Assembly: GCA_022563255.1 (NCBI GenBank) | Contig: JADFNS010000003.1 | Span: 62,001 to 126,000 of the forward strand | Origin: Pseudomonadota bacterium | Lineage (GTDB): Bacteria > Pseudomonadota > Gammaproteobacteria > Steroidobacterales > Woeseiaceae | DNA: 64,000 nucleotides | Direction of reading: 5' to 3' | Shown here: positions 1 to 64,000 of the stretch, one piece after another | Numbering within the stretch: the stretch's first letter is position 1 | How the letters are laid out: every line of letters begins with the position of its first letter | The notes under the pieces: model-generated | The model's input: only the letters and a program-made list of their open reading frames with translations | The model's database searches: none | What the model was told of the DNA's origin: nothing | Made by a program: the position numbers and the translations under genes

Positions 1-539
1 GCATCCGGATTGTACGAAGACTCCACATGCGGCAACGCAGCGATCTCGATCGGCACACCGAGCGCCGAAAATTCCCTGTTGAGGTGCTCGCGCCACCGTC
101 CGGCACGCTGCAGACCACGTCGAAATCGATCCCTGAGTCCCTGCTGGAAGCGAATCCGACCGACGGCGCCTTTCAGCGTCAGGTTGCTGACGTCGGCCGG
201 CCACAGAGCGAGAAGCCGCGCTTCCTCAACCGTCAAGTGGTCTCGCTTGCCGGATGCGAGCGTCCTCAACGTCGCCTGCAGCAGCCTGCGGCGTTTTTCC
301 ACGCGGCGCCGCCGTTCCCGACGTGATAATTTCTCGGGCATGGCCAATCGCTCGTAGACGACTGCCAGATTGCGATTGTCGTGCAACACGCCTTCGTCAT
401 TGCCGTATTCAGTAAAGACATGCAGCCAGAATTCAACGTCAGGCTGCAACTCCGCTGGCTGGGGAAATGTCTCGTCAGCAGCAGCCGCCGCCGAAAAAAA
501 GAAACTAAGCAGTAATAAACAGGTTCTTGGGCTTGTCAT
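1..539 (-). CDS. Lytic murein transglycosylase, MltD-like (N-terminal part, runs off the left edge)
   Basis: This gene is absent from the ORF track because it has no stop inside the window. Reading the minus strand from an ATG at 539 gives an open frame to base 1 (about 179 codons). It begins with a signal peptide (MTSPRTCLLLLSFF then an Ala run ending AAADE). An Arg-rich helical stretch follows, then a segment ending in ALPHVESSYNPDA, which is the hallmark entry into the catalytic domain of MltD-type transglycosylases (LP-x-VES; the Glu is the likely catalytic acid). The upstream in-frame codon is a stop, so this is the first available ATG. The enzyme would cleave peptidoglycan glycan strands in the periplasm. 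It is divergent from the next gene. LysM repeats, usual in MltD, would lie outside the window. Confidence 0.8.
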   Translation of the reverse strand, partial: MTSPRTCLLLLSFFFSAAAAADETFPQPAELQPDVEFWLHVFTEYGNDEGVLHDNRNLAVVYERLAMPEKLSRRERRRRVEKRRRLLQATLRTLASGKRDHLTVEEARLLALWPADVSNLTLKGAVGRIRFQQGLRDRFRRGLQRAGRWREHLNREFSALGVPIEIAALPHVESSYNPD

Positions 540-631
540 ATATGTTTAAGGCACCTCTGATCAATTTTCAATCGCAAACTTCTGCTTACCTCACAGTAAA
601 AACCAGTGAAATACGCTAATTTTGGAGCATT

Positions 632-1873
632 ATGAGCACCGACCAGCGACAATCTGACAGCTACCGAGGCATTTGCCAACACCTGATCGGTATTGCGGCG
701 CTTTTGCTGCTTGGCATCAGCCACGCCGACGAAGCCGCCGTCGATCCATCCGATGACAGTGTCGATGTTCCTTTGGGTTCGACTCTCTATGCCGATTCCC
801 GTTCCACCGAAATCCTGGCCAACGTCGAGAGATTGGGCGATTCCGTGCCAGGATCCCTGTACTTGCTCGACACCGAAATTCCGCCGGGGACCACACAACG
901 TCTGTCCTGGACAGCAACGGAATTGTTTGACGGGATACCGGCATCCACGCCGGTACTCGTCGTCAACGGTGTGCGGACAGGGCCGACTCTGTGTCTGATC
1001 GCAGCGATACACGGCGACGAACTCAACGGTATCGAAATGATCCGCCGCGTTCTGTATAACATCGAACCAACTAAATTATCGGGCGCCTTGATCGGCGTGC
1101 CCATCGTCAATGTGCAGGGCTTCCTGCGTGGATCCCGTTATTTGCCGGACCGACGTGACCTCAATCGCTATTTCCCGGGCAATCCCACCGGCAGCGCTGC
1201 GGCAAGAATCGCTCACTCGCTGTTTACTGAGGTCATTACACACTGCGATGTATTGGTTGATTTGCATACAGGATCTTTTGACCGCACCAATCTTCCCCAA
1301 ATTCGCGCTGACCTGAACAATCCGGACGTCTTGAAGATGACGCACGGTTTCGGTGCGATGGTTGTGCTGCACAGCGAGCCAATACCGGGCACGCTGCGTT
1401 ACGCTGCGACGCTGGCAAATATTCCCGCTGTCACGATTGAGGCGGGCGGTCCATCGCAACTTGAACTCGCTGAGGTGAAGCACGGCGTAAAGGGGATCGA
1501 ATCGCTGCTGACAAGCCTTGGCATGATCAAACGCAAACGCCTGTGGGGCAATCCCGAACCCGTTTACTACCGATCGTCCTGGGTGCGTGCGGACACCAGC
1601 GGGATATTATTGTCCGATGTATCGTTGGGCAGCACGGTCAAAAAAGGGGACGTGCTGGGATCGATAACAGATCCCATGAGCAACGCCAGCACGGAAATAC
1701 TTTCGCCGTATTCCGGCCGCATCATCGGCATGGCACGCAATCAGGTCGTCATGCCAGGTTTCGCAGCGTTCCATGTGGGCATCGAAACCAGCGAGCTTGC
1801 CGCGAGCGAACAAAGCGCCGACACCCCAGAAAAGCCGTCAGTGAGTAGTTACGCAGGCGGCATGTCCGAGTAG
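632..1873 (+). CDS. Succinylglutamate desuccinylase/aspartoacylase family hydrolase, exported
   Basis: This is a zinc-dependent M14-like carboxypeptidase fold protein of the AstE/AspA family. Visible motifs are AAIHGDELNG (zinc His and Glu), DLHTG (third zinc ligand) and a late VTIEAGG (catalytic Glu), followed by a beta-barrel-like C-terminal domain (DVLGSITDP). A hydrophobic stretch at residues 18-32 ending in SHADEA suggests export, so the substrate is probably a periplasmic N-acyl or amide compound rather than cytoplasmic succinylglutamate. The start is supported by GGAG seven bases upstream of the ATG. The lpxL-like gene begins 12 bases after its stop. Exact substrate is unknown. Confidence 0.8.
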   Translation: MSTDQRQSDSYRGICQHLIGIAALLLLGISHADEAAVDPSDDSVDVPLGSTLYADSRSTEILANVERLGDSVPGSLYLLDTEIPPGTTQRLSWTATELFDGIPASTPVLVVNGVRTGPTLCLIAAIHGDELNGIEMIRRVLYNIEPTKLSGALIGVPIVNVQGFLRGSRYLPDRRDLNRYFPGNPTGSAAARIAHSLFTEVITHCDVLVDLHTGSFDRTNLPQIRADLNNPDVLKMTHGFGAMVVLHSEPIPGTLRYAATLANIPAVTIEAGGPSQLELAEVKHGVKGIESLLTSLGMIKRKRLWGNPEPVYYRSSWVRADTSGILLSDVSLGSTVKKGDVLGSITDPMSNASTEILSPYSGRIIGMARNQVVMPGFAAFHVGIETSELAASEQSADTPEKPSVSSYAGGMSE

Positions 1874-1885
1874 ACTGCGGTCGCT

Positions 1886-2824
1886 ATGTCCGCAGATCGC
1901 AAACCACTTTACAGCTATTGGGCGCCTCAGTACTGGCCGATATGGTTTTGGCTGGCGTTGCTGCGCCTGGTTTGCCTGTTGCCGCATAAAATAGCACTCG
2001 CCGCGGGACGCGTCGTCGGCAGGCTGGCACATCGATTTGCTCATTCCCGCAGGGCCGTCGTCCGCCGCAATATCGAATTGTGTTTCCCTGAACTGACGCC
2101 CGGCGATCGCGACGCTCTGGCCTACAAACATTTCCTGGCCATCGGCATGATGGTCATCGAGACGGGCCTGGGTCGCTGGGCAAGCGATGCACACCTGTCG
2201 TCAATCACCAGGATCGTGGGCACAGAACATTTGCAGCGGGCAGTCGATAGTGGACGGGGCGTCATATTGCTCAGTGCCCACTTCACGACACTGGAGATCA
2301 GTGGCCGTGTACTCGCTCTGCACAGTCCTCCTTTCGATGGTGTGTATCGTAAAAATCCCAGCGACTTCATCACTGAATTGCAGCGCAGCGGACGTGAGCG
2401 ATCAGTCGCTGTCACGATCGAAAAACGCGAACTCAAGAAAATCATCCGCAGCCTGCGGGACGGACGCCCGGTCTGGTACGCACCGGACCAAAGCTACAGC
2501 CGCAAGGGCTCAGTGCTAATAGAGTTCTTTGGTATTCCAACGATGCACACGACGGCAACGTCCACGCTCGCGCGTCTTGGGCGTGCCGTGACGATTCCGT
2601 TTTTTCCGTCGCGCCTGGAGGATGACTCCTATCTGTTGACACTACTGCCGCCACTCGAAAATTTTCCGAGCGACGACCCAATCGAAGACACACGGCGTTA
2701 CGTTGCTTTGCTCGAAGAACATATTCGAACCTGCCCTGAGCAGTACTTCTGGATGCACCGCAAATTCAAAAATCTGCCAGATAACTATCCCGACTACTAT
2801 TCTGATTTGGCAGCGTCGAAATAA
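1886..2824 (+). CDS. lpxL: Lipid A biosynthesis lauroyl-type acyltransferase (LpxL/LpxM family)
   Basis: This is an inner-membrane acyltransferase that adds a secondary acyl chain to Kdo-lipid A precursor. The H-x4-D/E catalytic motif is seen as SAHFTTLE near residue 132. Other family landmarks are the N-terminal amphipathic or membrane segment (WPIWFWLALLRLVCLLP), YRKNPSDF, WYAPDQSY and the C-terminal WMHRKFKNLPDNYPDYY. Length (312 aa) is normal. It converges with the Kdo kinase gene, overlapping its end by 28 bases. Whether it acts as LpxL, LpxM or LpxP cannot be read from sequence; the symbol is a family assignment. Confidence 0.85.
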   Translation: MSADRKPLYSYWAPQYWPIWFWLALLRLVCLLPHKIALAAGRVVGRLAHRFAHSRRAVVRRNIELCFPELTPGDRDALAYKHFLAIGMMVIETGLGRWASDAHLSSITRIVGTEHLQRAVDSGRGVILLSAHFTTLEISGRVLALHSPPFDGVYRKNPSDFITELQRSGRERSVAVTIEKRELKKIIRSLRDGRPVWYAPDQSYSRKGSVLIEFFGIPTMHTTATSTLARLGRAVTIPFFPSRLEDDSYLLTLLPPLENFPSDDPIEDTRRYVALLEEHIRTCPEQYFWMHRKFKNLPDNYPDYYSDLAASK

Positions 2825-3528
2825 CCCGCAAGCAACTGTTCCCAGTTGGTCGAACGGAAGTGCAACTGCGGATCCAAACCCATGATTTTTCTCAGCGAGC
2901 GATGCAGGCGACTCAATGTTTCCTGCTGCCACCGGCCCGGCGCCCTGAGCGCCCCTTTATCGAAGTCGAGCATCCAGAGATCGCCATCTTTGTCGATCTG
3001 CACGTTATACGCATTCAGGTCGGCGTGATATACGCCAGCCTTGTGAAACTTCCAGATGGACGCGCCGGCTGACCGCCAAAACGCCTCATCCCGTTCTTCT
3101 GCGGCGATGTACTGCGACAACGCCACGACATCCGGGATACGCACCGTAATGATATCGGCCGTGTAAAACGTGCCGCGCTGACAATATCGGGCGGCCGCCG
3201 GACGCGGCACCTTCATGTTGTTCACTGCCAACTTGTCGAGCAAGCGCCATTCCATGAACGAACGCGTCGCATCCGCACCGGAAAACACGTAGAAATCACG
3301 AATAAGCTTGCCGACGAGACCGCCTCGAACGTAATGCCGCAAAACGAATTGCCGCGGCACATTTCCCACGAAGTACGTATTACCGCGCCCGCCAGAGCAC
3401 AATGCTCCGGTCAGTAATTCGGCATGCGGCCAACCCTGGGGCGTAAAATGCTCGGCGGTTATCTGGTTGATAATCGCCTTATCGTATAGGATGGCGCCGG
3501 TCTCGGTTCTCTCGACGGTTTCGGTCAA
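2797..3528 (-). CDS. kdkA: 3-deoxy-D-manno-octulosonic acid (Kdo) kinase
   Basis: This protein-kinase-fold enzyme phosphorylates Kdo of the LPS inner core. The N-terminal Gly-rich turn (GALCSGGRGNTYFV) precedes FVLRHYVRGG, the typical KdkA Lys/Arg region. The catalytic loop reads HADLNAYNVQID and the metal-binding segment LDFDKG. The 243-aa length matches the family. The frame starts with TTG preceded by an AAGGA element. Only 18 bases separate this start from the divergent heptosyltransferase start, so promoters must lie inside the opposing genes or be very compact. The neighbours (lpxL type, waaC type, waaF, hldD) support an LPS-core role. Confidence 0.88.
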   Translation of the reverse strand: MTETVERTETGAILYDKAIINQITAEHFTPQGWPHAELLTGALCSGGRGNTYFVGNVPRQFVLRHYVRGGLVGKLIRDFYVFSGADATRSFMEWRLLDKLAVNNMKVPRPAAARYCQRGTFYTADIITVRIPDVVALSQYIAAEERDEAFWRSAGASIWKFHKAGVYHADLNAYNVQIDKDGDLWMLDFDKGALRAPGRWQQETLSRLHRSLRKIMGLDPQLHFRSTNWEQLLAGYFDAAKSE

Positions 3529-3546
3529 CGGGTCCGTCCTTCTGTC

Positions 3547-4599
3547 TTGTCTGATCTAAAATTACAAATACAACCGCAACGAATCTGCCTCATCCGCCTC
3601 TCGGCGATCGGTGACACATGTCATGCTCTGGCTGTCGTTCGGCGCCTTCAGGACAACTGGCCCGATGCGCGAATCACCTGGATAATCGGCAAAATCGAAG
3701 CAACGCTTCTGACCGACATATCGGATATCGAGTTTATCATCTTCGACAAATCCAAAGGTCTTCGCGCGTATTCTGATGTACAAAACCAGCTCGGTGACAG
3801 CCGCTTCGACGTCGCACTCTGCATGCATGCATCGATGCGCGCTAATTTCCTTTGCCGCAAAGTGAAAGCGCCGATTCGGCTCGGATTCGACCGTGCCCGG
3901 GCAAGGGATTTTCAGTGGCTTTTTACGAACCGGCGTATCGTGGCAGCATCGGAAGAACACGCTCTTGAGGCCATGATGTCATTCGCCGCGGCGATCGGTG
4001 CGGAACCGCACCCCATCCGCTGGGACATTCCGCTCGATGAAGAGGTGAGATCCTTTGCGTCGGGTTACAGGAGTTCTGGCAAATCGCTGGTCGTGATCAG
4101 CCCGTGCAGCAGCCAGCGCAGCCGCAACTATCGAAACTGGAGCATCGAGAATTACGCAGCGACGATCCGGCATTTGACCAGCATTGGGTGCCGCGTCGTG
4201 CTGACCGGCGGCCGGACCGATCTCGAACTCGAATACGGCAAGGCACTTTGCACCGCTGGGGCAGCCGACAACCTGATTGGCAAGACGTCGTTGAAGGAAC
4301 TCCTCGCTTTAATCGACAACGCCGATTTGCTGATCTGCCCCGACTCCGGACCGGCGCATATGGCGACGGCGGTCAACACTCCGGTGTTAGGGCTGTACGC
4401 AAGCTCCAACCCCGCTCGCACCGGCCCGTTCGCGTCTCGCGAACTGACCGTGAATCGCTACCCGGATGCTGCATTGAAATTCCTGCATAAACCCGTCAAG
4501 CAGCTTCGATGGGGCCGGCGAGTACGCCATCCGGACGCCATGGATCTGATCACGGTCGACGATGTCATCGAAAAGCTTGAATTATTTTTCAGCATTTAG
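3547..4599 (+). CDS. Glycosyltransferase family 9, heptosyltransferase I-like
   Basis: This is a GT-B glycosyltransferase of the ADP-heptose:LPS heptosyltransferase family. The N-terminal ICLIRLSAIGDTCHA motif is the acceptor-side signature, and the C-terminal half has VVLTGGRTDLELE and LLICPDSGPAHMA, the nucleotide-sugar site with the conserved D-S-G-x-x-H. Its 350 aa is family-typical. The start in the ORF track is TTG; no better ATG or GTG with a ribosome site precedes the motif. It sits between kdkA and waaF, overlapping the convergent waaF by 11 bases. It is probably a WaaC-like or later-core heptosyltransferase; which one is uncertain. Confidence 0.82.
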   Translation: MSDLKLQIQPQRICLIRLSAIGDTCHALAVVRRLQDNWPDARITWIIGKIEATLLTDISDIEFIIFDKSKGLRAYSDVQNQLGDSRFDVALCMHASMRANFLCRKVKAPIRLGFDRARARDFQWLFTNRRIVAASEEHALEAMMSFAAAIGAEPHPIRWDIPLDEEVRSFASGYRSSGKSLVVISPCSSQRSRNYRNWSIENYAATIRHLTSIGCRVVLTGGRTDLELEYGKALCTAGAADNLIGKTSLKELLALIDNADLLICPDSGPAHMATAVNTPVLGLYASSNPARTGPFASRELTVNRYPDAALKFLHKPVKQLRWGRRVRHPDAMDLITVDDVIEKLELFFSI

Positions 4600-5611
4600 G
4601 ATTTTCCACAGCGCTCTGGATGATTGTCGAGTGCACGTCCGCAGGCGAAATCTCCTTCAGGCAGCGCAGGTGGCCAAGCGGGCATTCGCGTGCGAAGCAG
4701 GGGCTGCAATCGAGGTGCAAATAATGCATGTCGCGCCGCGGCGTCAACGGCGGCGTAAATAACGGTGACGACGAACCGTAGATACCATGCACATGAGTAC
4801 CGACGGCGGCCGCAATGTGCAGCAGACCGGAATCATTGCTGACGACGCGTTCGCAGAAAGCCAATAAATCGATGACGTCTTCCAGCGACGTCCTGCCACA
4901 CAGGTTTACGGCATTGTTACTTGCAGAGATTTCATTACCGGCTGCCGCGTCCTTATCTGAACCCACTATCCACACGGTATAGCCCGAGTCCTCAAGCAAT
5001 GTGGCCAGCTCCGTGAAATAAACAATTGGCCAGCGTTTTGCCGGGCCGTATTCCGCTCCCGGCAACAACGCAGCGACGGGTTTTTCAGTATCGAGGGACA
5101 AGCTTTCAAGCAGGCGTTGCTGGTTCTGCGCAGACACGCGCAGCGATGGATTCGGAACTTCCGGCAACGTCTCCGCAGAATCCAGGCCCAAAGCGACGAA
5201 CTTTTTAACTGTTTGGTCGAGAATGTCCTGATCGAATACGCGCGTATCGTTGACAAGAAAAAATCGCGATTCGCCCCGAAAACCCGATCGTACGGGGATG
5301 TTTGCGAACCACGGAATCAACGCTGCCTTGAAAGAGCGCGGCAGGATAATCGCTTTTTCGTAATTCGCGTGACGCAATTTCCGCGCGACGTGCCAGCGTT
5401 TCGCAAGGCCCATTTCGCCGTGACTGTTCTCGGAGGCTATCCCGCACCGAATTTCCGGCATGCGGGCCACAACGGGCAACGACCAGGCGGGCGCCAGCAC
5501 ATCCAGCTTCCGATCAGGCTCGCGCTCGATCAACAACTTGAACAACGACTGGGCCATGACCATGTCACCAACCCAGGAGGGCCCAACAATCAGTGTCGCG
5601 GCGCTACCCAA
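4589..5611 (-). CDS. waaF: Lipopolysaccharide heptosyltransferase II
   Basis: This GT9 enzyme transfers the second L,D-heptose onto the LPS inner core. Motifs are LIVGPSWVGDMVMAQSL at the N terminus, LLPGAEYGPAKRWP in the linker, and VVSNDSGLLHIAAAVG followed by YGSSSPLFTPP in the donor site; the latter phrases are characteristic of WaaF rather than WaaC. A C-terminal cluster with CSPCFARECPLGHLRCL is also typical of WaaF. Its start overlaps the stop of hldD by eight bases on the same strand, so donor synthesis and use are probably co-translated. Confidence 0.9.
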   Translation of the reverse strand: MGSAATLIVGPSWVGDMVMAQSLFKLLIEREPDRKLDVLAPAWSLPVVARMPEIRCGIASENSHGEMGLAKRWHVARKLRHANYEKAIILPRSFKAALIPWFANIPVRSGFRGESRFFLVNDTRVFDQDILDQTVKKFVALGLDSAETLPEVPNPSLRVSAQNQQRLLESLSLDTEKPVAALLPGAEYGPAKRWPIVYFTELATLLEDSGYTVWIVGSDKDAAAGNEISASNNAVNLCGRTSLEDVIDLLAFCERVVSNDSGLLHIAAAVGTHVHGIYGSSSPLFTPPLTPRRDMHYLHLDCSPCFARECPLGHLRCLKEISPADVHSTIIQSAVENPKC

Positions 5612-6545
5612 TTTGATCCAGATAATCCTTTACGCCATCTGCAACGCTGCGAAATTCCACATCGCAGCCCGATAGCCGCAATTGAGTCAAATCTGCCCGC
5701 GTAAAGCTTTGATAAGCGCCTTCAAGATGTTCGGGAAACGGCACGTAACGAATCTGGCCCTTGCCGTGCCATGCGATCACGGCGTTCGCCACATCGTTGA
5801 AGCTTTGCGCCTGACCCGTGCCCGTATTGAAAATTCCAGATGCGTCGGGATGATCGAGAAACCACAGATTGACGTTGCAGACGTCGTCCACATAAACGAA
5901 ATCGCGCAATTGTTCGCCATCGGCATAGCCGTCCGTGCCCTTGAACAATCGCGCCGCACCGTCCTCGCCAATCTGTGTATTGAAATGATATGCCACGCTC
6001 GCCATGGAGCCCTTGTGCTGCTCATGCGGCCCGTAGACATTGAAGTATCGCAGGCCAACGACCTGACTCTGAGAATTTGCAGCGACCCGGCGCACATAGC
6101 GATCAAACTGAATCTTCGAGTAGCCGTAAACGTTCAACGGTTTTTCGAACAGCGGGTCTTCTACGAATTCGCTGGACCCGCCGTATACGGCTGCAGAGGA
6201 GGCGTAGATGTACTGCGTTTTGTTTTCGAGACAGTGGTGCAACAACGTCCGGGAGTAACTGTAGTTGTTCTGCATCATAAATCGACCATCCCACTCGCTC
6301 GTATCCGAACAGGCGCCCTGGTGCAAAATTGCGCTTATGTTTTTCGCGAATCTCTTATCCGTTGACAAGCGCTCAAGAAACTCGTCCTTGTCCAGATAAT
6401 CGGCAATAGGCAGATTGGAAATATTGACATATTTACGACCGTCGGTGAGATCGTCGACAACAACGACGTCGTCGCAGCCACGCTCGATCAACGCGCAAAC
6501 TAAATTACTGCCAATAAAGCCGGCGCCGCCGGTTACGATATGCAA
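5604..6545 (-). CDS. hldD: ADP-L-glycero-D-manno-heptose 6-epimerase
   Basis: This extended short-chain dehydrogenase converts ADP-D,D-heptose into ADP-L,D-heptose for LPS core. The Rossmann motif TGGAGFIGSN is at residues 5-14 and the catalytic YGYSK near residue 140. The family-specific phrases LHQGACSDT, RYFNVYGPHEQHKG and the C-terminal heptose-binding region are present. The 313-aa length is as expected. It lies upstream of waaF in the same direction and downstream of the small zinc-finger gene (six-base gap), giving a glnE-zf-hldD-waaF order. Confidence 0.93.
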   Translation of the reverse strand: MHIVTGGAGFIGSNLVCALIERGCDDVVVVDDLTDGRKYVNISNLPIADYLDKDEFLERLSTDKRFAKNISAILHQGACSDTSEWDGRFMMQNNYSYSRTLLHHCLENKTQYIYASSAAVYGGSSEFVEDPLFEKPLNVYGYSKIQFDRYVRRVAANSQSQVVGLRYFNVYGPHEQHKGSMASVAYHFNTQIGEDGAARLFKGTDGYADGEQLRDFVYVDDVCNVNLWFLDHPDASGIFNTGTGQAQSFNDVANAVIAWHGKGQIRYVPFPEHLEGAYQSFTRADLTQLRLSGCDVEFRSVADGVKDYLDQIG

Positions 6546-6551
6546 CGGTCG

Positions 6552-6815
6552 CTACTCGTCATCTTCCGTCATATGATACTGAGCCCCACAATATGGGCAC
6601 TTCGCGTCACCCGTGCTTGCGATAGGCAGGAACACTTTGGGGTGTGAATTCCACAGGTACATTCCTGGCATTGGACAGCTCAGCGGTAAATCTTTGGACC
6701 GAACCCCGTATTTATTCTGGGCGTTCGCCGGAATCAAATTCTGCTCAACGGTTCCTGCTCTGGCTGCCACGATTCCCTCTTCTGCGTTTGTATCCGGACG
6801 GCGAATTATAAACAT
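6552..6815 (-). CDS. Small zinc-finger (zf-CHCC) protein
   Basis: This 87-aa protein carries the CHCC zinc-binding pattern: LSCPMPGM, then SHPKVFLPI, then CPYCGAQY. It is related to the zinc domain of the NDUFS6 subunit of complex I. Such small proteins recur in proteobacteria next to waaF/glnE-type loci and their function is unknown. The N terminus is about 20-25 residues longer than the shortest relatives, but the ATG at 6815 has an excellent GGAGGAAAT ribosome site, so this start is kept. It is 30 bases downstream of glnE on the same strand. Confidence 0.85.
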   Translation of the reverse strand: MFIIRRPDTNAEEGIVAARAGTVEQNLIPANAQNKYGVRSKDLPLSCPMPGMYLWNSHPKVFLPIASTGDAKCPYCGAQYHMTEDDE

Positions 6816-6845
6816 TGATTTCCTCCGCGGCCACGCCTAAGTGCC

Positions 6846-9716
6846 TCAGCCCAGCCACTCATTCCAGACCGAGGCTACGAATTCTCGCTCGGCCGCGAAG
6901 CGTCGCGCATCACACATCGGAGCCCGGCCATCAAGAACGAGGTGATGCTGATGAAGCCGGAAGTCGCAGTAGATTTCCTGCAGGCGCCCACCGGTACTTC
7001 GTTCAAGCAGGCCCGCCGCGACCAGCGCATCAAGTTGTCGAATGTTATCAGAGTAGACGATAACTTCAGGGTGCGAGGCCGATTCACGTAACACCATGTA
7101 TTGCACAAGAAATTCAATATCCCCTATACCACCACGTGCATGCTTTAAGTCAAAGCTGGACGCGTCACTCCGATCAAGCTCTTTGCGCATCTTACGGCGC
7201 ATGGCGATAACGTCGACGCGCAAATTGTCACGTCGAATCCTGGCTGTCAGCGTCTCCCGGCGTATGCGCTCGAATTCGCGCGCCACTTGTTCGCTTCCGG
7301 CAAGAGCACGCGCCCGCAGCAGCGCCTGATGTTCCCACGTCCAGGCGTTTTCGTCCTGATAGCGCTCGAACGCCTCGGTGCTCGTTACGAGGAGTCCGGA
7401 ACGACCATCCGGGCGCAAGCGCATATCGATTTCGTAGAGCTCGCCGGATCCGGTCTGGGTCGTCAGAAAGTGCACGAGACGCCGCACCAGGCGACCAAAG
7501 AACATTGAATTGTCGAGCGGTTTTTTGCCGTCCGTCATTTGCTCGCTACCCTTCGAGTCGTGCAAAAACACGATATCGAGATCGGAGCCGTAGGACAGCT
7601 CTAGCCCCCCAAGCTTGCCGTAGCCAACGATGCCAAATCCCGCATCGTGGGTAACACCGTCAACGACATAGCGCGGTACGCCATGGCGAGCTTGCAGATC
7701 GTCCCAGGCGACTCGCAACGCTTCATCCAATACGGCTTCGGCAAGCCAGGTCAAGCCGTCGCTGACCTTCATAATGGGCAATGTGCCGTTGAAGTCTGCG
7801 ACCGCTATTCGAAACGTTGTCGCGCGCTGGTACTGTGCAATGGACTGCATTTGCCTTTCGCTGTCCGTTTGCGCTTCGTTTTCAAGCCGTTGCCGCAATT
7901 CGCCGACAAGGTCCTCTTTGGTCACTTGTTCCGAATAAATACCTGCATCAAGCAACTCGTCCAAAAGTACCGGGTAACGCGCCATCTGGTCGGCGATGAC
8001 TTGACTTCGCTCGCAGAGATTCACGAGTTTCGACAAGGCCTGTCGGTTCTCGTTAAGCAAGGCGATATAAGCGCTACGCCGCAAAATGCTTTCTGTAACG
8101 GCGAGCGTGCGCGTCAGCGCTGGCAGCGGTCGCTCGACGTCCGCAACCAGATCGAGCAGCTCTGGAATGAAACGCTGCAGTCGCCTGCCAGCTATCGCAT
8201 CGATCTGCTTTATCGCGGCCAAATTCGCAAACGCGACGATTTTCTCAGCAAGAGCCGGCGCACTGTCGCCGAACAGCGCCTGCAGTTCGTCCGACCATTG
8301 CGGTTCGCCTGCGCCGGACTCCCAAAGCACGCCAAATACCTGCCACCTGGGACTTTCGTTACTTTGACCGCGAAACGCGATTGCATCGAATTGCCGCGAC
8401 ACTGCATCGCGATGCCGGTCAAGCTCGCCGACAAGTTCATCCCAACTGTCGTGGCCCATCGCCAGGCACAGTCTTGCCCGGTCAATATCGGTTTCCGGCA
8501 GATCGTGCGTTTGCTGATCACGAATCGCCTGCATGAAATTCTCGAGCCGACGCAGATAGCGATAGGCAAGCCGCAATTCCTGCGCGCCGGCCGCTGTCAA
8601 GCCGCGATCACTGACCAGCTTTGGCAGTACTTGTTGCAGTTCGCTGGTCTGCAGTTCGGGCTCACCGCCGCCGCGCACGAGTTGCAATGTCTGCACGATA
8701 AATTCCGCTTCGCGAATGCCGCCGGGCCCAAGCTTGATGTTGTCCTTCAGTTCCCGCCGACGAACCTCCGCGGCGATCATCGCCTGCATTTCCCGCAGCG
8801 ATTCAAAAACGCCGTAATCAAGATAGCGTCGATACACGAACGGTTGAATCAGATTTATGTTCAGGTCATCAAGAACCTGTTGCCGGGGCTGCGACCCGAC
8901 CACTCTGGCCTTGATGTATGCGTATCGCTCCCAGTCGCGACCGTGTTGCAACAAATAGGATTCCAACGCCGCAAAACTAACCACGGGTGGCCCACTGTCA
9001 CCAAACGGGCGCAACCGGGTATCGACGCGAAACACAAAACCGTCGACAGTGACTTCGTCGAGCAACGCGATGATCTGCCGGGACAGGCGCGTGAAGTACT
9101 CTTGCGCGCTGAGCTTGCTGGCGCCGTCCGTCTCTCCGTTCTGCGCATAACAAAAGACAAGGTCTATATCCGACGAAAAATTCAACTCTCGCCCGCCGAG
9201 CTTGCCCATGCCCAAAATCACGAGTGGGACGACATCACCGGCCGGATTCCGTAGCCGTCCATAGCGCGGTTCCAGATGGCTTTCCGAGTATCGAGTCGCG
9301 GCGTCCAGCAACCGGTCAGCCAACGTCGAAAGCTGCTGCAGCGTTTCGTCAAGATCGGCAAGCCGGTGCACCTCACGCCAAAGAATTCGTAGCAGGGCCT
9401 GGTTGCGAAAACGGCGCAGCCGAGACTTGATTTCGCCCTTGTCCGAATCGCTGGCGGCTATTGCCTCGACGAACGTGTTGAGGATCTGGTCATCGACTTT
9501 GTTCGAAAAAGTGGCAACATTTTGAATAAACCATTCGTGCTCGCGCAACAACACGTTCCCGGCAAATTCACTGCATGCAACGAGCCGGGAAACGGGAGCA
9601 ACAAGATTGTTCGCCAATGCAAGTTTTTTATCGGCCAGCTTTTCGAACCAGAGATCAACAGCCGACTGCAGATCTGCGGATAAATCAGCTGGATGATGAT
9701 CCACGGACGTCCCCAT
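6846..9716 (-). CDS. glnE: Bifunctional glutamine synthetase adenylyltransferase/deadenylase
   Basis: GlnE covalently adenylylates and deadenylylates glutamine synthetase in response to PII and glutamine. Two nucleotidyltransferase domains are visible, each with the G-K-L-G-G and paired-Asp motif: GMGKLGGRELNFSSDIDLV near residue 170 and GYGKLGGLELSYGSDLDIV near residue 680. Each is followed by its helical domain (GPGGIREAEFIVQ; HARGGIGDIEFLVQ). The 956-aa length is full. The ORF track shows a 535-aa antisense frame inside it, which is a shadow. It is likely transcribed ahead of the zinc-finger and heptose genes. Confidence 0.95.
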   Translation of the reverse strand: MGTSVDHHPADLSADLQSAVDLWFEKLADKKLALANNLVAPVSRLVACSEFAGNVLLREHEWFIQNVATFSNKVDDQILNTFVEAIAASDSDKGEIKSRLRRFRNQALLRILWREVHRLADLDETLQQLSTLADRLLDAATRYSESHLEPRYGRLRNPAGDVVPLVILGMGKLGGRELNFSSDIDLVFCYAQNGETDGASKLSAQEYFTRLSRQIIALLDEVTVDGFVFRVDTRLRPFGDSGPPVVSFAALESYLLQHGRDWERYAYIKARVVGSQPRQQVLDDLNINLIQPFVYRRYLDYGVFESLREMQAMIAAEVRRRELKDNIKLGPGGIREAEFIVQTLQLVRGGGEPELQTSELQQVLPKLVSDRGLTAAGAQELRLAYRYLRRLENFMQAIRDQQTHDLPETDIDRARLCLAMGHDSWDELVGELDRHRDAVSRQFDAIAFRGQSNESPRWQVFGVLWESGAGEPQWSDELQALFGDSAPALAEKIVAFANLAAIKQIDAIAGRRLQRFIPELLDLVADVERPLPALTRTLAVTESILRRSAYIALLNENRQALSKLVNLCERSQVIADQMARYPVLLDELLDAGIYSEQVTKEDLVGELRQRLENEAQTDSERQMQSIAQYQRATTFRIAVADFNGTLPIMKVSDGLTWLAEAVLDEALRVAWDDLQARHGVPRYVVDGVTHDAGFGIVGYGKLGGLELSYGSDLDIVFLHDSKGSEQMTDGKKPLDNSMFFGRLVRRLVHFLTTQTGSGELYEIDMRLRPDGRSGLLVTSTEAFERYQDENAWTWEHQALLRARALAGSEQVAREFERIRRETLTARIRRDNLRVDVIAMRRKMRKELDRSDASSFDLKHARGGIGDIEFLVQYMVLRESASHPEVIVYSDNIRQLDALVAAGLLERSTGGRLQEIYCDFRLHQHHLVLDGRAPMCDARRFAAEREFVASVWNEWLG

Positions 9717-9791
9717 GCCCGCAGTCTAACTAAATTCCGGCTTGCAGCGGCGTCCCTCGCACGAGGACTGGAGGTCGATGATACCTGGCGA

Positions 9792-12008
9792 CTATCCCGT
9801 GGACGAAGATGTCATATTGCTGAGGTCGGACAGCACGGAATCCAGTTTGACCGGTTTGCCGATGATGTGACCCTGTGCGAAATCGACGCCAATTTTGGCC
9901 AGCAGTTTACGTGTGTCGTCGGTCTCTACATATTCGGCAACTGTCTTTAAGTCCATCACTTTCGCAACTTGCGTAATAGCGGTCACCATCGATTCTGAGA
10001 TACGGTTTTCCGTGATATCCCGAATAAAGCTACCGTCGATCTTCAGCGTATCGACGTTGAAGTTCTTGAGATACGCGAACGAACTCAAGCCGGCGCCGAA
10101 ATCGTCCAGCGCAATTTCGCAACCGAGCTCGCGGAGCCTGTCAATGAAAGATTGGGCTTTCCGGCTGTTCGAAACCGCCGCCGATTCAGTAATCTCGAAA
10201 CACAGCGACGTTGGTGACAGACCGCTTTGCTCAATCTCTCCCTCGATAAACTTCAGGATGTCGTCATCGCCTAAAGACTGCCCCGACAGGTTGATCGCGA
10301 ACACCGCGCTTTGTCCATGAACAAATTCACGAACGCCGGCAAGCTTCTCAATCGTATTCGACACCACCCAGCGATCGATTTGCGGCATCATGCGATATCG
10401 TTCGGCCGCAGACATCAGCGCGTCCATGGGGATATAGCCGCCGGCGCCGTCACCCATTCGCAACAGCACTTCGTATTTTGGGTTTTTTGGCCCATCACCG
10501 AGGCTGGCAATCGGCTGCGCCAGCAATTCGAATTCATCGCTGTCTAGAGCCTGCTGAATCTGCGTGACAAGCTGCATGTCATCGTAGCGTCGCATGGCGC
10601 TGCGATTGTCTTCTTCATAAATTTCAATGCGATCCCGACCGTGTTCTTTCGCCGCTTCGCAGGCCATGCGCGCCGCCGTCAACACGTTGCCCACATGCCA
10701 GCTACTAAGCGTAAATTCGGCGATGCCGACACTCATGGTGACCTGCAACGACTTATCGCCGTCGAGGTACCGCAATGCCCCGGTTTTCTTTTGCACGGCG
10801 TTCGCATAATTCAATGCGGCATTTGTATCTGCGTGCGTCAGCAGCATGCAGAAATCGTCGCCCGTCAATCGAGACAACACGCCGCTCTTGGGCAGGTCCT
10901 CTTCAAGCAAGCTGGCGAACCGCAATATGACTTCGTCGCCAGCTTTGCGGCCGAAAGTGTCGTTCACCAACTGCAGATTGTCGAGGTCGAAATAGATGAT
11001 TTGATGCGCGTCCTGGCCGGTCGACAATGTGCCCAGCGACTCCTCCAGTTGAGCTTCGAATCCGGATCGATTCATTAATCCCGTCATTGCGTCGAAGGAC
11101 TGCTCAATGACGTACTCGACTTTGCGACGTATGTGCTGCATGAAGCGGCGATCGCTTTTGGTAAATTTTCTCTGGCCCACTCGCCCCAGCTGGGCAAGCA
11201 TCCCCTCCACATTGCCCTGCTTGTCGAGAATCGGGCACAGGAGCGCCTGATACCCCTGCCCGGCAGCATCGTTCGGGCCATCGACTGCAGGTATGTCAAA
11301 TATTACCGGCCGACGTTGGCCGTCGAGCTTGGGCAACAGCTGTTCGATCAGGTAACGATCCAGGACCTTGCGATTGACGTTTTTCCAGCTCGAGTGCGTC
11401 GCGCTGACGCGTATGCGTTTTGGGGGAATCAGCAATACGCTGTAGTTGATGCCGAGGAAACGGCCACTGCGACCCACCAGCTGTGCCAGGCCGGAATGAC
11501 GGCGCGCCTCACCGTGAATCTTCTCGTCCACCTCGTAAACGAGCTCCAGCTCACTCTCAAGCTCGCGGGATTTTCGCTTGAGGCTACGCAGCTTCGCGCC
11601 TATCCGCAGAATCTCGCCTATCACTTCGATCGCGGGCTCGAGAATACCCTTCAGGAGGCTCGGGTTGAGGGCGGACGACTTGCCGTCGTTTCTTGAAAAC
11701 AGAGTCACCAGAATCCCGATGATTTGCCGCTGCTCGTCGTAAACAGGTAATGCTAAAGCCGTACGGCCCGAGGGCAGCGTCCGCCGCAATATCTCCTTTT
11801 CTGCACCCAGGTTTTCGATTATTTCCTGCGGCAAATCGGCGATAAAGCTGTCGATCTCGTAATCTTCCGCGCCGTCGCTGGTCCAGAGGCATTCCCGTCC
11901 CTGGTCATAAAAGCAGAACAGCTTTGCCCTGGGCACGAGGGAATTCAGCAAAGCGCCGGCTTTGCTGATGTTCTTCCGCGCTGATAGACGGTAAACGTCG
12001 GCTGACAC
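9792..12008 (-). CDS. GAF-like / degenerate GGDEF / EAL c-di-GMP phosphodiesterase
   Basis: The N-terminal ~330 residues look like one or two GAF-type sensory folds joined by a coiled coil (SLKRKSRELESELELVYEVDE). A GGDEF domain follows in which the signature reads RLTGDDF, so it is probably not an active cyclase. The C-terminal EAL domain keeps EVLLR, the INLSG Asn, EITES, DDFGAG, KIDGSF, VAEYVE and QGHIIGKP, so c-di-GMP hydrolysis is expected. The ORF track begins at a TTG; a GTG five codons later (12008) has CTGGAG well placed before it and is preferred. No membrane segment is seen, so it is probably cytoplasmic. It could act on the pool sensed by the riboswitch at 31.6 kb (inference). Confidence 0.85.
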   Translation of the reverse strand: MSADVYRLSARKNISKAGALLNSLVPRAKLFCFYDQGRECLWTSDGAEDYEIDSFIADLPQEIIENLGAEKEILRRTLPSGRTALALPVYDEQRQIIGILVTLFSRNDGKSSALNPSLLKGILEPAIEVIGEILRIGAKLRSLKRKSRELESELELVYEVDEKIHGEARRHSGLAQLVGRSGRFLGINYSVLLIPPKRIRVSATHSSWKNVNRKVLDRYLIEQLLPKLDGQRRPVIFDIPAVDGPNDAAGQGYQALLCPILDKQGNVEGMLAQLGRVGQRKFTKSDRRFMQHIRRKVEYVIEQSFDAMTGLMNRSGFEAQLEESLGTLSTGQDAHQIIYFDLDNLQLVNDTFGRKAGDEVILRFASLLEEDLPKSGVLSRLTGDDFCMLLTHADTNAALNYANAVQKKTGALRYLDGDKSLQVTMSVGIAEFTLSSWHVGNVLTAARMACEAAKEHGRDRIEIYEEDNRSAMRRYDDMQLVTQIQQALDSDEFELLAQPIASLGDGPKNPKYEVLLRMGDGAGGYIPMDALMSAAERYRMMPQIDRWVVSNTIEKLAGVREFVHGQSAVFAINLSGQSLGDDDILKFIEGEIEQSGLSPTSLCFEITESAAVSNSRKAQSFIDRLRELGCEIALDDFGAGLSSFAYLKNFNVDTLKIDGSFIRDITENRISESMVTAITQVAKVMDLKTVAEYVETDDTRKLLAKIGVDFAQGHIIGKPVKLDSVLSDLSNMTSSSTG

Positions 12009-12100
12009 GTAGACTCCAGGCAAAAAATCGGTTCAATTCAGTGCCCTACGATGCCAGCAGAAGCGCCTATGTGCTGTGACTTATGTCTCAGGTGCCGTTA

Positions 12101-13054
12101 TTACTGGGTTTCCAGCCAGTCGTCATCAGAGCCCTCATTGACGCCTTCGAAAAGCGGCGTACTGAGATAGCGCTCGCCCGTATCGGGCAGCATCGCCAGT
12201 ATCACGGCGCCTTTGGACGCTTTGTCGGCCACGACTAAAGCTGCAGCCAGCGTAGCTCCCGACGAAATTCCGGCGAAAATACCCTCTTTGAAGGCGAGTT
12301 CGCGCGCCACCTCAATCGCGACCTCGTCGCTAATGGGGATCAGGTCGTCAAAAATATCGCGATTCAGGACCTGTGGAATGAAATCCGGCGTCCAGCCCTG
12401 AATTTTGTGTGGCGCCCAATCCTTGCCCGCCAGCAGCGCCGCCGCGGCAGGTTCAGTGGCGACAATCCTGATGTCAGGACGCGCAACCTTTAGCACTTCG
12501 CCGGCACCGGTCATCGTGCCACCCGTTCCGTACCCGGTAACCCAATAGTCGAGCCGCTTACCTGCAAAATCGACGAGGATTTCGGGGCCGGTCGTATGGC
12601 GGTGATATTCCGGGTTCGCTTCATTTTCGAATTGCCGCGCAAGAAACCAGCCGTATTTCTCCGCGAGCTCTGCGGCCTTCTTCACCATGCCCGTACCACG
12701 CTCAGCGGCCGGCGTAAGAATTACCTTGGCTCCCATGCCGCGCATGATTTTACGGCGCTCAACGGAAAAGGAGTCCGCCATCGTTGCCACAAATTGATGG
12801 CCCTTGGCCGCGCACACCATCGCCAGCGAAATTCCCGTGTTGCCCGAAGTCGCCTCAACAACCGTCTGCCCCGGTTTCAACGTGCCGCGTTTATAGGCAT
12901 CGTTGATGATCGCGAGAGCCAGGCGATCTTTGACCGACGCCAGCGGATTGAAAGATTCAACTTTGACGTACAGATCAACGTGCTCAGGTCCCATATTGTT
13001 CAGCCGCACGATCGGCGTATTGCCGATGGTTTCCAAAATGTTGTTGTAGATCAT
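12101..13054 (-). CDS. cysK: Cysteine synthase (O-acetylserine sulfhydrylase)
   Basis: This PLP enzyme makes cysteine from O-acetylserine and sulfide. The PLP lysine lies in PLASVKDR near residue 43, the substrate loop in EATSGNTGIS, the phosphate-binding loop in TGYGTGGTMTG, and the late motif in GISSGATLAA. Length (317 aa) is normal. Gene and divergent cysB are separated by 149 bases, a classic arrangement in which CysB and N-acetylserine regulate cysK. CysK versus CysM cannot be settled with certainty. Confidence 0.9.
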   Translation of the reverse strand: MIYNNILETIGNTPIVRLNNMGPEHVDLYVKVESFNPLASVKDRLALAIINDAYKRGTLKPGQTVVEATSGNTGISLAMVCAAKGHQFVATMADSFSVERRKIMRGMGAKVILTPAAERGTGMVKKAAELAEKYGWFLARQFENEANPEYHRHTTGPEILVDFAGKRLDYWVTGYGTGGTMTGAGEVLKVARPDIRIVATEPAAAALLAGKDWAPHKIQGWTPDFIPQVLNRDIFDDLIPISDEVAIEVARELAFKEGIFAGISSGATLAAALVVADKASKGAVILAMLPDTGERYLSTPLFEGVNEGSDDDWLETQ

Positions 13055-13203
13055 TTTATTGGCCTTTGTTCCGAGATTCTGTAACTGTATTAAGAATCTG
13101 CTGTACGTTGCAAGAGGTCCAGACTCCGCTTAAGTCGGTAACGATTGAAACTGACGGCAATAAACCTTGTCACAAGCTTGAACAACCCAACTTAATTTCT
13201 CAG

Positions 13204-14214
13204 ATGAAACTGCAACAACTCAAATACCTGCTGGCCATTGTTGATAACGGTCTCAACATCACCGCAGCGGCTGAGCGCATGTACACGAGCCAGCCCGGCG
13301 TCAGCAAACAGCTCAAGTTGCTCGAGGAAGAACTGGGTTTGCAACTCTTCACGCGCAAAGGCAAGAGTCTGGGCGACATTACGGCGGCAGGCCACCAGGT
13401 CATTGACCGCGCCAGAATCATCATGCGCGAAGCCGAGAATATCCGCACGCTGGCTGCGGACTACTTTCAGGAAGAAGAAGGCTCGCTGTCGATCGCGACC
13501 ACCCACACGCAGGCTCGCTATGTGCTGCCGGATATTGTTGCGGAATTCCGCAAACGATACCCCAAGGTCGATCTGCACCTGCACCAGGGAACGTCTGAGC
13601 AAATTGCCGACATGATGTCCGCGCAGGACATCGACTTCGCCATAGCAACTGGATCGGCGGAATTATTCAGTGGCCTGATATTGGTGCCCAGCTATCGATG
13701 GGACCGTTCAATCGTCGTTCCAAAGGGTCACGAACTCACCAGGCTGGACCACAAGCTCACGTTGCACGATCTTGCGCGGTATCCGCTCGTCACCTATGTC
13801 TTCAGCTTCGGGGGGCAGTCGTCACTTAAGCGGGCATTTGCGAACGAGGGCCTGGAACCGGACGTCGTGTTTACAGCGCGTGACGCGGATGTGATCAAGA
13901 CTTATGTGCGCATGGGACTGGGCGTCGGGATCGTCGCGAGCATGGCCGCCGATTGCAGCGACCGCAAAGATCTGGAAGTCATCGACGCCGAGGGTCTGTT
14001 TCCACGGAGCACCACGTGGATCGGCTACCGCAAAGACGCCGTATTGCGTCGTTTCATGTTCGATTTCCTGAAATTGTTCGCGCCGCATATCTCGGCGCAG
14101 CAACTGGATGAAATCCGTCGCGCCACATCGCAGTCGGACATTGATGAACTCTTCGATGCTTCTGAATTGCCCGTTCGTGGCGGCTGCGCTGACGGCGTTA
14201 ATGCGGCGACTTAA
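13204..14214 (+). CDS. cysB: LysR-family transcriptional regulator, CysB type
   Basis: This is the activator of sulfur-assimilation genes. The true start is the ATG at 13204 (MKLQQLKYLL); the 46 extra residues in the ORF track are translated intergenic DNA. The helix-turn-helix spans residues 1-60 (NITAAAERMYTSQPGVSKQL). The effector domain contains TTHTQARYVLP, HQGTSEQIADM and VKTY-like RDADVIKTYVRMGLGVGIV, all CysB/Cbl hallmarks. It is divergent from cysK. No strong Shine-Dalgarno is visible before this ATG. The 336-aa length is near the family norm. Confidence 0.9.
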   Translation: MKLQQLKYLLAIVDNGLNITAAAERMYTSQPGVSKQLKLLEEELGLQLFTRKGKSLGDITAAGHQVIDRARIIMREAENIRTLAADYFQEEEGSLSIATTHTQARYVLPDIVAEFRKRYPKVDLHLHQGTSEQIADMMSAQDIDFAIATGSAELFSGLILVPSYRWDRSIVVPKGHELTRLDHKLTLHDLARYPLVTYVFSFGGQSSLKRAFANEGLEPDVVFTARDADVIKTYVRMGLGVGIVASMAADCSDRKDLEVIDAEGLFPRSTTWIGYRKDAVLRRFMFDFLKLFAPHISAQQLDEIRRATSQSDIDELFDASELPVRGGCADGVNAAT

Positions 14215-14229
14215 ATTGCCCGAGCCGTG

Positions 14230-14817
14230 TTAATAAATACGGATGCCACCGTGGCGCAGACGGCTGCGCCGATCGACCCACCATAGTCCCAGTGCGAATC
14301 CGGCGATCAGGCAAACACCGGTCGCGCCAGCCACCCAACTCACCGGCAGGCTGCCCTTGTAGCGATCCTGGATTCCCTGAAAACCCGAAATATTTTCCTC
14401 GAGTTCAGCATTGAGAGCGTCAGCGTCGTTAAGCCTCTCTTTGAGCTGTGCGGCATCGTTTTTCAGCGCCTCGATCGTTGCCGCCGGTCCGGCAAACGCC
14501 CGCTTCAGTTCTTCCAGTTCAGTCGCCAACGCGTCGCGCTGCGCAATCGTCTCGGCAACAATCAATTTGGCGGGTTTGTCGCTGACCAGATACGCCGCTT
14601 TGACCCAACCCTCGGTCTCGTTTGGCAGTCGCACATTGGCATAATTTCGATCGCGAGTGAGAATCTCCATCGCCTGACCACTCTCCAGCATCCGCAACGG
14701 TCGCCCACTGGTGTCCGCTGCCTCATAGAGTCCGAGTCGCAGATTGTCCGTAACGTAAGCCGTCTCCGCCACCGCGATCAGCGGCAGCAGCGCCAAAAAA
14801 CCAATAATCAGACGCAT
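14230..14817 (-). CDS. SH3-domain membrane protein, YgiM/TIGR04211 type
   Basis: The protein has a signal peptide (MRLIIGFLALLPLIAVAETAYV), a bacterial SH3 domain (about residues 20-85, with SGQAMEILTRDRNYANVRL and TEGWVKAAYL), a coiled coil (residues about 90-150, ETIAQRDALATELEELKR), and a C-terminal membrane helix followed by a basic tail (WWVDRRSRLRHGG). That order is the YgiM family arrangement. Function is not established; a periplasmic peptide or cell-wall binding role anchored in the inner membrane is likely. It converges with cysB 15 bases away. Confidence 0.85.
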   Translation of the reverse strand: MRLIIGFLALLPLIAVAETAYVTDNLRLGLYEAADTSGRPLRMLESGQAMEILTRDRNYANVRLPNETEGWVKAAYLVSDKPAKLIVAETIAQRDALATELEELKRAFAGPAATIEALKNDAAQLKERLNDADALNAELEENISGFQGIQDRYKGSLPVSWVAGATGVCLIAGFALGLWWVDRRSRLRHGGIRIY

Positions 14818-14873
14818 CTTCCATCTCCATCGTTCGCGCCAAGTGTACTACAGCCAAGTCCGGCGCCTTCGAC

Positions 14874-16283
14874 CTATTGCTCGTACAACCAGCGCAGCAG
14901 CGCCTCCTGCACCTCATCACCGGGACCGCGGTGGATGTCCTCGTAGTTCTGCAACGCTACAACCGCGAAGCGGCGGCCCGAACGTGATTGCAAATATCCG
15001 GCGATTGCAGTGACGTGATCGAGCGAGCCCGTCTTGAGATGCGCCTTGCCAACCAGGTCCGTATTGCCGAATCGTCGCTTGAGCGTGCCGTCGAGGCCGG
15101 AAATCGCCATCGACGCCAGGTACTCCGGCATATAGGGCTGTTGCCATGCGAATTGCAGCATCGCGATCATGTCCTTGGCGGTGGTGCGGGTATTTCTGGA
15201 CAGTCCCGCGCCGTTCTCGATTGCGGTGCTGGAGGACTCAAGCCCGTTGTCTGTCAGCCATCGCGAAATGACGGCTTTGCCGCTATCTTCGGTCCCGGGC
15301 GCGCCGTTTACCTCCGCTCCGAGCGTGTACAACAGTTGCCGCGCCATAACATTATTGCTGTGTTTGTTGACCCGGGCGATCATCTCGCTCAGCGGCAAAG
15401 ACCTGAAAGACAGAACCGGCGCGGCCTCTTGCTCTACAACGACATTGCGCCAGCCACCGTCGAATGTACCGCCTGACTCGCGCCACAGATAGCGAAACAG
15501 CCCGTGTACATACCGGTTGTGGCTGAGCACCGTCCTGTCCATTGCGTACCGCTTGCAAGCTGCGGGAAAACGCCCGGAAAACGTAACTTCATCGATACGG
15601 TCGTTCACTGAAATCGCGATACCGCGTTGATATCCGCGGCAACTGCCCGCCGCCAGCGTGAGCCGATTCCTGACGCGTATGTCATCCAATGGGGGGTCCA
15701 ACCAGATGTTGACAGCGTCGGCACGAGGATCCGGCTCGAACCAGTAACGTACAACCTTGAAGTTCATGAGCAGCGCATTCGGAGCGACGTTGTAGGCTCG
15801 CAGCGGCTGGTGATCGAAAGCGCCCGGATCGTAACTGCCGACGTCAAACCAGCTATCGTCCAGCAAGAGGTCGCCCCCTATTTCCCGAATTCCAGCGTGC
15901 CGAATTTCTCTCAGCAGTTGCCAGACGCGTTCGGTCACAAGAAACGGATCGCCGTAACCCTTGAGAACCAGATCGCCCTCCAGGCGCCCGTCTTTTATCT
16001 CGCCGTCCGCGTACACGTCGGTCCGCCATCGATAGGCGGGACCCAGCACGTCCAGCGCAACCAGTGTCGTGAGTAATTTTATGGTCGACGCCGGATTTCG
16101 CAGCTCGTCGCTGCGCCAGTCAAGAACGGTCGCACCCGTTGCGACATCCACGACCAATATGCTCAGGGTATCGTGCGGCACATGGCGTATGTCCAGAGCG
16201 CTGCGAACCTCAGGAGGCAGCTCTGTTTCAGCCGCCTGAACTGTTAATGCGAGCAATAGCACCGCGATCGAAAAACCTCTCAT
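14874..16283 (-). CDS. dacB: D-alanyl-D-alanine carboxypeptidase/endopeptidase, PBP4
   Basis: This periplasmic class C penicillin-binding protein trims and cleaves peptidoglycan peptides. The active-site S-x-x-K is in NPASTIKLL (about residues 66-69), S-x-N in HSNNVMAR, and K-T-G in HLKTGSLDH. The long insert between the first two motifs is typical of DacB. The track's start is a GTG; the ATG at 16283 (MRGFSIAVLLLALTVQAAE) begins a proper signal peptide and is chosen. The gene lies directly downstream of the sigma-54 activator gene, with 28 bases between that stop and the chosen start. Confidence 0.9.
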   Translation of the reverse strand: MRGFSIAVLLLALTVQAAETELPPEVRSALDIRHVPHDTLSILVVDVATGATVLDWRSDELRNPASTIKLLTTLVALDVLGPAYRWRTDVYADGEIKDGRLEGDLVLKGYGDPFLVTERVWQLLREIRHAGIREIGGDLLLDDSWFDVGSYDPGAFDHQPLRAYNVAPNALLMNFKVVRYWFEPDPRADAVNIWLDPPLDDIRVRNRLTLAAGSCRGYQRGIAISVNDRIDEVTFSGRFPAACKRYAMDRTVLSHNRYVHGLFRYLWRESGGTFDGGWRNVVVEQEAAPVLSFRSLPLSEMIARVNKHSNNVMARQLLYTLGAEVNGAPGTEDSGKAVISRWLTDNGLESSSTAIENGAGLSRNTRTTAKDMIAMLQFAWQQPYMPEYLASMAISGLDGTLKRRFGNTDLVGKAHLKTGSLDHVTAIAGYLQSRSGRRFAVVALQNYEDIHRGPGDEVQEALLRWLYEQ

Positions 16284-16311
16284 TCCGATAGTTCCACTTT
16301 GTCGGAATGAA

Positions 16312-18117
16312 TCACGCACGCTGCGCTGGTTTCTTGATTTTCATTATTCGGATCCGATCTGCGAGTGTTGTCGGTCTGACCCCCAGCAGTTCGGCGGCGC
16401 CGCCAACCCCCGACACTTTCCAGTTCGCCTGTTGCATTGCTTTGACGATATTGTTCCTCTGAAATTCACGCACTTCCTTTTCGGTGAGCACTGCAGCGGA
16501 ATCTGCGGGCGCGGCAGACGCTTCATCGGCTACGATCTTGAGACCGCGCATCGACAAATCGAGCCGCAGAACCTTTCCCGGAGAAAGAATGACGGCACGT
16601 TCGATAACGTTTTTCAGTTCGCGCACATTGCCAGGCCAATCGTAAGCCCGCATGTCCGCCGCCTGAGCTCTCGTCAGCGTTAACGCGTCGCGACCAAAAT
16701 CCTCGCATGTCTGTACCAAAAAATGTTGTGCAAGCTGCACAATATCCTCCTTGCGTTCACGTAATGGCGGAACATCGATGGGAAAAACACTGATGCGGTA
16801 GAAAAGGTCCTCACGAAAATTGCCATCGACGATCAGCTTCTCCAGATCGCGATTGGTTGCCGCGATTACGCGCACGTCCACGGAACGGGTCACGTCGTCA
16901 CCGACCCGTTCGAACTCGCTTTCTTGCAAGACCCGCAACAACTTACCTTGCAGTTCCATCGGAATTTCGCTGATTTCGTCCAGGAATATTGTGCCGCCGT
17001 CCGCAAGTTGAAATCGGCCGATGCGGTCCCGGTACGCGCCAGTGTATGCCCCTTTGACGTGACCGAAGAACTCGCTCTCGAATAATTCCTTCGGTATCGA
17101 CGCGCAATTGACCTTGACCAGCGGTCCGTCCGCGCGCGCGCTCTGCACGTGAATCGCGTGCGCCACGAGCTCCTTGCCTACGCCGGATTCACCCTGAATC
17201 AGTACGTTCGCCGGTGTTTGCGCGACCGCCTCAATCCTCTTGAGCATACGGCGCAGCGCCGGGCTCGTACCCACGATGCGCCCGAAATTCATTGCGACGT
17301 TCACTTCTTCGCGCAGGTAGTCGCGCTCCCGTTCCAGCTCTTCGCGAAGACGCGCGTTTTCGGCAAGGGTGCGCCGCAATTCTCGCTCGGCCCGACGCCG
17401 CTGAGTGACGTCTTTCGACGCGACCAGCATCCGATCAACATTGCCTTCGTCATCGCTGTGCGAGACAGCAGACATGACGAGATCCAGCACGGTGCCATCC
17501 TTTGCCAGCATCTGACGTTCCAGATTACTGAATTCGCCTTCACTGATGAGATCGTTCAGACGACCATCAGCATAAATTTTTCGATCGCGCGCGCTGAAGA
17601 AGTCGGTAATCGGTCTGCCAACGACCTCCTCCCGGGTAAATCCGAGCTTGCTAAGCCAATGATCGGTAACCGTAACGATCAGGCCCTTGCCATCGACCGT
17701 ATGCAGCATTGCGGGCGTCGCCCGGTACAAGGTTCGATACTTGAAATTCGCGCGTGCCTGGTCGGAAATTTCCGAATACATTGCGACCGTTCGCAGAAAC
17801 TGTCCCTCGCGATCGTATTCGACGAAAGCGTTGGTCATGCAATCAACCACTTCTCCCGCTTTCGTGATGAAGCTGACCGGTTTGTTTTCGAGCTTCCCGG
17901 TGCGCCTCAACGCCGGGCGCAGCTCGTCGCGAACTCGCTTTGCGCTTTCCGGCGTCGCGAATTCCTCCGGGCTGTGGCCAACCATGTCATCGCGATCGTA
18001 TCCCAGGCGCTTGAGCATTGCGTCGTTGACGTCGAGATACACACCGTCCTCGGCGATGGAAGTCGCCATGACCGGAGCTTTACGAAACAGCCATTGATAA
18101 TCGTCTTGCGTAATCAT
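16312..18117 (-). CDS. PAS-PAS sigma-54-dependent transcriptional activator (AAA+, Fis-type HTH)
   Basis: The 601-aa regulator has two PAS sensor domains (about residues 5-120 and 128-242), a coiled coil ([19 protein letters not shown]), a sigma-54 interaction AAA+ domain, and a C-terminal helix-turn-helix ([20 protein letters not shown]). Walker A is GESGVGKE (309-316), Walker B GTIFLDEI (375-382), and the sigma-54 contact loop reads GAYTGA instead of GAFTGA, a known conservative variant. No receiver domain or phosphorylatable Asp is present, so the PAS domains probably sense a ligand, redox state or partner. Upstream lie four tandem palindromes and a divergent sigma-54 promoter, its probable target. 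Confidence 0.92.
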
Positions 18118-18128
18118 GCAGACAGTAT

Positions 18129-18200
18129 ATACGAAATTTCATTTTTTACGATATTTCGTATATAACCTTACGATTTTCCGTAATTTACGGAATTTCGTAA
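18129..18200. promoter_or_regulatory. Four tandem copies of a 16-bp palindromic operator (consensus TTACGnnnTTTCGTAA)
   Basis: Copies are read at 18129 (ATACGAAATTTCATTT), 18147 (TTACGATATTTCGTAT), 18168 (TTACGATTTTCCGTAA) and 18185 (TTACGGAATTTCGTAA). Spacings are 18, 21 and 17 bases. Two larger perfect inverted repeats are superimposed: TATATACGAAAT/ATTTCGTATATA (18126-18137 with 18153-18164) and TTCCGTAA-T-TTACGGAA (18176-18192). Single TTACG half-sites recur at 18210 and 18238. Relative to the start predicted from the sigma-54 promoter the sites lie at roughly -88 to -144, where enhancer sites for sigma-54 activators normally sit. Binding by the adjacent activator is inferred. Confidence 0.8.
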
Positions 18201-18245
18201 CACCGTGATTTACGCTAATCGGTTGTTTTTATTGACTTTACGATG

Positions 18246-18264
18246 TTGGCACGGCTTGTGCAAT
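18246..18264 (+). promoter_or_regulatory. Sigma-54 (-24/-12) promoter
   Basis: The sequence TTGGCACGGCTTGTGCAAT matches the sigma-54 consensus TGGCACG-N4-TTGCA, with the invariant GG (18248-18249) and GC (18260-18261) exactly ten bases apart; only the first T of the -12 element is changed to G. Transcription would start near 18273 and run into the 45-codon ORF. It points away from the activator gene and follows the palindromic array. Confidence 0.8.
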
Positions 18265-18339
18265 AGGAAACATTGAAAGCAAACTAATTTGCAGCGCGAC
18301 CACCACCGAACGCGTTGCCAGAGACACAGGACAAAATCC

Positions 18340-18477
18340 ATGAAAAGCAATTACATCGAAAACGGCCTCGCCCTCCTGGGCGCATTGGTCATTCTTATCG
18401 GCGTTTCCGCTGCGGCGACCACCGCGCTTGCCAGTGACGCGAGCACCGTTGAAATTTACAGCTCTGCCCAAAAGTAA
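18340..18477 (+). CDS. 45-residue membrane or secreted peptide under sigma-54 control
   Basis: The ATG at 18340 has AGGA eight bases upstream and lies about 67 bases after the predicted sigma-54 start site; the track's longer frame (18289) would begin close to the promoter. The product starts MKSNYIENG, has a hydrophobic stretch at residues 9-30 and a possible signal-peptidase site A-L-A before SDAS at residue 31, which would release a 14-residue peptide ending in SSAQK. Alternatively the stretch is a membrane anchor. I do not recognise a family. Placement opposite a PAS-type activator suggests it is the main regulated product, or an open reading frame preceding a regulatory RNA. Confidence 0.6.
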   Translation: MKSNYIENGLALLGALVILIGVSAAATTALASDASTVEIYSSAQK

Positions 18478-18493
18478 GACAGTAAGTACCCCG

Positions 18494-18693
18494 GCGGCAT
18501 GCCGCTCAGACTGCTCTCCCCCCTGACAGTCTGGCTGGCGGCCCCGGGAATTGCCGGATCGGAATCCGGTGAAAAACGGACCAGGAAGGTCCGGCGGCCC
18601 CCCTGCCGTTATCTTTAAGGCGCCGGAGATCGCTCCATGTCGGAACGGCCCGCTGATTCGATTTCTGAATTCAGTTCTTCGGCGCTTTTTTTT
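18494..18693 (+). ncRNA. Hairpin-rich 3' region after the small ORF, possible regulatory RNA with GGA loops
   Basis: Within 200 bases are several self-complementary elements: the palindrome GCGGCATGCCGC (18494-18505), the stem CAGACTG/CAGTCTG (18507-18513 with 18527-18533), CCGGAT-CGGA-ATCCGG (18554-18569), CGGACC-AGGAA-GGTCCG (18577-18593), and a terminator stem. Two hairpins expose GGA in their loops and GGA occurs about seven times in all, which is the recognition element of CsrA/RsmA. It may be a CsrA-titrating RNA or a structured 3' UTR processed from the sigma-54 transcript. Both roles are inference; only the repeats and the T-run are seen. Confidence 0.4.
18620..18693 (+). terminator. 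Rho-independent terminator with long loop, ending the sigma-54 transcript
   Basis: GCGCCG (18620-18625) pairs with CGGCGC (18680-18685), extended by a G-U and two A-T pairs, and is followed at once by eight T (18686-18693). The intervening ~54 bases include a GGAG/CTCC mini-hairpin and the palindrome CTGAATTCAG. The loop is long for a terminator, so the stem may only form after the inner hairpins fold. Confidence 0.6.
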
Positions 18694-18701
18694 CGCCCGG
18701 A

Positions 18702-19598
18702 TCAGGAATCGTCTATCGACAAGTGCAGTTCAAGAAACTGCAATGTCCGGAGCCAGGCGTCTGCCGCTGCATTATCGTTGAAGTTGGGGCTCGTCAGATT
18801 AGCAAACCCGCTCCTCACGCCGGGGTAGATTTTGATCTCGTAATTTTTGCGCAGATGCTGCAGCGCCGTATCGAATGCCTCCACTGCTTCTGCTTTGATG
18901 CTGTTGTCTCTCGCCGCGAACAAGGCGAGAATCGGCGACGAGATTGGCCGTAGCTTGTCTTCGTCGTTGCTGACCTGACCGTAGTAAATCACGCAGGCGT
19001 CCAGATCGTCGAGCAACAATCGGGCTGCATTCAACGACCACTGTCCGCCGAAGCGCCAACCGATGGTCGCGACGCGCGGCGCGCCGGCTGTGCTGCTGAC
19101 AAATTCGTACGCGGCAAGCAAATTCCGGTTTGCCGGCTCCGGGTCTTCGAGCACTTCGACCATCAATGCCCGCGCCTTATCCGGCGTTGTTGCGACTTTT
19201 CCGTGAAACAGGTCGACAGCGAATACGATATAACCTTCCGCGGCCAGCATGTCCGCCATGGCCCTGATATGGTCGTTCAGCCCCCACCATTCGTGAATCA
19301 TGATGATCGCTGGCAACGGCTCAAACATGCCAGCCGGTGTAGAGAAGTAGCCATAGACGAGTTCGTCCCGCTCCTCAGTGTAGGCCATCATCTGCGAAAT
19401 GACGGCTCCTGGGCCCTCGGATTGCACGGTGTCACCGGATCCGAGCTGGTATCGCGGGCGTGCAGCGGCAGCGGCGCCATCCGCGCGCCCGGCCGACGCG
19501 CCGGCCCCAGCCTGATCGGAGTCACAAGCGCCCAGCGATAACACGAGAAATGCGAGTGTTGCCACGGGTCCAGCGAGCGATGACTTGTTTGTAAACAT
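18702..19598 (-). CDS. Dienelactone-hydrolase-like lipoprotein lacking the catalytic Cys and His
   Basis: The start is set at the ATG at 19598 (MFTNKSSL), preceded by AGGA; the 185 extra residues in the track are antisense to the antiporter gene. A lipoprotein signal ends in the lipobox LSLGAC, followed by a low-complexity Ala/Gly linker. The alpha/beta-hydrolase body has IIMIHEWWGLNDHIRAMA, the usual DLH entry. The nucleophile motif, normally G-x-C-x-G-G, reads GWRFGG (CGC Arg codon), and the late GHGFAN motif reads RSGFAN, so nucleophile and histidine are both absent while the Asp region (AARDNS) persists. It may bind rather than hydrolyse a substrate at the membrane, or use another mechanism. 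Confidence 0.8.
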   Translation of the reverse strand: MFTNKSSLAGPVATLAFLVLSLGACDSDQAGAGASAGRADGAAAAARPRYQLGSGDTVQSEGPGAVISQMMAYTEERDELVYGYFSTPAGMFEPLPAIIMIHEWWGLNDHIRAMADMLAAEGYIVFAVDLFHGKVATTPDKARALMVEVLEDPEPANRNLLAAYEFVSSTAGAPRVATIGWRFGGQWSLNAARLLLDDLDACVIYYGQVSNDEDKLRPISSPILALFAARDNSIKAEAVEAFDTALQHLRKNYEIKIYPGVRSGFANLTSPNFNDNAAADAWLRTLQFLELHLSIDDS

Positions 19599-19734
19599 GC
19601 GTTCGTCCTGTCTTGTGCAGTCGATAATAGCCGAGACACCGGGCGTTCCGACAGCACTAAGTGTAATGGAAAAGAACGACAATTTGCCATGCCCGGCATT
19701 AGACTGTGGAGAACGTGCTGATGTCGGACCCGAT

Positions 19735-21504
19735 ATGACCCTGCTCGTAGAATCACTTATATACTTGCTTGCTGCTGTTGTCGCTGTGCCACTGAGCCGG
19801 CGTCTCGGATTTGGGTCCGTACTGGGGTATCTGGCAGCTGGCGTCATTATCGGCCCATTCGGCTTTGCCTTCGTCAAAAACGCCGACCACATACTTAACT
19901 TCGCTGAGCTTGGCGTCGTTTTTCTGCTTTTCATCGTCGGTCTTGAACTCAAGCCATCGCGGTTGTGGGTTCTGCGCCGGCTGGTCTTCGGTCTGGGCGC
20001 GGCGCAAGTCGCCGTCTCCGCATGCGTGATATCCCTGCTTGCATGGACGTTTGGCTTCAATGGCAGCACGGCCATCGTGACGGGCCTGATTCTCGCGCTG
20101 TCGTCCACGGCTTTCGTACTGCAAATGCTGTCAGAGAAAAAACAGCTGGTCACCGTTCACGGGCGGGCCGCGTTTTCCGTTTTGCTGTTTCAGGACCTCG
20201 CAGCGATACCGCTGATCGCCTTGTTACCGTTGTTGGGCGCCAACGCTTCATGGGATGACGGTATCAACTTTGCGCAAATCGGTCTCATGGTAGCCACGAT
20301 CGCCGGACTGATTCTGGGCGGACGCCTGTTGCTCAGACCGGCGCTCAAAATAGCCGCCCATTCGGGCATTCCCGAAATTTTCACTGCCACGGCATTGCTG
20401 GTTGTCATTGGAGCCGCCCTGATCATGCAGCTCGCCGGCATGTCGATGGTGCTCGGCGCATTTATCGCAGGCATGATGCTTGCCGACTCAGAATATCGCC
20501 ATCAGCTCGAAGCCGATATCGCACCGTTCAAAGGCCTGTTGCTCGGCTTGTTTTTTATCGCCGTGGGCATGTCGGTGAACGTCGGATTGCTGCTGGAAAT
20601 CCCGGGACGCGTTGCCCTTATTGTTGTCCTGCTGATGACGGCTAAGGCGGTCGTCTTGTTTCCGCTGGCGAGACTGTTTGGCGTGTGTGACCGCGGCGCG
20701 GCGCTGAAGCTGGCGGCTGCATTGGCGCAGGGCGGCGAATTTGCGTTCGTATTACTCGGAATCGCTGCCAGCGAAGCCGTTCTTGCGCCGGATCTTATCG
20801 ACGAATTGATTCTCGCTGTAGCAGTCTCGATGCTATTGACGCCGTTTCTATACGCACTGGCTGAGTTCGGAAGCGACAAGCTGCGGCGCCCCGATGACCG
20901 GCCATTTGACGTTCCCGATGATGCCCATCACGACGTATTGATTGCCGGTTTCGGCAGAGTTGGCCAGATCGTTGGCCGATTGCTGAATATTGTTGGCAAA
21001 CCCTTTACTGCGTTGGAGAATGACTCGTCGCAAGTCGATTTTGTACGCCGTTATGGGGCGACCGTGCATTACGGTGATGCATCACGACTGGAACTCTTGC
21101 GCGCCGCCGGTGCCGAGCACGCAAAGTTCTTCATTTTGGCCGTTTCCGATCTCGAAGAATCGATGCGCATTGCCGCGGCCGTGGTACACAATTTTCCACA
21201 TTTGAAAATTATTGCGCGAGCGCGCAATCGCCGCCATGCGCACAAACTGATGGACCTCGGAATTGAACACATATTTCGTGAAACGCTCTTATCGAGCCTG
21301 GCCATGACGGAACAGTTACTGACCAGTCTGGGCCGGACCCCAAAAGACGCGAAACACGTTATCGATACTTTTTTTGAGCGCGATGCGCAGCTGTTGATTG
21401 AGCAGCATGCGATTCGCGACTCGGAAGAACTGCTGATTCAATCATCAAGAGACACGGCGACGGAACTGGAGTCGTTGCTGCGACACGACCGGCAAGAAAA
21501 CTGA
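19735..21504 (+). CDS. CPA2-family monovalent cation:proton antiporter, KefB/KefC/YbaL-like
   Basis: This inner-membrane K+ (or Na+)/H+ antiporter has about 12 membrane helices (residues 1-380, beginning MTLLVESLIYLLAAVVAVPL) and a C-terminal cytoplasmic RCK/TrkA-N nucleotide-binding domain (VLIAGFGRVGQIVGRLL, then YGDASRLELLRAAGA). The start at 19735 replaces the track's start, whose 50 extra residues are intergenic. Family phrases include GFGSVLGYLAAGVIIGP, LGVVFLLFIVGLEL and ALSSTAFVLQML. It is divergent from the DLH-like lipoprotein. Whether it is glutathione-gated like KefB is unknown, although gshA is present in this window. Confidence 0.9.
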   Translation: MTLLVESLIYLLAAVVAVPLSRRLGFGSVLGYLAAGVIIGPFGFAFVKNADHILNFAELGVVFLLFIVGLELKPSRLWVLRRLVFGLGAAQVAVSACVISLLAWTFGFNGSTAIVTGLILALSSTAFVLQMLSEKKQLVTVHGRAAFSVLLFQDLAAIPLIALLPLLGANASWDDGINFAQIGLMVATIAGLILGGRLLLRPALKIAAHSGIPEIFTATALLVVIGAALIMQLAGMSMVLGAFIAGMMLADSEYRHQLEADIAPFKGLLLGLFFIAVGMSVNVGLLLEIPGRVALIVVLLMTAKAVVLFPLARLFGVCDRGAALKLAAALAQGGEFAFVLLGIAASEAVLAPDLIDELILAVAVSMLLTPFLYALAEFGSDKLRRPDDRPFDVPDDAHHDVLIAGFGRVGQIVGRLLNIVGKPFTALENDSSQVDFVRRYGATVHYGDASRLELLRAAGAEHAKFFILAVSDLEESMRIAAAVVHNFPHLKIIARARNRRHAHKLMDLGIEHIFRETLLSSLAMTEQLLTSLGRTPKDAKHVIDTFFERDAQLLIEQHAIRDSEELLIQSSRDTATELESLLRHDRQEN

Positions 21505-21512
21505 CGCCGCCA

Positions 21513-21668
21513 CTACTGATCTTCGTCGTCCTCCCACTTCCTGAGTTTGCTTTTGTCGACCTGCTCCCATTGCTGTTCGCTTCGACGCATGTAGCCCAAC
21601 ACCCTGACGACGGTAAAAACGACCACCAGAGCGATAAAAATCAGCAGTAGTACACGACCATCGAGCAT
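21513..21668 (-). CDS. Small single-span membrane protein, 51 aa
   Basis: This gene is too short for the ORF track. The ATG at 21668 has an AGGGGG ribosome site. The product MLDGRVLLLIFIALVVVFTV has one N-terminal membrane helix, followed by a cytoplasmic charged tail (MRRSEQQWEQVDKSK) ending in the acidic EDDEDQ. It converges on the Kef-type antiporter, with only eight bases between the stops, and is divergent from the NERD gene. No family is recognised; such anchors often scaffold membrane complexes. Confidence 0.6.
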   Translation of the reverse strand: MLDGRVLLLIFIALVVVFTVVRVLGYMRRSEQQWEQVDKSKLRKWEDDEDQ

Positions 21669-21745
21669 GCTGGCGCCCCCTCGAATACTCAAAAACGTGA
21701 CCTGCTACGATACATGGAGTCGCTCCCGACCGTAACCTGTGACTT

Positions 21746-22453
21746 ATGTTGAAAGCAGCGCGAACAATCCTCAGTGGTACGCCGCTAATCGCATTGCCGG
21801 CCTCGGCGACCGACGGCGGCTTGCAAACCGGGATCACGGGAACAGGCACGGCCACATTCATGTTCACGCTTGCGGCGGCGCTGCTATTGACGCTGATATT
21901 CCGCTCCAGCGCAAATCACGCCGCGCGCTTCCTCACAGCCAGAATCGGTCAATGGCGCATTCGCACTGCGCTTGCCAAACGCAGTCCCGACGTATTGCAC
22001 GACTTTATTCTTCCGGGCGCATACGGCGGTCTGGTAAAAATCGATCACGCGATTCTTACGGCGGGCGGCATACTTTGCATACAGACGAAGCACTGTAACG
22101 GCATTGTATTCGATGGCGAAGACGAGGCGCAGTGGACGAACGTCGACGGCGTCAGGCGGCAGCGTTTTTTGAATCCGCTTATACAGAACGAAGGGCGCAC
22201 GCGCGCGCTGCAAAAAATTGTGCCGGATGTCCCCGTCGAAAATCTCGTCATCTTTTCGGGTTCCGTCGATTTCACGACGCCGCCGCCAAAGAATGTCATC
22301 CACGTACGCAATCTCGAAAGCTACATCGCCAAATTTGTCTTTGGGCCTTGCAAAATAAAAGACTGGGATGCGGTCTGGATGTCAGTCAAGGCGGCCGCCA
22401 TGACGGACGTCGACACGCGCAAAGACTTCGCGGCTCAAATCGGCTTTTCCTAG
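21746..22453 (+). CDS. NERD (nuclease-related) domain membrane protein
   Basis: A signal peptide or first helix and a second membrane helix (FMFTLAAALLLTLIF, about residues 38-52) precede a NERD domain at about residues 80-195. Core motifs are KIDHAILTAGGILCIQTKH (the Asp and Gln-x-Lys positions of the restriction-endonuclease-like fold), QWTNVDGVRRQRFLNPLIQN and the later VIFSG. The D..QxK pattern suggests potential nuclease activity facing the cytoplasm if the helices orient that way. The role is unknown in most bacteria. The Shine-Dalgarno is weak. Confidence 0.78.
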   Translation: MLKAARTILSGTPLIALPASATDGGLQTGITGTGTATFMFTLAAALLLTLIFRSSANHAARFLTARIGQWRIRTALAKRSPDVLHDFILPGAYGGLVKIDHAILTAGGILCIQTKHCNGIVFDGEDEAQWTNVDGVRRQRFLNPLIQNEGRTRALQKIVPDVPVENLVIFSGSVDFTTPPPKNVIHVRNLESYIAKFVFGPCKIKDWDAVWMSVKAAAMTDVDTRKDFAAQIGFS

Positions 22454-22523
22454 GCAAAGCAATGCACAGCGTCGCGGCCGATGAATTATACTCGGCCGCT
22501 ATTACCCGGCTGAGGCATTGCGA

Positions 22524-23726
22524 ATGGAAACGACCCAGGCTCTGATTTCATCACCGATAGGCGTACTTGCGGTCCTGTGTGCCGTCGCCGCATTTTTCTT
22601 CTTGTTGGCCCAGGTAACCGAAGCCAAACTTTTCAATTACGTGCCACCGTTGCTGTTCATTTACGCAACGCCTGTGTTTTTGAATAATTTGGACCTGATT
22701 CCCAGCAATTCGGCCGTTTATCCAGGCTTGAGTCAGTACGCACTGCCCGCCTTCATCGTGTTGATGCTTATCAAGGTTAATGTTCCTGCCGTAGTAAAAG
22801 TGATGGGAAAAGGCGTGCTTGTCATGTTGATGGGCACCCTCGGCGTTATGGTCGGTGGCGTCATCGCCTACCTCGCGGTGCACGATTGGTTGTCCGACGA
22901 TGCCTGGAAAGGATTCGGCGCGCTGGCAGGAAGCTGGATCGGCGGCACCGCAAATATGCTGGCAACCAAGGAAATGCTGGGCGCGTCGGAAGCGCAATTG
23001 GGGCTTGCCGTAATCGCAGACAATGTCGTCTACATCGTATGGCTGCCATTACTGCTGCTGTCTCGAAATTTTGCGGAATGGTTTAACAAATGGGCACGAG
23101 TTCCAGCGGACAGGCTGGCCGCCATGGATGCCGCAGCGGAACTTCACTTGGAAGAAGACGTGACGCCATCGATGCGCCAGTACCTTTACCTGGCCGCCGT
23201 CGTTTTCGGCGTAACCGCCATCGGTCACGGATTGTCGCCGGTAATATCGGATTGGATTGCATCCAATGTGCCCGCGATCAAAAGTGTGTTTACGGAAACA
23301 ACGACACGCATCCTGCTCGTCACGACGATGGCGCTCATATTGTCCACGACCTCAGTGTCAAAGCTGCCCAATTCAACAGCGATCGGCACGGCGCTTGTCT
23401 ACATTTTTGTCGCCGGTATGGGTGCGCGCGCATCCATCGCCGGCCTCGCCGAGGCCCCGGCGTTCGTGCTCGGCGCGTTTATCTGGATCTTTATTCATGG
23501 CTTGTTTTGCCTGGCGGGCGGATGGATATTCCGCGTTGACATTCACAGCGTTGCGATCGCCTCAGCCGCCAATATCGGCGCCGTCGCGTCGGCGCCCATC
23601 GTAGCGGCACACCACCGTCCCAGCCTCGTGCCAGCGTCAATCCTGCTCGCCTTGCTTGGTTATGCGATGGGGAACTACCTGGCGCCGCTAACCGGTCACC
23701 TCGCAAGACTCGCTGCGGGACAGTAA
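22524..23726 (+). CDS. DUF819 family membrane protein (YjcL-like)
   Basis: This is a polytopic inner-membrane protein of about 400 residues with roughly 11-12 helices. The DUF819 hallmarks are visible: KLFNYVPPLLFIYATPVFLNN, WIGGTANMLATKE and ADNVVYIVWLPLLL in the first half, and ANIGAVASAPIVAAHH in the second. The start is moved from the TTG at 22518 to the ATG at 22524, which has GAGG eight bases upstream. The family resembles transporters or symporters but its substrate is unknown. It is followed two bases later by the MBL-fold gene. Confidence 0.85.
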   Translation: METTQALISSPIGVLAVLCAVAAFFFLLAQVTEAKLFNYVPPLLFIYATPVFLNNLDLIPSNSAVYPGLSQYALPAFIVLMLIKVNVPAVVKVMGKGVLVMLMGTLGVMVGGVIAYLAVHDWLSDDAWKGFGALAGSWIGGTANMLATKEMLGASEAQLGLAVIADNVVYIVWLPLLLLSRNFAEWFNKWARVPADRLAAMDAAAELHLEEDVTPSMRQYLYLAAVVFGVTAIGHGLSPVISDWIASNVPAIKSVFTETTTRILLVTTMALILSTTSVSKLPNSTAIGTALVYIFVAGMGARASIAGLAEAPAFVLGAFIWIFIHGLFCLAGGWIFRVDIHSVAIASAANIGAVASAPIVAAHHRPSLVPASILLALLGYAMGNYLAPLTGHLARLAAGQ

Positions 23727-23728
23727 CA

Positions 23729-24757
23729 ATGTGGGTGACCTATGCGCAGCGAGCGGCCCTGCTGGCCGCCACGCTCGCAGGGCTTATCGTCTTCGTTTTC
23801 AGCCTGCTGTGGCACGACAGACCCAGCCTTGATGGTATTGACTGGCCCGCGCCGCCAATAGTATCGGCTACGGCCGGCGATACGGTCACCGTCACGTGGC
23901 TTGGCGTTACGACGTTGTTGTTCGACGACGGCGAAACACAAATTCTCATCGATGGTTTTTTCTCCAGACCGACTCTTGCCGACATCCTGTTGCGTCGACC
24001 CGTTGACAACGATGCGCCACAGATCGACTTCGCGATGAACGAATTCCGGATGCGGCGGCTAGCGGCGATTATTCCGGTGCACAGCCATTTTGACCACGCC
24101 ATGGATGTCGGCGCTATTGCGAACCGGTCAAGCGCCTCGATTCTGGGCTCCGAATCAACGGCACAGATCGCCCGCGGCGCTGGCGTGCCAGAAGATCAGA
24201 TTATCGTCGTCGCGAACGAGGAAATTTTCACGTTCGGCGAATTCAAGGTCACGATGCGACCGTCCATCCATGCGCCATTCGGCTGGCGCGGATCAGTGCC
24301 CTTGGACGGCACTATCGAGACACCCCTGGTGATGCCGCAGCCAATCTCGGCCTGGCGGATGGGTGGCGCTTATACGATCATTATTGAACATCCACAAGGG
24401 ATCGCACTGGTACAAGGCAGCGCCGGATTCTTAAAATATGCGTTGCAGGATATTGCCGCCGACGTCGTATTACTGGGTGTTGGACAACTGAATTCCCTCG
24501 GCCGGGACTATGCCGAACTTTACTGGCAACACGTTGTTACGGCGACCGGAAGTCATAGCGTCTACCCGATTCACTTTGACGACTTTACGCAGCCATTTGG
24601 CGAAATAGAACTGGCTCCAAAATTTATCGATAATTTTGCAACAACGGCATCGTGGCTCGAAGAATTTCGCCAGCGCTGGGACAGGGACACAACTTTGTTC
24701 ATGCCGGAATTCGGCAAACCGATTGCGATTTTCTCTCAGCCGCTGACCGGGACCTGA
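23729..24757 (+). CDS. Membrane-anchored MBL-fold metallo-hydrolase
   Basis: An N-terminal membrane helix (residues 8-27) is followed by a metallo-beta-lactamase fold. The metal motif is PVHSHFDHAMD (H-x-H-x-D-H). Distinctive features are WLGVTTLLFDDGETQILIDG at the start of the fold and the late HFDDF and SIHAPFGW histidines. Length is 342 aa. It is tightly coupled to the DUF819 gene. The family includes lactonase and phosphodiesterase-type enzymes; no substrate can be assigned. Its last 22 bases overlap the convergent GIY-YIG gene. Confidence 0.82.
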   Translation: MWVTYAQRAALLAATLAGLIVFVFSLLWHDRPSLDGIDWPAPPIVSATAGDTVTVTWLGVTTLLFDDGETQILIDGFFSRPTLADILLRRPVDNDAPQIDFAMNEFRMRRLAAIIPVHSHFDHAMDVGAIANRSSASILGSESTAQIARGAGVPEDQIIVVANEEIFTFGEFKVTMRPSIHAPFGWRGSVPLDGTIETPLVMPQPISAWRMGGAYTIIIEHPQGIALVQGSAGFLKYALQDIAADVVLLGVGQLNSLGRDYAELYWQHVVTATGSHSVYPIHFDDFTQPFGEIELAPKFIDNFATTASWLEEFRQRWDRDTTLFMPEFGKPIAIFSQPLTGT

Positions 24758-25038
24758 TCGGACAACAGATCCTGCAGATGCAAACGTCCGTCGATCAACG
24801 CCTCCTTCTGTGGCCTGTTGAGTTGCTTGATGCGATATTCAATACGCATTGCAGCTGACCTGTCACCGATCAACTCCGAGTAGACCAGCACCAAAGGCCG
24901 GCGGCCTTTAAGGTACTTCGCACCACGCGGGCCGGATTTGTGTTCGGCCAACCGTCGTTCCACATCTGCGGCGATACCGGTGTAGTAAGTATTGTCGGCG
25001 CAGCGCAGGACGTAAACACTGAATTCGATTTCTGCCAT
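24736..25038 (-). CDS. GIY-YIG domain protein (YhbQ/UPF0213 type)
   Basis: This 100-aa single-domain GIY-YIG endonuclease-fold protein shows VYVLRCADNTYYTGIAADVE, with Y-V-L and Y-T-G standing for GIY and YIG, RRLAEHKSG for the conserved Arg and His, and RIEYRIKQL carrying the catalytic Glu. YhbQ-type proteins can act as structure-specific nucleases in DNA repair. It lies two bases downstream of the next gene in the same direction. Confidence 0.88.
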   Translation of the reverse strand: MAEIEFSVYVLRCADNTYYTGIAADVERRLAEHKSGPRGAKYLKGRRPLVLVYSELIGDRSAAMRIEYRIKQLNRPQKEALIDGRLHLQDLLSDQVPVSG

Positions 25039-25040
25039 TT

Positions 25041-25412
25041 TCAGGCGTTGCCGCCGACCAGCGTGTCGCCGAACACCCTAAACGCGCCGGCCTCTATGCT
25101 TTCGAGGTTTTCCGCCGTGTCTTCCCAGGTCAGCACAATTTCCGTCGCGCCATCAAGCTCTGCGGCAGGTTCGTGCAGACGCAGGGTCAGTACGTTCCCT
25201 GTTAAGTCTGCCTCGCGAATTAAATTGCCCCCGGCGAGCTGCTGCTCATTGATCTCGATCGTGAGCGTTTCTTCAAACTCATCATCTACCGTGCGCATTA
25301 GCAGCAGATAGTCGGATATGTCGCGTTCAGGCGTAGTTTTCGCGAAGAACAGCATGATTGTGTTGTCCCGTACGTCGAAAGCAACCGTGTCGTACTGTCG
25401 GCTACTTGCCAT
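25041..25412 (-). CDS. Small beta-rich cytoplasmic protein, resembles Imm10-type immunity proteins
   Basis: This 123-aa protein is of unknown function, with alternating strand-like segments and no signal peptide. The pattern (NTIMLFFAKT, then SDYLLLMRTVDDEF, LTIEINEQQLAGGNLI and NVLTLRLHEPAAELDG) resembles the Imm10 family in the YL-L-R, IEIN-Q and L-L-L blocks. That resemblance was judged by eye and no toxin gene is nearby, so immunity is doubtful. It overlaps the 3' end of the acyltransferase gene by 11 bases and precedes the GIY-YIG gene, so the three are probably one operon. Confidence 0.55.
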   Translation of the reverse strand: MASSRQYDTVAFDVRDNTIMLFFAKTTPERDISDYLLLMRTVDDEFEETLTIEINEQQLAGGNLIREADLTGNVLTLRLHEPAAELDGATEIVLTWEDTAENLESIEAGAFRVFGDTLVGGNA

Positions 25413-26301
25413 AATCTTCCCTCATTGACGAAATCAAGTCGTCTTTTTCAATCCAGATATCGCCAAGCCAGCTATGCATTCGTTTCCGGAACGCCCTGTC
25501 GTCCTGGTAGTTTCCCGCGAGCAACCAATCTTCGAGCTCGCGCTCACGAACATCGACTATAACGCGAACGCGATCACCACAACACATGCCCCAGAAACCA
25601 GCGACTCCATTTGGATAGACCAGCGTGACGTCGGCAACGCTCGTAAACAGGTAGCCCATCGAAGACAATGCGGCGGCGAACCCGCCGGCACGCGGTTGCA
25701 GGAGATTGCGATAATCTGACTTGCGAGCCGCCCGCTTTTGGTCGCTGAAGCGCGTGCCTTCGACGAAATTCAGTATTGATGTCGGCGTATCACGAAATTT
25801 CTCGCACGCGCGCCTCGTCGTCTCGACGTCTTTGCCCTTCATATGAGGATTCTTCGCCAGATAGGAGGGCGAATAACGTTTCATGAACGGCATGTCCAGC
25901 GCCCACCAGGCCAATCCGAGAAACGGAAACCAAATAAGTTTCTGCTTAATGAAAAACTTCAGAAACGGTATCCGACGATTGAATGTTTCCTGCAGCACAA
26001 CAATGTCCACCCAGGTTTGGTGGTTTGCTATAACCAGGTACCAGCCGTCACGCCGCAAGTTTTGAAGTCCGCGACTTTCCCAGTCGATAAAGCCGCAAAC
26101 CCTGAAGATAGCGGTATTAACGCTAACCCAGGATTCACCAATGGCCATCAGCACTCGCGTAACGGCCAGCCGTAGCACCGGAATCGGCAACAACAGCTTA
26201 ACGACAGCCAGCAACATCAGTGGCGTGACCCAAAATATCGTGTTGACGCTCAGGACGCCGAAGACGATGACGCCCTGAAGATTTCGAAAAAAGGACTTCA
26301 C
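25402..26301 (-). CDS. PlsC-type acyltransferase (YihG-like 1-acylglycerol-3-phosphate acyltransferase)
   Basis: This membrane acyltransferase has NHQTWVD (H-x4-D catalytic motif) and VEGTRFS (substrate-binding E-G-T-R). YihG-specific phrases are WYLVIANHQTWVDIVVLQ, FLGLAWWALDMPFMKRYS and RVCGFIDWESRG. The upstream membrane stretch (FGVLSVNTIFWVTPLMLLAVVKLLLP) is family-typical. The track's start at 26451 would overlap the divergent ceramidase-like gene; I place it near the GTG at 26301, but a TTG at 26343 is possible and no clear ribosome site decides. It would make phosphatidic acid or remodel phospholipid in the inner membrane. Confidence 0.8.
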   Translation of the reverse strand: MKSFFRNLQGVIVFGVLSVNTIFWVTPLMLLAVVKLLLPIPVLRLAVTRVLMAIGESWVSVNTAIFRVCGFIDWESRGLQNLRRDGWYLVIANHQTWVDIVVLQETFNRRIPFLKFFIKQKLIWFPFLGLAWWALDMPFMKRYSPSYLAKNPHMKGKDVETTRRACEKFRDTPTSILNFVEGTRFSDQKRAARKSDYRNLLQPRAGGFAAALSSMGYLFTSVADVTLVYPNGVAGFWGMCCGDRVRVIVDVRERELEDWLLAGNYQDDRAFRKRMHSWLGDIWIEKDDLISSMREDYGK

Positions 26302-26396
26302 AACAACCCGAAGCTCGAAAAGTATCCATTCTAGCCTGAACAAGGACGCCCGGTAGAACCCTTGCCGCGCCCGGACCCTTGCAGTACGGTGGCCGC

Positions 26397-27161
26397 ATGA
26401 ATCCTCCGATATCAGCCAAAGCCGCACTGCTGTTGGTGGTGGGCCTGGCAATCGTCATTGCCGTAGCGCTCCTCGAGCCTATTCCACAAGACCCTCTGTA
26501 CCATCAATTCAGTGACGCGCGACGGCTGGCCGAGCTCCCGAATTTCGTGAACGTATTGTCCAATCTGCCATTCCTGCTTGTCGGCACCTTGGGAATACGC
26601 TATGTCATCACCCACGACGGCGCACTGACGCAAAACACGAAACTGGCGTGGCTGATTTTTTTCTTTGGCATCGCACTCACGGCGTTCGGATCAGGCTACT
26701 ACCATCTGCACCCCGACAACGATTCGCTGGTCTGGGACCGATTGCCGATGACCATCGGCTTCATGAGCCTGGTCGCCATAATTATTGCCGCATACCACTC
26801 ACCGTCGCTGGGCAGGAAGCTCCTCCCACTGCTGTTGATTGTCGGTTTTTCGTCCGTCATGTATTGGTCCCACACCGAGACGCTCGGCCGAGGCGACTTA
26901 CGCCCTTATGTCATCGTCCAGTTCTTGCCAATCGTGTTAATTCCTCTGGTCATCTCGCTGTATCGCTCTCGCAGCGCTCTCGGGCGCTATCTCTGGTGGA
27001 TGATCGGCTTTTATGTGGCTTCGAAAATCGCAGAATTTTACGATGCCAATATCTATGATGTCGGAGGTATCATCAGCGGCCATTCTGTAAAACACCTGAT
27101 CGCAGCGCTTGCACCGGCAAGTCTGCTGCTTGGATTAACGCAAAGGAAGATTGACCGATGA
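26397..27161 (+). CDS. Alkaline-ceramidase-like integral membrane hydrolase (CREST superfamily)
   Basis: This seven-helix protein of about 254 aa starts at [10 protein letters not shown] (26397). Metal-site landmarks of the CREST/ceramidase fold are [24 protein letters not shown] (His and Asp) and the C-terminal [10 protein letters not shown] (His), with a second conserved block at [12 protein letters not shown]. Such proteins are zinc-dependent amide hydrolases on lipids, or receptors. Its start is divergent from the PlsC-like acyltransferase, suggesting a lipid context, and it ends in an ATGA overlap with folD, so folD is probably co-transcribed. The substrate in bacteria without sphingolipids is unknown. 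Confidence 0.75.
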
Positions 27162-28054
27162 CGGCTGCAAAACAAATCGACGGCAAAACCAGGGCCGCAG
27201 ACCTCACAGCAAACATTACCCGCGAAACGGCGGCCTTGCTGAAAAGTCACAGCATCAAGCCCGGTCTCGCTGTCGTCATCGTCGGGGACGACCCTGCAAG
27301 CCAGGTATATGTACGCAACAAGAAACGCGCCGCAGAATCCTGCGGCTTTTATTCCGCACAACACGTTCTCGCAGAAAGCGTGTCGCAGCCCGACGTCCTG
27401 AAGCTTATTGAGCGACTGAACGCCGATACGGCGGTACACGGCATACTCGTGCAACTCCCGCTGCCCGATCATCTCGACGAACAAACGATCACGCAGGCCA
27501 TAATTCCGACGAAAGACGTCGACGGATTTCACTTCATCAATATCGGCAAGCTTATGGCCGGACGAATCTCGGACGCATTCGTACCCTGCACGCCGGCCGG
27601 CTGCATGCTGCTGATCGAGGACGAACTCGGCACGGACCTCTCTGGCAAGACTGCGGTCGTTATCGGCAGGTCCAATATTGTGGGCAAACCCATAGCCGCG
27701 CTGTTACTGCAGGCCAATGCCACGGTGACGATTACGCACAGCCGTACGCAGGACCTGGCAAAGGTCGTCAGCGATGCGGACATCGTGGTTGCGGCGGTTG
27801 GTCGCCCTGGCATGGTCAGGGCCGACTGGATCAAGCGCGGCGCCGTCGTCATCGACGTCGGCATCAACCGTGTCGAAAAAATCGTCGATGGCAAAGCAAC
27901 CACGCAGCTGACGGGCGACGTTGACTATGATGAGGTCTGCGTCGTGGCCGGCGCCATTACGCCAGTCCCTGGCGGAGTTGGCCCAATGACCATCGCGATG
28001 CTGATGGCCAATACGCTACGTTCGGCACGAATGTCGGCCGGGCTGGAAGGCTAG
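27158..28054 (+). CDS. folD: Methylenetetrahydrofolate dehydrogenase/methenyl-THF cyclohydrolase
   Basis: FolD interconverts 5,10-methylene-, methenyl- and 10-formyl-tetrahydrofolate. The catalytic Lys and partner residues are in [17 protein letters not shown]. The signature [13 protein letters not shown] is present, followed by [19 protein letters not shown], the NADP Rossmann site [16 protein letters not shown] and the C-terminal [15 protein letters not shown]. Length 298 aa is slightly above the usual ~285. The start overlaps the ceramidase-like stop by four bases. Confidence 0.95.
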
Positions 28055-28057
28055 ACT

Positions 28058-28555
28058 TTATTCTTCGTCGCCAGAGTCAACCGCTTCGAAGTACAGGCCC
28101 TGCACCTCTTTGAGTTTCCTCGATCTCGGGTTGAGCTCCTGCCCCTTGAGAATATCGGCCTGAGAATCTTCGAATCGCCGCAGACGCAGGTAAACAAGCG
28201 CGCGATTATTGTAGGTTCGCCAGTGAGACGGATAGCGCTGCAGTACCCAATTGCAGTGTTCGAGCGCCGTGTCAGGCTGATCGAGTAGCAGGAAACCGGC
28301 GCAAAGATTCGCGTGTCCCATCTTCTTCTCACGCCGACCTGCGGCTCGCTTCAAACCGAGTGCCGTTAGACGAACCCCCTCGTCGCTGTCACCCATCAGC
28401 AACGCATCGGCGCCCTCCTTGAGGTAAAGGTTGCTGGGGCCGATGACGGTTTTTGATAGCGGTTCTTTATCGGCATTAGCTTGCACAGCCACGAACAAGA
28501 GGATCGCAATCCATGTCAGGCGAGCGACCCCTGGCCTGCGACTTTCATCAGCCAC
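28058..28555 (-). CDS. Exported TPR-containing protein
   Basis: This 165-aa protein has an N-terminal hydrophobic export signal (ARLTWIAILLFVAVQANADKE) and two to three tetratricopeptide repeats (NLYLKEGADALLMGDSDEGV, GFLLLDQPDTALEHCNWVLQ and NNRALVYLRLRRFEDSQADI). It is probably periplasmic and mediates protein interactions. The start is a GTG that overlaps the end of the CBS-domain gene by eight bases, so the two are translationally coupled. No partner can be named. Confidence 0.75.
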   Translation of the reverse strand: MADESRRPGVARLTWIAILLFVAVQANADKEPLSKTVIGPSNLYLKEGADALLMGDSDEGVRLTALGLKRAAGRREKKMGHANLCAGFLLLDQPDTALEHCNWVLQRYPSHWRTYNNRALVYLRLRRFEDSQADILKGQELNPRSRKLKEVQGLYFEAVDSGDEE

Positions 28556-28976
28556 TAATATACTGTTCGAGCTGTTCGATCTCTGCCTGCTGATCCGAAA
28601 TAATCGCCCCCACCAGGTCGCCGATCGAGAGCACTCCTGTCACCGCACCGTCGTCTACGACGGGCAGATGTCTTATTTTATGGTCTGTCATGAGTTTCAT
28701 ACATTGATCGACAGTCATATCGGATGTGGCGCTGAAGAGGTCGGGCGTCATAATCTCGCCGACTTCAGTGGACTGTGAGGAACGGCCCTTGATAATGACT
28801 TTCCGAGCGTAATCGCGCTCCGTAACAATGCCGACCAATTCGTCGCCCTGCATCACTAACAGGGATCCAACCAACTTGTCCGCCATTAGCTTGATCGCAT
28901 CCAGAACCGATGCGTCAGGGACGATCGAAATAATCCCCCGGCCTTTCGAGTCGAGCAGATGCTTTACCAATTTCAT
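28548..28976 (-). CDS. Stand-alone CBS-domain pair protein
   Basis: The protein consists of two CBS motifs: SIVPDASVLDAIKLMADKLV...LVGIVTERDYARKV (residues about 15-65) and TSDMTVDQCMKLMTDHKIRHLPVV...VTGVLSIGDLV (about 80-130). Such 140-residue pairs bind adenosine nucleotides and regulate partner enzymes or transporters. A perfect 6-bp GC hairpin (28995-29011) lies just upstream of its start in the predicted 5' leader. Confidence 0.85.
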   Translation of the reverse strand: MKLVKHLLDSKGRGIISIVPDASVLDAIKLMADKLVGSLLVMQGDELVGIVTERDYARKVIIKGRSSQSTEVGEIMTPDLFSATSDMTVDQCMKLMTDHKIRHLPVVDDGAVTGVLSIGDLVGAIISDQQAEIEQLEQYISG

Positions 28977-28994
28977 GCTGCCTCCCTGTTATCA

Positions 28995-29011
28995 CGCCCG
29001 ATCGGCGGGCG
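28995..29011 (-). other. GC-rich hairpin in the leader of the CBS gene
   Basis: CGCCCG and CGGGCG form a perfect six-base stem with a five-base loop, 19 bases before the CBS start codon on the minus strand. No T-run follows it on that strand, so it is not a convincing terminator of the amidohydrolase transcript; on the plus strand TTTT follows but no plus gene ends nearby. Confidence 0.35.
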
Positions 29012-29122
29012 CTTTTAGAGAGATACTAGCATTTATGCGTCTCCAGGTTTCCTGCTCGACGCTGCCCGCAACCGCTCAAATAATGCTGTAAGGGCGCAAC
29101 GAAGGCCGTGCTTCTGAGGTGC

Positions 29123-30478
29123 TCACTTACCGTCCTGAACCACATAGCGAGCGAGGCGGGCATCGAGTTCACGACGCGACAGCCAGTGACCTCGTAGCAT
29201 CACACCATGGATACGCTTGCTGTTTCTGATGTCGAGCAGCGGATTTGCGTTCAGCAAAATGAGGTCTGCTTGTTTGCCTTCGGCAACTATGCCCGTATTC
29301 GACTTGAGGAACTCGGCCACAGCGACCGTGCCCGTCCGCAGTGCTTCATACGGCGTCAGGCCGGCCGCCACCAACGCAACAAGTTCGCGGTGTATCGAAA
29401 ATCCTGGAACATTAAATACTTGCGGCGCATCGGAACCCAGCAGCAACCCGGCCCCGGATCGGTGCAGTTCAAGGACGATGCGCCGTCGCAATTCGATCGC
29501 CAGCGTCGCAGTTTCAAGGTCAAAACCACGTTCACTCGATTGCTTTTGTTTGGCGGCGACCCAGCTGTCGAGGTCGCTTGCAGAGACGTAACGCATCTCC
29601 GGTCGCCTCTTGAGCTCAATTACCGACGTAGCGTCAATGAGTTGCTCGACCAGGACTTGCGTTGGTACATTCCAGGTTCCCGCGGCGGCGGTCGCCGTCG
29701 CGAGCGCCGGAATCTGGCTGGCATCCAGTTCTTTGGCAAGCATGACGTCGAAAAATCCACCATATCCTCCTGCACCACCGCTGCTGGCTGGCAACAGCGC
29801 GGCAAAATATCCATCGAGGTGTTCGATCGTCGCCATTTTGAGCTGCAGCGCTTGTCGGACGCCCGCTGCGACCGGCACATGGCCGGCATACGGTATGCCG
29901 ATTTCATTCGCTGTCCTGGCCAGCGCCGCAAATTCCTCGGCATCAAGGCCCGGATGCACTTTGACGAAGTCGTAACCCGCCGCGTGCTGTTCAATAACTT
30001 GTTTGGCCGCGTCCAGCGGTCCTGACACGGAACGACCGTTCAACGACGGTCCGGACGTAATGAATCTCGGCCCGAACACCTCACCGCTCGCGAATCGTTC
30101 TCGCAGTGCGAGGTGTTCATATCGCCCGAGCATACCGCGTATCGTGGTGACACCATTCGCGATAAACAAGGTCACCAGTCTCTCGATTTGCGCCGTATCC
30201 GTGCCCGTAACATGCGCATGCATTTCGGCAAGACCCGGCATAAGAAATCGATCCGTGCCGTCCACGACCTCAGCGCCTTTGGGGACCGGCACGGTATCGA
30301 CGTGACCAATACGCGTAATCTTGCCCGACTGGACAACAACGGACTGTTCGGTCAGCACAATCTCCGCGGTCATGGGTATTACATTGACGTTGACGAACAC
30401 GGTCGTTTCGGCATGGACGGACATAACGCACAATCCGCATGCGCCTAACAGCAAGAATCCGTTTTTGAGAAAGTTCAT
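29123..30478 (-). CDS. Exported metal-dependent amidohydrolase (imidazolonepropionase-like)
   Basis: This TIM-barrel amidohydrolase has a signal peptide (NGFLLLGACGLCVMSVHAET). Metal ligands are seen in order as PGLAEMHAHV (H-x-H), FVKVHPGL (bridging Lys), PYAGHVPV, IEHLDGY and LLGSDAPQ (Asp). The N- and C-terminal small beta-sandwich pieces (DGTDRFLMPGL; EGKQADLILLNANPLLDI) are present. Enzymes of this exported subfamily act on peptides or amides, including prolidase-like activity; the exact substrate is not readable. The next gene upstream is the Thr/Ser dehydratase (six-base gap, same strand). Confidence 0.85.
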   Translation of the reverse strand: MNFLKNGFLLLGACGLCVMSVHAETTVFVNVNVIPMTAEIVLTEQSVVVQSGKITRIGHVDTVPVPKGAEVVDGTDRFLMPGLAEMHAHVTGTDTAQIERLVTLFIANGVTTIRGMLGRYEHLALRERFASGEVFGPRFITSGPSLNGRSVSGPLDAAKQVIEQHAAGYDFVKVHPGLDAEEFAALARTANEIGIPYAGHVPVAAGVRQALQLKMATIEHLDGYFAALLPASSGGAGGYGGFFDVMLAKELDASQIPALATATAAAGTWNVPTQVLVEQLIDATSVIELKRRPEMRYVSASDLDSWVAAKQKQSSERGFDLETATLAIELRRRIVLELHRSGAGLLLGSDAPQVFNVPGFSIHRELVALVAAGLTPYEALRTGTVAVAEFLKSNTGIVAEGKQADLILLNANPLLDIRNSKRIHGVMLRGHWLSRRELDARLARYVVQDGK

Positions 30479-30484
30479 CGCGCG

Positions 30485-31480
30485 CTATCCGGCCCGGGCG
30501 CGCCGGTACGGAGTGTCCATGACTTCGGCCATCGTGTCCGTCGCAATATTTCCGCCGCATACAATGACCACGATCTGCAAACCGGAAACATCCGCCGCTC
30601 GTGCGATCAGCCCGGCGATCGCAACACCGGCGGCTCCCTCGATTGGCGGGCCTTCGCGCTCCACATACAGGCGCATGGCGTTCGCGATCTGCGTCTCATC
30701 TACCAGCACGAACTCGTCGACGACCGCCTGATTCAGTGGAAAGGTAATGGCGCCTGCCTCGATACCGCCGGCTGTGCCGTCTGACAATGTCGGCTCACTG
30801 GGCAACTCCAGAATCTCGCCGGCCGCAATCGAATGGGCCATGACAGCGGACGCGGCGGGCTGGCAGCCGTAGACCCGGATGTTGGAATCGTGCGCCTTGA
30901 GGACGCTGCCAACACCACCAATCAGCCCGCCGCCACCGACGGCGATGAAAGCCGCATCGACATCGGGCAATTGCTCAATGATCTCAACGCCACAGCTTCC
31001 CTGTCCGGCAATGACTTGTTCATCGTTATACGGCGACAAATAAAACATGCCTTTTCTGTCCGCGTATTCGCGCGCATGTTGTTCTGTGTACAGGCCGTCG
31101 GTCCCAAAGAACCGCACTTCACCGCCAAAGCCGCGAATCGCAGCGATTTTTACTGCAGACGTTTTCTGCGGTACGAAAATCACGCCCGTAATGCCCAATT
31201 TACGCATTGCGCAGGCGACGGCCGCACCGTGATTGCCACTCGACGCCGTAACACAACCTTTGGCGCGCTGCTCGTCAGTCAGTGTCATCAGGCGGTTCAA
31301 GGCGCCGCGCATTTTGAAAGATCCCGTAGTCTGCAGGTTCTCGAGTTTGAAAAAAACGTTCGCACCGAGCGCGTCGCTGAACGCCTTTGAGCGAGTCAGC
31401 GCGGTGCGCTCAACAGTTGCGCCGATCCGCGCCGCAGCGATCGCCGCGCTCTCAGCCATTTTCCGGATCAGATCACTCAC
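30485..31480 (-). CDS. Threonine/serine dehydratase-type PLP enzyme (catabolic or racemase type)
   Basis: This fold-type II PLP enzyme has the Schiff-base Lys in TTGSFKMRGALN, SSGNHGAAVA as the substrate loop, and GGGGLIGG as the phosphate loop. At 331 aa it lacks the C-terminal ACT-like regulatory domains of biosynthetic IlvA. It could be a catabolic threonine dehydratase, serine dehydratase or serine racemase. The start is a GTG at 31480; an ATG seven codons later is an alternative. It may partly compensate for the disrupted ilvA at 51.7 kb (inference). Confidence 0.82.
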   Translation of the reverse strand: MSDLIRKMAESAAIAAARIGATVERTALTRSKAFSDALGANVFFKLENLQTTGSFKMRGALNRLMTLTDEQRAKGCVTASSGNHGAAVACAMRKLGITGVIFVPQKTSAVKIAAIRGFGGEVRFFGTDGLYTEQHAREYADRKGMFYLSPYNDEQVIAGQGSCGVEIIEQLPDVDAAFIAVGGGGLIGGVGSVLKAHDSNIRVYGCQPAASAVMAHSIAAGEILELPSEPTLSDGTAGGIEAGAITFPLNQAVVDEFVLVDETQIANAMRLYVEREGPPIEGAAGVAIAGLIARAADVSGLQIVVIVCGGNIATDTMAEVMDTPYRRARAG

Positions 31481-31618
31481 CCGTCCAATCTAGCGCAATG
31501 CCAACAAAAGGTCACAGATCAGCCACAAAGCAGGCAAATAATTTGATTTAACAATAAGTTACAAATCTCTGGATTACGTTGCGCGGGTCCGCGCGCTGTG
31601 CAACGATGGCAATTCGAT

Positions 31619-31699
31619 TGAAAAAGGCACAGCTGTTGAAAGGCAGCGTCGCAAAACCACCGGTCTACGGGTACTTGCACCTATGACAGCGGAGTCACC
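31619..31699 (+). promoter_or_regulatory. Class-I cyclic di-GMP riboswitch (GEMM)
   Basis: The leader matches the GEMM layout in order: GGCACA, a short stem GCTGT/GGCAGC capped by a GAAA tetraloop (31632-31647), the conserved TCGCAAAACC (31649-31658), ACCGGTCTA (31659-31667), and the closing TGACAGCGGAGTCACC (31684-31699). In the family these correspond to the GAAA-capped arm, the CGCAAA-GCC strand that forms the ligand pocket, and the GACAGCGGGGTTACC 3' strand. The gene's ribosome site GGAG (31691-31694) lies inside the last element, eight bases from the ATG, so control of translation initiation is likely. Some positions differ from consensus (ACC for GCC). Confidence 0.75.
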
Positions 31700-31702
31700 A
31701 AT

Positions 31703-33055
31703 ATGAAGCCACAAGGATTTCGTGATACGGGCAGATTTGTTCACCGTCCGGCACGTCCTGGTATCTGCACACCGACAAATCTCGCACACCTTACGCGTTG
31801 CCTCAGCCACGACGCGAACATCGCTTTACCGGTACGCCCCCGGGGCGCCGGAACCGCAGTAACAGACTGTAGCGTGAGCACGTCGGGAACGGTCATCGAT
31901 ATGACCCGCTTCGATCGGATCATCCACATTGACACGCACGAACAAACCGTAACCGCGGAAGCCGGTGTGCGATTGGGCGCACTGGTTGCCGCACTGGCGG
32001 CGAAAGATCTGGAACTTGTCGGCAGCTTTGATCAAACCGAGCGAACGCTCGGCGGCGCGCTCGCCGCGCCGTGTATGGGGCCTGGAATCGGCGACCATAC
32101 CTCATTTCTCTCCGCCCAGGTCATCGGCATGAAATTGGTGACTGCCGGCGGGAAAGTCATGAGAGTCTCGGAAACGCAAAAGCATCTATTGGGCGCAATG
32201 CGCCTGAGCTATGGAATGCTGGGCGTTATTTACGAGGTGACATTACGAGTACGGTCGATATCGACATTTTCTGCCAATCACCGCAGCATGAACATTGAGA
32301 CCTTTGCGCAGGTCTGCGACCGACTGGCAAGCGGCAATGTTGGGCTCAAGTTTTACCTCCTGCCTTATCGAGATCAGGTGTACCTGGATTTGCGTCATTA
32401 CGAAAATTCGCAGCACAGTACGTTTCCGATTCCCTGGAGGATAAAGAATTGGGGCGAGAGCACAGTGCTCCCCAATGTATTCAAATCACTAAATCGTGTA
32501 TTGCCCATACCGTCTGTTCGCTATCGTTTGATCGATTCGATATCGGCAGCAACGCATGGACTTGTGAATTCGAGACTCGTAAGAAATGGCAATAACGTCA
32601 CGGCAAGCGGGCAGCGTCGCCGCAGAAAATCACGCGGACTTCTATATTCGACCTGGTGTTTTCCGGCCTCTGACTTTTCGTTGGTAGTAAAAGCGTACGC
32701 TAATTTCTGCCAGGAAACCTTTCTGCGCACGACTTACCGTTGTGATATGCCCGCGGTCGGTCACCGCATTGCACGGGATTGCTCTGCATTGCTGTCGCCC
32801 TCATTTGACGAGCCGCTGATTGCCCTGCAATCCGTTTCGACACAGCGTCGTGGATGGGATGGTTTTGTTCTCGACCTTTCCGAATTCGCCGAAAACTGGG
32901 GCGGCATTCCGTTGTTCAATCAGACGCTGGCCACGCGTGCAGACTATGTGTCCCAAACCTATGCCGGCAGGATGGAGCTCTTTCGCAAGATTCGCCGCCA
33001 ACTGGACCCCAGGAAGCGCTTGCTGAACCCGTTTCTCGCCCGCCACTTCGAGTAA
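31703..33055 (+). CDS. FAD-dependent oxidoreductase, aldonolactone-oxidase (ALO) type, under c-di-GMP riboswitch
   Basis: The N-terminal FAD-binding domain (VAO/PCMH type, residues about 20-185) shows LPVRPRGAGTAVTDC, VIDMTRFDRIIHID, VTAEAGVRLGALVA and QTERTLGGALAAPCMGPG. The C-terminal domain ends ENWGGIPLFNQT...RRQLDPRKRLLNP, the typical end of the D-arabinono-/L-gulono-lactone oxidase family, where an H-W-G-K would be expected; here it reads NWGG. No signal peptide is seen. It is monocistronic and directly controlled by the riboswitch. The substrate is probably a sugar-derived lactone or alditol, unproven. Confidence 0.8.
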   Translation: MKPQGFRDTGRFVHRPARPGICTPTNLAHLTRCLSHDANIALPVRPRGAGTAVTDCSVSTSGTVIDMTRFDRIIHIDTHEQTVTAEAGVRLGALVAALAAKDLELVGSFDQTERTLGGALAAPCMGPGIGDHTSFLSAQVIGMKLVTAGGKVMRVSETQKHLLGAMRLSYGMLGVIYEVTLRVRSISTFSANHRSMNIETFAQVCDRLASGNVGLKFYLLPYRDQVYLDLRHYENSQHSTFPIPWRIKNWGESTVLPNVFKSLNRVLPIPSVRYRLIDSISAATHGLVNSRLVRNGNNVTASGQRRRRKSRGLLYSTWCFPASDFSLVVKAYANFCQETFLRTTYRCDMPAVGHRIARDCSALLSPSFDEPLIALQSVSTQRRGWDGFVLDLSEFAENWGGIPLFNQTLATRADYVSQTYAGRMELFRKIRRQLDPRKRLLNPFLARHFE

Positions 33056-33209
33056 TGGTCCACATCGTAAAGTATTCATGAGAAAATCAATCCAAATCCT
33101 CCCTTCGCGCATCTAATACTCAGGCAGCGAGGGAGCTGCGTGAAGTTAAGCGCTAACCAATGGATTGTAATGGCATCGGATAATCGCAAAGAGATTGTGA
33201 GCTTTTCCC

Positions 33210-33237
33210 TTGCACCAGACCGATATAGTGTTATACT
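33210..33237 (+). promoter_or_regulatory. Sigma-70 promoter of the RND efflux operon
   Basis: TTGCAC (33210-33215) and TATACT (33232-33237) are separated by 16 bases, with transcription expected near 33244 and the first adaptor ATG at 33273. Both hexamers are one mismatch from consensus. Confidence 0.6.
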
Positions 33238-33251
33238 TCACTACAACACTA
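33226..33251. promoter_or_regulatory. Palindromic operator over the -10/start of the RND operon
   Basis: TAGTGTT (33226-33232) and AACACTA (33245-33251) are perfect inverted arms separated by 12 bases, with further matching positions inside (TA...TA). The palindrome covers the -10 box and the expected start site, a position suited to a repressor of TetR or MarR type. No such regulator gene lies in this window. Confidence 0.5.
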
Positions 33252-33272
33252 AATTAGGTAAGTATTGAGACC

Positions 33273-34349
33273 ATGAAAAAGAACACACGAATAACGGCCA
33301 CGATGATCGCAATCGTTACCGCTTCCTCTGTCGCCGGCTGCGGAGTCGGCAAGGCCAGCATTGCTGATGGCGACAGCGTGCAGGCCGCGCGCGTTCCCGT
33401 TGAAGTCACGCAGCCGTATCACTCTGACATTTACGCGACCTACGCGACCAGCGCTACGCTTGCCGCAGACGCCGACGCCCGGATCAGCGCCCGCGTGCCC
33501 GGCGACGTCGTCGAACTGCTGGTTGAAGAAGGCGACCATGTGGAAGCCGGACAAATACTGGCGCGCCTCGACGGCGAGCGTCTGCGCCTCGATATGCTTG
33601 CCGCGAGAGCTGAGCTCCAGCGCGCCGAGAAAGAATACGAGCGCAACACGGATTTATACGATCGCGGCCTGATCAGCGCGTCAACGTACGATGGTCTGAA
33701 ATTCACACTCGCCGCACTGATGGCGACCTACAACATCAAAGTTCTTGATTACGATTACGCGAACATCCGCGCAACGATTTCGGGCGTGGTCGCGACGCGC
33801 GAAATAAAGCTCGGTGAGAATCTCAGCGTCGGCCAGGTCGCATTCCAAATTACCGATACTTCAGAACTGATTGCGTACCTGCAGATTCCGCAAGCGGAAC
33901 TGCGAAAATTTGCTGCTGGTCATGCCGCAACAGTCGTAGTGGCTTCGATGCCAGGCACGAAAATTTCGGCGACAATCGTACGCGTCAGCCCCACCATCGA
34001 CGCACGCAACGGAACATTTCGCGCGACGGCTATCATAGACAATTCTGCCGGCAATCTGGCGCCAGGCATGTTTGGACAGTTCACGATCGCGTATGAAAAA
34101 CATGACCATGCCCTGGTCATTCCAGCGCACGCCTTGCTTGACGAAGACGATGAAACTACGGTCTATGTGGTCGACAATGGAGAAGTCGCGCGCCGAACCG
34201 TAGAAACAGGCATCAGAAGTGACGGGGTCGTGGAAATTCTTGCAGGTCTGACGAACTCCGATCAAATTGTGGTCGTGGGGCAATCCAGCCTGCGCAATGG
34301 CAGCAAAGTGCTCGCAAGCACAGCAAGTACGGATCAGTCCACCGGCTGA
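33273..34349 (+). CDS. RND efflux periplasmic adaptor (first of two), lipoprotein
   Basis: This membrane-fusion protein has a lipobox at SVAGC. The barrel-sandwich (lipoyl-like) domain is split as usual: DARISARVPGDVVELLVEEGDHVEAGQILARLD and IRATISGVVATREIKLGENL, flanking a short alpha-helical hairpin (AARAELQRAEKEYERNTDLY). Beta-barrel and membrane-proximal domains follow. It bridges the RND pump and an outer-membrane channel. It is closely similar to the second adaptor 65 bases downstream, so the pair arose by tandem duplication. Confidence 0.9.
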   Translation: MKKNTRITATMIAIVTASSVAGCGVGKASIADGDSVQAARVPVEVTQPYHSDIYATYATSATLAADADARISARVPGDVVELLVEEGDHVEAGQILARLDGERLRLDMLAARAELQRAEKEYERNTDLYDRGLISASTYDGLKFTLAALMATYNIKVLDYDYANIRATISGVVATREIKLGENLSVGQVAFQITDTSELIAYLQIPQAELRKFAAGHAATVVVASMPGTKISATIVRVSPTIDARNGTFRATAIIDNSAGNLAPGMFGQFTIAYEKHDHALVIPAHALLDEDDETTVYVVDNGEVARRTVETGIRSDGVVEILAGLTNSDQIVVVGQSSLRNGSKVLASTASTDQSTG

Positions 34350-34414
34350 CCGCCCGCCCGCCGCAGGCTCACGCAGAAAGAGCCGCTCGACAGGGAACCT
34401 GAAGGGAGAAATTC

Positions 34415-35482
34415 ATGAAGCTGTACCGCGCTGGCCCAATTACCCTCGCGTGCGTTTTGCTGCTGGGGGCGTGTCAGCAGGGAAGCGGCACAGGAGAAAA
34501 CTCTGACGAAGAGGACGAAACACCTCCGGTCCCGGTCGAGACCAACACTCCTGTTCGCGGCGATATCTACGCGGTGTACTCTGGAACGGCACCCATCGAA
34601 GCGTTTGCCGAGGCCGATGTAGTCGCCAAAGTAGACGGTGAAATTCGCGAGCTGCTCGTCGAAGAAGGCGACATGGTCCTGAGCAAGCAGATCCTGGCAA
34701 GACTTGACGGCGACCGTCTGCGCCTGCAACGAAATGAGTCGCGGGCCCGCCTCAAGAAAATGCAGCGCGATTTTGCGCGTAACAAGGAGCTGCAGGAGCG
34801 AGGCCTGATCAGTGAAGGAGACTTTGAGAAGCTGCAGTACGACCTGCAGGCGCTCGAAGCATCCTACAATCTCGCCAGCCTTGAACTCAATTACACACAG
34901 ATTCGGGCTCCGATAAACGGCGTCGTATCTGAACGCTATGTCAAACTGGGAAACGTCATCAAGACCGGTGACTCGTTATTCCGCGTTACCAGTCTGGATC
35001 CTCTCGTTGCCTACATCTACATCCCGGAACGCGAATTTCGCCGCATCTCCGCGGGACAGCCAGTGCACATCAGTATCGACGCGCTGGATGGACCTCCACT
35101 GGTCACAACGGTGACGCGAATCAGCCCGATCGTGGACCCGGACACGGGAACATTTAAAACCACAATTGAAATACACGGTTCCGAAGGTCGCATAAAGCCC
35201 GGCATGTTCGGGCGTATGAATATTATTTACGACAAACATGAGAATGTACTGCAGATTCCGCGCAGGGCCATTATTGAGCGCACCGGAACGACGTCCGTTT
35301 TCGTTGTTGAAAAAGAAGTCGCCATTCGCAAGCAAGTAAAGATCGGCTACAGCAACGAAGGGATGGTTGAAATCACCGCCGGACTCACCGACGGAGAGCA
35401 CGTCATCACCATTGGCCACCTCGGCCTAAAAGACGAATCGAAGGTCGTCGTGATTAATGCCCCGTCCGAGGACGTCGAATAA
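34415..35482 (+). CDS. RND efflux periplasmic adaptor (second of two), lipoprotein
   Basis: This is the second membrane-fusion protein, with lipobox LLGAC followed by an acidic linker (ENSDEEDETPP). Domain order matches the first adaptor (VVAKVDGEIRELLVEEGDMV...; IRAPINGVVSERYVKLGNVI), with C-terminal barrel and membrane-proximal domains. Its stop codon overlaps the first permease start (TAATG), so adaptor and pump are translationally coupled. Two adaptors suggest a mixed hexamer of the TriA/TriB kind. Confidence 0.9.
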   Translation: MKLYRAGPITLACVLLLGACQQGSGTGENSDEEDETPPVPVETNTPVRGDIYAVYSGTAPIEAFAEADVVAKVDGEIRELLVEEGDMVLSKQILARLDGDRLRLQRNESRARLKKMQRDFARNKELQERGLISEGDFEKLQYDLQALEASYNLASLELNYTQIRAPINGVVSERYVKLGNVIKTGDSLFRVTSLDPLVAYIYIPEREFRRISAGQPVHISIDALDGPPLVTTVTRISPIVDPDTGTFKTTIEIHGSEGRIKPGMFGRMNIIYDKHENVLQIPRRAIIERTGTTSVFVVEKEVAIRKQVKIGYSNEGMVEITAGLTDGEHVITIGHLGLKDESKVVVINAPSEDVE

Positions 35483-38400
35483 TGCGGCGACTGATTGAAA
35501 TCGCGACGGAACGGCGCGTCACGATCGTTATGCTGATGACCGCGATCGTCTTGTTCGGCATGGTGTCGCTCGCTCGCCTGAAACTCAACCTGCTTCCTGA
35601 CATTTCCTATCCTACGCTCACCGTCCGCGCCGAACTCATCGGAGCTGCGCCGGCCGAAGTCGAAAATCTTTTGACCAAGCCAATTGAAGAGGCCGTCGGT
35701 GTCGTGCGAAACGTTCGCCTGGTGCGGTCCGTTTCCCGCTCAGCACAAACAGACGTAACGATCGAGTTCCTCTGGGGCACTGACATGGACATCGCCGGGG
35801 TCGATATCAGGGAAAAACTCGACATTCTCACCCTGCCGCTGGAGGCCAGCCGCCCCTTGCTGCTGCGTTTCGACCCATCGTCTGAGCCGATCGTGAGGCT
35901 GGGTCTTCTTTACAAAGAGAGCTCCGGTATCGATGTAGGAGAGGCGCAACTCAAAGCATTGCGGCGCCTGGCGGAGGAGCGGATCAAAACGGACCTCGAA
36001 TCCGAGGAAGGGACGGCTGCTGTCAAAGTGAGCGGCGGACTCGAAGACGAAATCCAAATTCGAGTAGACACGCAAAAACTGGCGCAGCTGAATATCAGCA
36101 TCAAGCAAATCGCCAGCCGAATTCGTGCGGAAAACGTCAACCTTTCCGGTGGCCGCCTGGAAGAAGGGGAGCAGCGCTATCTGGTGCGAACAATCAACGA
36201 ATTCGAGGACGTCGAGGCGTTCGGCGACGCGATCATAGCCTATGTCGCGGAGCGACCCGTCTACCTGCGCGACGTCGCAACGATCGAACACGGCTATAAA
36301 GATCGCGAAGCGATTACGCGCGTTATGGGTCAGGAATCAGTAGAACTCGCAATCTACAAAGAAGGCGACGCCAATACCGTGCAGGTGGCAAACCGGATTC
36401 AGCAGCGCCTGCAAGAACTACGCGAAACACTGCCCGATGAATTCGAACTCATTACTATTTACGACCAATCCACGTTCATTTCTTCCGCCGTCAATAACGT
36501 TCGCCTCGCCGCAATACTCGGCGGAATTATTGCAATATTCGTGCTTTATGGTTTCCTGCGAGACGCACGCGCTACCACCATCATCAGCATTGCGATTCCG
36601 GTCTCCGTCATCGGCACATTCCTGCTGATGTACACAAACAACATCTCTTTGAACATCATGTCGTTGGGCGGTATTGCGCTAGCGGTAGGCATGCTTGTCG
36701 ATAACTCGATAGTCGTGCTGGAAAATATTGTGCGCAAGAAAGAGCAGGGGCAAAATACGCTCGACGCTGCACGCAACGGCACGAGTGAGGTTTCTTCTGC
36801 CATAGTCGCGTCAACGCTCACAACGATCGCTGTGTTTTTCCCTATGGTTTTTATCAGCGGTATAGCGGGGCAGTTGTTTAAAGATCAGGCGCTAACCGTA
36901 AGCTTTGCGCTCGTGTTTTCGCTGATCGTCGCTCTGACGCTCATTCCAATGCTCGCGTCACTCGGCGGCCGCAGCCGTTACGACGATGGCGGCGGTAGCG
37001 ATGCCGTCAACTGGTTTACCAGGTCCGTCGCTTATGTGGTACGGATGTTTGGGTACGTATTCTCCAGAATCCGTTTCTTGTTTTGGGTGATTCTCTGGGT
37101 GCCGACCTGGCTGCTGCAACGATTCTACCGGTCGATTTCGGCAATTTATCCAGGCCTGCTCCGCTGGTCCCTGGCCCATAGAATGACCGTGGTATTGGTC
37201 GCGCTCGCTCTGTTCGGCGCGACAATGTCGCTCGTGCCCCGTCTCGGAACAGAGCTGATACCGCAATTCTCGCAAGGTGAGTTCAATGTCGACTTGCGAC
37301 TGCCGCCTGGAATGCCTTTATCCGCAACCGACAACGCCATACAAGTCGCTCAAAAAGCGGCGACCAACATTGCCGCAGTTGAACTCAACTACTCGGTTGC
37401 AGGCACCGGAAACCGGCTGGACGCGAATTCCGTCGACGCGGGTGATAATACCGGAACGTTGAGCATCAAGCTTGGCTCCGGCGCCAGCCGCGAAGATGAG
37501 AACCGGACGATGAACGCGATGCGTGACGAGTTGTCACGACTGCCCGGCGTACAATACGAGTTCACCCGACCGTCACTGTTGTCTTTCGCCAGTCCATTGC
37601 AGATAGAAATTTCCGGCTACGATCTTGCCAGTCTTGCCCGCGTCAGCAAACTGATCATGGAAGAGATGGCGACGTCGGATCGCTTTACCGACATCAAGAC
37701 TACGGTTGAACGCGGCAATCCTGAAATTCAAATCGTTTTCGACCAGGAGCGCGCCGCAAAACTTGGCCTCGCTGTTCGCGATATCGCCAATAGCGTTGTC
37801 GCCAACGTGCGCGGCGAACTCGCTACCCGCTACACCTGGCGCAACAGAAAAATTGATGTTCTGGTACGCAGCATCGATACGAGAAAGTCGAGCATCGAAG
37901 AAATCCGCCGGCTGATTATCAACCCGACTTCCGAGCGCCCGGTGACGTTGGACGCCGTCGCAGACATTACTGTATCGGCAGGTCCATCTGAAATTCGCAG
38001 AGTGGCTCAGGAGCGCGTTGCGATCATCACCGCAAACCTCGCATACGGCGATCTGGGCGCTGCGGCTGCCGCAGCAGGCAAGATCGTAAGCCGCACGCCG
38101 ATGCCAGTGGGCGTCACGGCGATCATATCCGGGCAGAGCGATGAAATGCAGGACTCCTTTCGCTCCATGCGATTCGCGCTGGCGCTCGCAATATTCTTAG
38201 TGTACCTGGTCATGGCCTCGCAATTCGAATCCCTGCTCCACCCGCTCGTCATTTTGTCTACGATTCCGTTGGCCCTGGTGGGCGCCGTACTCGCACTTTT
38301 CATCACGGGCACGACGGTGAATGTCGTTGCGTTCATAGGGGTCATAATGCTCGCCGGAATCGTCGTCAACAATGCGATCGTATTGGTCGACCTGATAAAC

Positions 38401-38646
38401 CAGTTGCGCGCCGCGGGCGCAGAACTGCTGGACGCGATCCTCGAGGCTGGCAGCGCCCGACTGCGCCCGATACTGATGACGTCCCTGACGACAGCTCTCG
38501 GTTTGCTGCCAATGGCGATGGGATTTGGTGAAGGTTCTGAGGTTCGTACTCCAATGGCGATTACCGTGATCGGCGGTCTCACGGTTTCGACACTTTTGAC
38601 GCTGCTCGTAATCCCGGTCGTCTACTCCTTGATGGATCGAAAGTGA
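35482..38646 (+). CDS. RND efflux permease (first of two), HAE1/AcrB-like
   Basis: This 1054-aa inner-membrane proton-driven pump has the N-terminal helix ERRVTIVMLMTAIVLFG and two large periplasmic porter loops. The TM4 proton-relay segment reads GMLVDNSIVVLENI, with Asp followed by Asn where AcrB has Asp-Asp. A TM10 segment reads AGIVVNNAIVLVDLI, with Asn where AcrB has its key Lys, as in many HAE1 subfamily members. It overlaps the second permease start by four bases (GTGA). An extended hydrophilic and helical insert lies near residues 495-560. Confidence 0.92.
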   Translation: MRRLIEIATERRVTIVMLMTAIVLFGMVSLARLKLNLLPDISYPTLTVRAELIGAAPAEVENLLTKPIEEAVGVVRNVRLVRSVSRSAQTDVTIEFLWGTDMDIAGVDIREKLDILTLPLEASRPLLLRFDPSSEPIVRLGLLYKESSGIDVGEAQLKALRRLAEERIKTDLESEEGTAAVKVSGGLEDEIQIRVDTQKLAQLNISIKQIASRIRAENVNLSGGRLEEGEQRYLVRTINEFEDVEAFGDAIIAYVAERPVYLRDVATIEHGYKDREAITRVMGQESVELAIYKEGDANTVQVANRIQQRLQELRETLPDEFELITIYDQSTFISSAVNNVRLAAILGGIIAIFVLYGFLRDARATTIISIAIPVSVIGTFLLMYTNNISLNIMSLGGIALAVGMLVDNSIVVLENIVRKKEQGQNTLDAARNGTSEVSSAIVASTLTTIAVFFPMVFISGIAGQLFKDQALTVSFALVFSLIVALTLIPMLASLGGRSRYDDGGGSDAVNWFTRSVAYVVRMFGYVFSRIRFLFWVILWVPTWLLQRFYRSISAIYPGLLRWSLAHRMTVVLVALALFGATMSLVPRLGTELIPQFSQGEFNVDLRLPPGMPLSATDNAIQVAQKAATNIAAVELNYSVAGTGNRLDANSVDAGDNTGTLSIKLGSGASREDENRTMNAMRDELSRLPGVQYEFTRPSLLSFASPLQIEISGYDLASLARVSKLIMEEMATSDRFTDIKTTVERGNPEIQIVFDQERAAKLGLAVRDIANSVVANVRGELATRYTWRNRKIDVLVRSIDTRKSSIEEIRRLIINPTSERPVTLDAVADITVSAGPSEIRRVAQERVAIITANLAYGDLGAAAAAAGKIVSRTPMPVGVTAIISGQSDEMQDSFRSMRFALALAIFLVYLVMASQFESLLHPLVILSTIPLALVGAVLALFITGTTVNVVAFIGVIMLAGIVVNNAIVLVDLINQLRAAGAELLDAILEAGSARLRPILMTSLTTALGLLPMAMGFGEGSEVRTPMAITVIGGLTVSTLLTLLVIPVVYSLMDRK

Positions 38647-41600
38647 TACACACGGAGATTGCACTGCGCCGCCCTGTCACGACGATAGTTATCTTTGTTG
38701 CGCTGTCGCTGATTGGCCTGATCGCGTCCAGACTTCTGCCGCTGGAAAAATTTCCCGACATCGAATTTCCCGGCATTTTTGTCCAGATACCGTACTCCGG
38801 GTCAACGCCCGAGGAAGTCGAACGCCTGATAACGCGTCCCGTTGAAGACGTTCTCGCGACGCTATCCGGAGTCGAACAGATGTTCTCAAGTTCCGACGCG
38901 GAGCAGGCGCAGATATTCCTGCGATTTGGCTGGAACCAGAGCATGGGTATTAAGGGGATTGAGGCGCGGGCAAAAGTTGATGGCATACGCCACCTCCTGC
39001 CGGATGACGTCCGACGGGTATTTATTTTTACCGGGTCGCTTGGCGATCAACCTGTGTTGCAGCTCCGCATCTCCGCGGACCGCGACCTGTCGGGAAGTTT
39101 CGAGTTGCTTGACCGCTTGCTAAAGCGGCGACTCGAACGCATCGAAGGTGTTTCCCGTGTCGAGCTGCACGGCGTCGAAGCTCGTGAAATACGAGTTCTC
39201 CTCAATGCGGACCACCTGGCCGCACACGGTGTGGGTATCGCAGAAATCAGAGACTTGTTGGCACGCAGTAATTTCGCGGTTAGCGCGGGAAAAATAACTG
39301 CTGCCGGTCAGCGATACAGCGTGCGCCCAAATGGGGAATTCAAGTCCGTCGATGAAATACGCAATCTGACGATCAACGCCAGCGGACTTCGCCTGCGCGA
39401 TGTCGCCGCTGTGGAATTGCGCACTCCTGACCGCAACTACGGACGACATCTCGATCGGGAATACGCCATTGGCATCGCCATTAACAAGACCACAGGTTCC
39501 AACCTCGTTGAGGTCACTGACAGGGTCATGGCCGAAGTCGAGAAAATTCGAAAATTGCCGCAGATGTCAGGCGTGAACATATTCACGTTGGACAATCAGG
39601 GCGACAGCGTTCGCGAATCGCTCTCGGACCTCCTGACGGCCGGCGGAATTGGCGGGCTGCTGGCGCTTATCGTCCTCTACATGTTTTTGCGTCAAGTCAC
39701 GACGACGCTAATCGTCACGGCAGCGGTGCCTTTTTCGCTGACGATCACGCTTGGCGCCCTGTATTTCGCTGGTCTCACATTAAACATACTGTCGATGATG
39801 GGACTTATGCTCGCGGTCGGCATGTTAGTCGACAACGCGGTGGTGGTAACCGAAAGCATTTTTCGCGCCCGTGCGGAAAATCCCGATGAACCGTTCGAGG
39901 CAACCATCCGGGGCGTCAAAGACGTGGGCCTGGCTGTTATCGCGGGTACGGCGACCACCATTATCGTTTTCGTACCGATCATTTTTGGCGCGGAAACCGA
40001 CATGACGATTTTCCTGACTCACGTTGCGATAACTATCATCGTCGCGTTGGTCGCATCGCTGGTCATTGCGCAAACCCTGGTACCGATGCTGGCCGCGAGA
40101 ATTTCGGTACCTCCGCAACCGAAGCCCGGCGCCTGGATTTCCCGATTGACCAATCGGTACGCGGGCAGTCTCGAATGGATACTCGGTCATCGCTGGTGGA
40201 CGGCACTGGGTATCACGCTCGTGTGTATCATCGGTGTTCTTCCCATCGTACTCGGCGTCGTAAAATTCGACATGTTTCCGCAGGACGTTGGTCGACGCCT
40301 GTTCATGCCCTATCACGTCGAGGGACAGCACCCCCTGGAACGAGTCGAGCAAACTGTCGACACAATTGAGGAGTACCTGTACTCGCGTCAGGAAGAATTC
40401 AATATCCGCTCTATTTACAGTTACTTCGATCAGGGTCGGGCAGAATCAACCATCCTGTTAACAGACAAAGACGATGCAACATTGTCAACCAGGGAAATCA
40501 TTGCGCTCATCGAGGAGGATCTGCCGACAATTGCTATTGGCAAGCCTAGTTTCAAATTTGACCAACAAGGAGGCGCTGAAGAATTTTCTTTACAGATTAG
40601 CGGTGACTCGACGGAAGTGCTCAATGAGCTTGCCATAGATGTTGCGCGAATACTGACAGCCGTGGAGGGCCTCAAGGACATTCGCAGTGATAGCGAATCC
40701 GGCAGCAAAGAAGTTCGCGTGGTCGTTGACCGGACGCGCGCGGCTAAGGTTGGCTTGACTTCCGAATCCATCGCGCAGGCGATCTCCATAGCAATGCGCG
40801 GCGAGAACCTGCGTGACTTCCGTGGTCAAACGGGCGAAATCGCCGTGCGCCTGGCGTTTCGCGATGACGACAAGCAGAGCATTGAACAGCTCGCGAACCT
40901 GCCCTTGTTCACGCCTGACGGGCGTCGAATTACACTGGCTAGCGTGGCGTCGCTGCGCATCGGCAGGTCACCCGACACGATCAGACGAACGGACCGTCAG
41001 ACGGCAGTCATTCTTTCAGCTAACTTCGAAGATGACGTCAGCGCGGAAGATGTACGGCCACGCGTCAAGAGCCTGATGGAGCAAATTGATTTTCCGCCGG
41101 GATACAGCTGGAAGGAAGGCCGGGGATTTGAGCGCCAGGATGAAACCGCCGATATGATGGCGACGAATATTTTGCTCGGTGTGGCTTGTATATTTCTGGT
41201 GATGGCCGCGTTGTTCGAATCGATGTTGTTGCCATTTTCAATCATCCTGGGCTCGATCGTATTTTCGATCTTCGGCGTGTTCTTGTTCTTCGCAGCAACC
41301 GGAACGACCTTCTCGTTTATGGCCATGATTGGCATCATGATTCTGATCGGCGTCGTCGTTAACAACGGCATCGTTCTCGTAGACCACATTAACAACCTGC
41401 GTATGCAAGGAGTCTCTCGGGATAAGGCGATAGTGATGGCGGGTCGTAACCGCCTGCGGCCCATTCTGATGACAGTCGCTACGACGATTGTAGGACTGGC
41501 GCCACTGGCTGTGGGCACCACACAGGTCGGCGGCGACGGTCCGCCGTATTATCCAATGGCCAGAGCAATAATCGGCGGGCTGGCATTTTCGACAGTGGTG

Positions 41601-41696
41601 TCTCTGCTGGTAGTCCCGGCTCTCTACATCTATTTCGACGGCCTGGCCGCATGGGGAAGAAGCGTCATGCGTACGGCCCGACAGAGCCACGCGTAA
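38643..41696 (+). CDS. RND efflux permease (second of two), HAE1/AcrB-like
   Basis: This second 1017-aa RND pump begins at GTG within the stop of the first. It has the entry IALRRPVTTIVIFVALSLIG, TM4 GMLVDNAVVVTESIF and TM10 IGVVVNNGIVLVDHI. The two permeases are clearly diverged paralogues, as in MdtB/MdtC, so a heterotrimer is plausible. No outer-membrane TolC-type gene follows; the operon ends here, overlapping the convergent anchor-H gene by 32 bases. Confidence 0.92.
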   Translation: MIHTEIALRRPVTTIVIFVALSLIGLIASRLLPLEKFPDIEFPGIFVQIPYSGSTPEEVERLITRPVEDVLATLSGVEQMFSSSDAEQAQIFLRFGWNQSMGIKGIEARAKVDGIRHLLPDDVRRVFIFTGSLGDQPVLQLRISADRDLSGSFELLDRLLKRRLERIEGVSRVELHGVEAREIRVLLNADHLAAHGVGIAEIRDLLARSNFAVSAGKITAAGQRYSVRPNGEFKSVDEIRNLTINASGLRLRDVAAVELRTPDRNYGRHLDREYAIGIAINKTTGSNLVEVTDRVMAEVEKIRKLPQMSGVNIFTLDNQGDSVRESLSDLLTAGGIGGLLALIVLYMFLRQVTTTLIVTAAVPFSLTITLGALYFAGLTLNILSMMGLMLAVGMLVDNAVVVTESIFRARAENPDEPFEATIRGVKDVGLAVIAGTATTIIVFVPIIFGAETDMTIFLTHVAITIIVALVASLVIAQTLVPMLAARISVPPQPKPGAWISRLTNRYAGSLEWILGHRWWTALGITLVCIIGVLPIVLGVVKFDMFPQDVGRRLFMPYHVEGQHPLERVEQTVDTIEEYLYSRQEEFNIRSIYSYFDQGRAESTILLTDKDDATLSTREIIALIEEDLPTIAIGKPSFKFDQQGGAEEFSLQISGDSTEVLNELAIDVARILTAVEGLKDIRSDSESGSKEVRVVVDRTRAAKVGLTSESIAQAISIAMRGENLRDFRGQTGEIAVRLAFRDDDKQSIEQLANLPLFTPDGRRITLASVASLRIGRSPDTIRRTDRQTAVILSANFEDDVSAEDVRPRVKSLMEQIDFPPGYSWKEGRGFERQDETADMMATNILLGVACIFLVMAALFESMLLPFSIILGSIVFSIFGVFLFFAATGTTFSFMAMIGIMILIGVVVNNGIVLVDHINNLRMQGVSRDKAIVMAGRNRLRPILMTVATTIVGLAPLAVGTTQVGGDGPPYYPMARAIIGGLAFSTVVSLLVVPALYIYFDGLAAWGRSVMRTARQSHA

Positions 41697-42450
41697 ACCC
41701 TGCAATTCCGGCGAGCATTAGCAATGTGAGCCATCCGAGCGATCCACCGCCTCCCGTATCGATGACCACCGTGGTGACGATCGGCGCGTCGCGCGCCGCA
41801 TCTTCCAGGGGCAGCACGGACAACTTCGATGTCTCGTCGGGACCGATGCTGGCAACAAAAGCGTCGTCATAAGCGTCGAACAGCTCAATAAGGATATCGT
41901 AATGACCTGTCGGGTATCCTGATATCAACTCCGATTGCACGAAATATTCGTCGTCTCCGGACGCTCCAAATATTTTGAAATTCTCCGTCGCCGCGTACTC
42001 ATTCCATGGTCCGAATTCAAAGCTCAGATAGATAACCGCATAAACATCGGCCACCGTGTACTGCGTGTCCGCATCAAAGGCCAGATCGATCCCATAGTAA
42101 TAGCCGTCGTGATCGAAATCCGAAAACAGCTGTACGCTGACATCGTAAAACCAAAACTCCACGTTTGGCGCCTCTGACTCGCTGTTCGTCGTTTTTTGCT
42201 GCCCGGTCGCACGCGTAGTCCTGGCCCTTGCGCCTGACGTTAACAGCGGCTCGAACTCATCGTACGAAACTGAATCCCCACCTGCCACGCTGCGTTCCGA
42301 TCCCTGCCCTTGTACGGTCACGCTCAAGCGCTGTTCCCCGCCGTGGTCAGCGCGACTGATGGACGCGCCAGACATCAACAACATTGCCAGCGACAGATAC
42401 CAGACTAAGCCGTCAAAGGCCGAATTAGTATTCCGGGTTCGGGTTTTCAT
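41665..42450 (-). CDS. Choice-of-anchor H family surface protein with GlyGly-CTERM signal
   Basis: A signal peptide (LSLAMLLMSGASISRA) precedes a linker and a beta-rich acidic domain (FWFYDVSVQLFSDFDHDGYYYG, ASGDDEYFVQSELISGYPTG) of the choice-of-anchor H type. The C terminus has TGGGGSLGWLTLLMLAGIAGFTRG, a GlyGly-CTERM sorting signal (Gly run, membrane helix, basic residue), implying processing by a rhombosortase and delivery through type II secretion. The DxDxDG-like DFDHDGYYYG may bind calcium. A good AGGAGGA ribosome site precedes the ATG at 42450. Confidence 0.82.
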   Translation of the reverse strand: MKTRTRNTNSAFDGLVWYLSLAMLLMSGASISRADHGGEQRLSVTVQGQGSERSVAGGDSVSYDEFEPLLTSGARARTTRATGQQKTTNSESEAPNVEFWFYDVSVQLFSDFDHDGYYYGIDLAFDADTQYTVADVYAVIYLSFEFGPWNEYAATENFKIFGASGDDEYFVQSELISGYPTGHYDILIELFDAYDDAFVASIGPDETSKLSVLPLEDAARDAPIVTTVVIDTGGGGSLGWLTLLMLAGIAGFTRGSVGPYA

Positions 42451-42581
42451 TTCCGTGTCCTCCTGCGTTTCAGGATTCCATTAGGCGGGTCGGACGCTGA
42501 ATCCCTGCTGAACCGGTAGGTTCGTTTGAACGGGTCGTGCGATCATGTTCAGCTTGTGTACAGAAAACTTTGACTTTACTA

Positions 42582-43342
42582 ATGATTCGCACAGCTCGAC
42601 CAGACCATGTAGGCAGGGCTATCGCGTGGCTTTTATTAGGCGTGTCGAGCGGACTCGTTTTGGATTTGTGCGCCAAGGAATTACTGCGGACCTATTCGCT
42701 GCAGGAATTTATTCTGATCCGCAGCGGTATTGCGATAAGCATTTTTATCGCGCTGGCATACGCTACGCTCTCTGCTCGCGATCGGCGCCATATTCAGATT
42801 CTTTTACGGACTGTCAAAAATGCCATTGGTCAATACATTGACGCTGGACTGCCGTCGTCGTCGGTTTTATCGGCACGCTGACCATACTGCAGCCGGGGAG
42901 CGGCGACTTCTCGCTGGCATCGGTTGCAGTTTTGATCGCTGCGTTTTGTTACGCGAGTCATGCCCTCACCGCGCGACATCTTTCGGCGACGGAATCCACG
43001 CTGGCGCTCACCGTGTACGTCGTTACCGGTCCATTCATCGTTTCTGCCGCAGGGATCAGCGACGTCAGCTGGCTGACGCCAGATGCTAAGGGCTGGGCAT
43101 TGCTCACGGGCGCGGGCGTGTGCTCCGTCATCGCCTGGGTTGGCATCACCAACGGCTACAGGGGCGCGCCACCGGCGCTTCTGGCGCCGCTCGAATACAC
43201 GGCTCTGATCGGCGGCGCGATCGCCGATTAGCTGATTTGGGGCGAAGTACCGGACCGCCGGGTTATCGTCGGTGCTGCAACAATCATCGCGTCAGGTTTG
43301 TACGTTGTGTACCAGGAGACCGGCCCCAAAAACGTGCGCTAG
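42582..43342 (+). pseudogene. EamA/DMT-family transporter remnant with internal deletion, frameshift and nonsense codon
   Basis: The N-terminal part (ATG at 42582) reads as an EamA helix set (AIAWLLLGVSSGLVLDLCAKELL, FILIRSGIAISIFIAL) in frame 0 up to about 42835. The rest continues in another frame (WTAVVVGFIGTLTILQPGSG... to LAPLEYTALIGGAIAD). About 40-50 residues expected between them, the third and fourth helices, are missing. A TAG at 43229-43231 stands where relatives have Tyr after AIAD, and reading through it gives LIWGEVPDRR...VVYQETG to a stop at 43342. With three lesions it is not functional unless the sequence is wrong. Confidence 0.8.
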
Positions 43343-43345
43343 CTG

Positions 43346-43792
43346 TCAGTCAACGTCACCCGGTACGAGACCCGCGATTTGCGACGGTGTCGCATGCAAC
43401 GCCTTCGCCACTCGGTCAAAAAAATCGACTTCGAGCACGCTGACATTGGAGTCGCTGCGAAGAACGTCAGCCAACGCCTGAATCGTGTCCGCACAATTCG
43501 CTGGAGACAGCTTATTGCGTACGCTGCCGAGATACTTGCGCAACGTTGCTTCGGCGTACAGCTCTGCCCGTGCGGCAACACGGATATCAGCGGAACTGAA
43601 TTCCTCACCCGTGCGCTCCTTCAGGATCTCCTGGATCCTTTCGACCTCAACCGTCTGAATATTGATGTCGGCATCTGCCGCTCGAGCGAGCGTCATCAGC
43701 AAAACTTCCTTGAACAGCTCATTTTGCTGTTCCTCGCTCACATCGGCGCCGCCAAAGATATTGAGCACATTTTTGAGATCTGCGATTGCCAT
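43346..43792 (-). CDS. TerB-like protein
   Basis: This 148-aa all-helical acidic protein matches the TerB fold. It begins with a helical leader (LKNVLNIFGGADVSEEQQNELF), then KEVLLMTLARAADADINIQTVEVERIQEIL with the Asp/Glu positions that bind divalent metal, and a second half ILKERTG...LALADVLRSDSNVSVLEVDFFDRV. Such proteins occur in stress or membrane-surveillance systems. No other Ter genes lie nearby. Confidence 0.7.
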   Translation of the reverse strand: MAIADLKNVLNIFGGADVSEEQQNELFKEVLLMTLARAADADINIQTVEVERIQEILKERTGEEFSSADIRVAARAELYAEATLRKYLGSVRNKLSPANCADTIQALADVLRSDSNVSVLEVDFFDRVAKALHATPSQIAGLVPGDVD

Positions 43793-44059
43793 TTTTTTCT
43801 CTTTATTGGATGTAGGGGCTAGCAGCTAATAATAACCTGAAATTTGTGACTAATTGAAGGCGTTTTGCCGGCAATTTTTCGCTTGGATTTTCAGGGCTTA
43901 CGAAACATGCTGCCTGCGGACCGACAAATAAAAGGAATTGATCCATGTCGATCGAGCGTATCGCCTCAAGGGCAAAGGACATGGGCCATTTTCACGAATT
44001 GCCGCCCCAGCATTCGCGACGTGCGTCTTCTGCGCGATAGCAGCAATGAATCGAGAGCG

Positions 44060-44398
44060 CTACTCCTCCAGCGTCTGCATACCCAACAGGCAAACGGCAA
44101 GCAACACAGCTCCCAGAACAATGATCTGCAGTTGCGGAATCGATTCTGTCGCCGTACTGACAAGGTTCTGAGGAAGCAATGACGCAAAATTTGCCAGGGT
44201 TGTTACCAATCCCACCAAAGGTTTGAACGCAACCGCCCCACCAATAGACACGGCGATCGGCAACGTCAATCGCCTGAGCCACAAACGGCGATTCAACTTT
44301 CTGACGATGTTGATACTGAAGCCGTCATCCATCAGCGGCTCAGACACAAACATCGACTCCAAGAACCGGTCTTCTGCGTCTTTAATTCTCTCAACCAT
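44060..44398 (-). CDS. Two-helix membrane protein coupled to the ECF sigma factor
   Basis: The start is set at the ATG at 44398 (MVERIKDAEDRFLESMF), which overlaps the sigma factor stop by eight bases; the track's longer frame is inside the sigma gene. About 60 cytoplasmic-type residues (SINIVRKLNRRLWLRRL) precede two membrane helices (TLPIAVSIGGAVAFKPLVGL and LQIIVLGAVLLAVCLLG). By position it is a candidate anti-sigma or membrane modulator, but no ZAS or other anti-sigma motif is visible. Confidence 0.65.
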   Translation of the reverse strand: MVERIKDAEDRFLESMFVSEPLMDDGFSINIVRKLNRRLWLRRLTLPIAVSIGGAVAFKPLVGLVTTLANFASLLPQNLVSTATESIPQLQIIVLGAVLLAVCLLGMQTLEE

Positions 44399-44936
44399 GT
44401 TGATGATCTTTGATATCAAAACTGTTCCTAATCTTTTCTTTAGCACGAAATATCATTGATTTCACTGTTCCCACGGGCAAATCCGTTGCATCCCCAATTT
44501 CGCGATGCGACAGACCGCAGGCGTAAGACATCACCATAATCGCGCGTTCCTCCGCCGACAGCACAGCCAGGAACTTGTCCAGGTCCGTGACCTCACCCGC
44601 GAACGCCGCATGAGCCCGTTGTTGCTGATCGGCCATATGTCCTACCGACTCAAGTATCTGCGCGTAACGTTTCGACTTGCGCTTCGACTGTAAAAAAGTC
44701 GTGTACGCCACCTTCAGCAACCAGCCAATAAATGAGCCGCGCCCGGAGTACGTATGCAGTTTGTCCCACGCGTGCATGAAACAATCCTGCGCGAGATCGT
44801 CAGCGAGCGTGTGATCGCCGGCCAACTTGCGCAGGAAATTACGTACCTGCGACTGGTGTCGTCGAATCAACTCGCCGAACGCAGCGGTGTCCTCCGCGGA
44901 CACTGCTCTGGCGACGAGATCGCGATCTTCGCTCAT
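44391..44936 (-). CDS. ECF-type RNA polymerase sigma factor
   Basis: This is a sigma-70 family extracytoplasmic-function factor of 181 aa. Region 2 includes DDLAQDCFMHAWDKLHTY and GSFIGWLLKVAYTTFL; region 4 includes LSAEERAIMVMSYACGLSHREIGDATDLPVGTVKSMIFRAKEKIR, a full helix-turn-helix. The start MSEDRDL at 44936 is preferred to the track's M two codons earlier. It sits between a DUF6249-like membrane protein and the coupled two-helix protein, all on the minus strand. Confidence 0.9.
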   Translation of the reverse strand: MSEDRDLVARAVSAEDTAAFGELIRRHQSQVRNFLRKLAGDHTLADDLAQDCFMHAWDKLHTYSGRGSFIGWLLKVAYTTFLQSKRKSKRYAQILESVGHMADQQQRAHAAFAGEVTDLDKFLAVLSAEERAIMVMSYACGLSHREIGDATDLPVGTVKSMIFRAKEKIRNSFDIKDHQHG

Positions 44937-44960
44937 GGTCAACGGCTGACATCCTGATTG

Positions 44961-45314
44961 TTAGTGGTCCGTGAACTTGTGAAGAATAAGATACGCGGTG
45001 CCAATGCAAACCGGGAAGGCCGCGCCTGCCAGTAAGCCTCTTAATGCTTCCGGTTCAGGTACCGCAAAGCCGATTAATGCAAGCGCCACCGCCACGGAGA
45101 GCCAGATTATTCCGTAGCGCAAGTCTTTGTCTTTCGAGCGCTTTGGAGTGCCCAGGCGATCAATAATTTCCGGCGTCAGTTCCTGGCCCTTGTCGAGCGC
45201 TGCTCTAAAGGTTTGCTGCATCTCGCTCCGCGCTTTGTAGCGAAACCAGAACAACGCACAAAATACGATCGTTATCCCGGCAAACATTACTATCGGAATC
45301 ATATATTCAGACAT
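44961..45314 (-). CDS. DUF6249-like membrane protein
   Basis: This protein of about 117 aa starts at MSEYMIPIVMF (45314). It has an N-terminal membrane helix, the motif ALDKGQELTPEIIDRLGTPKRSKDKDLRYGIIWL, and two further helices (SVAVALALIGFAVP and GLLAGAAFPVCIGTAYLIL). The cytoplasmic LTPE-LG-P segment followed by D-L-R-G is the recognisable core of the family. Similar genes often accompany small ECF sigma factors. Function unknown. Confidence 0.75.
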   Translation of the reverse strand: MSEYMIPIVMFAGITIVFCALFWFRYKARSEMQQTFRAALDKGQELTPEIIDRLGTPKRSKDKDLRYGIIWLSVAVALALIGFAVPEPEALRGLLAGAAFPVCIGTAYLILHKFTDH

Positions 45315-45447
45315 ATTGCCAACTCCCATTCACTTGATATAAGTTGCTTTCACCGATCAGATGCACGGCGAAGTCGTTTTGGATGCAAGAAATATAAGCC
45401 ATTGTATTTATTGCGCTAATACGACGACTCCCGCACCCGGGAGCGGC

Positions 45448-46503
45448 TCAGCGGAAGCGATTCTGGATGTTCTTGAGTTCTTCTTTGCCGGGATGCAATC
45501 CATCCAGCGGCAGTTGCGACAGGGGCGTATCGACATTGCCCATCAACTCGTGCATTTCGGAGCGTGATTCGTCGAGATACAAAAGTCCCGTGATGATTTC
45601 GCCGGCATTGGAGCGCTCGCGCAAATACTTGAATGCGGCCGCCCTGCTCGTCGGATCGTAATTCCGGTCGATCTTGCGCAGCACGATAGTACCGCCATCG
45701 TGCATCTTGATCGGCATGGTTTCACCTTCAGCATAGGCCGTTTTGATTTCTTCGCTAGGCGGTATGTAATCTATATCGGTCACGTGATGATAGAACTGCC
45801 TCGTATGCGCATAACTCTTCGTGGAACCCTCGTGGTCGTTAAAGGTTACGCAGGGACTGATGATATCGACCAATGCAAAACCCCGATGCGTCAACGCCCC
45901 TTTCAGCAATGGCACAAGTTGCTCTTTGTCGCCCGAAAATCCGCGCGCGATGTAGGTAGCGCCAAGACTAATGGCCGTACTCACAGGATCGATGGGCTCC
46001 TGATTGTTCGCTTCTCCTTTCTTGGTCTTGCTGCCAATGTCGGCAGACGCCGAAAATTGACCTTTGGTCAGGCCGTAAACGCCGTTGTTCTCAATCACGT
46101 AACACATATTGACGTTGCGACGAATGGCGTGCACGAACTGGCCTACGCCGATCGAAAGTGAATCGCCGTCGCCGGTTACGCCGATATACATGAGCTCTCG
46201 ATTCGCGGCGTTAGCTCCCGTCGTCACCGACGGCATGCGTCCATGTACCGAATTAAAGCCGTGCGACTGACTTACAAAATAGGCAGGCGTCTTTGATGAA
46301 CAACCGATACCGCTCATTTTGGCCAGCATATGCGGTTCGACGCCCAGCTCAAAAACAGCTTGAATGATCGCCGCCGTGACCGAGTCGTGACCGCAGCCGG
46401 CACACAACGTCGACACGGTGCCTTCGTAATCGCGCGCGTACAATCCGAGCTTGTTCTTCGGCATTCCCGGATGGGTGACTTTGGGTTTCGCGATATAACT
46501 CAT
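45448..46503 (-). CDS. 2-oxoacid:ferredoxin oxidoreductase, beta subunit
   Basis: This is the thiamine-diphosphate subunit, 351 aa from the ATG at 46503. The iron-sulfur Cys pair TLCAGCGHDSVT and GIGCSSKTP are near the N terminus, and the TPP motif is GDGDSLSIGVGQF...NVNMCYVIENN with GVYGLTKGQFSAS. It forms the catalytic unit with the alpha/gamma subunit encoded 16 bases upstream. The substrate (2-oxoglutarate or pyruvate) cannot be settled by eye; KorB type is most likely. Confidence 0.88.
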   Translation of the reverse strand: MSYIAKPKVTHPGMPKNKLGLYARDYEGTVSTLCAGCGHDSVTAAIIQAVFELGVEPHMLAKMSGIGCSSKTPAYFVSQSHGFNSVHGRMPSVTTGANAANRELMYIGVTGDGDSLSIGVGQFVHAIRRNVNMCYVIENNGVYGLTKGQFSASADIGSKTKKGEANNQEPIDPVSTAISLGATYIARGFSGDKEQLVPLLKGALTHRGFALVDIISPCVTFNDHEGSTKSYAHTRQFYHHVTDIDYIPPSEEIKTAYAEGETMPIKMHDGGTIVLRKIDRNYDPTSRAAAFKYLRERSNAGEIITGLLYLDESRSEMHELMGNVDTPLSQLPLDGLHPGKEELKNIQNRFR

Positions 46504-46518
46504 GATCAGCAAGCCCGC

Positions 46519-48321
46519 TCAGGCAGCGCGACCCTTTGCGCTTTCCGCGAGAACTTTATCCACGACGAAGCTCGAATTGATCGGCATGCCATTGTAATGC
46601 AACAAGGGCACGAGTTTCATTTGATTTGCCTCAATATCGTTGATCAACAGTGTGCGCAGTTGCGCGTCTCTGTTTTGTTCAACGACGTATACGACGTCGT
46701 GCTGCTCGATAAACTTGCTCACTTCCTTGCCGAACGGGAATGCCTTGATACAACAGTAATTCAGACCGATGCCCTCACTCTGCAGCCTGTCCAGCGCCTC
46801 CACGCAAGCGCTGTCGCCACTTCCAAACGTAATCAAGCCCACTTTATTGGCTTTTGAATAGCGGATTTCAGGCTTGGGCAATATTTTTCGCGCGGTTTCC
46901 CATTTGACGAGCAGGCGGTCAATGACATCCTGGTAGGCGTCCGAGTCCTCCGTGTACGCGCCCAGCTTAGTGTGCCCGGAGCCGCGAGTGAAGTAGGCGC
47001 CTTTTGGGTGTATTCCCGGCAACGAACGATAGGGAATCCCGTCACCGTCGACGTCAAGATAGCGATAAAACTTGTCCATCTTTTCGAGCTGCTCGGCGCT
47101 GAGCACTTTACCGCGATCAGGCACGTAGTTCTCGTCCCATTCGAGTTCCGGCACCATCCAGTCGTTCATGCCTATATCGAGGTCGGACAAGACCATCACC
47201 GGCGTTTGCAACCGCTCGGCCATGTCAAAAGCGGTCAACGCCATGTAAAAACACTCGGCAGGATCTGCCGGGAATAATAGTACGTGCTTGGTATCGCCAT
47301 GCGACGCGTAAGCACACGACAGGAGATCGCACTGCTGTGTGCGTGTCGGCATTCCTGTTGACGGCCCCGTCCGTTGCACATCGAATATCACGGCCGGAAT
47401 TTCCGCATAGTAAGCGTAGCCAATGAACTCACTCATCAAAGATATGCCCGGTCCGCTGGTCGGCGTAAACGATCTTGCGCCGTTCCATGCCGCCCCCAAT
47501 ACCATGCCAATCGCAGCCAGCTCATCTTCTGCCTGGATGATGCAGTAAGTGTGTTTGCCGGTTTCCGGATCCACCCGGTATTGACCACAGAAATCCCGAA
47601 ATGCGTCCATCAGGGACGTGGACGGCGTGATCGGGTACCAGGCCCCCACAGTCGCGCCCGCGTACATGCATCCCAGCCCGGCCGCGGTATTGCCATCAAT
47701 GATAATTTTTCCTGCAGTGCCATCCATGGCCTCGACGCGCATCGGCAACGGGCAGGTCGTATTTTCCCTGGCGTAGTCGTAGCCGAGCCGAATCGCCTCC
47801 ATGTTGGAGGCAATCATATGTGACTTCGTGGCAAAGGTTTCCTCGAGCAGCGACGTGATAATGTCGAGATCGATATCGAGCAATGCCGCCACCGCCCCGA
47901 CGTAGGCAATATTCTTCATCAGAATTCGCGCACGAACACCTTCGAATTTCTCGTTGCAAAACCTGGAAAAAGGAATGCCGATGACCGTGATGTCATCACG
48001 CACCAGCAGGCTGCTGCGCGGCCACGTTGAATCGTAAATCAGCCAACCACCGGGTTCGACTTCGGCCAGATCTTTCTCATACGTCTGTGCATTCATGGCC
48101 ACCATCAGGTCAACACGGTTTGCGCGCGCTTGATAACCGTCACCAGTGACGCGAATTTCATACCACGTCGGCAAACCCTGAATATTCGATGGGAAGTAAT
48201 TCTTGCCAACGACAGGTATGCCCATGCGGAAAATCGCTTTTCTAAGCAAGCCGTTGGCACTGGCGGAACCCGTACCGTTTACCGTGCCAATCTTGATGAC
48301 GACGTCATTTACCGTTACCAC
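46519..48321 (-). CDS. 2-oxoacid:ferredoxin oxidoreductase, fused gamma-alpha subunit
   Basis: At 600 aa the N-terminal gamma domain (INGTVNGTGSASANGLLRKAIFRMG, about residues 1-190) is fused to the alpha domain (DGNTAAGLGCMYAGATVGAWYPITPSTSLMD...TPTSGPGISLMSEFIGYAYYAEIPAVIFDVQRTGPSTGMPTRT). The end of the fusion has the C-terminal KVGLITFGSG domain. The start is GTG. It forms the enzyme with the beta subunit and likely passes electrons to the GltD/ferredoxin fusion encoded just upstream. Confidence 0.9.
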   Translation of the reverse strand: MVTVNDVVIKIGTVNGTGSASANGLLRKAIFRMGIPVVGKNYFPSNIQGLPTWYEIRVTGDGYQARANRVDLMVAMNAQTYEKDLAEVEPGGWLIYDSTWPRSSLLVRDDITVIGIPFSRFCNEKFEGVRARILMKNIAYVGAVAALLDIDLDIITSLLEETFATKSHMIASNMEAIRLGYDYARENTTCPLPMRVEAMDGTAGKIIIDGNTAAGLGCMYAGATVGAWYPITPSTSLMDAFRDFCGQYRVDPETGKHTYCIIQAEDELAAIGMVLGAAWNGARSFTPTSGPGISLMSEFIGYAYYAEIPAVIFDVQRTGPSTGMPTRTQQCDLLSCAYASHGDTKHVLLFPADPAECFYMALTAFDMAERLQTPVMVLSDLDIGMNDWMVPELEWDENYVPDRGKVLSAEQLEKMDKFYRYLDVDGDGIPYRSLPGIHPKGAYFTRGSGHTKLGAYTEDSDAYQDVIDRLLVKWETARKILPKPEIRYSKANKVGLITFGSGDSACVEALDRLQSEGIGLNYCCIKAFPFGKEVSKFIEQHDVVYVVEQNRDAQLRTLLINDIEANQMKLVPLLHYNGMPINSSFVVDKVLAESAKGRAA

Positions 48322-48331
48322 AACTTACCCT

Positions 48332-50146
48332 TTACGTGCCGGATACGCCGGCCGGCTGTGGTGGACTATCGGTGGCCTCATCACTTGCGTACGGGATCAA
48401 AATTGTCGATTTCTGCATATCCCACGCTCCCGTGGGACAGCGCTCAGCGCACAGGCTGCAATGTACGCAAAGATCTTCGTCCTTCACCATGACCCGTCCA
48501 GTATGCGGAAGACCGGTCGATACATACAGTGCCTGCTCGTGGTTTTCGGCCGGCGCTGCCAGGCGCGTCCGAAGATCTTCCTCTGCACCGTTCTCGGTAA
48601 TCGTCAGACAATTGACCGGACATATATCGAGGCATGCGTCGCACTCGATGCACAAATTCGCCGTAAAAACGGTTTGAATATCGCAATTGAGGCAACGCTC
48701 GACTTCCCGCACCGCCTGCTCCGCCGTAAAACCGAGTTCGACCTCAATATCCAGCTTCTTGAAGCGCTCTTTCAGATCAATGTGCGGCATCAGCCTCCGT
48801 GGCGCCGTGTCGTAGTCGTTGGAGAAGCTCCACTCGTGCATGCCCATTTTCTGGCTCACAAGATTCAGACCCACAGGCAGGCGATCTTCAATATTCTCGC
48901 CCTTGCAATAGCGGTCGATCGAAATCGCCGCCTGATGACCATGCTCTACTGCCCAGATGATGTTCTTCGGACCGAACGCCGAGTCACCACCGAAAAACAC
49001 GCCGGCTCGCCCGCTCATCATGGTTGTCTCATCGACCAGGGGGCAATCCCATTCATTGAATTCGATGCCGATGTCACGCTCTATCCACGGAAAGGCGTTG
49101 TCCTGACCGATCGCCAGCACCACGTCGTCGCAGGCAATAAATTTTTCACTCGTAACGACGCCACGATCGATACGCCCATTCTCGTCAATATTGTATTCCA
49201 TCAATTCGAAATTCATGCCGACGAGCTTGCCGTCTTCGATGACGAATTCTTTGGGTGAATGGTTGGTGAGGATCTCTATATTTTCCTCCTCGGCATCTTC
49301 AAGCTCCCAGGAGGAAGCTTTGAAAAACTTGCGCGGCTTTCTCGCCATGACTTTGACATTGTCCGCGCCGATGCGCAGCGATGTACGGCAGCAATCCATT
49401 GCCGTATTCCCGACACCGATAATCAATACTCGCTTGCCGATGGACTTGATGTGCTCGAAAGCGACGGATTCAAGCCAGGCAATGCCAATGTGAATCCGAT
49501 CAGAGTCATAACGTCCCGGTATTTCGAGGTTTTTGCCATGAGGCGCGCCGGTGCCAACGAAAATCGCGTCGAATTTTTCGTCCATTAGGACTTTGAGGCT
49601 ATCGATCGGATGGTTCAGCCGCAGGTCGACGCCCATGTCGAGGATGTAGCCAATTTCCTCATCCAGCACTTTGGGTGGCAGGCGAAACTGCGGAATATTG
49701 GTGCGCATCAGGCCACCGGTCTTGGGAAGCGCTTCAAACATCGTGATCTGGTAACCCAGCGGGGCGAGATCGTTGGCGACCGTCAGGGACGCGCAGCCAG
49801 CACCGATCAGCGCAATCCTTTTGCCGTTACCGATCTTCGGCGCCTTCGGCAAACGTTCGGTAATATCGTCTTTGTGGTCAGCCGCGACACGTTTCAGGCG
49901 ACATATTGCGACAGGGCTGTCTTCGACCCGGCCACGACGGCACACGGGCTCACAGGGACGATCACAGACGCGTCCGAGAATACCCGGAAAAACATTGGAT
50001 CCCCGGTTTTCCATGTACGCATCACTGAACCGCCCCTGGGCAATCATGCGTATGTACGCGGGGACGTCGGTGTGAGCGGGACAGCCCCACTGGCAGTCGA
50101 CAACCTTATGAAAGTATTCCGGGTTAGAGGTATCGGTTGGCTTCAT
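48332..50146 (-). CDS. GltD-like FAD/NAD(P) oxidoreductase fused to a two-cluster ferredoxin
   Basis: The 604-aa protein has an N-terminal iron-sulfur helical domain (CQWGCPAHTDVPAYI, CDRPCEPVCRRG), two Rossmann sites (ALIGAGCASLTVANDL and LIIGVGNTAMDCC), the flavin motif FFGGDSAFGP, and a C-terminal 2x[4Fe-4S] ferredoxin (CIECDACLDICPVNCLTI and CVHCSLCAERCPTGAW). It resembles glutamate synthase small subunit and is the electron-transfer partner of the adjacent OFOR, linking its ferredoxin electrons to NAD(P)H. Only ten bases separate it from the alpha gene. Confidence 0.88.
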   Translation of the reverse strand: MKPTDTSNPEYFHKVVDCQWGCPAHTDVPAYIRMIAQGRFSDAYMENRGSNVFPGILGRVCDRPCEPVCRRGRVEDSPVAICRLKRVAADHKDDITERLPKAPKIGNGKRIALIGAGCASLTVANDLAPLGYQITMFEALPKTGGLMRTNIPQFRLPPKVLDEEIGYILDMGVDLRLNHPIDSLKVLMDEKFDAIFVGTGAPHGKNLEIPGRYDSDRIHIGIAWLESVAFEHIKSIGKRVLIIGVGNTAMDCCRTSLRIGADNVKVMARKPRKFFKASSWELEDAEEENIEILTNHSPKEFVIEDGKLVGMNFELMEYNIDENGRIDRGVVTSEKFIACDDVVLAIGQDNAFPWIERDIGIEFNEWDCPLVDETTMMSGRAGVFFGGDSAFGPKNIIWAVEHGHQAAISIDRYCKGENIEDRLPVGLNLVSQKMGMHEWSFSNDYDTAPRRLMPHIDLKERFKKLDIEVELGFTAEQAVREVERCLNCDIQTVFTANLCIECDACLDICPVNCLTITENGAEEDLRTRLAAPAENHEQALYVSTGLPHTGRVMVKDEDLCVHCSLCAERCPTGAWDMQKSTILIPYASDEATDSPPQPAGVSGT

Positions 50147-50199
50147 TTTATGGCCGCTAGCATAGCGGGATCACAGGGAAAGTAAACAGTTTTACGCGC

Positions 50200-51540
50200 T
50201 TAGCGCGCACGCCCGAAAATAAGCCTTTTGCCGGCTGTTTTGCCAGTGAGCTTGCCGTCGCGGTAGACGATTTCACCGTTGACAATCGTCAAATCTATGG
50301 CAGCCGAGAATTCGTGGCCCTCGAACGGCGACCAGCGGCATTTGCTCAGCAGGTTTGACTGACTGACGCGATAAGGCCGGTTCGGATCAACGACAACGAA
50401 GTCCGCATACCAGCCCTCTCTGACATAACCGCGTTCGACCACGCCGAATATGTCCGCCGGCGCGTGGCTGGCCCGGTCGACGACAAGTTCCACGCTGAGC
50501 TGCCCATCCGCAACCAGATCGAAAAGCGCCAACAACGCATGCTGAACCAGCGGCAGGCCAGCAGGCGCCTCAAAATAACTCGCGGCTTTTTCTGCTGCCG
50601 TGTGTGGCGCATGGTCTGTCGCGATGATATCGAGGCGCTGGTCGTTAAGCGCCGCAATCAATGCCTCACGATCGGTGGCGCTCTTGATAGCAGGATTGCA
50701 TTTGATCTGCGCGCCAAGCCGCTCATAGCTGGACTCGTCAAACCACAAGTGATGCACGCAAACTTCGGCAGTGATGCGCTTTTGCGACCGGTGCGCCGTT
50801 GAGAACAAGCTCATCTCAGTCGCCGTGGTCAAATGCAGGACCTGCAGCAAGGCGTCGTGCCGGCGCGCGAGATCCACGGCCAGACTTGAAGAAGCGAAGC
50901 AGGCGCTGGCGGAGCGAATCGCCGGGTGTTCGCTGAACGGCACATCGTCGCCGAACTTGGCGCGCGCTTTCGCCTCGTTTTCCCGGATCGTCGGCGAATG
51001 CTCGCAATGAGTAACGACGATGATCGGCGCGTGCTCAAACAGCTGCTCGAGAACCTCCGGATCATCGACCAGCATGTTACCGGTGGACGCCCCCATGAAC
51101 GCCTTGATGCCGCAAGCCTCGCCAACTTGCAACGCCTTGATCTCTTCAATGTTGCTGTTGGTCACACCCAGGTAAAAACCGTAGTTAGCCGTGCATCGCT
51201 GCACAGCCAACTCATACTTGTCGAGCAACGCCGCACGGGTTGTCGTTTGCGGATTGACGTTTGGCATATCCATGAAACTGGTGATCCCACCGGCCACGGC
51301 TGCCGCAGACTCCGTCGCCAGATCGCCCTTGTGAGTCATGCCAGGTTCACGGCAATGCACCTGATCGTCAATCATGCCCGGCAGCAGGTATTTGCCCGCA
51401 AGATCGATGACCGCCGCTCCCTCGGGCGCAGCAATTGACGAGCCAATTGTGTCGATGCGATCGCCGACGATCAACACGTCCGCGTCCCGTACCTCGCCCT
51501 CGTTCACGAGACGAGCGTTGCGTAGGAGGAGCTTGCTCAA
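50200..51540 (-). CDS. pyrC: Dihydroorotase (DDQVH subtype)
   Basis: This pyrimidine-pathway amidohydrolase has the metal motif PGMIDDQVHCREPG, in which the first His of the usual H-x-H is Gln, as recalled for one bacterial subset. It also has KGDLATESAAAVAGGITSFMDMPN, the carboxylated-Lys region GIKAFMGAS, VTHCEHSPT, LHLTTATE and IIATDHAPHT. The 446-aa length is class I-like. The start is a TTG. It lies upstream of the OFOR operon in the same direction. Confidence 0.85.
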   Translation of the reverse strand: MSKLLLRNARLVNEGEVRDADVLIVGDRIDTIGSSIAAPEGAAVIDLAGKYLLPGMIDDQVHCREPGMTHKGDLATESAAAVAGGITSFMDMPNVNPQTTTRAALLDKYELAVQRCTANYGFYLGVTNSNIEEIKALQVGEACGIKAFMGASTGNMLVDDPEVLEQLFEHAPIIVVTHCEHSPTIRENEAKARAKFGDDVPFSEHPAIRSASACFASSSLAVDLARRHDALLQVLHLTTATEMSLFSTAHRSQKRITAEVCVHHLWFDESSYERLGAQIKCNPAIKSATDREALIAALNDQRLDIIATDHAPHTAAEKAASYFEAPAGLPLVQHALLALFDLVADGQLSVELVVDRASHAPADIFGVVERGYVREGWYADFVVVDPNRPYRVSQSNLLSKCRWSPFEGHEFSAAIDLTIVNGEIVYRDGKLTGKTAGKRLIFGRAR

Positions 51541-51660
51541 GCGGTCGTTCCTGTCAGCGAAGAAGCCGCATTATGGAAGGGTCGGGCGATGATTGCCATC
51601 GCACCTTTGCGGACGGCACCGCGGTATGCGATAACCGCGGTGCCGCCCACTACATCCTGA

Positions 51661-53092
51661 ATGATGAACAACGCGCACTACCTCGATCTGATCCGAAACG
51701 CGCAAGTCTACGACGTCGCGATCGAATCCCCTCTCGAACTCGCGCAGAATCTCTCCGCGAGAATGAACAACTGTATTTGGATGAAGAGAGAAGATCTGCA
51801 GCCGGTTTTCTCATTCAAGCTGCGCGGCGCTTGCCGCGCAGAAACGCGGCATTCGTGCCGTCGTCGTCATGCCCGTCACCACCGCCGCCATCAAGATCGA
51901 CGCCGTGCGCATGTTGGGTGGTGAAATTATCCTGCACGGCGACGAGTACGAGGACGCGTATGTGCATGCGCGCCAACTGGCCGATGTTCGGAAAATGGTC
52001 TTCATACACGCTTTCGATGACCCCGCTGTCATCGCCGGTCAGGGTACCATCGGTACGGAAATTCTCAGGCAGGCCGAAGAAGAGATCCACGCCGTCTTCG
52101 TCCCGATCGGCGGCGGCGGCTTGATTGCGGGCATCGCTACCTGCATAAAACTGCAGAAGCCCGAAATTCGCATCGTCGGAGTTGAACCGGAAGACTCCGC
52201 CGCCATGCGCGACTCTCTGGCCGCTGGTAAACCGGTAACCCTGGAGCACGTTGGCCTGTTTGCCGACGGCGTCGCAGTGCGCCGCGTCGGCGACGAGACG
52301 TTTCGCCTTTGCAAAGAATACGTCGATGAAATTATCACGGTCAGCACCGATCAATGCTGCGCAGCCATTCGGGATATTTTCGAGGATACACGCTCAATTG
52401 TTGAGCCCGCAGGCGGGCTTGCCATCGCCGGTGTCAAGAAATACATCGCAGCAAACGGCGTAACGGGACAAATGTTGATCACGATCAGCGGCGGTGCAAA
52501 CGTCAATTTCGATCGTCTCCGGCACATCGCCGAGCGCGCGGCGATAGGCGACCAGGCGGAGATGCTGATCGCCGCAGAAATTCCCGAGGAACCCGGCAGC
52601 TTTCGGCGCTTTTGCGAAGTACTCGGTCGCCGCAGCATCACCGAGTTCAATTACCGCTATGCCGATACGAGAATAGCTCACATTTTTGTCGGCGTGCAAT
52701 TGACAAACGGTCCGCAGGAAAGCGATGAACTCATGCAGGAGATGAAGCGGGCCGGTTTTGCCGTCATCGATCTCAGCAACAATGAGATGGCGAAACTGCA
52801 CGTCCGTCACATGGTCGGTGGGCGATCGCAGGGCATCGCCAATGAACGCCTGTTTCGTTTCGAGTTTCCCGAACGCCCCGGCGCTTTACTCGACTTCCTG
52901 AATGCAATTGGAACCAACTGGAATATCAGTCTGTTCCACTACCGCAATCACGGCTCCGATCATGGACGGGTACTGGCCGGCATCGACGTGCCGCAGGACG
53001 AGACCGAGGAACTGGAGGCTCACCTCGAAAAGCTCGGTTACGCGCATTGGGAAGAAAGCGACAACCCTGCCTATACGATGTTTCTCTCCTAG
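51661..53092 (+). pseudogene. ilvA: Biosynthetic threonine dehydratase with internal deletion and frameshift
   Basis: The first frame (ATG 51661) reads [20 protein letters not shown]...[16 protein letters not shown], including the PLP Lys. It then breaks; from about 51829 the second frame continues [22 protein letters not shown]... to the end with the full C-terminal regulatory ACT-like domains (ITEFNYRYADTR and NISLFHYRNHGSD). About 29 residues expected between (the Y-x-K ... SAGNHAQGVA block) are missing, including the substrate loop SAGNHAQG, and the frame is shifted. Everything else is intact without stops. It is either a recent pseudogene or an assembly error. Confidence 0.8.
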
Positions 53093-53850
53093 TCGCGGAA
53101 AGACGCATCCTGCCGATCCAGCTTGCGCAGCAACCCGGGCCAAACGAGCGCTCCACCCAGTCCCTTCGTCACCTTTTCCGCTTGCGCCTGAATACCGTCA
53201 ATAATTGGCTTCTTGATCCGTATGAGATCTCCGCCCGCCGACTGCGCCATGATCTGAATCTGGCATGCCGTTTCGAGCAAGTACATCATCAAGACTGCAT
53301 CCGGGATCGTAGCGCCCGTGGTCAATAAGCCATGATTACGCAAGATCATGGCCTGGCTTTCACCGAGGTCGGCAACCAGCCGCGGTTTTTCCTCATCATT
53401 GAGCGCAACACCCTCATACTCGTGGTAGGCCAGCGTTGCGTAAGGAAACAATGAGGTTTGCGAGATCGGCAATAATCCCTCCGCCTGGATGGATACTGCT
53501 ATTCCCGCTTTGGTGTGAACGTGCAATACGCAAGCGGCGTCGTGCCGTACCTCATGCACCGCGCTATGGATAACAAAGCCTGCCGGATTGACCGGATGCG
53601 GTGAGTCAACAACTTTGTCGCCGTTAAGATCGATTTTGACGAGACTGCTGGCCGTGATTTCCTCGAACATCATTCCATAGGCGTTGATCAGGAAATGATC
53701 GTCAGATCCGGGCACCCGCGCAGTTGCGTGCGTAAATACGAGATCGTCCCAGCCGAACATTGCCAGAATCCGATAACAAGCGGCGAGGTCAACCCGAACC
53801 TCCCATTCTTCAGCGGATACCTGGTCCCGCACGGAAATTTCGCTGCCCAT
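53089..53850 (-). CDS. Class II aldolase/adducin family protein
   Basis: The start is set at MGSEISVRDQ (53850), which has a strong GGGGGAAGAA ribosome site; the track's longer N terminus is not needed. The zinc-dependent class II aldolase fold shows FTHATARVPG, HPVNPAGFVIHSAVHEVRHDAACVLHVHTKAG (metal His pair) and AMILRNHGLLTTGATI (third His). Substrate is unknown; adducin-type relatives include fuculose-type aldolases and decarboxylases. It overlaps the ilvA end by four bases (convergent). Confidence 0.85.
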   Translation of the reverse strand: MGSEISVRDQVSAEEWEVRVDLAACYRILAMFGWDDLVFTHATARVPGSDDHFLINAYGMMFEEITASSLVKIDLNGDKVVDSPHPVNPAGFVIHSAVHEVRHDAACVLHVHTKAGIAVSIQAEGLLPISQTSLFPYATLAYHEYEGVALNDEEKPRLVADLGESQAMILRNHGLLTTGATIPDAVLMMYLLETACQIQIMAQSAGGDLIRIKKPIIDGIQAQAEKVTKGLGGALVWPGLLRKLDRQDASFRD

Positions 53851-54022
53851 TTCTTCCCCCTGTTCTCCCGCCGCCTGCAATCCAGAGCGCCTTTATTCCT
53901 TATGTATTGCAACCTTTTTCGTATTGTACGCATCTAATCGACGTACACAGTGAAAATCCCTTACGCTGTTTATTTTGTACCGCTTGGCGGTGACGGTCGT
54001 CACCGCCTTTTTATGTCTGGCG

Positions 54023-56122
54023 TTACCACATTTCGCGCATTCGAGCCGCCACGTCGATTTGCCTGCTGGAACGCACGCGGAATTTTCCGGATCCGGATTC
54101 GGGGTTCCCCGCAAAAACTTTTTCCATCGTTGCCAGCAAGGATTCCGTCATGAAACGGCTGCGTGCACCGTAGACATGCTTGTCTCCGTTGCGGTGTTGT
54201 TGGGTGACGTGAAACTTAAGCGGCGCGATCAGCGACAACGACTGTTTTGCGCGAGTCATCGCAACATACAGAAGGCGACGTTCTTCCTCGATCATTTCCG
54301 GCTTGCCGGTCGCAAATTCGGACGGAAAATTGCCGTCGGATACATTCAGTATATAAACAGATTCCCATTCCTGACCTTTGGCCGAATGCACCGTCGAGAG
54401 AATCAGATAATCCTCGTCGAGCAGAGGATCACCCGCAAGATCGCCCGACGCCGACGGTGGATCGAGCGTCAACTCGGTAAGAAATCGTTCGCGCGTTGGA
54501 TAGCGACCTGATATTTGCTCGAGCTGCTCAAGGTCCGCTTCGCGCGTTTCGAGTCCGTCGTACAGACGCTCGAGCTGCGGCTGATACCAGTGTCGAACCA
54601 GCGATATCTGCCCTTGCCAGGCGCCATCGTCGGGAGCGGCATTTGCGAGCGTTTCCAATAGCTCGCAAAAAGCCGGCCAGTGATTCCTTGCCGCCGCCGG
54701 CGCCCGAAACTCGCGCAAAGACGAAAATAGATACTCGCCGACGGCCAGCTGCTCGAAACATCGAGCCGCATTTGCCGGACCCATGCCGGGTAACAACTTG
54801 AGCACTCTGAACGCGGCGATCTCGTTTTTTGGATTTTCGGCCCATTTAAGAACACTGAGCAAATCCTTGACATGCGCCGCCTCGAGAAACTTCAGGCCAC
54901 CATACTTCACATACGGAATATTGCGTCTTACGAGTTCAAGCTCAAGCCGGTCACTGTGGTGCGCACCGCGAAACAGCACCGCCTGATCTTTGAGTTGCAG
55001 TCCGAGTTCCCGGTTTTCCAGAATCGACTTGACCACATACTCGGCCTCGGCGTCACCGTCTTCGACGGTGACATAGCGCGGTTTGTCCCCGTCGATACGC
55101 CGCGAAAAAAGCTTCTTTCGGTATTGCCGATCGCTCTCCGCGATCAGGCAATTTGCGCTGTCGAGAAGAGGCTGACTCGAACGGTAGTTTTGCTCCAGCG
55201 TGATGACTTTTGCCGGCGGTGAATACTGCGCGGGAAAGCCCAGGATGTTTTCTACGTCGGCAGCGCGGAACGAGTAAATGGATTGTGCGTCATCGCCGAC
55301 GACCGTAACGCCCGTACCGTCGGGTTTGATCGCACTGAGAATTTGCGCCTGTATTAAATTCGTATCCTGGTATTCGTCGACCAGAACATGATCGAAGCAC
55401 GATCCGATTTCCTGTGCGAACTCCGGTTCTGCGACGAGATGGCGCCAGTACAACAACAGATCGTCGTAGTCCAGTACCTGGCTTTGCTGCTTGCGCAGTA
55501 CGTAGTGGCGAAACAACTCGGTCAGTTCATCTTCCCAGTCCGAGCACCAGGGATAGGTCTTGTCTATCGTTTCGACCAATGGTTGCTGGGTATTGACGCA
55601 GCGCGAATAAATCGCCAGGCAGGTATCTTTTTTTGGAAAACGACGTGCTGTGCGGGTCAGTTTCAGTGCATGCCGAACGACGTCCATGACGTCGCCTGAA
55701 TCGCCGCGATCAAGCACCGAGAAACCTGCGTCCAGACCCAGATTGTGTGCGTAACGTCGCAACAAGCGATTGGCCACCGAATGAAATGTGCCGGCCCAGG
55801 GCAAGCCGCCGGACGGCAACGGCGTGGAGTGGTTGCCTTGCGTGGCCACTCTGACGATTGATGCCACTCGCCGCTTCATTTCCTGTGCGGCACGGCGGGT
55901 AAAGGTCAGTAACAAAATGCGCTCCGCACTGACGCCCGAAATGACCAGGTGTGCAACCCGGTGCGCGAGTGTCGTGGTTTTGCCCGTGCCGGCACCGGCG
56001 ATGACCAGCAGGGGCCCTGCCGTGAATCCGTGGTCACCTGCAGACTCGCCGTACTCAGCGGCCAGGCGCTGTGCCGGATTCAGCATTTCCAGATGGTCAG
56101 ATGCTTGCTCGGCAACCTGCAC
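54023..56122 (-). CDS. ATP-dependent SF1A DNA helicase, UvrD/PcrA/Rep-like
   Basis: This 699-aa 3'-5' helicase has the Q motif LNPAQRLAAEY, Walker A AGAGTGKTTTL, motif Ia LTFTRRAAQEM, motif II LVDEYQDTN, motif III GDDAQSIYSFRAA, motif IV LEQNYRSS, motif V STVHSAKGQEWESV and motif VI EERRLLYVAMTRAK. The start is GTG with GAGGAG upstream. A LexA-type box lies 20 bases upstream of the start, so it is probably induced in the SOS response. The ~700-aa length is like UvrD, but no diagnostic C-terminal Tudor domain is seen, so the symbol is left open. Confidence 0.9.
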   Translation of the reverse strand: MQVAEQASDHLEMLNPAQRLAAEYGESAGDHGFTAGPLLVIAGAGTGKTTTLAHRVAHLVISGVSAERILLLTFTRRAAQEMKRRVASIVRVATQGNHSTPLPSGGLPWAGTFHSVANRLLRRYAHNLGLDAGFSVLDRGDSGDVMDVVRHALKLTRTARRFPKKDTCLAIYSRCVNTQQPLVETIDKTYPWCSDWEDELTELFRHYVLRKQQSQVLDYDDLLLYWRHLVAEPEFAQEIGSCFDHVLVDEYQDTNLIQAQILSAIKPDGTGVTVVGDDAQSIYSFRAADVENILGFPAQYSPPAKVITLEQNYRSSQPLLDSANCLIAESDRQYRKKLFSRRIDGDKPRYVTVEDGDAEAEYVVKSILENRELGLQLKDQAVLFRGAHHSDRLELELVRRNIPYVKYGGLKFLEAAHVKDLLSVLKWAENPKNEIAAFRVLKLLPGMGPANAARCFEQLAVGEYLFSSLREFRAPAAARNHWPAFCELLETLANAAPDDGAWQGQISLVRHWYQPQLERLYDGLETREADLEQLEQISGRYPTRERFLTELTLDPPSASGDLAGDPLLDEDYLILSTVHSAKGQEWESVYILNVSDGNFPSEFATGKPEMIEEERRLLYVAMTRAKQSLSLIAPLKFHVTQQHRNGDKHVYGARSRFMTESLLATMEKVFAGNPESGSGKFRVRSSRQIDVAARMREMW

Positions 56123-56141
56123 GACAGCTCCTCGTAAAAGT

Positions 56142-56157
56142 CTGTAGTTTTATACAG
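56142..56157 (-). promoter_or_regulatory. LexA-type SOS box upstream of the helicase
   Basis: CTGTAGTTTTATACAG fits CTGT-N8-ACAG exactly, with an A/T-rich centre and flanking GT/TA, the gammaproteobacterial LexA pattern. It lies 20 bases before the GTG of the helicase gene, placing it over or just after its promoter. Confidence 0.75.
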
Positions 56158-56320
56158 TACTGGATGTATTTACAAGGTTTGTTGCATAAAACCGTCGGTT
56201 GTCGTTGGCTGATAGCCCTTACGATTCGCCATTGTTGAGTCCATTACTATGTTGCGTCAGGTCGTGTATAAACACCATGCGTTCATATTTTAATATCCTA
56301 ATATACCGAAGAACTACGGC

Positions 56321-58681
56321 ATGACCTTCGAGATCGCTCTCGTCCTGAGCATATTGGTCGTTTCGCTGATACTTTTCATCAGCGAAGTCATTCGTATGGA
56401 CGTCGTCGCCCTGCTCGTTCTCGGAACGTTGGCCGTCACCGGTCTGGTCGACTCCAATCAGGCGTTCGCCGGCTTCAGTAACAGCGCCGTCATCACGGTT
56501 TGGGCCATGTTTATCCTCAGCGAAGGCCTGACCCGCACCGGAATCGCCGACATTATTGGCCGGCAGGTAATGCGCGCCGGTGGCCGCCGGGAAGTCACGA
56601 TGATTTTTGTCATCATGGTGACGGGCGCGGTGCTGTCGGCTTTCATGAACAATATCGGCGTCGCCGCCCTGATGCTTCCGATCGTCGTTCAGGTCGCCCG
56701 GCGAACGGGCATCCCCGCATCCAGATTGCTGATGCCCCTGGCGTATTCCACGCTGCTCGGCGGCCTGATGACCCTGATTGGCACACCGCCCAATCTGTTG
56801 ATCAGTGAGTCGATGGTGCTGGGCGGTTACGAACCGTTCAAGCTGTTCGACTTCACGCCGCTTGGCGGCGCCGTCATGGTCATCGGCGTGCTGTTCGTCG
56901 CTTTTTTGGGCCGGTTCCTGCTACCCAAAATAAGCACTGAACGTGGCAAACGAACCAGTCAACGCGGCCTGCGCTCCCAATATAAACTGCAGGAACGCAC
57001 GTTCATGATGCATGTGCCGATGGACTCGGTGCTGGTCGGCAAAACGCTCGCCGAAACCCGCATCGGCGCTTCTACAGGTTTGATTATTCTGTCGCTGATT
57101 CGCCGTGGTCGCAGCGAAACCCTGCCCGGAAGACAAACTGTCATCCGCGGCGGTGATCGCTTGCTCGTACAGGGACGTATCGATCAGTTCCGTGAGTTGC
57201 GGCGCTGGAGCGATCTGGTCATCGAGCGTGAAGCGCCTGTTCTCAAATCGATGGTTGCATCCAAAGTGGTCTATGCCTCCGTCATCGTCGCCGAAGGTTC
57301 GCCGGTCGTCACCGAACTCATCCGGGACGCGACATTCAGGGATCGATACGATGTGGCCGTCGTCGGCATCATGCGCAAAGACGGTTACCGACTGACTAAT
57401 CTCGCCTATGTACCGATCAAAGCCGGCGACCAGATGCTGGTTCAGGGCGAAGTAGAAGCCATCTCACAGCTCGAAAAATTCTCCGATTTTGAGGATGTGG
57501 AGGTCTTTTCTCCGGAACGTCTGGCGGAGACGTATCACGCTGATGAACGCCTGTTTGTCGTCAGACTGCCGAAAGACAGCGACCTCGTTAATGAAACGTT
57601 GAAGAAAAGCCGCCTCGCTGACGTATTCGACTTCCGGGTGCTTGCGATCTTCCGCGACGGCGAACTCAAGGTTATGCCGCGCGGCGGCGATGTCCTGCTC
57701 GGTGGCGACCTGCTGCTTATAGAAGGCCAGCAAAGTGACCTCGACGTCTTGCGCGGCTTGCAGGAACTCGAGATTGACACCAAGGTGCCGAGAAATCCCG
57801 GCGCATTCGAATCCGAACGCCTCACCCTGATGGACGCAACACTGGATCCGCGTACCTCGCTGGCCGGCAGGACTGTCGGCGAACTCAATTTTCGCGAGCG
57901 CTACGGCATAGAGCTCGCAGGTATCTGGCGTGAAGGCGAGACGATCGGCACCGACCTGGCCGACGAGCGCTTGCTTTTCGGCGACGCCCTGTTGCTGCTC
58001 GGTCCTCGTGATCGCCTGCAGCTGCTGTCATCGGACTCGGACTTCCTGATCCTGACGCCGCTGGGACAAGCGCCACCCGACACGCGCAAAGCGCCGCTGG
58101 CTGGTTTGATCATGATGGGCGTCATCGGCACGGTGATGCTCGGCTATACGCCGATCTCGGTTGCCGCCGTTATTGGCGGGACTATTATGGTTTTGACTGG
58201 CTGCCTTAATATGGAGGACGCGTACCGCGCTATCGACTGGCGCGCTATTTTCCTGATCGCGGGCATGCTGCCACTCGGTACCGCCATGCAGGAAACCGGC
58301 GCCGCGACTTATCTGGCCAACCAGGTAATGGTGTTGTTGGGCGACGCGGGTCCCTGGCCCGTCATCATGGGCCTCTACATCCTCACTGCCATGGCCACCA
58401 TGATCATCCCGACCGCCGCCCTGGTCGTCCTCATGTCGCCGATCGTATTGTCGACGATGGCGGACATGGGCGTGCAACCGCAAACTGCGATGATGGCCGT
58501 GGCCATGGCCGCATCTGCAAGTTTTACCAGTCCGATCTCACACCCGGCCAATATTCTGGTCATGGGGCCAGGCGGGTATCGATTCGTCGACTACCTCAAG
58601 GTCGGTGTGCCATTGACAATCGTCGTATTTATCACTGTGATGTTCCTGCTGCCGATACTTTGGCCGCTGGAGCCGGTGTAG
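56321..58681 (+). CDS. SLC13-family permease with four RCK_C (TrkA-C) modules
   Basis: This 786-aa membrane transporter of the ArsB/NadC/SLC13 group has about six helices at residues 1-200 (MNNIGVAALMLPIV, TLIGTPPNLLISESMV) and six more after residue 590 (FLIAGMLPLGTAMQETG, AASASFTSPISHPANILVMGPGGY). Between them lie four RCK_C-like modules at roughly 210-295, 300-390, 400-480 and 490-580, each with a GDxLLV/GDxLLL-type end (GGDRLLVQG, AGDQMLVQG, GGDLLLIEG, FGDALLLLG). Two modules are usual. These may sense a nucleotide or ion. The flavoprotein gene follows after 34 bases. Confidence 0.85.
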   Translation: MTFEIALVLSILVVSLILFISEVIRMDVVALLVLGTLAVTGLVDSNQAFAGFSNSAVITVWAMFILSEGLTRTGIADIIGRQVMRAGGRREVTMIFVIMVTGAVLSAFMNNIGVAALMLPIVVQVARRTGIPASRLLMPLAYSTLLGGLMTLIGTPPNLLISESMVLGGYEPFKLFDFTPLGGAVMVIGVLFVAFLGRFLLPKISTERGKRTSQRGLRSQYKLQERTFMMHVPMDSVLVGKTLAETRIGASTGLIILSLIRRGRSETLPGRQTVIRGGDRLLVQGRIDQFRELRRWSDLVIEREAPVLKSMVASKVVYASVIVAEGSPVVTELIRDATFRDRYDVAVVGIMRKDGYRLTNLAYVPIKAGDQMLVQGEVEAISQLEKFSDFEDVEVFSPERLAETYHADERLFVVRLPKDSDLVNETLKKSRLADVFDFRVLAIFRDGELKVMPRGGDVLLGGDLLLIEGQQSDLDVLRGLQELEIDTKVPRNPGAFESERLTLMDATLDPRTSLAGRTVGELNFRERYGIELAGIWREGETIGTDLADERLLFGDALLLLGPRDRLQLLSSDSDFLILTPLGQAPPDTRKAPLAGLIMMGVIGTVMLGYTPISVAAVIGGTIMVLTGCLNMEDAYRAIDWRAIFLIAGMLPLGTAMQETGAATYLANQVMVLLGDAGPWPVIMGLYILTAMATMIIPTAALVVLMSPIVLSTMADMGVQPQTAMMAVAMAASASFTSPISHPANILVMGPGGYRFVDYLKVGVPLTIVVFITVMFLLPILWPLEPV

Positions 58682-58715
58682 CTCGCCAGGTCTTTCGAAT
58701 TGTGGAGAAATTCCG

Positions 58716-59933
58716 ATGACCAAGAGAATAGTCATTGCAGGCGCCGGACACGCCGCCGGGCAAGTCATAGCCACGCTCAAGCAACGGAAGTACGCAGGGA
58801 AAATCGTACTCGTCGGAAATGAAGCGCACCTGCCGTATCAGCGGCCACCGCTATCAAAGAAATTTCTCGCGGGGAGCCTCGCGGCGGAACGCCTGCACTT
58901 CAAGCCGAAAAGTTTTTACGATGATCCGCAAATAGAGCTGCATCTGAACACCTGTGCAGCTTATGTTGATCGCGACGGCAAGGCCCTGATTACGAATCGT
59001 GGCGATACAGTCGCATACGACAAACTCGTCCTCGCCCTGGGCTCGCGCGCTCGAAAGTTGTCGCTCCCGGGCGCCAATCTCGAAGGCGTCCATTATCTGC
59101 GCACTATCGCCGACGTCGAGAGCATCCGCGCAGAATTTGCAAACGCTAAACACGTGCTTATCGTGGGAGCCGGCTATATCGGGCTCGAAGTTGCCGCGGT
59201 GATGCGACAGCTTGGCCTGGAAGTCACTGTCGTCGAAATGGCCGATCGCGTCATGAGTCGCGTCGTGTCTGCCGAGATATCCGACTTTTATCAAATCGAA
59301 CATACCAATCAAGGCGTAAAATTGCGCCTGTCAACAAGCATCGCCGGTTTTGTTGGCGAAAGCCGTGTGACCGCAGTCAAAACCACAGATGGAGACGACA
59401 TTCCAACCGACTTCGTGATCGTCGGCATTGGCATAATTCCCAATACAGAACTCGGCACGGACGCCGACCTTGATGTTGACGACGGCATCGTCGTAAATGA
59501 TCAGTGCCAGACCAGTGACCCGAACATTTACGCGGTTGGCGATTGCACTTCTCACCCGAACGCAATATACGACCGTCTTTTACGCCTCGAGTCCGTGCAT
59601 AACGCGCTTGAACAAGCGAAAACCGCAGCCAGCAATATTTGCGGCAAGGAGACACATTACTCACAGGTACCCTGGTTCTGGTCCGACCAATTCGACTTGA
59701 AGCTGCAGATCGCAGGACTCTCGGCAGGCTACGATGAGGTCGTTATTCGCGGTAATCCGGCAGATCGGTCTTTCGCCTGCCTGTATTTGAGAAACGGACG
59801 GTTGATCGCGACGGACGCAGTCAATGCGCCGCGGGATTTCGTGCACTCGAAGATGCTGATCGCCAGCCACGCAAAGATCGACCGCGAGAAGCTCGCCGAT
59901 ATCAATACACCGCTCAAAGAACTTGTGAAGTAG
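58716..59933 (+). CDS. NAD(P)H:ferredoxin/rubredoxin reductase-type flavoprotein
   Basis: This pyridine-nucleotide disulfide-oxidoreductase-fold FAD enzyme is 405 aa long. FAD site IVIAGAGHAAGQV is at the N terminus, then YQRPPLSKKFLAG, the NAD site VLIVGAGYIGLEVAAVM, and YAVGDCTSHPN near the end, followed by VPWFWSDQFDLKLQIAGL, the hallmark of ferredoxin reductases of Rieske-type or cytochrome P450 systems. GGAG precedes the ATG. No ferredoxin or oxygenase is adjacent, so its partner is unknown. Confidence 0.85.
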   Translation: MTKRIVIAGAGHAAGQVIATLKQRKYAGKIVLVGNEAHLPYQRPPLSKKFLAGSLAAERLHFKPKSFYDDPQIELHLNTCAAYVDRDGKALITNRGDTVAYDKLVLALGSRARKLSLPGANLEGVHYLRTIADVESIRAEFANAKHVLIVGAGYIGLEVAAVMRQLGLEVTVVEMADRVMSRVVSAEISDFYQIEHTNQGVKLRLSTSIAGFVGESRVTAVKTTDGDDIPTDFVIVGIGIIPNTELGTDADLDVDDGIVVNDQCQTSDPNIYAVGDCTSHPNAIYDRLLRLESVHNALEQAKTAASNICGKETHYSQVPWFWSDQFDLKLQIAGLSAGYDEVVIRGNPADRSFACLYLRNGRLIATDAVNAPRDFVHSKMLIASHAKIDREKLADINTPLKELVK

Positions 59934-59939
59934 AGGGGC

Positions 59940-60635
59940 CTATTCTTCGCCAGGAATGGCCACCGGGGGCAACTCTATAGTCAACCGCCCATCGGCAGAC
60001 ACGGGTCCGCGGGCAACCGACCACGCTCGCACCGACAATGACTCGACGCCGTGCATATCCATGCCGTCGAATTTGCCGGAGCCGCCCGTCACCTTGGCGG
60101 TAGCCAGGGCGCCCGGCCCGAACGTGACATCGCCAAGCCAGTTTCCTTTCCAGGTATTTGCCGAGCTTCTGTAAGCCGGATATACAACCTCTTTAAAATA
60201 GCCCCAGTAATTTTCGACCTGCTCAACGAAGAACGCGCCTTTGCCGGGCAAATAGACGTACCAAACGCTATCAACCAACATCTCGCCGTTAAACAAGCGC
60301 GTTTTTTCCGACAACGACGATATCTTGACCCCGATTCCGGCTGGCCGATTCAGCGCGTCACGCATGACCGTAACCATTGCTGATGTTTGACGAATGGGCC
60401 TCTCCCAAAGTTCCGGCACATCCTCAGGATACGTGTCAACACGCGACCGACCGTCGTTCGTAAACAGAATATTTTCCGTAGATACACCGGAAAACGCCAG
60501 CGTAATCGTTTGCAAGTCAGTCACCGTTATCGGTGACAGTTTCTGTTTGCTGATGAACGGATTGTAAATCATGCCCGCAGCAAATATCACGGCCCCGAAG
60601 AAGACTCCCAGTACCAGCGCTATGACATATTTCAT
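59940..60635 (-). CDS. Membrane-anchored protein of an unnamed tandem family (paralogue A)
   Basis: This 231-aa protein has an N-terminal membrane helix (IALVLGVFFGAVIFAAGMIY) and a beta-rich extracytoplasmic domain. Its core DSVWYVYLPGKGAFFV, preceded by a GIGVKISS strand, matches the corresponding DWVIHLPARGSMFV/GVASRV in the next gene, so the two are paralogues. An extra middle segment (ENYWGYFKEVVYPAYRSS) and a C-terminal strand pair (RLTIELPPV) follow. No family is recognised. The start overlaps the upstream paralogue stop by four bases. Confidence 0.6.
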   Translation of the reverse strand: MKYVIALVLGVFFGAVIFAAGMIYNPFISKQKLSPITVTDLQTITLAFSGVSTENILFTNDGRSRVDTYPEDVPELWERPIRQTSAMVTVMRDALNRPAGIGVKISSLSEKTRLFNGEMLVDSVWYVYLPGKGAFFVEQVENYWGYFKEVVYPAYRSSANTWKGNWLGDVTFGPGALATAKVTGGSGKFDGMDMHGVESLSVRAWSVARGPVSADGRLTIELPPVAIPGEE

Positions 60636-61204
60636 TGGAGTAGCTCCGCTGCGCCGATATACGTTGCTGTCAGCTCGATGCGTCCGGACGGCGCATCTTC
60701 CTCACCTGACGTGTCGACCACCCAACGTTCCGAAACGATACCCGTTAAAAGTCCGAATTCGCGTGATCCTGCTCGAAGGCGGCCGGTTCGACTGCCGTTC
60801 TCCTTTGGCGCCGTACGCATGGTCACGAACATCGAACCGCGGGCCGGCAAATGAATAACCCAGTCGACGACATCCGCGCCATTTTCTGAGATCAGCACAC
60901 GGGAAGCGACGCCAATGACCTTGCCGATCGCATTATTGACCTTGAAGAGTTCTACCTGCACACCGGACAGCACCTCGTCGTCGGGCCACTCCAGTTTCTC
61001 GGGCAGCTGTTCGCTTCGTCCCGGGGCCCCAACCATGATCCGGTCCATGGGCAGGTTGATGTGAAATAACTCGGTATTGCCGCCATTGGGCGTAACCGAA
61101 ATGATTGACGGCCGACGCTCCTGATCCACCGCCGGAATCGCATACAGCGCACCAGCTGCCGCCACGATGCCCAGCAAAATCCCGAATAAGAATGTCTTTA
61201 GCAA
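60632..61204 (-). CDS. Membrane-anchored protein of an unnamed tandem family (paralogue B)
   Basis: This 190-aa protein has a membrane helix (FLFGILLGIVAAAGALYAIP) and a beta-rich domain with GVASRVLISENGADVVDWVIHLPARGSMFVTMR and the final RIELTATYIGAAELLQ. Similarity to paralogue A covers the central strands; this copy lacks the middle insert. It is the first gene of the pair, with a possible operator at 61278-61304. Role unknown; an inner-membrane periplasmic structural or assembly factor is a guess. Confidence 0.6.
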   Translation of the reverse strand: MLKTFLFGILLGIVAAAGALYAIPAVDQERRPSIISVTPNGGNTELFHINLPMDRIMVGAPGRSEQLPEKLEWPDDEVLSGVQVELFKVNNAIGKVIGVASRVLISENGADVVDWVIHLPARGSMFVTMRTAPKENGSRTGRLRAGSREFGLLTGIVSERWVVDTSGEEDAPSGRIELTATYIGAAELLQ

Positions 61205-61277
61205 AATCTCTCCGCCCTGCCGTTTAAGTGAGCCAAATCAGCCCCTCGCATCAAGTCTAGTTAAATACTACGCGCGA

Positions 61278-61304
61278 TCACAAACGCTGACAGCCGTTTT
61301 GTGA
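61278..61304. promoter_or_regulatory. Inverted repeat upstream of the tandem paralogue pair
   Basis: TCACAAACG (61278-61286) pairs with CGTTTTGTGA (61295-61304) apart from one extra T, around the small palindrome CTGACAG. It lies 74 bases before the start of paralogue B. On the minus strand no T-run follows, so it is not a clear gshA terminator; an operator is possible. Confidence 0.35.
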
Positions 61305-61350
61305 CCTGACGCACAAAAATGACCCGGCGGATACCGCAAATCACCGGTTT

Positions 61351-62976
61351 TCATCTGCTTCCATTGTCCGCGAAATAACGCTCCAGATACTCGTCCAGGC
61401 CGATCACGTCTGTTGCTTCGATTCGCTTCTGGCGCTCCAGCGACACCTGCACCTCATGCCTGAACTCTTCGGCTGCGGCTTCATTTAGCGGCGTGATCGA
61501 CGCGAAGTAGTCACGATGGCTCGCAGACATCGCCAGCGCAAACCGGGAAAATCCGATATTCGCCTGTTCGAGTTCGGCGATAATCCGCGCGGACGGCGTC
61601 GCATCCGGTTCATCGACAAGCTTCCTCATCCAACGGACGGCCTCGACGTAGCTGTCATTCTTGTCATGCCGGTCCAGCTGCGTCGCAACGGCCTGAACAC
61701 GATCGATTATTTCGCTTGCCCAGTCTGTTACCGAGATCAGCTTACCCGCTCGAGACAAACGCAGATCCGGATCTCGCCCTCGCGTTGCAGTATCGGCATG
61801 ATTGCGCACCAGTTCACCGAGTTCCTCAGGCGCCAATTTTGGACTGTCCTCAAGCAGACAGTAGATCAGGAACGCCTCGGTGAATCGCATGGTGTTTTGA
61901 TTGATACCGCAAGGATCGAACAGATTGATATCCAGCGATCGAATTTCAACGTATTCGATTCCACCACGGCGCAATGCTGCAGTCGGTCGTTCGCCGGTGT
62001 TTGCGACGCGTTTGGGCCGGACGGGCGAATAGTACTCATTTTCGATTTGTAACAAATTTGCGTTCAGCTGCCGATAACGTCCGTCGACTTTCACGCCGAT
62101 TTTTTCATAAGACGGTTCCGGTGTTGCGATGACCTCGCTGAGGTCACGTACATATTCGTCGAGACTGTTCAGTGAAATATTGATGCGCGACTGATTCTGA
62201 TTATTGTAGCCAAGGTCGCTCATGCGCAACGACGTACCGTATCGCTCAAAATAAGTTTCCCCGTCGAGCGATTTCAATCTGGACGCACCGGTGCCCGCGA
62301 AGGACTTGCACAGTGCTGGCGATGCGCCGAATAAATAGAGTACCAGCCAGCCCATGCGTCGAAAATTTCGGATCATTCCCAAGTATTGTTCGGAACGAAA
62401 CGTATCGGTATCGGCGTCGTCGCCAACCATGTCCTGATAGGTCTTCCAGAATTTCTCCGGAAGCGAGTAATTGAAGTGCACGCCGGCAATGGTTTGCATC
62501 TGTCGTCCGTAGCGATACCCGAGACCGCGGCGGTAGATTGTCTTCATCCGACCGACGTTCGAGGTGCCGTAACGGGCCAGTGGAATTTTGTCGTCGTCCG
62601 GGATCTGGCATGGCATGCTGGCCGACCACAACATTTCGTCATCGAGTTGCGAGTACGTAAATTGATGAATGTCACAGATACGATTCAAGACTTCCCACGT
62701 CGTTGGATGCGGGGGAGTCACAAATTCCAGCAGCGCCTCCGAAAAGTCCGTGGTGATGTATCGATTGGTCAACGCCGACCCCAGCGCCACTGGATGTTCA
62801 TGGGTCGACAAGCTGCCGTCAGACGCTATCCGCAGCGACTCCTTCTCTATGCCCTTCAACCCACCGTACAGCAGGTCGCTGCCGGCGGCAGCGATGGTAT
62901 TCAGGCGTTTGTCGAAACCTTGTGTCAAGTGGGTCTTCCCGGAGGGTTCGTTTTCGTTCGCAAGAGGTTTTACCAT
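61351..62976 (-). CDS. gshA: Glutamate-cysteine ligase
   Basis: This first enzyme of glutathione synthesis (proteobacterial GshA type) is 541 aa long. Motifs include GLKGIEKESLRI at the N terminus, TTDFSEALLEFVTPPHP, SMPCQIPDDDKIPLA, YGRQMQTIAGVHFNYSLPE and EIRSLDINLFDPCGIN with the catalytic substrate contacts. AGAGG precedes the ATG. It is divergent from the bactofilin gene across 111 bases. Confidence 0.95.
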   Translation of the reverse strand: MVKPLANENEPSGKTHLTQGFDKRLNTIAAAGSDLLYGGLKGIEKESLRIASDGSLSTHEHPVALGSALTNRYITTDFSEALLEFVTPPHPTTWEVLNRICDIHQFTYSQLDDEMLWSASMPCQIPDDDKIPLARYGTSNVGRMKTIYRRGLGYRYGRQMQTIAGVHFNYSLPEKFWKTYQDMVGDDADTDTFRSEQYLGMIRNFRRMGWLVLYLFGASPALCKSFAGTGASRLKSLDGETYFERYGTSLRMSDLGYNNQNQSRINISLNSLDEYVRDLSEVIATPEPSYEKIGVKVDGRYRQLNANLLQIENEYYSPVRPKRVANTGERPTAALRRGGIEYVEIRSLDINLFDPCGINQNTMRFTEAFLIYCLLEDSPKLAPEELGELVRNHADTATRGRDPDLRLSRAGKLISVTDWASEIIDRVQAVATQLDRHDKNDSYVEAVRWMRKLVDEPDATPSARIIAELEQANIGFSRFALAMSASHRDYFASITPLNEAAAEEFRHEVQVSLERQKRIEATDVIGLDEYLERYFADNGSR

Positions 62977-63087
62977 AACCTCTCAGCGCGCGCGATCACG
63001 GCGGATTTATTCTGCCGGGAGGTAGATTCGAAATAAGGTAGTATTCGGGGAACATTTCTTTTTCTTCATCCGCGGAGCTCAGGCTGC

Positions 63088-63483
63088 ATGAACGAATCCA
63101 GGCTAAGACGAATGCGCGACCGATCATTAGGTACCGCGACGCTCATCAGCGATAGCTGCAAGATAAGCGGCGATATTACAGGCAAAGGCGACTTTTGGGT
63201 CAACGGCGAAATCGTGGGCGATTGCGATATAGACGGCACTGTCACGCTGGCTGGGAGCGGTTTCTGGCAAGGCGCGATCCGGGCCGACAACATTGTAATC
63301 GCCGGCCACGTCGAAGGAGATATTGCCGCCCGCGGCAAGGTGGAAATCACGGCAACGGCGAGAATCGCCGGTACGGTCAGTGGCGAAGCTATTGCTGTCG
63401 CCGAAGGCGCTATCGTTGAGGGAATAATGAAGACCACCGGACCATCAGAACCGCAGGCATTTGTCGAAAAACGCGACTCCTGA
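63088..63483 (+). CDS. Bactofilin (polymer-forming cytoskeletal protein)
   Basis: This 131-aa protein folds as a right-handed beta-helix of repeating strands: ISGDITGKGDFWVNGEIVGDCDIDGTVTL, then IRADNIVIAGHVEGDIAARGKVEITATARIAGTVSGEAIAV. The Gly-hydrophobic repeats with short disordered ends are the bactofilin signature. It self-assembles into filaments that organise cell shape or envelope machinery. No peptidase (LmdC type) partner gene is adjacent. Confidence 0.92.
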   Translation: MNESRLRRMRDRSLGTATLISDSCKISGDITGKGDFWVNGEIVGDCDIDGTVTLAGSGFWQGAIRADNIVIAGHVEGDIAARGKVEITATARIAGTVSGEAIAVAEGAIVEGIMKTTGPSEPQAFVEKRDS

Positions 63484-63575
63484 CAAAGTTATAGTCCAAC
63501 CTGGAAAGTTTTGATGTGCTCCACGCTGCGGGTGCTACACTGATCTCTGCTTTTTAGCCGAATAATAATTACGAG

Positions 63576-64000
63576 ATGATCGGCAACAGAATTCCGCGCT
63601 TTCTCCTGCTGTCGGTGGCACTCGCCGTCGCCGTTTCGGGCATTATGCTGTCTGTTTTCTACGGTCAGTACCGCTGGCTGGCGAACCAGATAACGCAAAC
63701 CAGCTCGGTTGAATACCACCGCCTGTTGCAGGCCAGTTTCGAACGTCGCGCCCGCTCACAAATGCATAATGCCGCCGACTTATTGAGCGCAGCGGCCGTC
63801 GATGGCGATCATGCAACCCTGCTCGCCGGCCTGAACGACATACTTTCGGGCAACAACAAGCTGCAGGGAATTCGCTACACGAACGCTTCGGGCCTGACTT
63901 ACCTTACGGGCGACTTCCCGGCGCAAGACAACACCGGGGAGACGATCTGGCTTGCAGATCGCCTCATCGTCGCCTATCCCATACTCGTCAATGAGGTCGA
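63576..64000 (+). CDS. Membrane sensor protein, N-terminal part (runs off the right edge)
   Basis: This open frame from the ATG at 63576 to the window end (141 codons) is not in the track because it has no stop. It encodes an N-terminal membrane helix (FLLLSVALAVAVSGIMLSVFY) and then a periplasmic helical sensor-like domain (SSVEYHRLLQASFERRARSQMHNAADLLSAA ... LLAGLNDILSGNNKLQGIRY). The layout matches N termini of membrane diguanylate cyclases, phosphodiesterases or histidine kinases. The output domain lies outside the window. Confidence 0.65.
   Translation, partial: MIGNRIPRFLLLSVALAVAVSGIMLSVFYGQYRWLANQITQTSSVEYHRLLQASFERRARSQMHNAADLLSAAAVDGDHATLLAGLNDILSGNNKLQGIRYTNASGLTYLTGDFPAQDNTGETIWLADRLIVAYPILVNEV

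Follow-up and report, generated by a model that had tools for sequence, protein, structure and literature searches.

The small open reading frame (ORF) at 18340-18477 of the window (the whole 64,000-nucleotide stretch of Woeseiaceae DNA analysed here) belongs to a conserved locus that we read, with somewhat better than even confidence, as a dedicated sigma54 response module of the Woeseiaceae; its dual transcript would yield a small membrane or periplasmic protein and an sRNA acting in trans via C-rich loops. The order of elements is fixed across the family: divergent activator, three UAS, sigma54 promoter, small Sec-targeted ORF, four-hairpin RNA and terminator. ORF and conserved RNA structure lie in one predicted transcription unit, whose shared promoter and terminator are read from DNA alone. 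What the original prediction said of a coding ORF, a Sec-type signal, a sigma54 promoter, a PAS activator and an RNA holds; a released peptide as the main product and a leader in the attenuation sense are not supported. The relatives named below are Woeseiaceae MAGs, in which the module was found with a DNA pattern derived from the RNA. The features of the locus in the window are as follows.

16312-18117, minus strand: divergent activator of 601 aa, PAS-PAS-sigma54 AAA+ domain-Fis-type HTH, without a receiver domain
18146-18161, unstranded: UAS 1, palindrome TTACGATATTTCGTAT, one mismatch to TACGRWATTYCGTAA, at -98 from the promoter
18168-18183, unstranded: UAS 2, TTACGATTTTCCGTAA, at -76 from the promoter
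18185-18200, unstranded: UAS 3, TTACGGAATTTCGTAA, at -59 from the promoter
18246-18263, plus strand: sigma54 promoter TTGGCACGGCTTGTGCAA, GG-N10-GC, with the -24 GG at 18248-18249 and the -12 GC at 18260-18261
18327-18332, plus strand: Shine-Dalgarno region (AGGA) just 5' of the ATG; AGGA or GGA is present there in most homologues
18340-18477, plus strand: small protein ORF, ATG to TAA, 45 aa, 45 codons, reading MKSNYIENGLALLGALVILIGVSAAATTALASDASTVEIYSSAQK
18340-18432, plus strand: signal/transmembrane segment, residues 1-31, with possible cleavage after ALA31
18433-18474, plus strand: predicted mature tail of 14 residues, SDASTVEIYSSAQK
18478-18694, plus strand: structured RNA module, 3' part of the predicted transcript
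18507-18533, plus strand: hairpin H1, a covarying helix with loop CUCUCCCCCCUGA (18514-18526)
18554-18569, plus strand: hairpin H2, loop CGGA (GGA in the region 18560-18563)
18577-18593, plus strand: hairpin H3, loop AGGAA (18583-18587)
18595-18608, plus strand: hairpin H4, loop CCCCCU, almost invariant
18617-18694, plus strand: Rho-independent terminator, GGCGCCGGAG...CUUCGGCGCUUUUUUUU, which folds and has inserted sub-hairpins

The sigma54 control region

The dedicated sigma54 promoter proposed originally is supported: the GG-N10-GC element at 18246-18263 is accompanied by UAS and an adjacent enhancer-binding activator and is conserved in the loci examined, and transcription of the small gene is expected to start near 18273. 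When these loci are put on one strand, the promoter lies ∼60-110 nt 5' of the start codon, which is usually preceded by an AGGA-type Shine-Dalgarno sequence. The activator has Pfam matches to Sigma54_activat (4.7e-71), PAS_9, PAS_4 and AAA_lid_14, with HTH_8 slightly under the cut-off. It adjoins divergently in 67 of 68 loci, the contig of the remaining locus being cut at the promoter; the distance from activator start to promoter is ∼111 bp in most loci and 128 in the window.

Three palindromes of the form ACGNNNNNNCGT are found at -98, -76 and -59 in nearly all loci. Among five genomes searched, the UAS consensus clusters at the module locus only, and the other matches, single and with one mismatch, are few and chance-like; the activator thus appears to be dedicated to this promoter. 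As its own start adjoins UAS 1, it is probably autoregulated as well. This anatomy suggests that the PAS-domain activator would bind the three palindromes and turn on a single sigma54 promoter. The strict, divergent pairing of activator and ORF would also suit a small protein acting as a membrane feedback modulator of its own PAS activator, but the recognised activator domains are all of cytoplasmic types, simple regulation accounts for the pairing equally well and the RNA would be left unexplained; we regard such a role as improbable.

The small protein and its changes in length

The ORF has been described correctly as having one hydrophobic stretch, an ALA site and 14 residues beyond it. The top 19-residue Kyte-Doolittle mean is 2.25, starting at residue 9; ALA occupies residues 29-31, and cleavage there would leave exactly 14 residues. 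Homologous ORFs lie at the same position behind the same promoter in same-genus genomes (E as low as 2.5e-14), and a search of 60 relatives detects the peptide in most genomes of the genus. The core common to the homologues is xxENxLALxGALxVLxGVSxAAxxALA.

Codon-level conservation in relatives bears out the proposed small peptide gene and is far beyond chance. Identity of the ORF core at codon positions 1, 2 and 3 is 0.60, 0.76 and 0.39, pN/pS is 0.27 (12 disjoint close pairs; binomial p ∼4e-19), and start codon and Shine-Dalgarno sequence are conserved. Within the clade of 45-aa forms, pN/pS is 0.34 for the core and 0.46 for the 14-residue tail (95% bootstrap 0.28-0.73). The codon-position identities and low pN/pS indicate selection on the encoded protein, and the short form does not resemble a decaying remnant. 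A pseudogene reading of the short ORF was considered and rejected on account of the purifying selection on the tail. Neither the short nor the long form has a Pfam or NCBIfam match above cut-off.

Judged by eye, the sequences have the features of a Sec signal peptide: an n-region, a hydrophobic core and a small-x-small c-region. Residues 29-31 read ALA, AFA or ASA in 32 of 48 genus-clade loci, and several short forms are without such a site. Other genera of Woeseiaceae encode at the same place a protein of 84-99 aa in which an ordinary Sec-type signal peptide is followed by a middle part that varies and an end, LDLDIRLIGPTSVKIA, that is mostly conserved. AlphaFold modelling of a 94-aa long form gave low confidence (pLDDT 57.6) and was uninformative.

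In a tree built from the adjacent activator, every member from another genus has the long form, the short/long label changes at least seven times on well supported branches within the genus, and the window's 45-aa form is part of one clade of 14 (support 100/98). Behind the same promoter, the mature part ranges from ∼0-6 residues (L025, L029 and the L054 group) up to ∼70; L063, like these, ends only a few residues past the hydrophobic segment. The mature part has thus been cut back or almost lost several times, with the hydrophobic segment and the RNA retained, and the 14-residue tail, which is confined to one clade, is not the essence of the family. As a guess, the tail may be what is left of the former C-terminal motif.

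Conservation within the protein has shifted too. Mean identity in other genera is 0.30 for the signal peptide and 0.54 for the C terminus, whereas among long forms of the window's genus it is 0.59 and 0.44, respectively; the hydrophobic segment is now the better-conserved part in the genus, from which we infer a separate function for it there. With selection shifted to this segment, the product is probably a small membrane protein and not a released 14-residue signal, which appears to fit the shift poorly and is not favoured.

A secreted peptide signal would involve cleavage at ALA, after which the 14-residue peptide (in relatives, a longer mature protein) would be exported and sensed. The small-x-small c-region of most homologues, the classical signal peptides of other genera and the purifying selection on the tail agree with it, but a mature length that varies from about zero to 70 residues under one promoter, and a tail restricted to one clade, argue against a released peptide as the main product, and we see no dedicated exporter, protease or receptor adjoining the ORF; we therefore hold a secreted signal to be quite unlikely. 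Our preferred reading is that the transcript would first give a small Sec-targeted protein made up of a signal/transmembrane helix and, in some forms, a short periplasmic tail; this protein most likely works at the inner membrane or within the periplasm as part of the same response.

The structured RNA and its surroundings

The transcript would then run on as a structured RNA closed by the terminator, so that both products may come from one molecule. In the RNA alignment 87.5% of cells pair, the structure having been derived in part from the fold of that alignment itself. H1 has 90.6% of cells paired, with double changes at five of seven pairs; H3 has 96.8%, with double changes at three pairs; H4 has 96.7%; H2 is the weakest helix at 67%, probably through misalignment. 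Double changes occur in 69 cells of the alignment; shuffles give 27.5, none of 500 reaching the observed number, and slid controls are all much lower. The terminator is present wherever the locus contig extends to it. Within the terminator hairpin, the sequence of an insert (18629-18680, consensus GACCGCTCCGTGTCGGATCGGCCCGCTG...TTCAG) is strongly conserved in relatives; several same-genus RNAs are missing it and end in a plain short terminator.

Searches of Rfam gave no match to the RNA at gathering level, and the 6C covariance model gave none at gathering level or at E up to 5. A match to Rfam P11 scored 19.3 bits, the cut-off being 70, and was regarded as chance. Neither ORF nor RNA is covered by any Pfam, NCBIfam or Rfam family, which is the sense in which the "previously unannotated" of the original note was assessed.

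C-rich loops are nearly universal: an approximate script finds the CCCC loop at H4 in 46 of 46 genus RNAs and in 14 of the 15 other-genus RNAs scored. The RNA is most likely a trans-acting sRNA whose C-rich loops (CUCUCCCCC in H1, CCCCC in H4) would pair with G-rich ribosome-binding sites and probably mask them, as reported for mycobacterial B11. A scan of the 64-kb window for GGGGAGA-N-ATG (sites complementary to the H1 loop) returned 0 matches, and no complementary targets were found there.

The GGA loops of H2 and H3 resemble CsrA sites and are largely limited to the window's genus: by the same approximate script, they occur in 37 (H2) and 35 (H3) of 46 genus RNAs versus 2 of 15 other-genus RNAs at either hairpin. 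CsrA and Hfq are encoded in seven of seven genomes tested, and the loops in this genus may additionally bind CsrA. That the RNA is mainly a CsrA sponge of CsrB/RsmY type, with the ORF incidental, would draw on the two GGA-loop hairpins of most genus RNAs and on the presence of CsrA in the genomes tested, but 13 of 15 other-genus RNAs are without GGA loops and still keep the C-rich ones, each RNA has just two sites, and the ORF is under selection; this makes a sponge very improbable.

The RNA could instead stabilise the mRNA. An ordinary message for a small secreted protein, with 3' hairpins conserved for stability or localisation only, would be in line with the other-genus ORF, whose product is a secreted protein of 84-99 aa with a conserved C terminus. 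However, the RNA retains unpaired C-rich loops, and it was kept where the mature protein was repeatedly lost, which leaves this alternative unlikely. A further reading, to which we give little credence, is a membrane-localised riboregulator: translation of the signal/transmembrane segment would bring the attached RNA to the membrane, the ORF serving mainly as an address tag. It would explain why the mature protein was lost repeatedly while hydrophobic segment, promoter and RNA persist.

The suggestion that the ORF is a leader for the downstream RNA fails in the attenuation sense. Both in the window and in those relatives that were examined, the gene next 3' of the RNA is convergent and no same-strand gene follows the terminator; with its own terminator and a convergent neighbour, the RNA has nothing left to attenuate. 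In L106 and L114, which belong to other genera, three genes come after the RNA: a convergent one for a small membrane protein carrying a PGP motif, then a hypothetical one and one that is dienelactone-hydrolase-like. The window has the dienelactone-hydrolase-like gene directly after the RNA and no PGP-motif gene at this place. The gene order common to the three points to vertical inheritance. Elsewhere in the window, a c-di-GMP-I riboswitch aptamer (31616-31702, plus strand, 70.7 bits) abuts the ATG at 31703 of a 450-aa ORF resembling FAD-linked oxidase.

Distribution and comparison with known systems

Of 107 Woeseiaceae genomes, 85 contain the RNA according to the covariance model, as do 70 of the 73 within the genus, at one copy per genome except for matches split over contig ends. 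All 36 RNA pattern matches with enough upstream sequence have the small ORF and the promoter. An order-wide search with the covariance model gave one genome outside the Woeseiaceae (G255), and a search of 369 class genomes with the RNA model and a long-form peptide profile gave nothing outside the window's genus. The copy in G255 (L121, contig C115) is the only one outside the family. Its activator falls within the window's genus on the tree, which makes horizontal transfer or mis-binning likely.

Several sRNAs are sigma54-dependent and controlled by NtrC-family activators (CrcZ by CbrB, Qrr by LuxO, GlmY by GlrR), and CbrB, LuxO and GlrR are two-component response regulators. The candidate sRNA described here is likewise placed under a sigma54 promoter and an NtrC-family activator; it differs in the PAS-only input of that activator, in the single UAS cluster seen and in the ORF on the transcript. 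CsrB/RsmY-type sponges share hairpin loops with GGA motifs, but the Woeseiaceae RNA has two, genus-restricted, and its constant feature is the C-rich loops. SgrS/SgrT and VcdRP resemble the module in combining a small protein and a structured RNA in one transcript; their promoter system is another one, RNA action in the Woeseiaceae module is putative, and we know of no sequence relation between them and it. The protein of the dual-function sRNA VcdRP has 29 aa (PMC8672173).

In layout, the module resembles the CcaF1-CcsR1-4 locus of Rhodobacter, where one transcript under an alternative sigma factor carries a small ORF, then sRNAs and finally a Rho-independent terminator; CcaF1 itself, an RNA-binding DUF1127 protein of 71 aa, is controlled by RpoHI/HII (PMC10253847). 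This similarity to CIN1-type loci of alphaproteobacteria extends to the small ORF, RNA, terminator and alternative sigma factor. In contrast, the Woeseiaceae protein is Sec-targeted and without a Pfam match (no DUF1127 domain was found above cut-off with Pfam/NCBIfam), control is by sigma54 and a dedicated activator, and there is one RNA of four hairpins. Mycobacterial B11 (6C) has C-rich loops that were shown to pair with ribosome-binding sites (PMC10470900). Both RNAs have two loops with runs of C, but B11 belongs to another phylum, and the Woeseiaceae RNA is joined to an ORF, has additional GGA hairpins, is placed under a sigma54 promoter and is without an Rfam match.

Woeseiaceae are among the commonest marine-sediment bacteria (PMC7082342), and we came across no report of small regulatory RNAs from this family. 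The locus is a near-universal, single-copy module of the Woeseiaceae that brings together an activator and operator sites of its own, a promoter, a small protein and a probable sRNA, and its protein and RNA both lie outside the families described in Pfam, NCBIfam and Rfam. It also offers a case of a small protein repeatedly losing its mature domain while the signal segment gains constraint. The contig-complete relative G128 provides a defined locus for testing; if the anti-SD action is true, targets enriched for GGGGAGAG at ribosome-binding sites would be expected.
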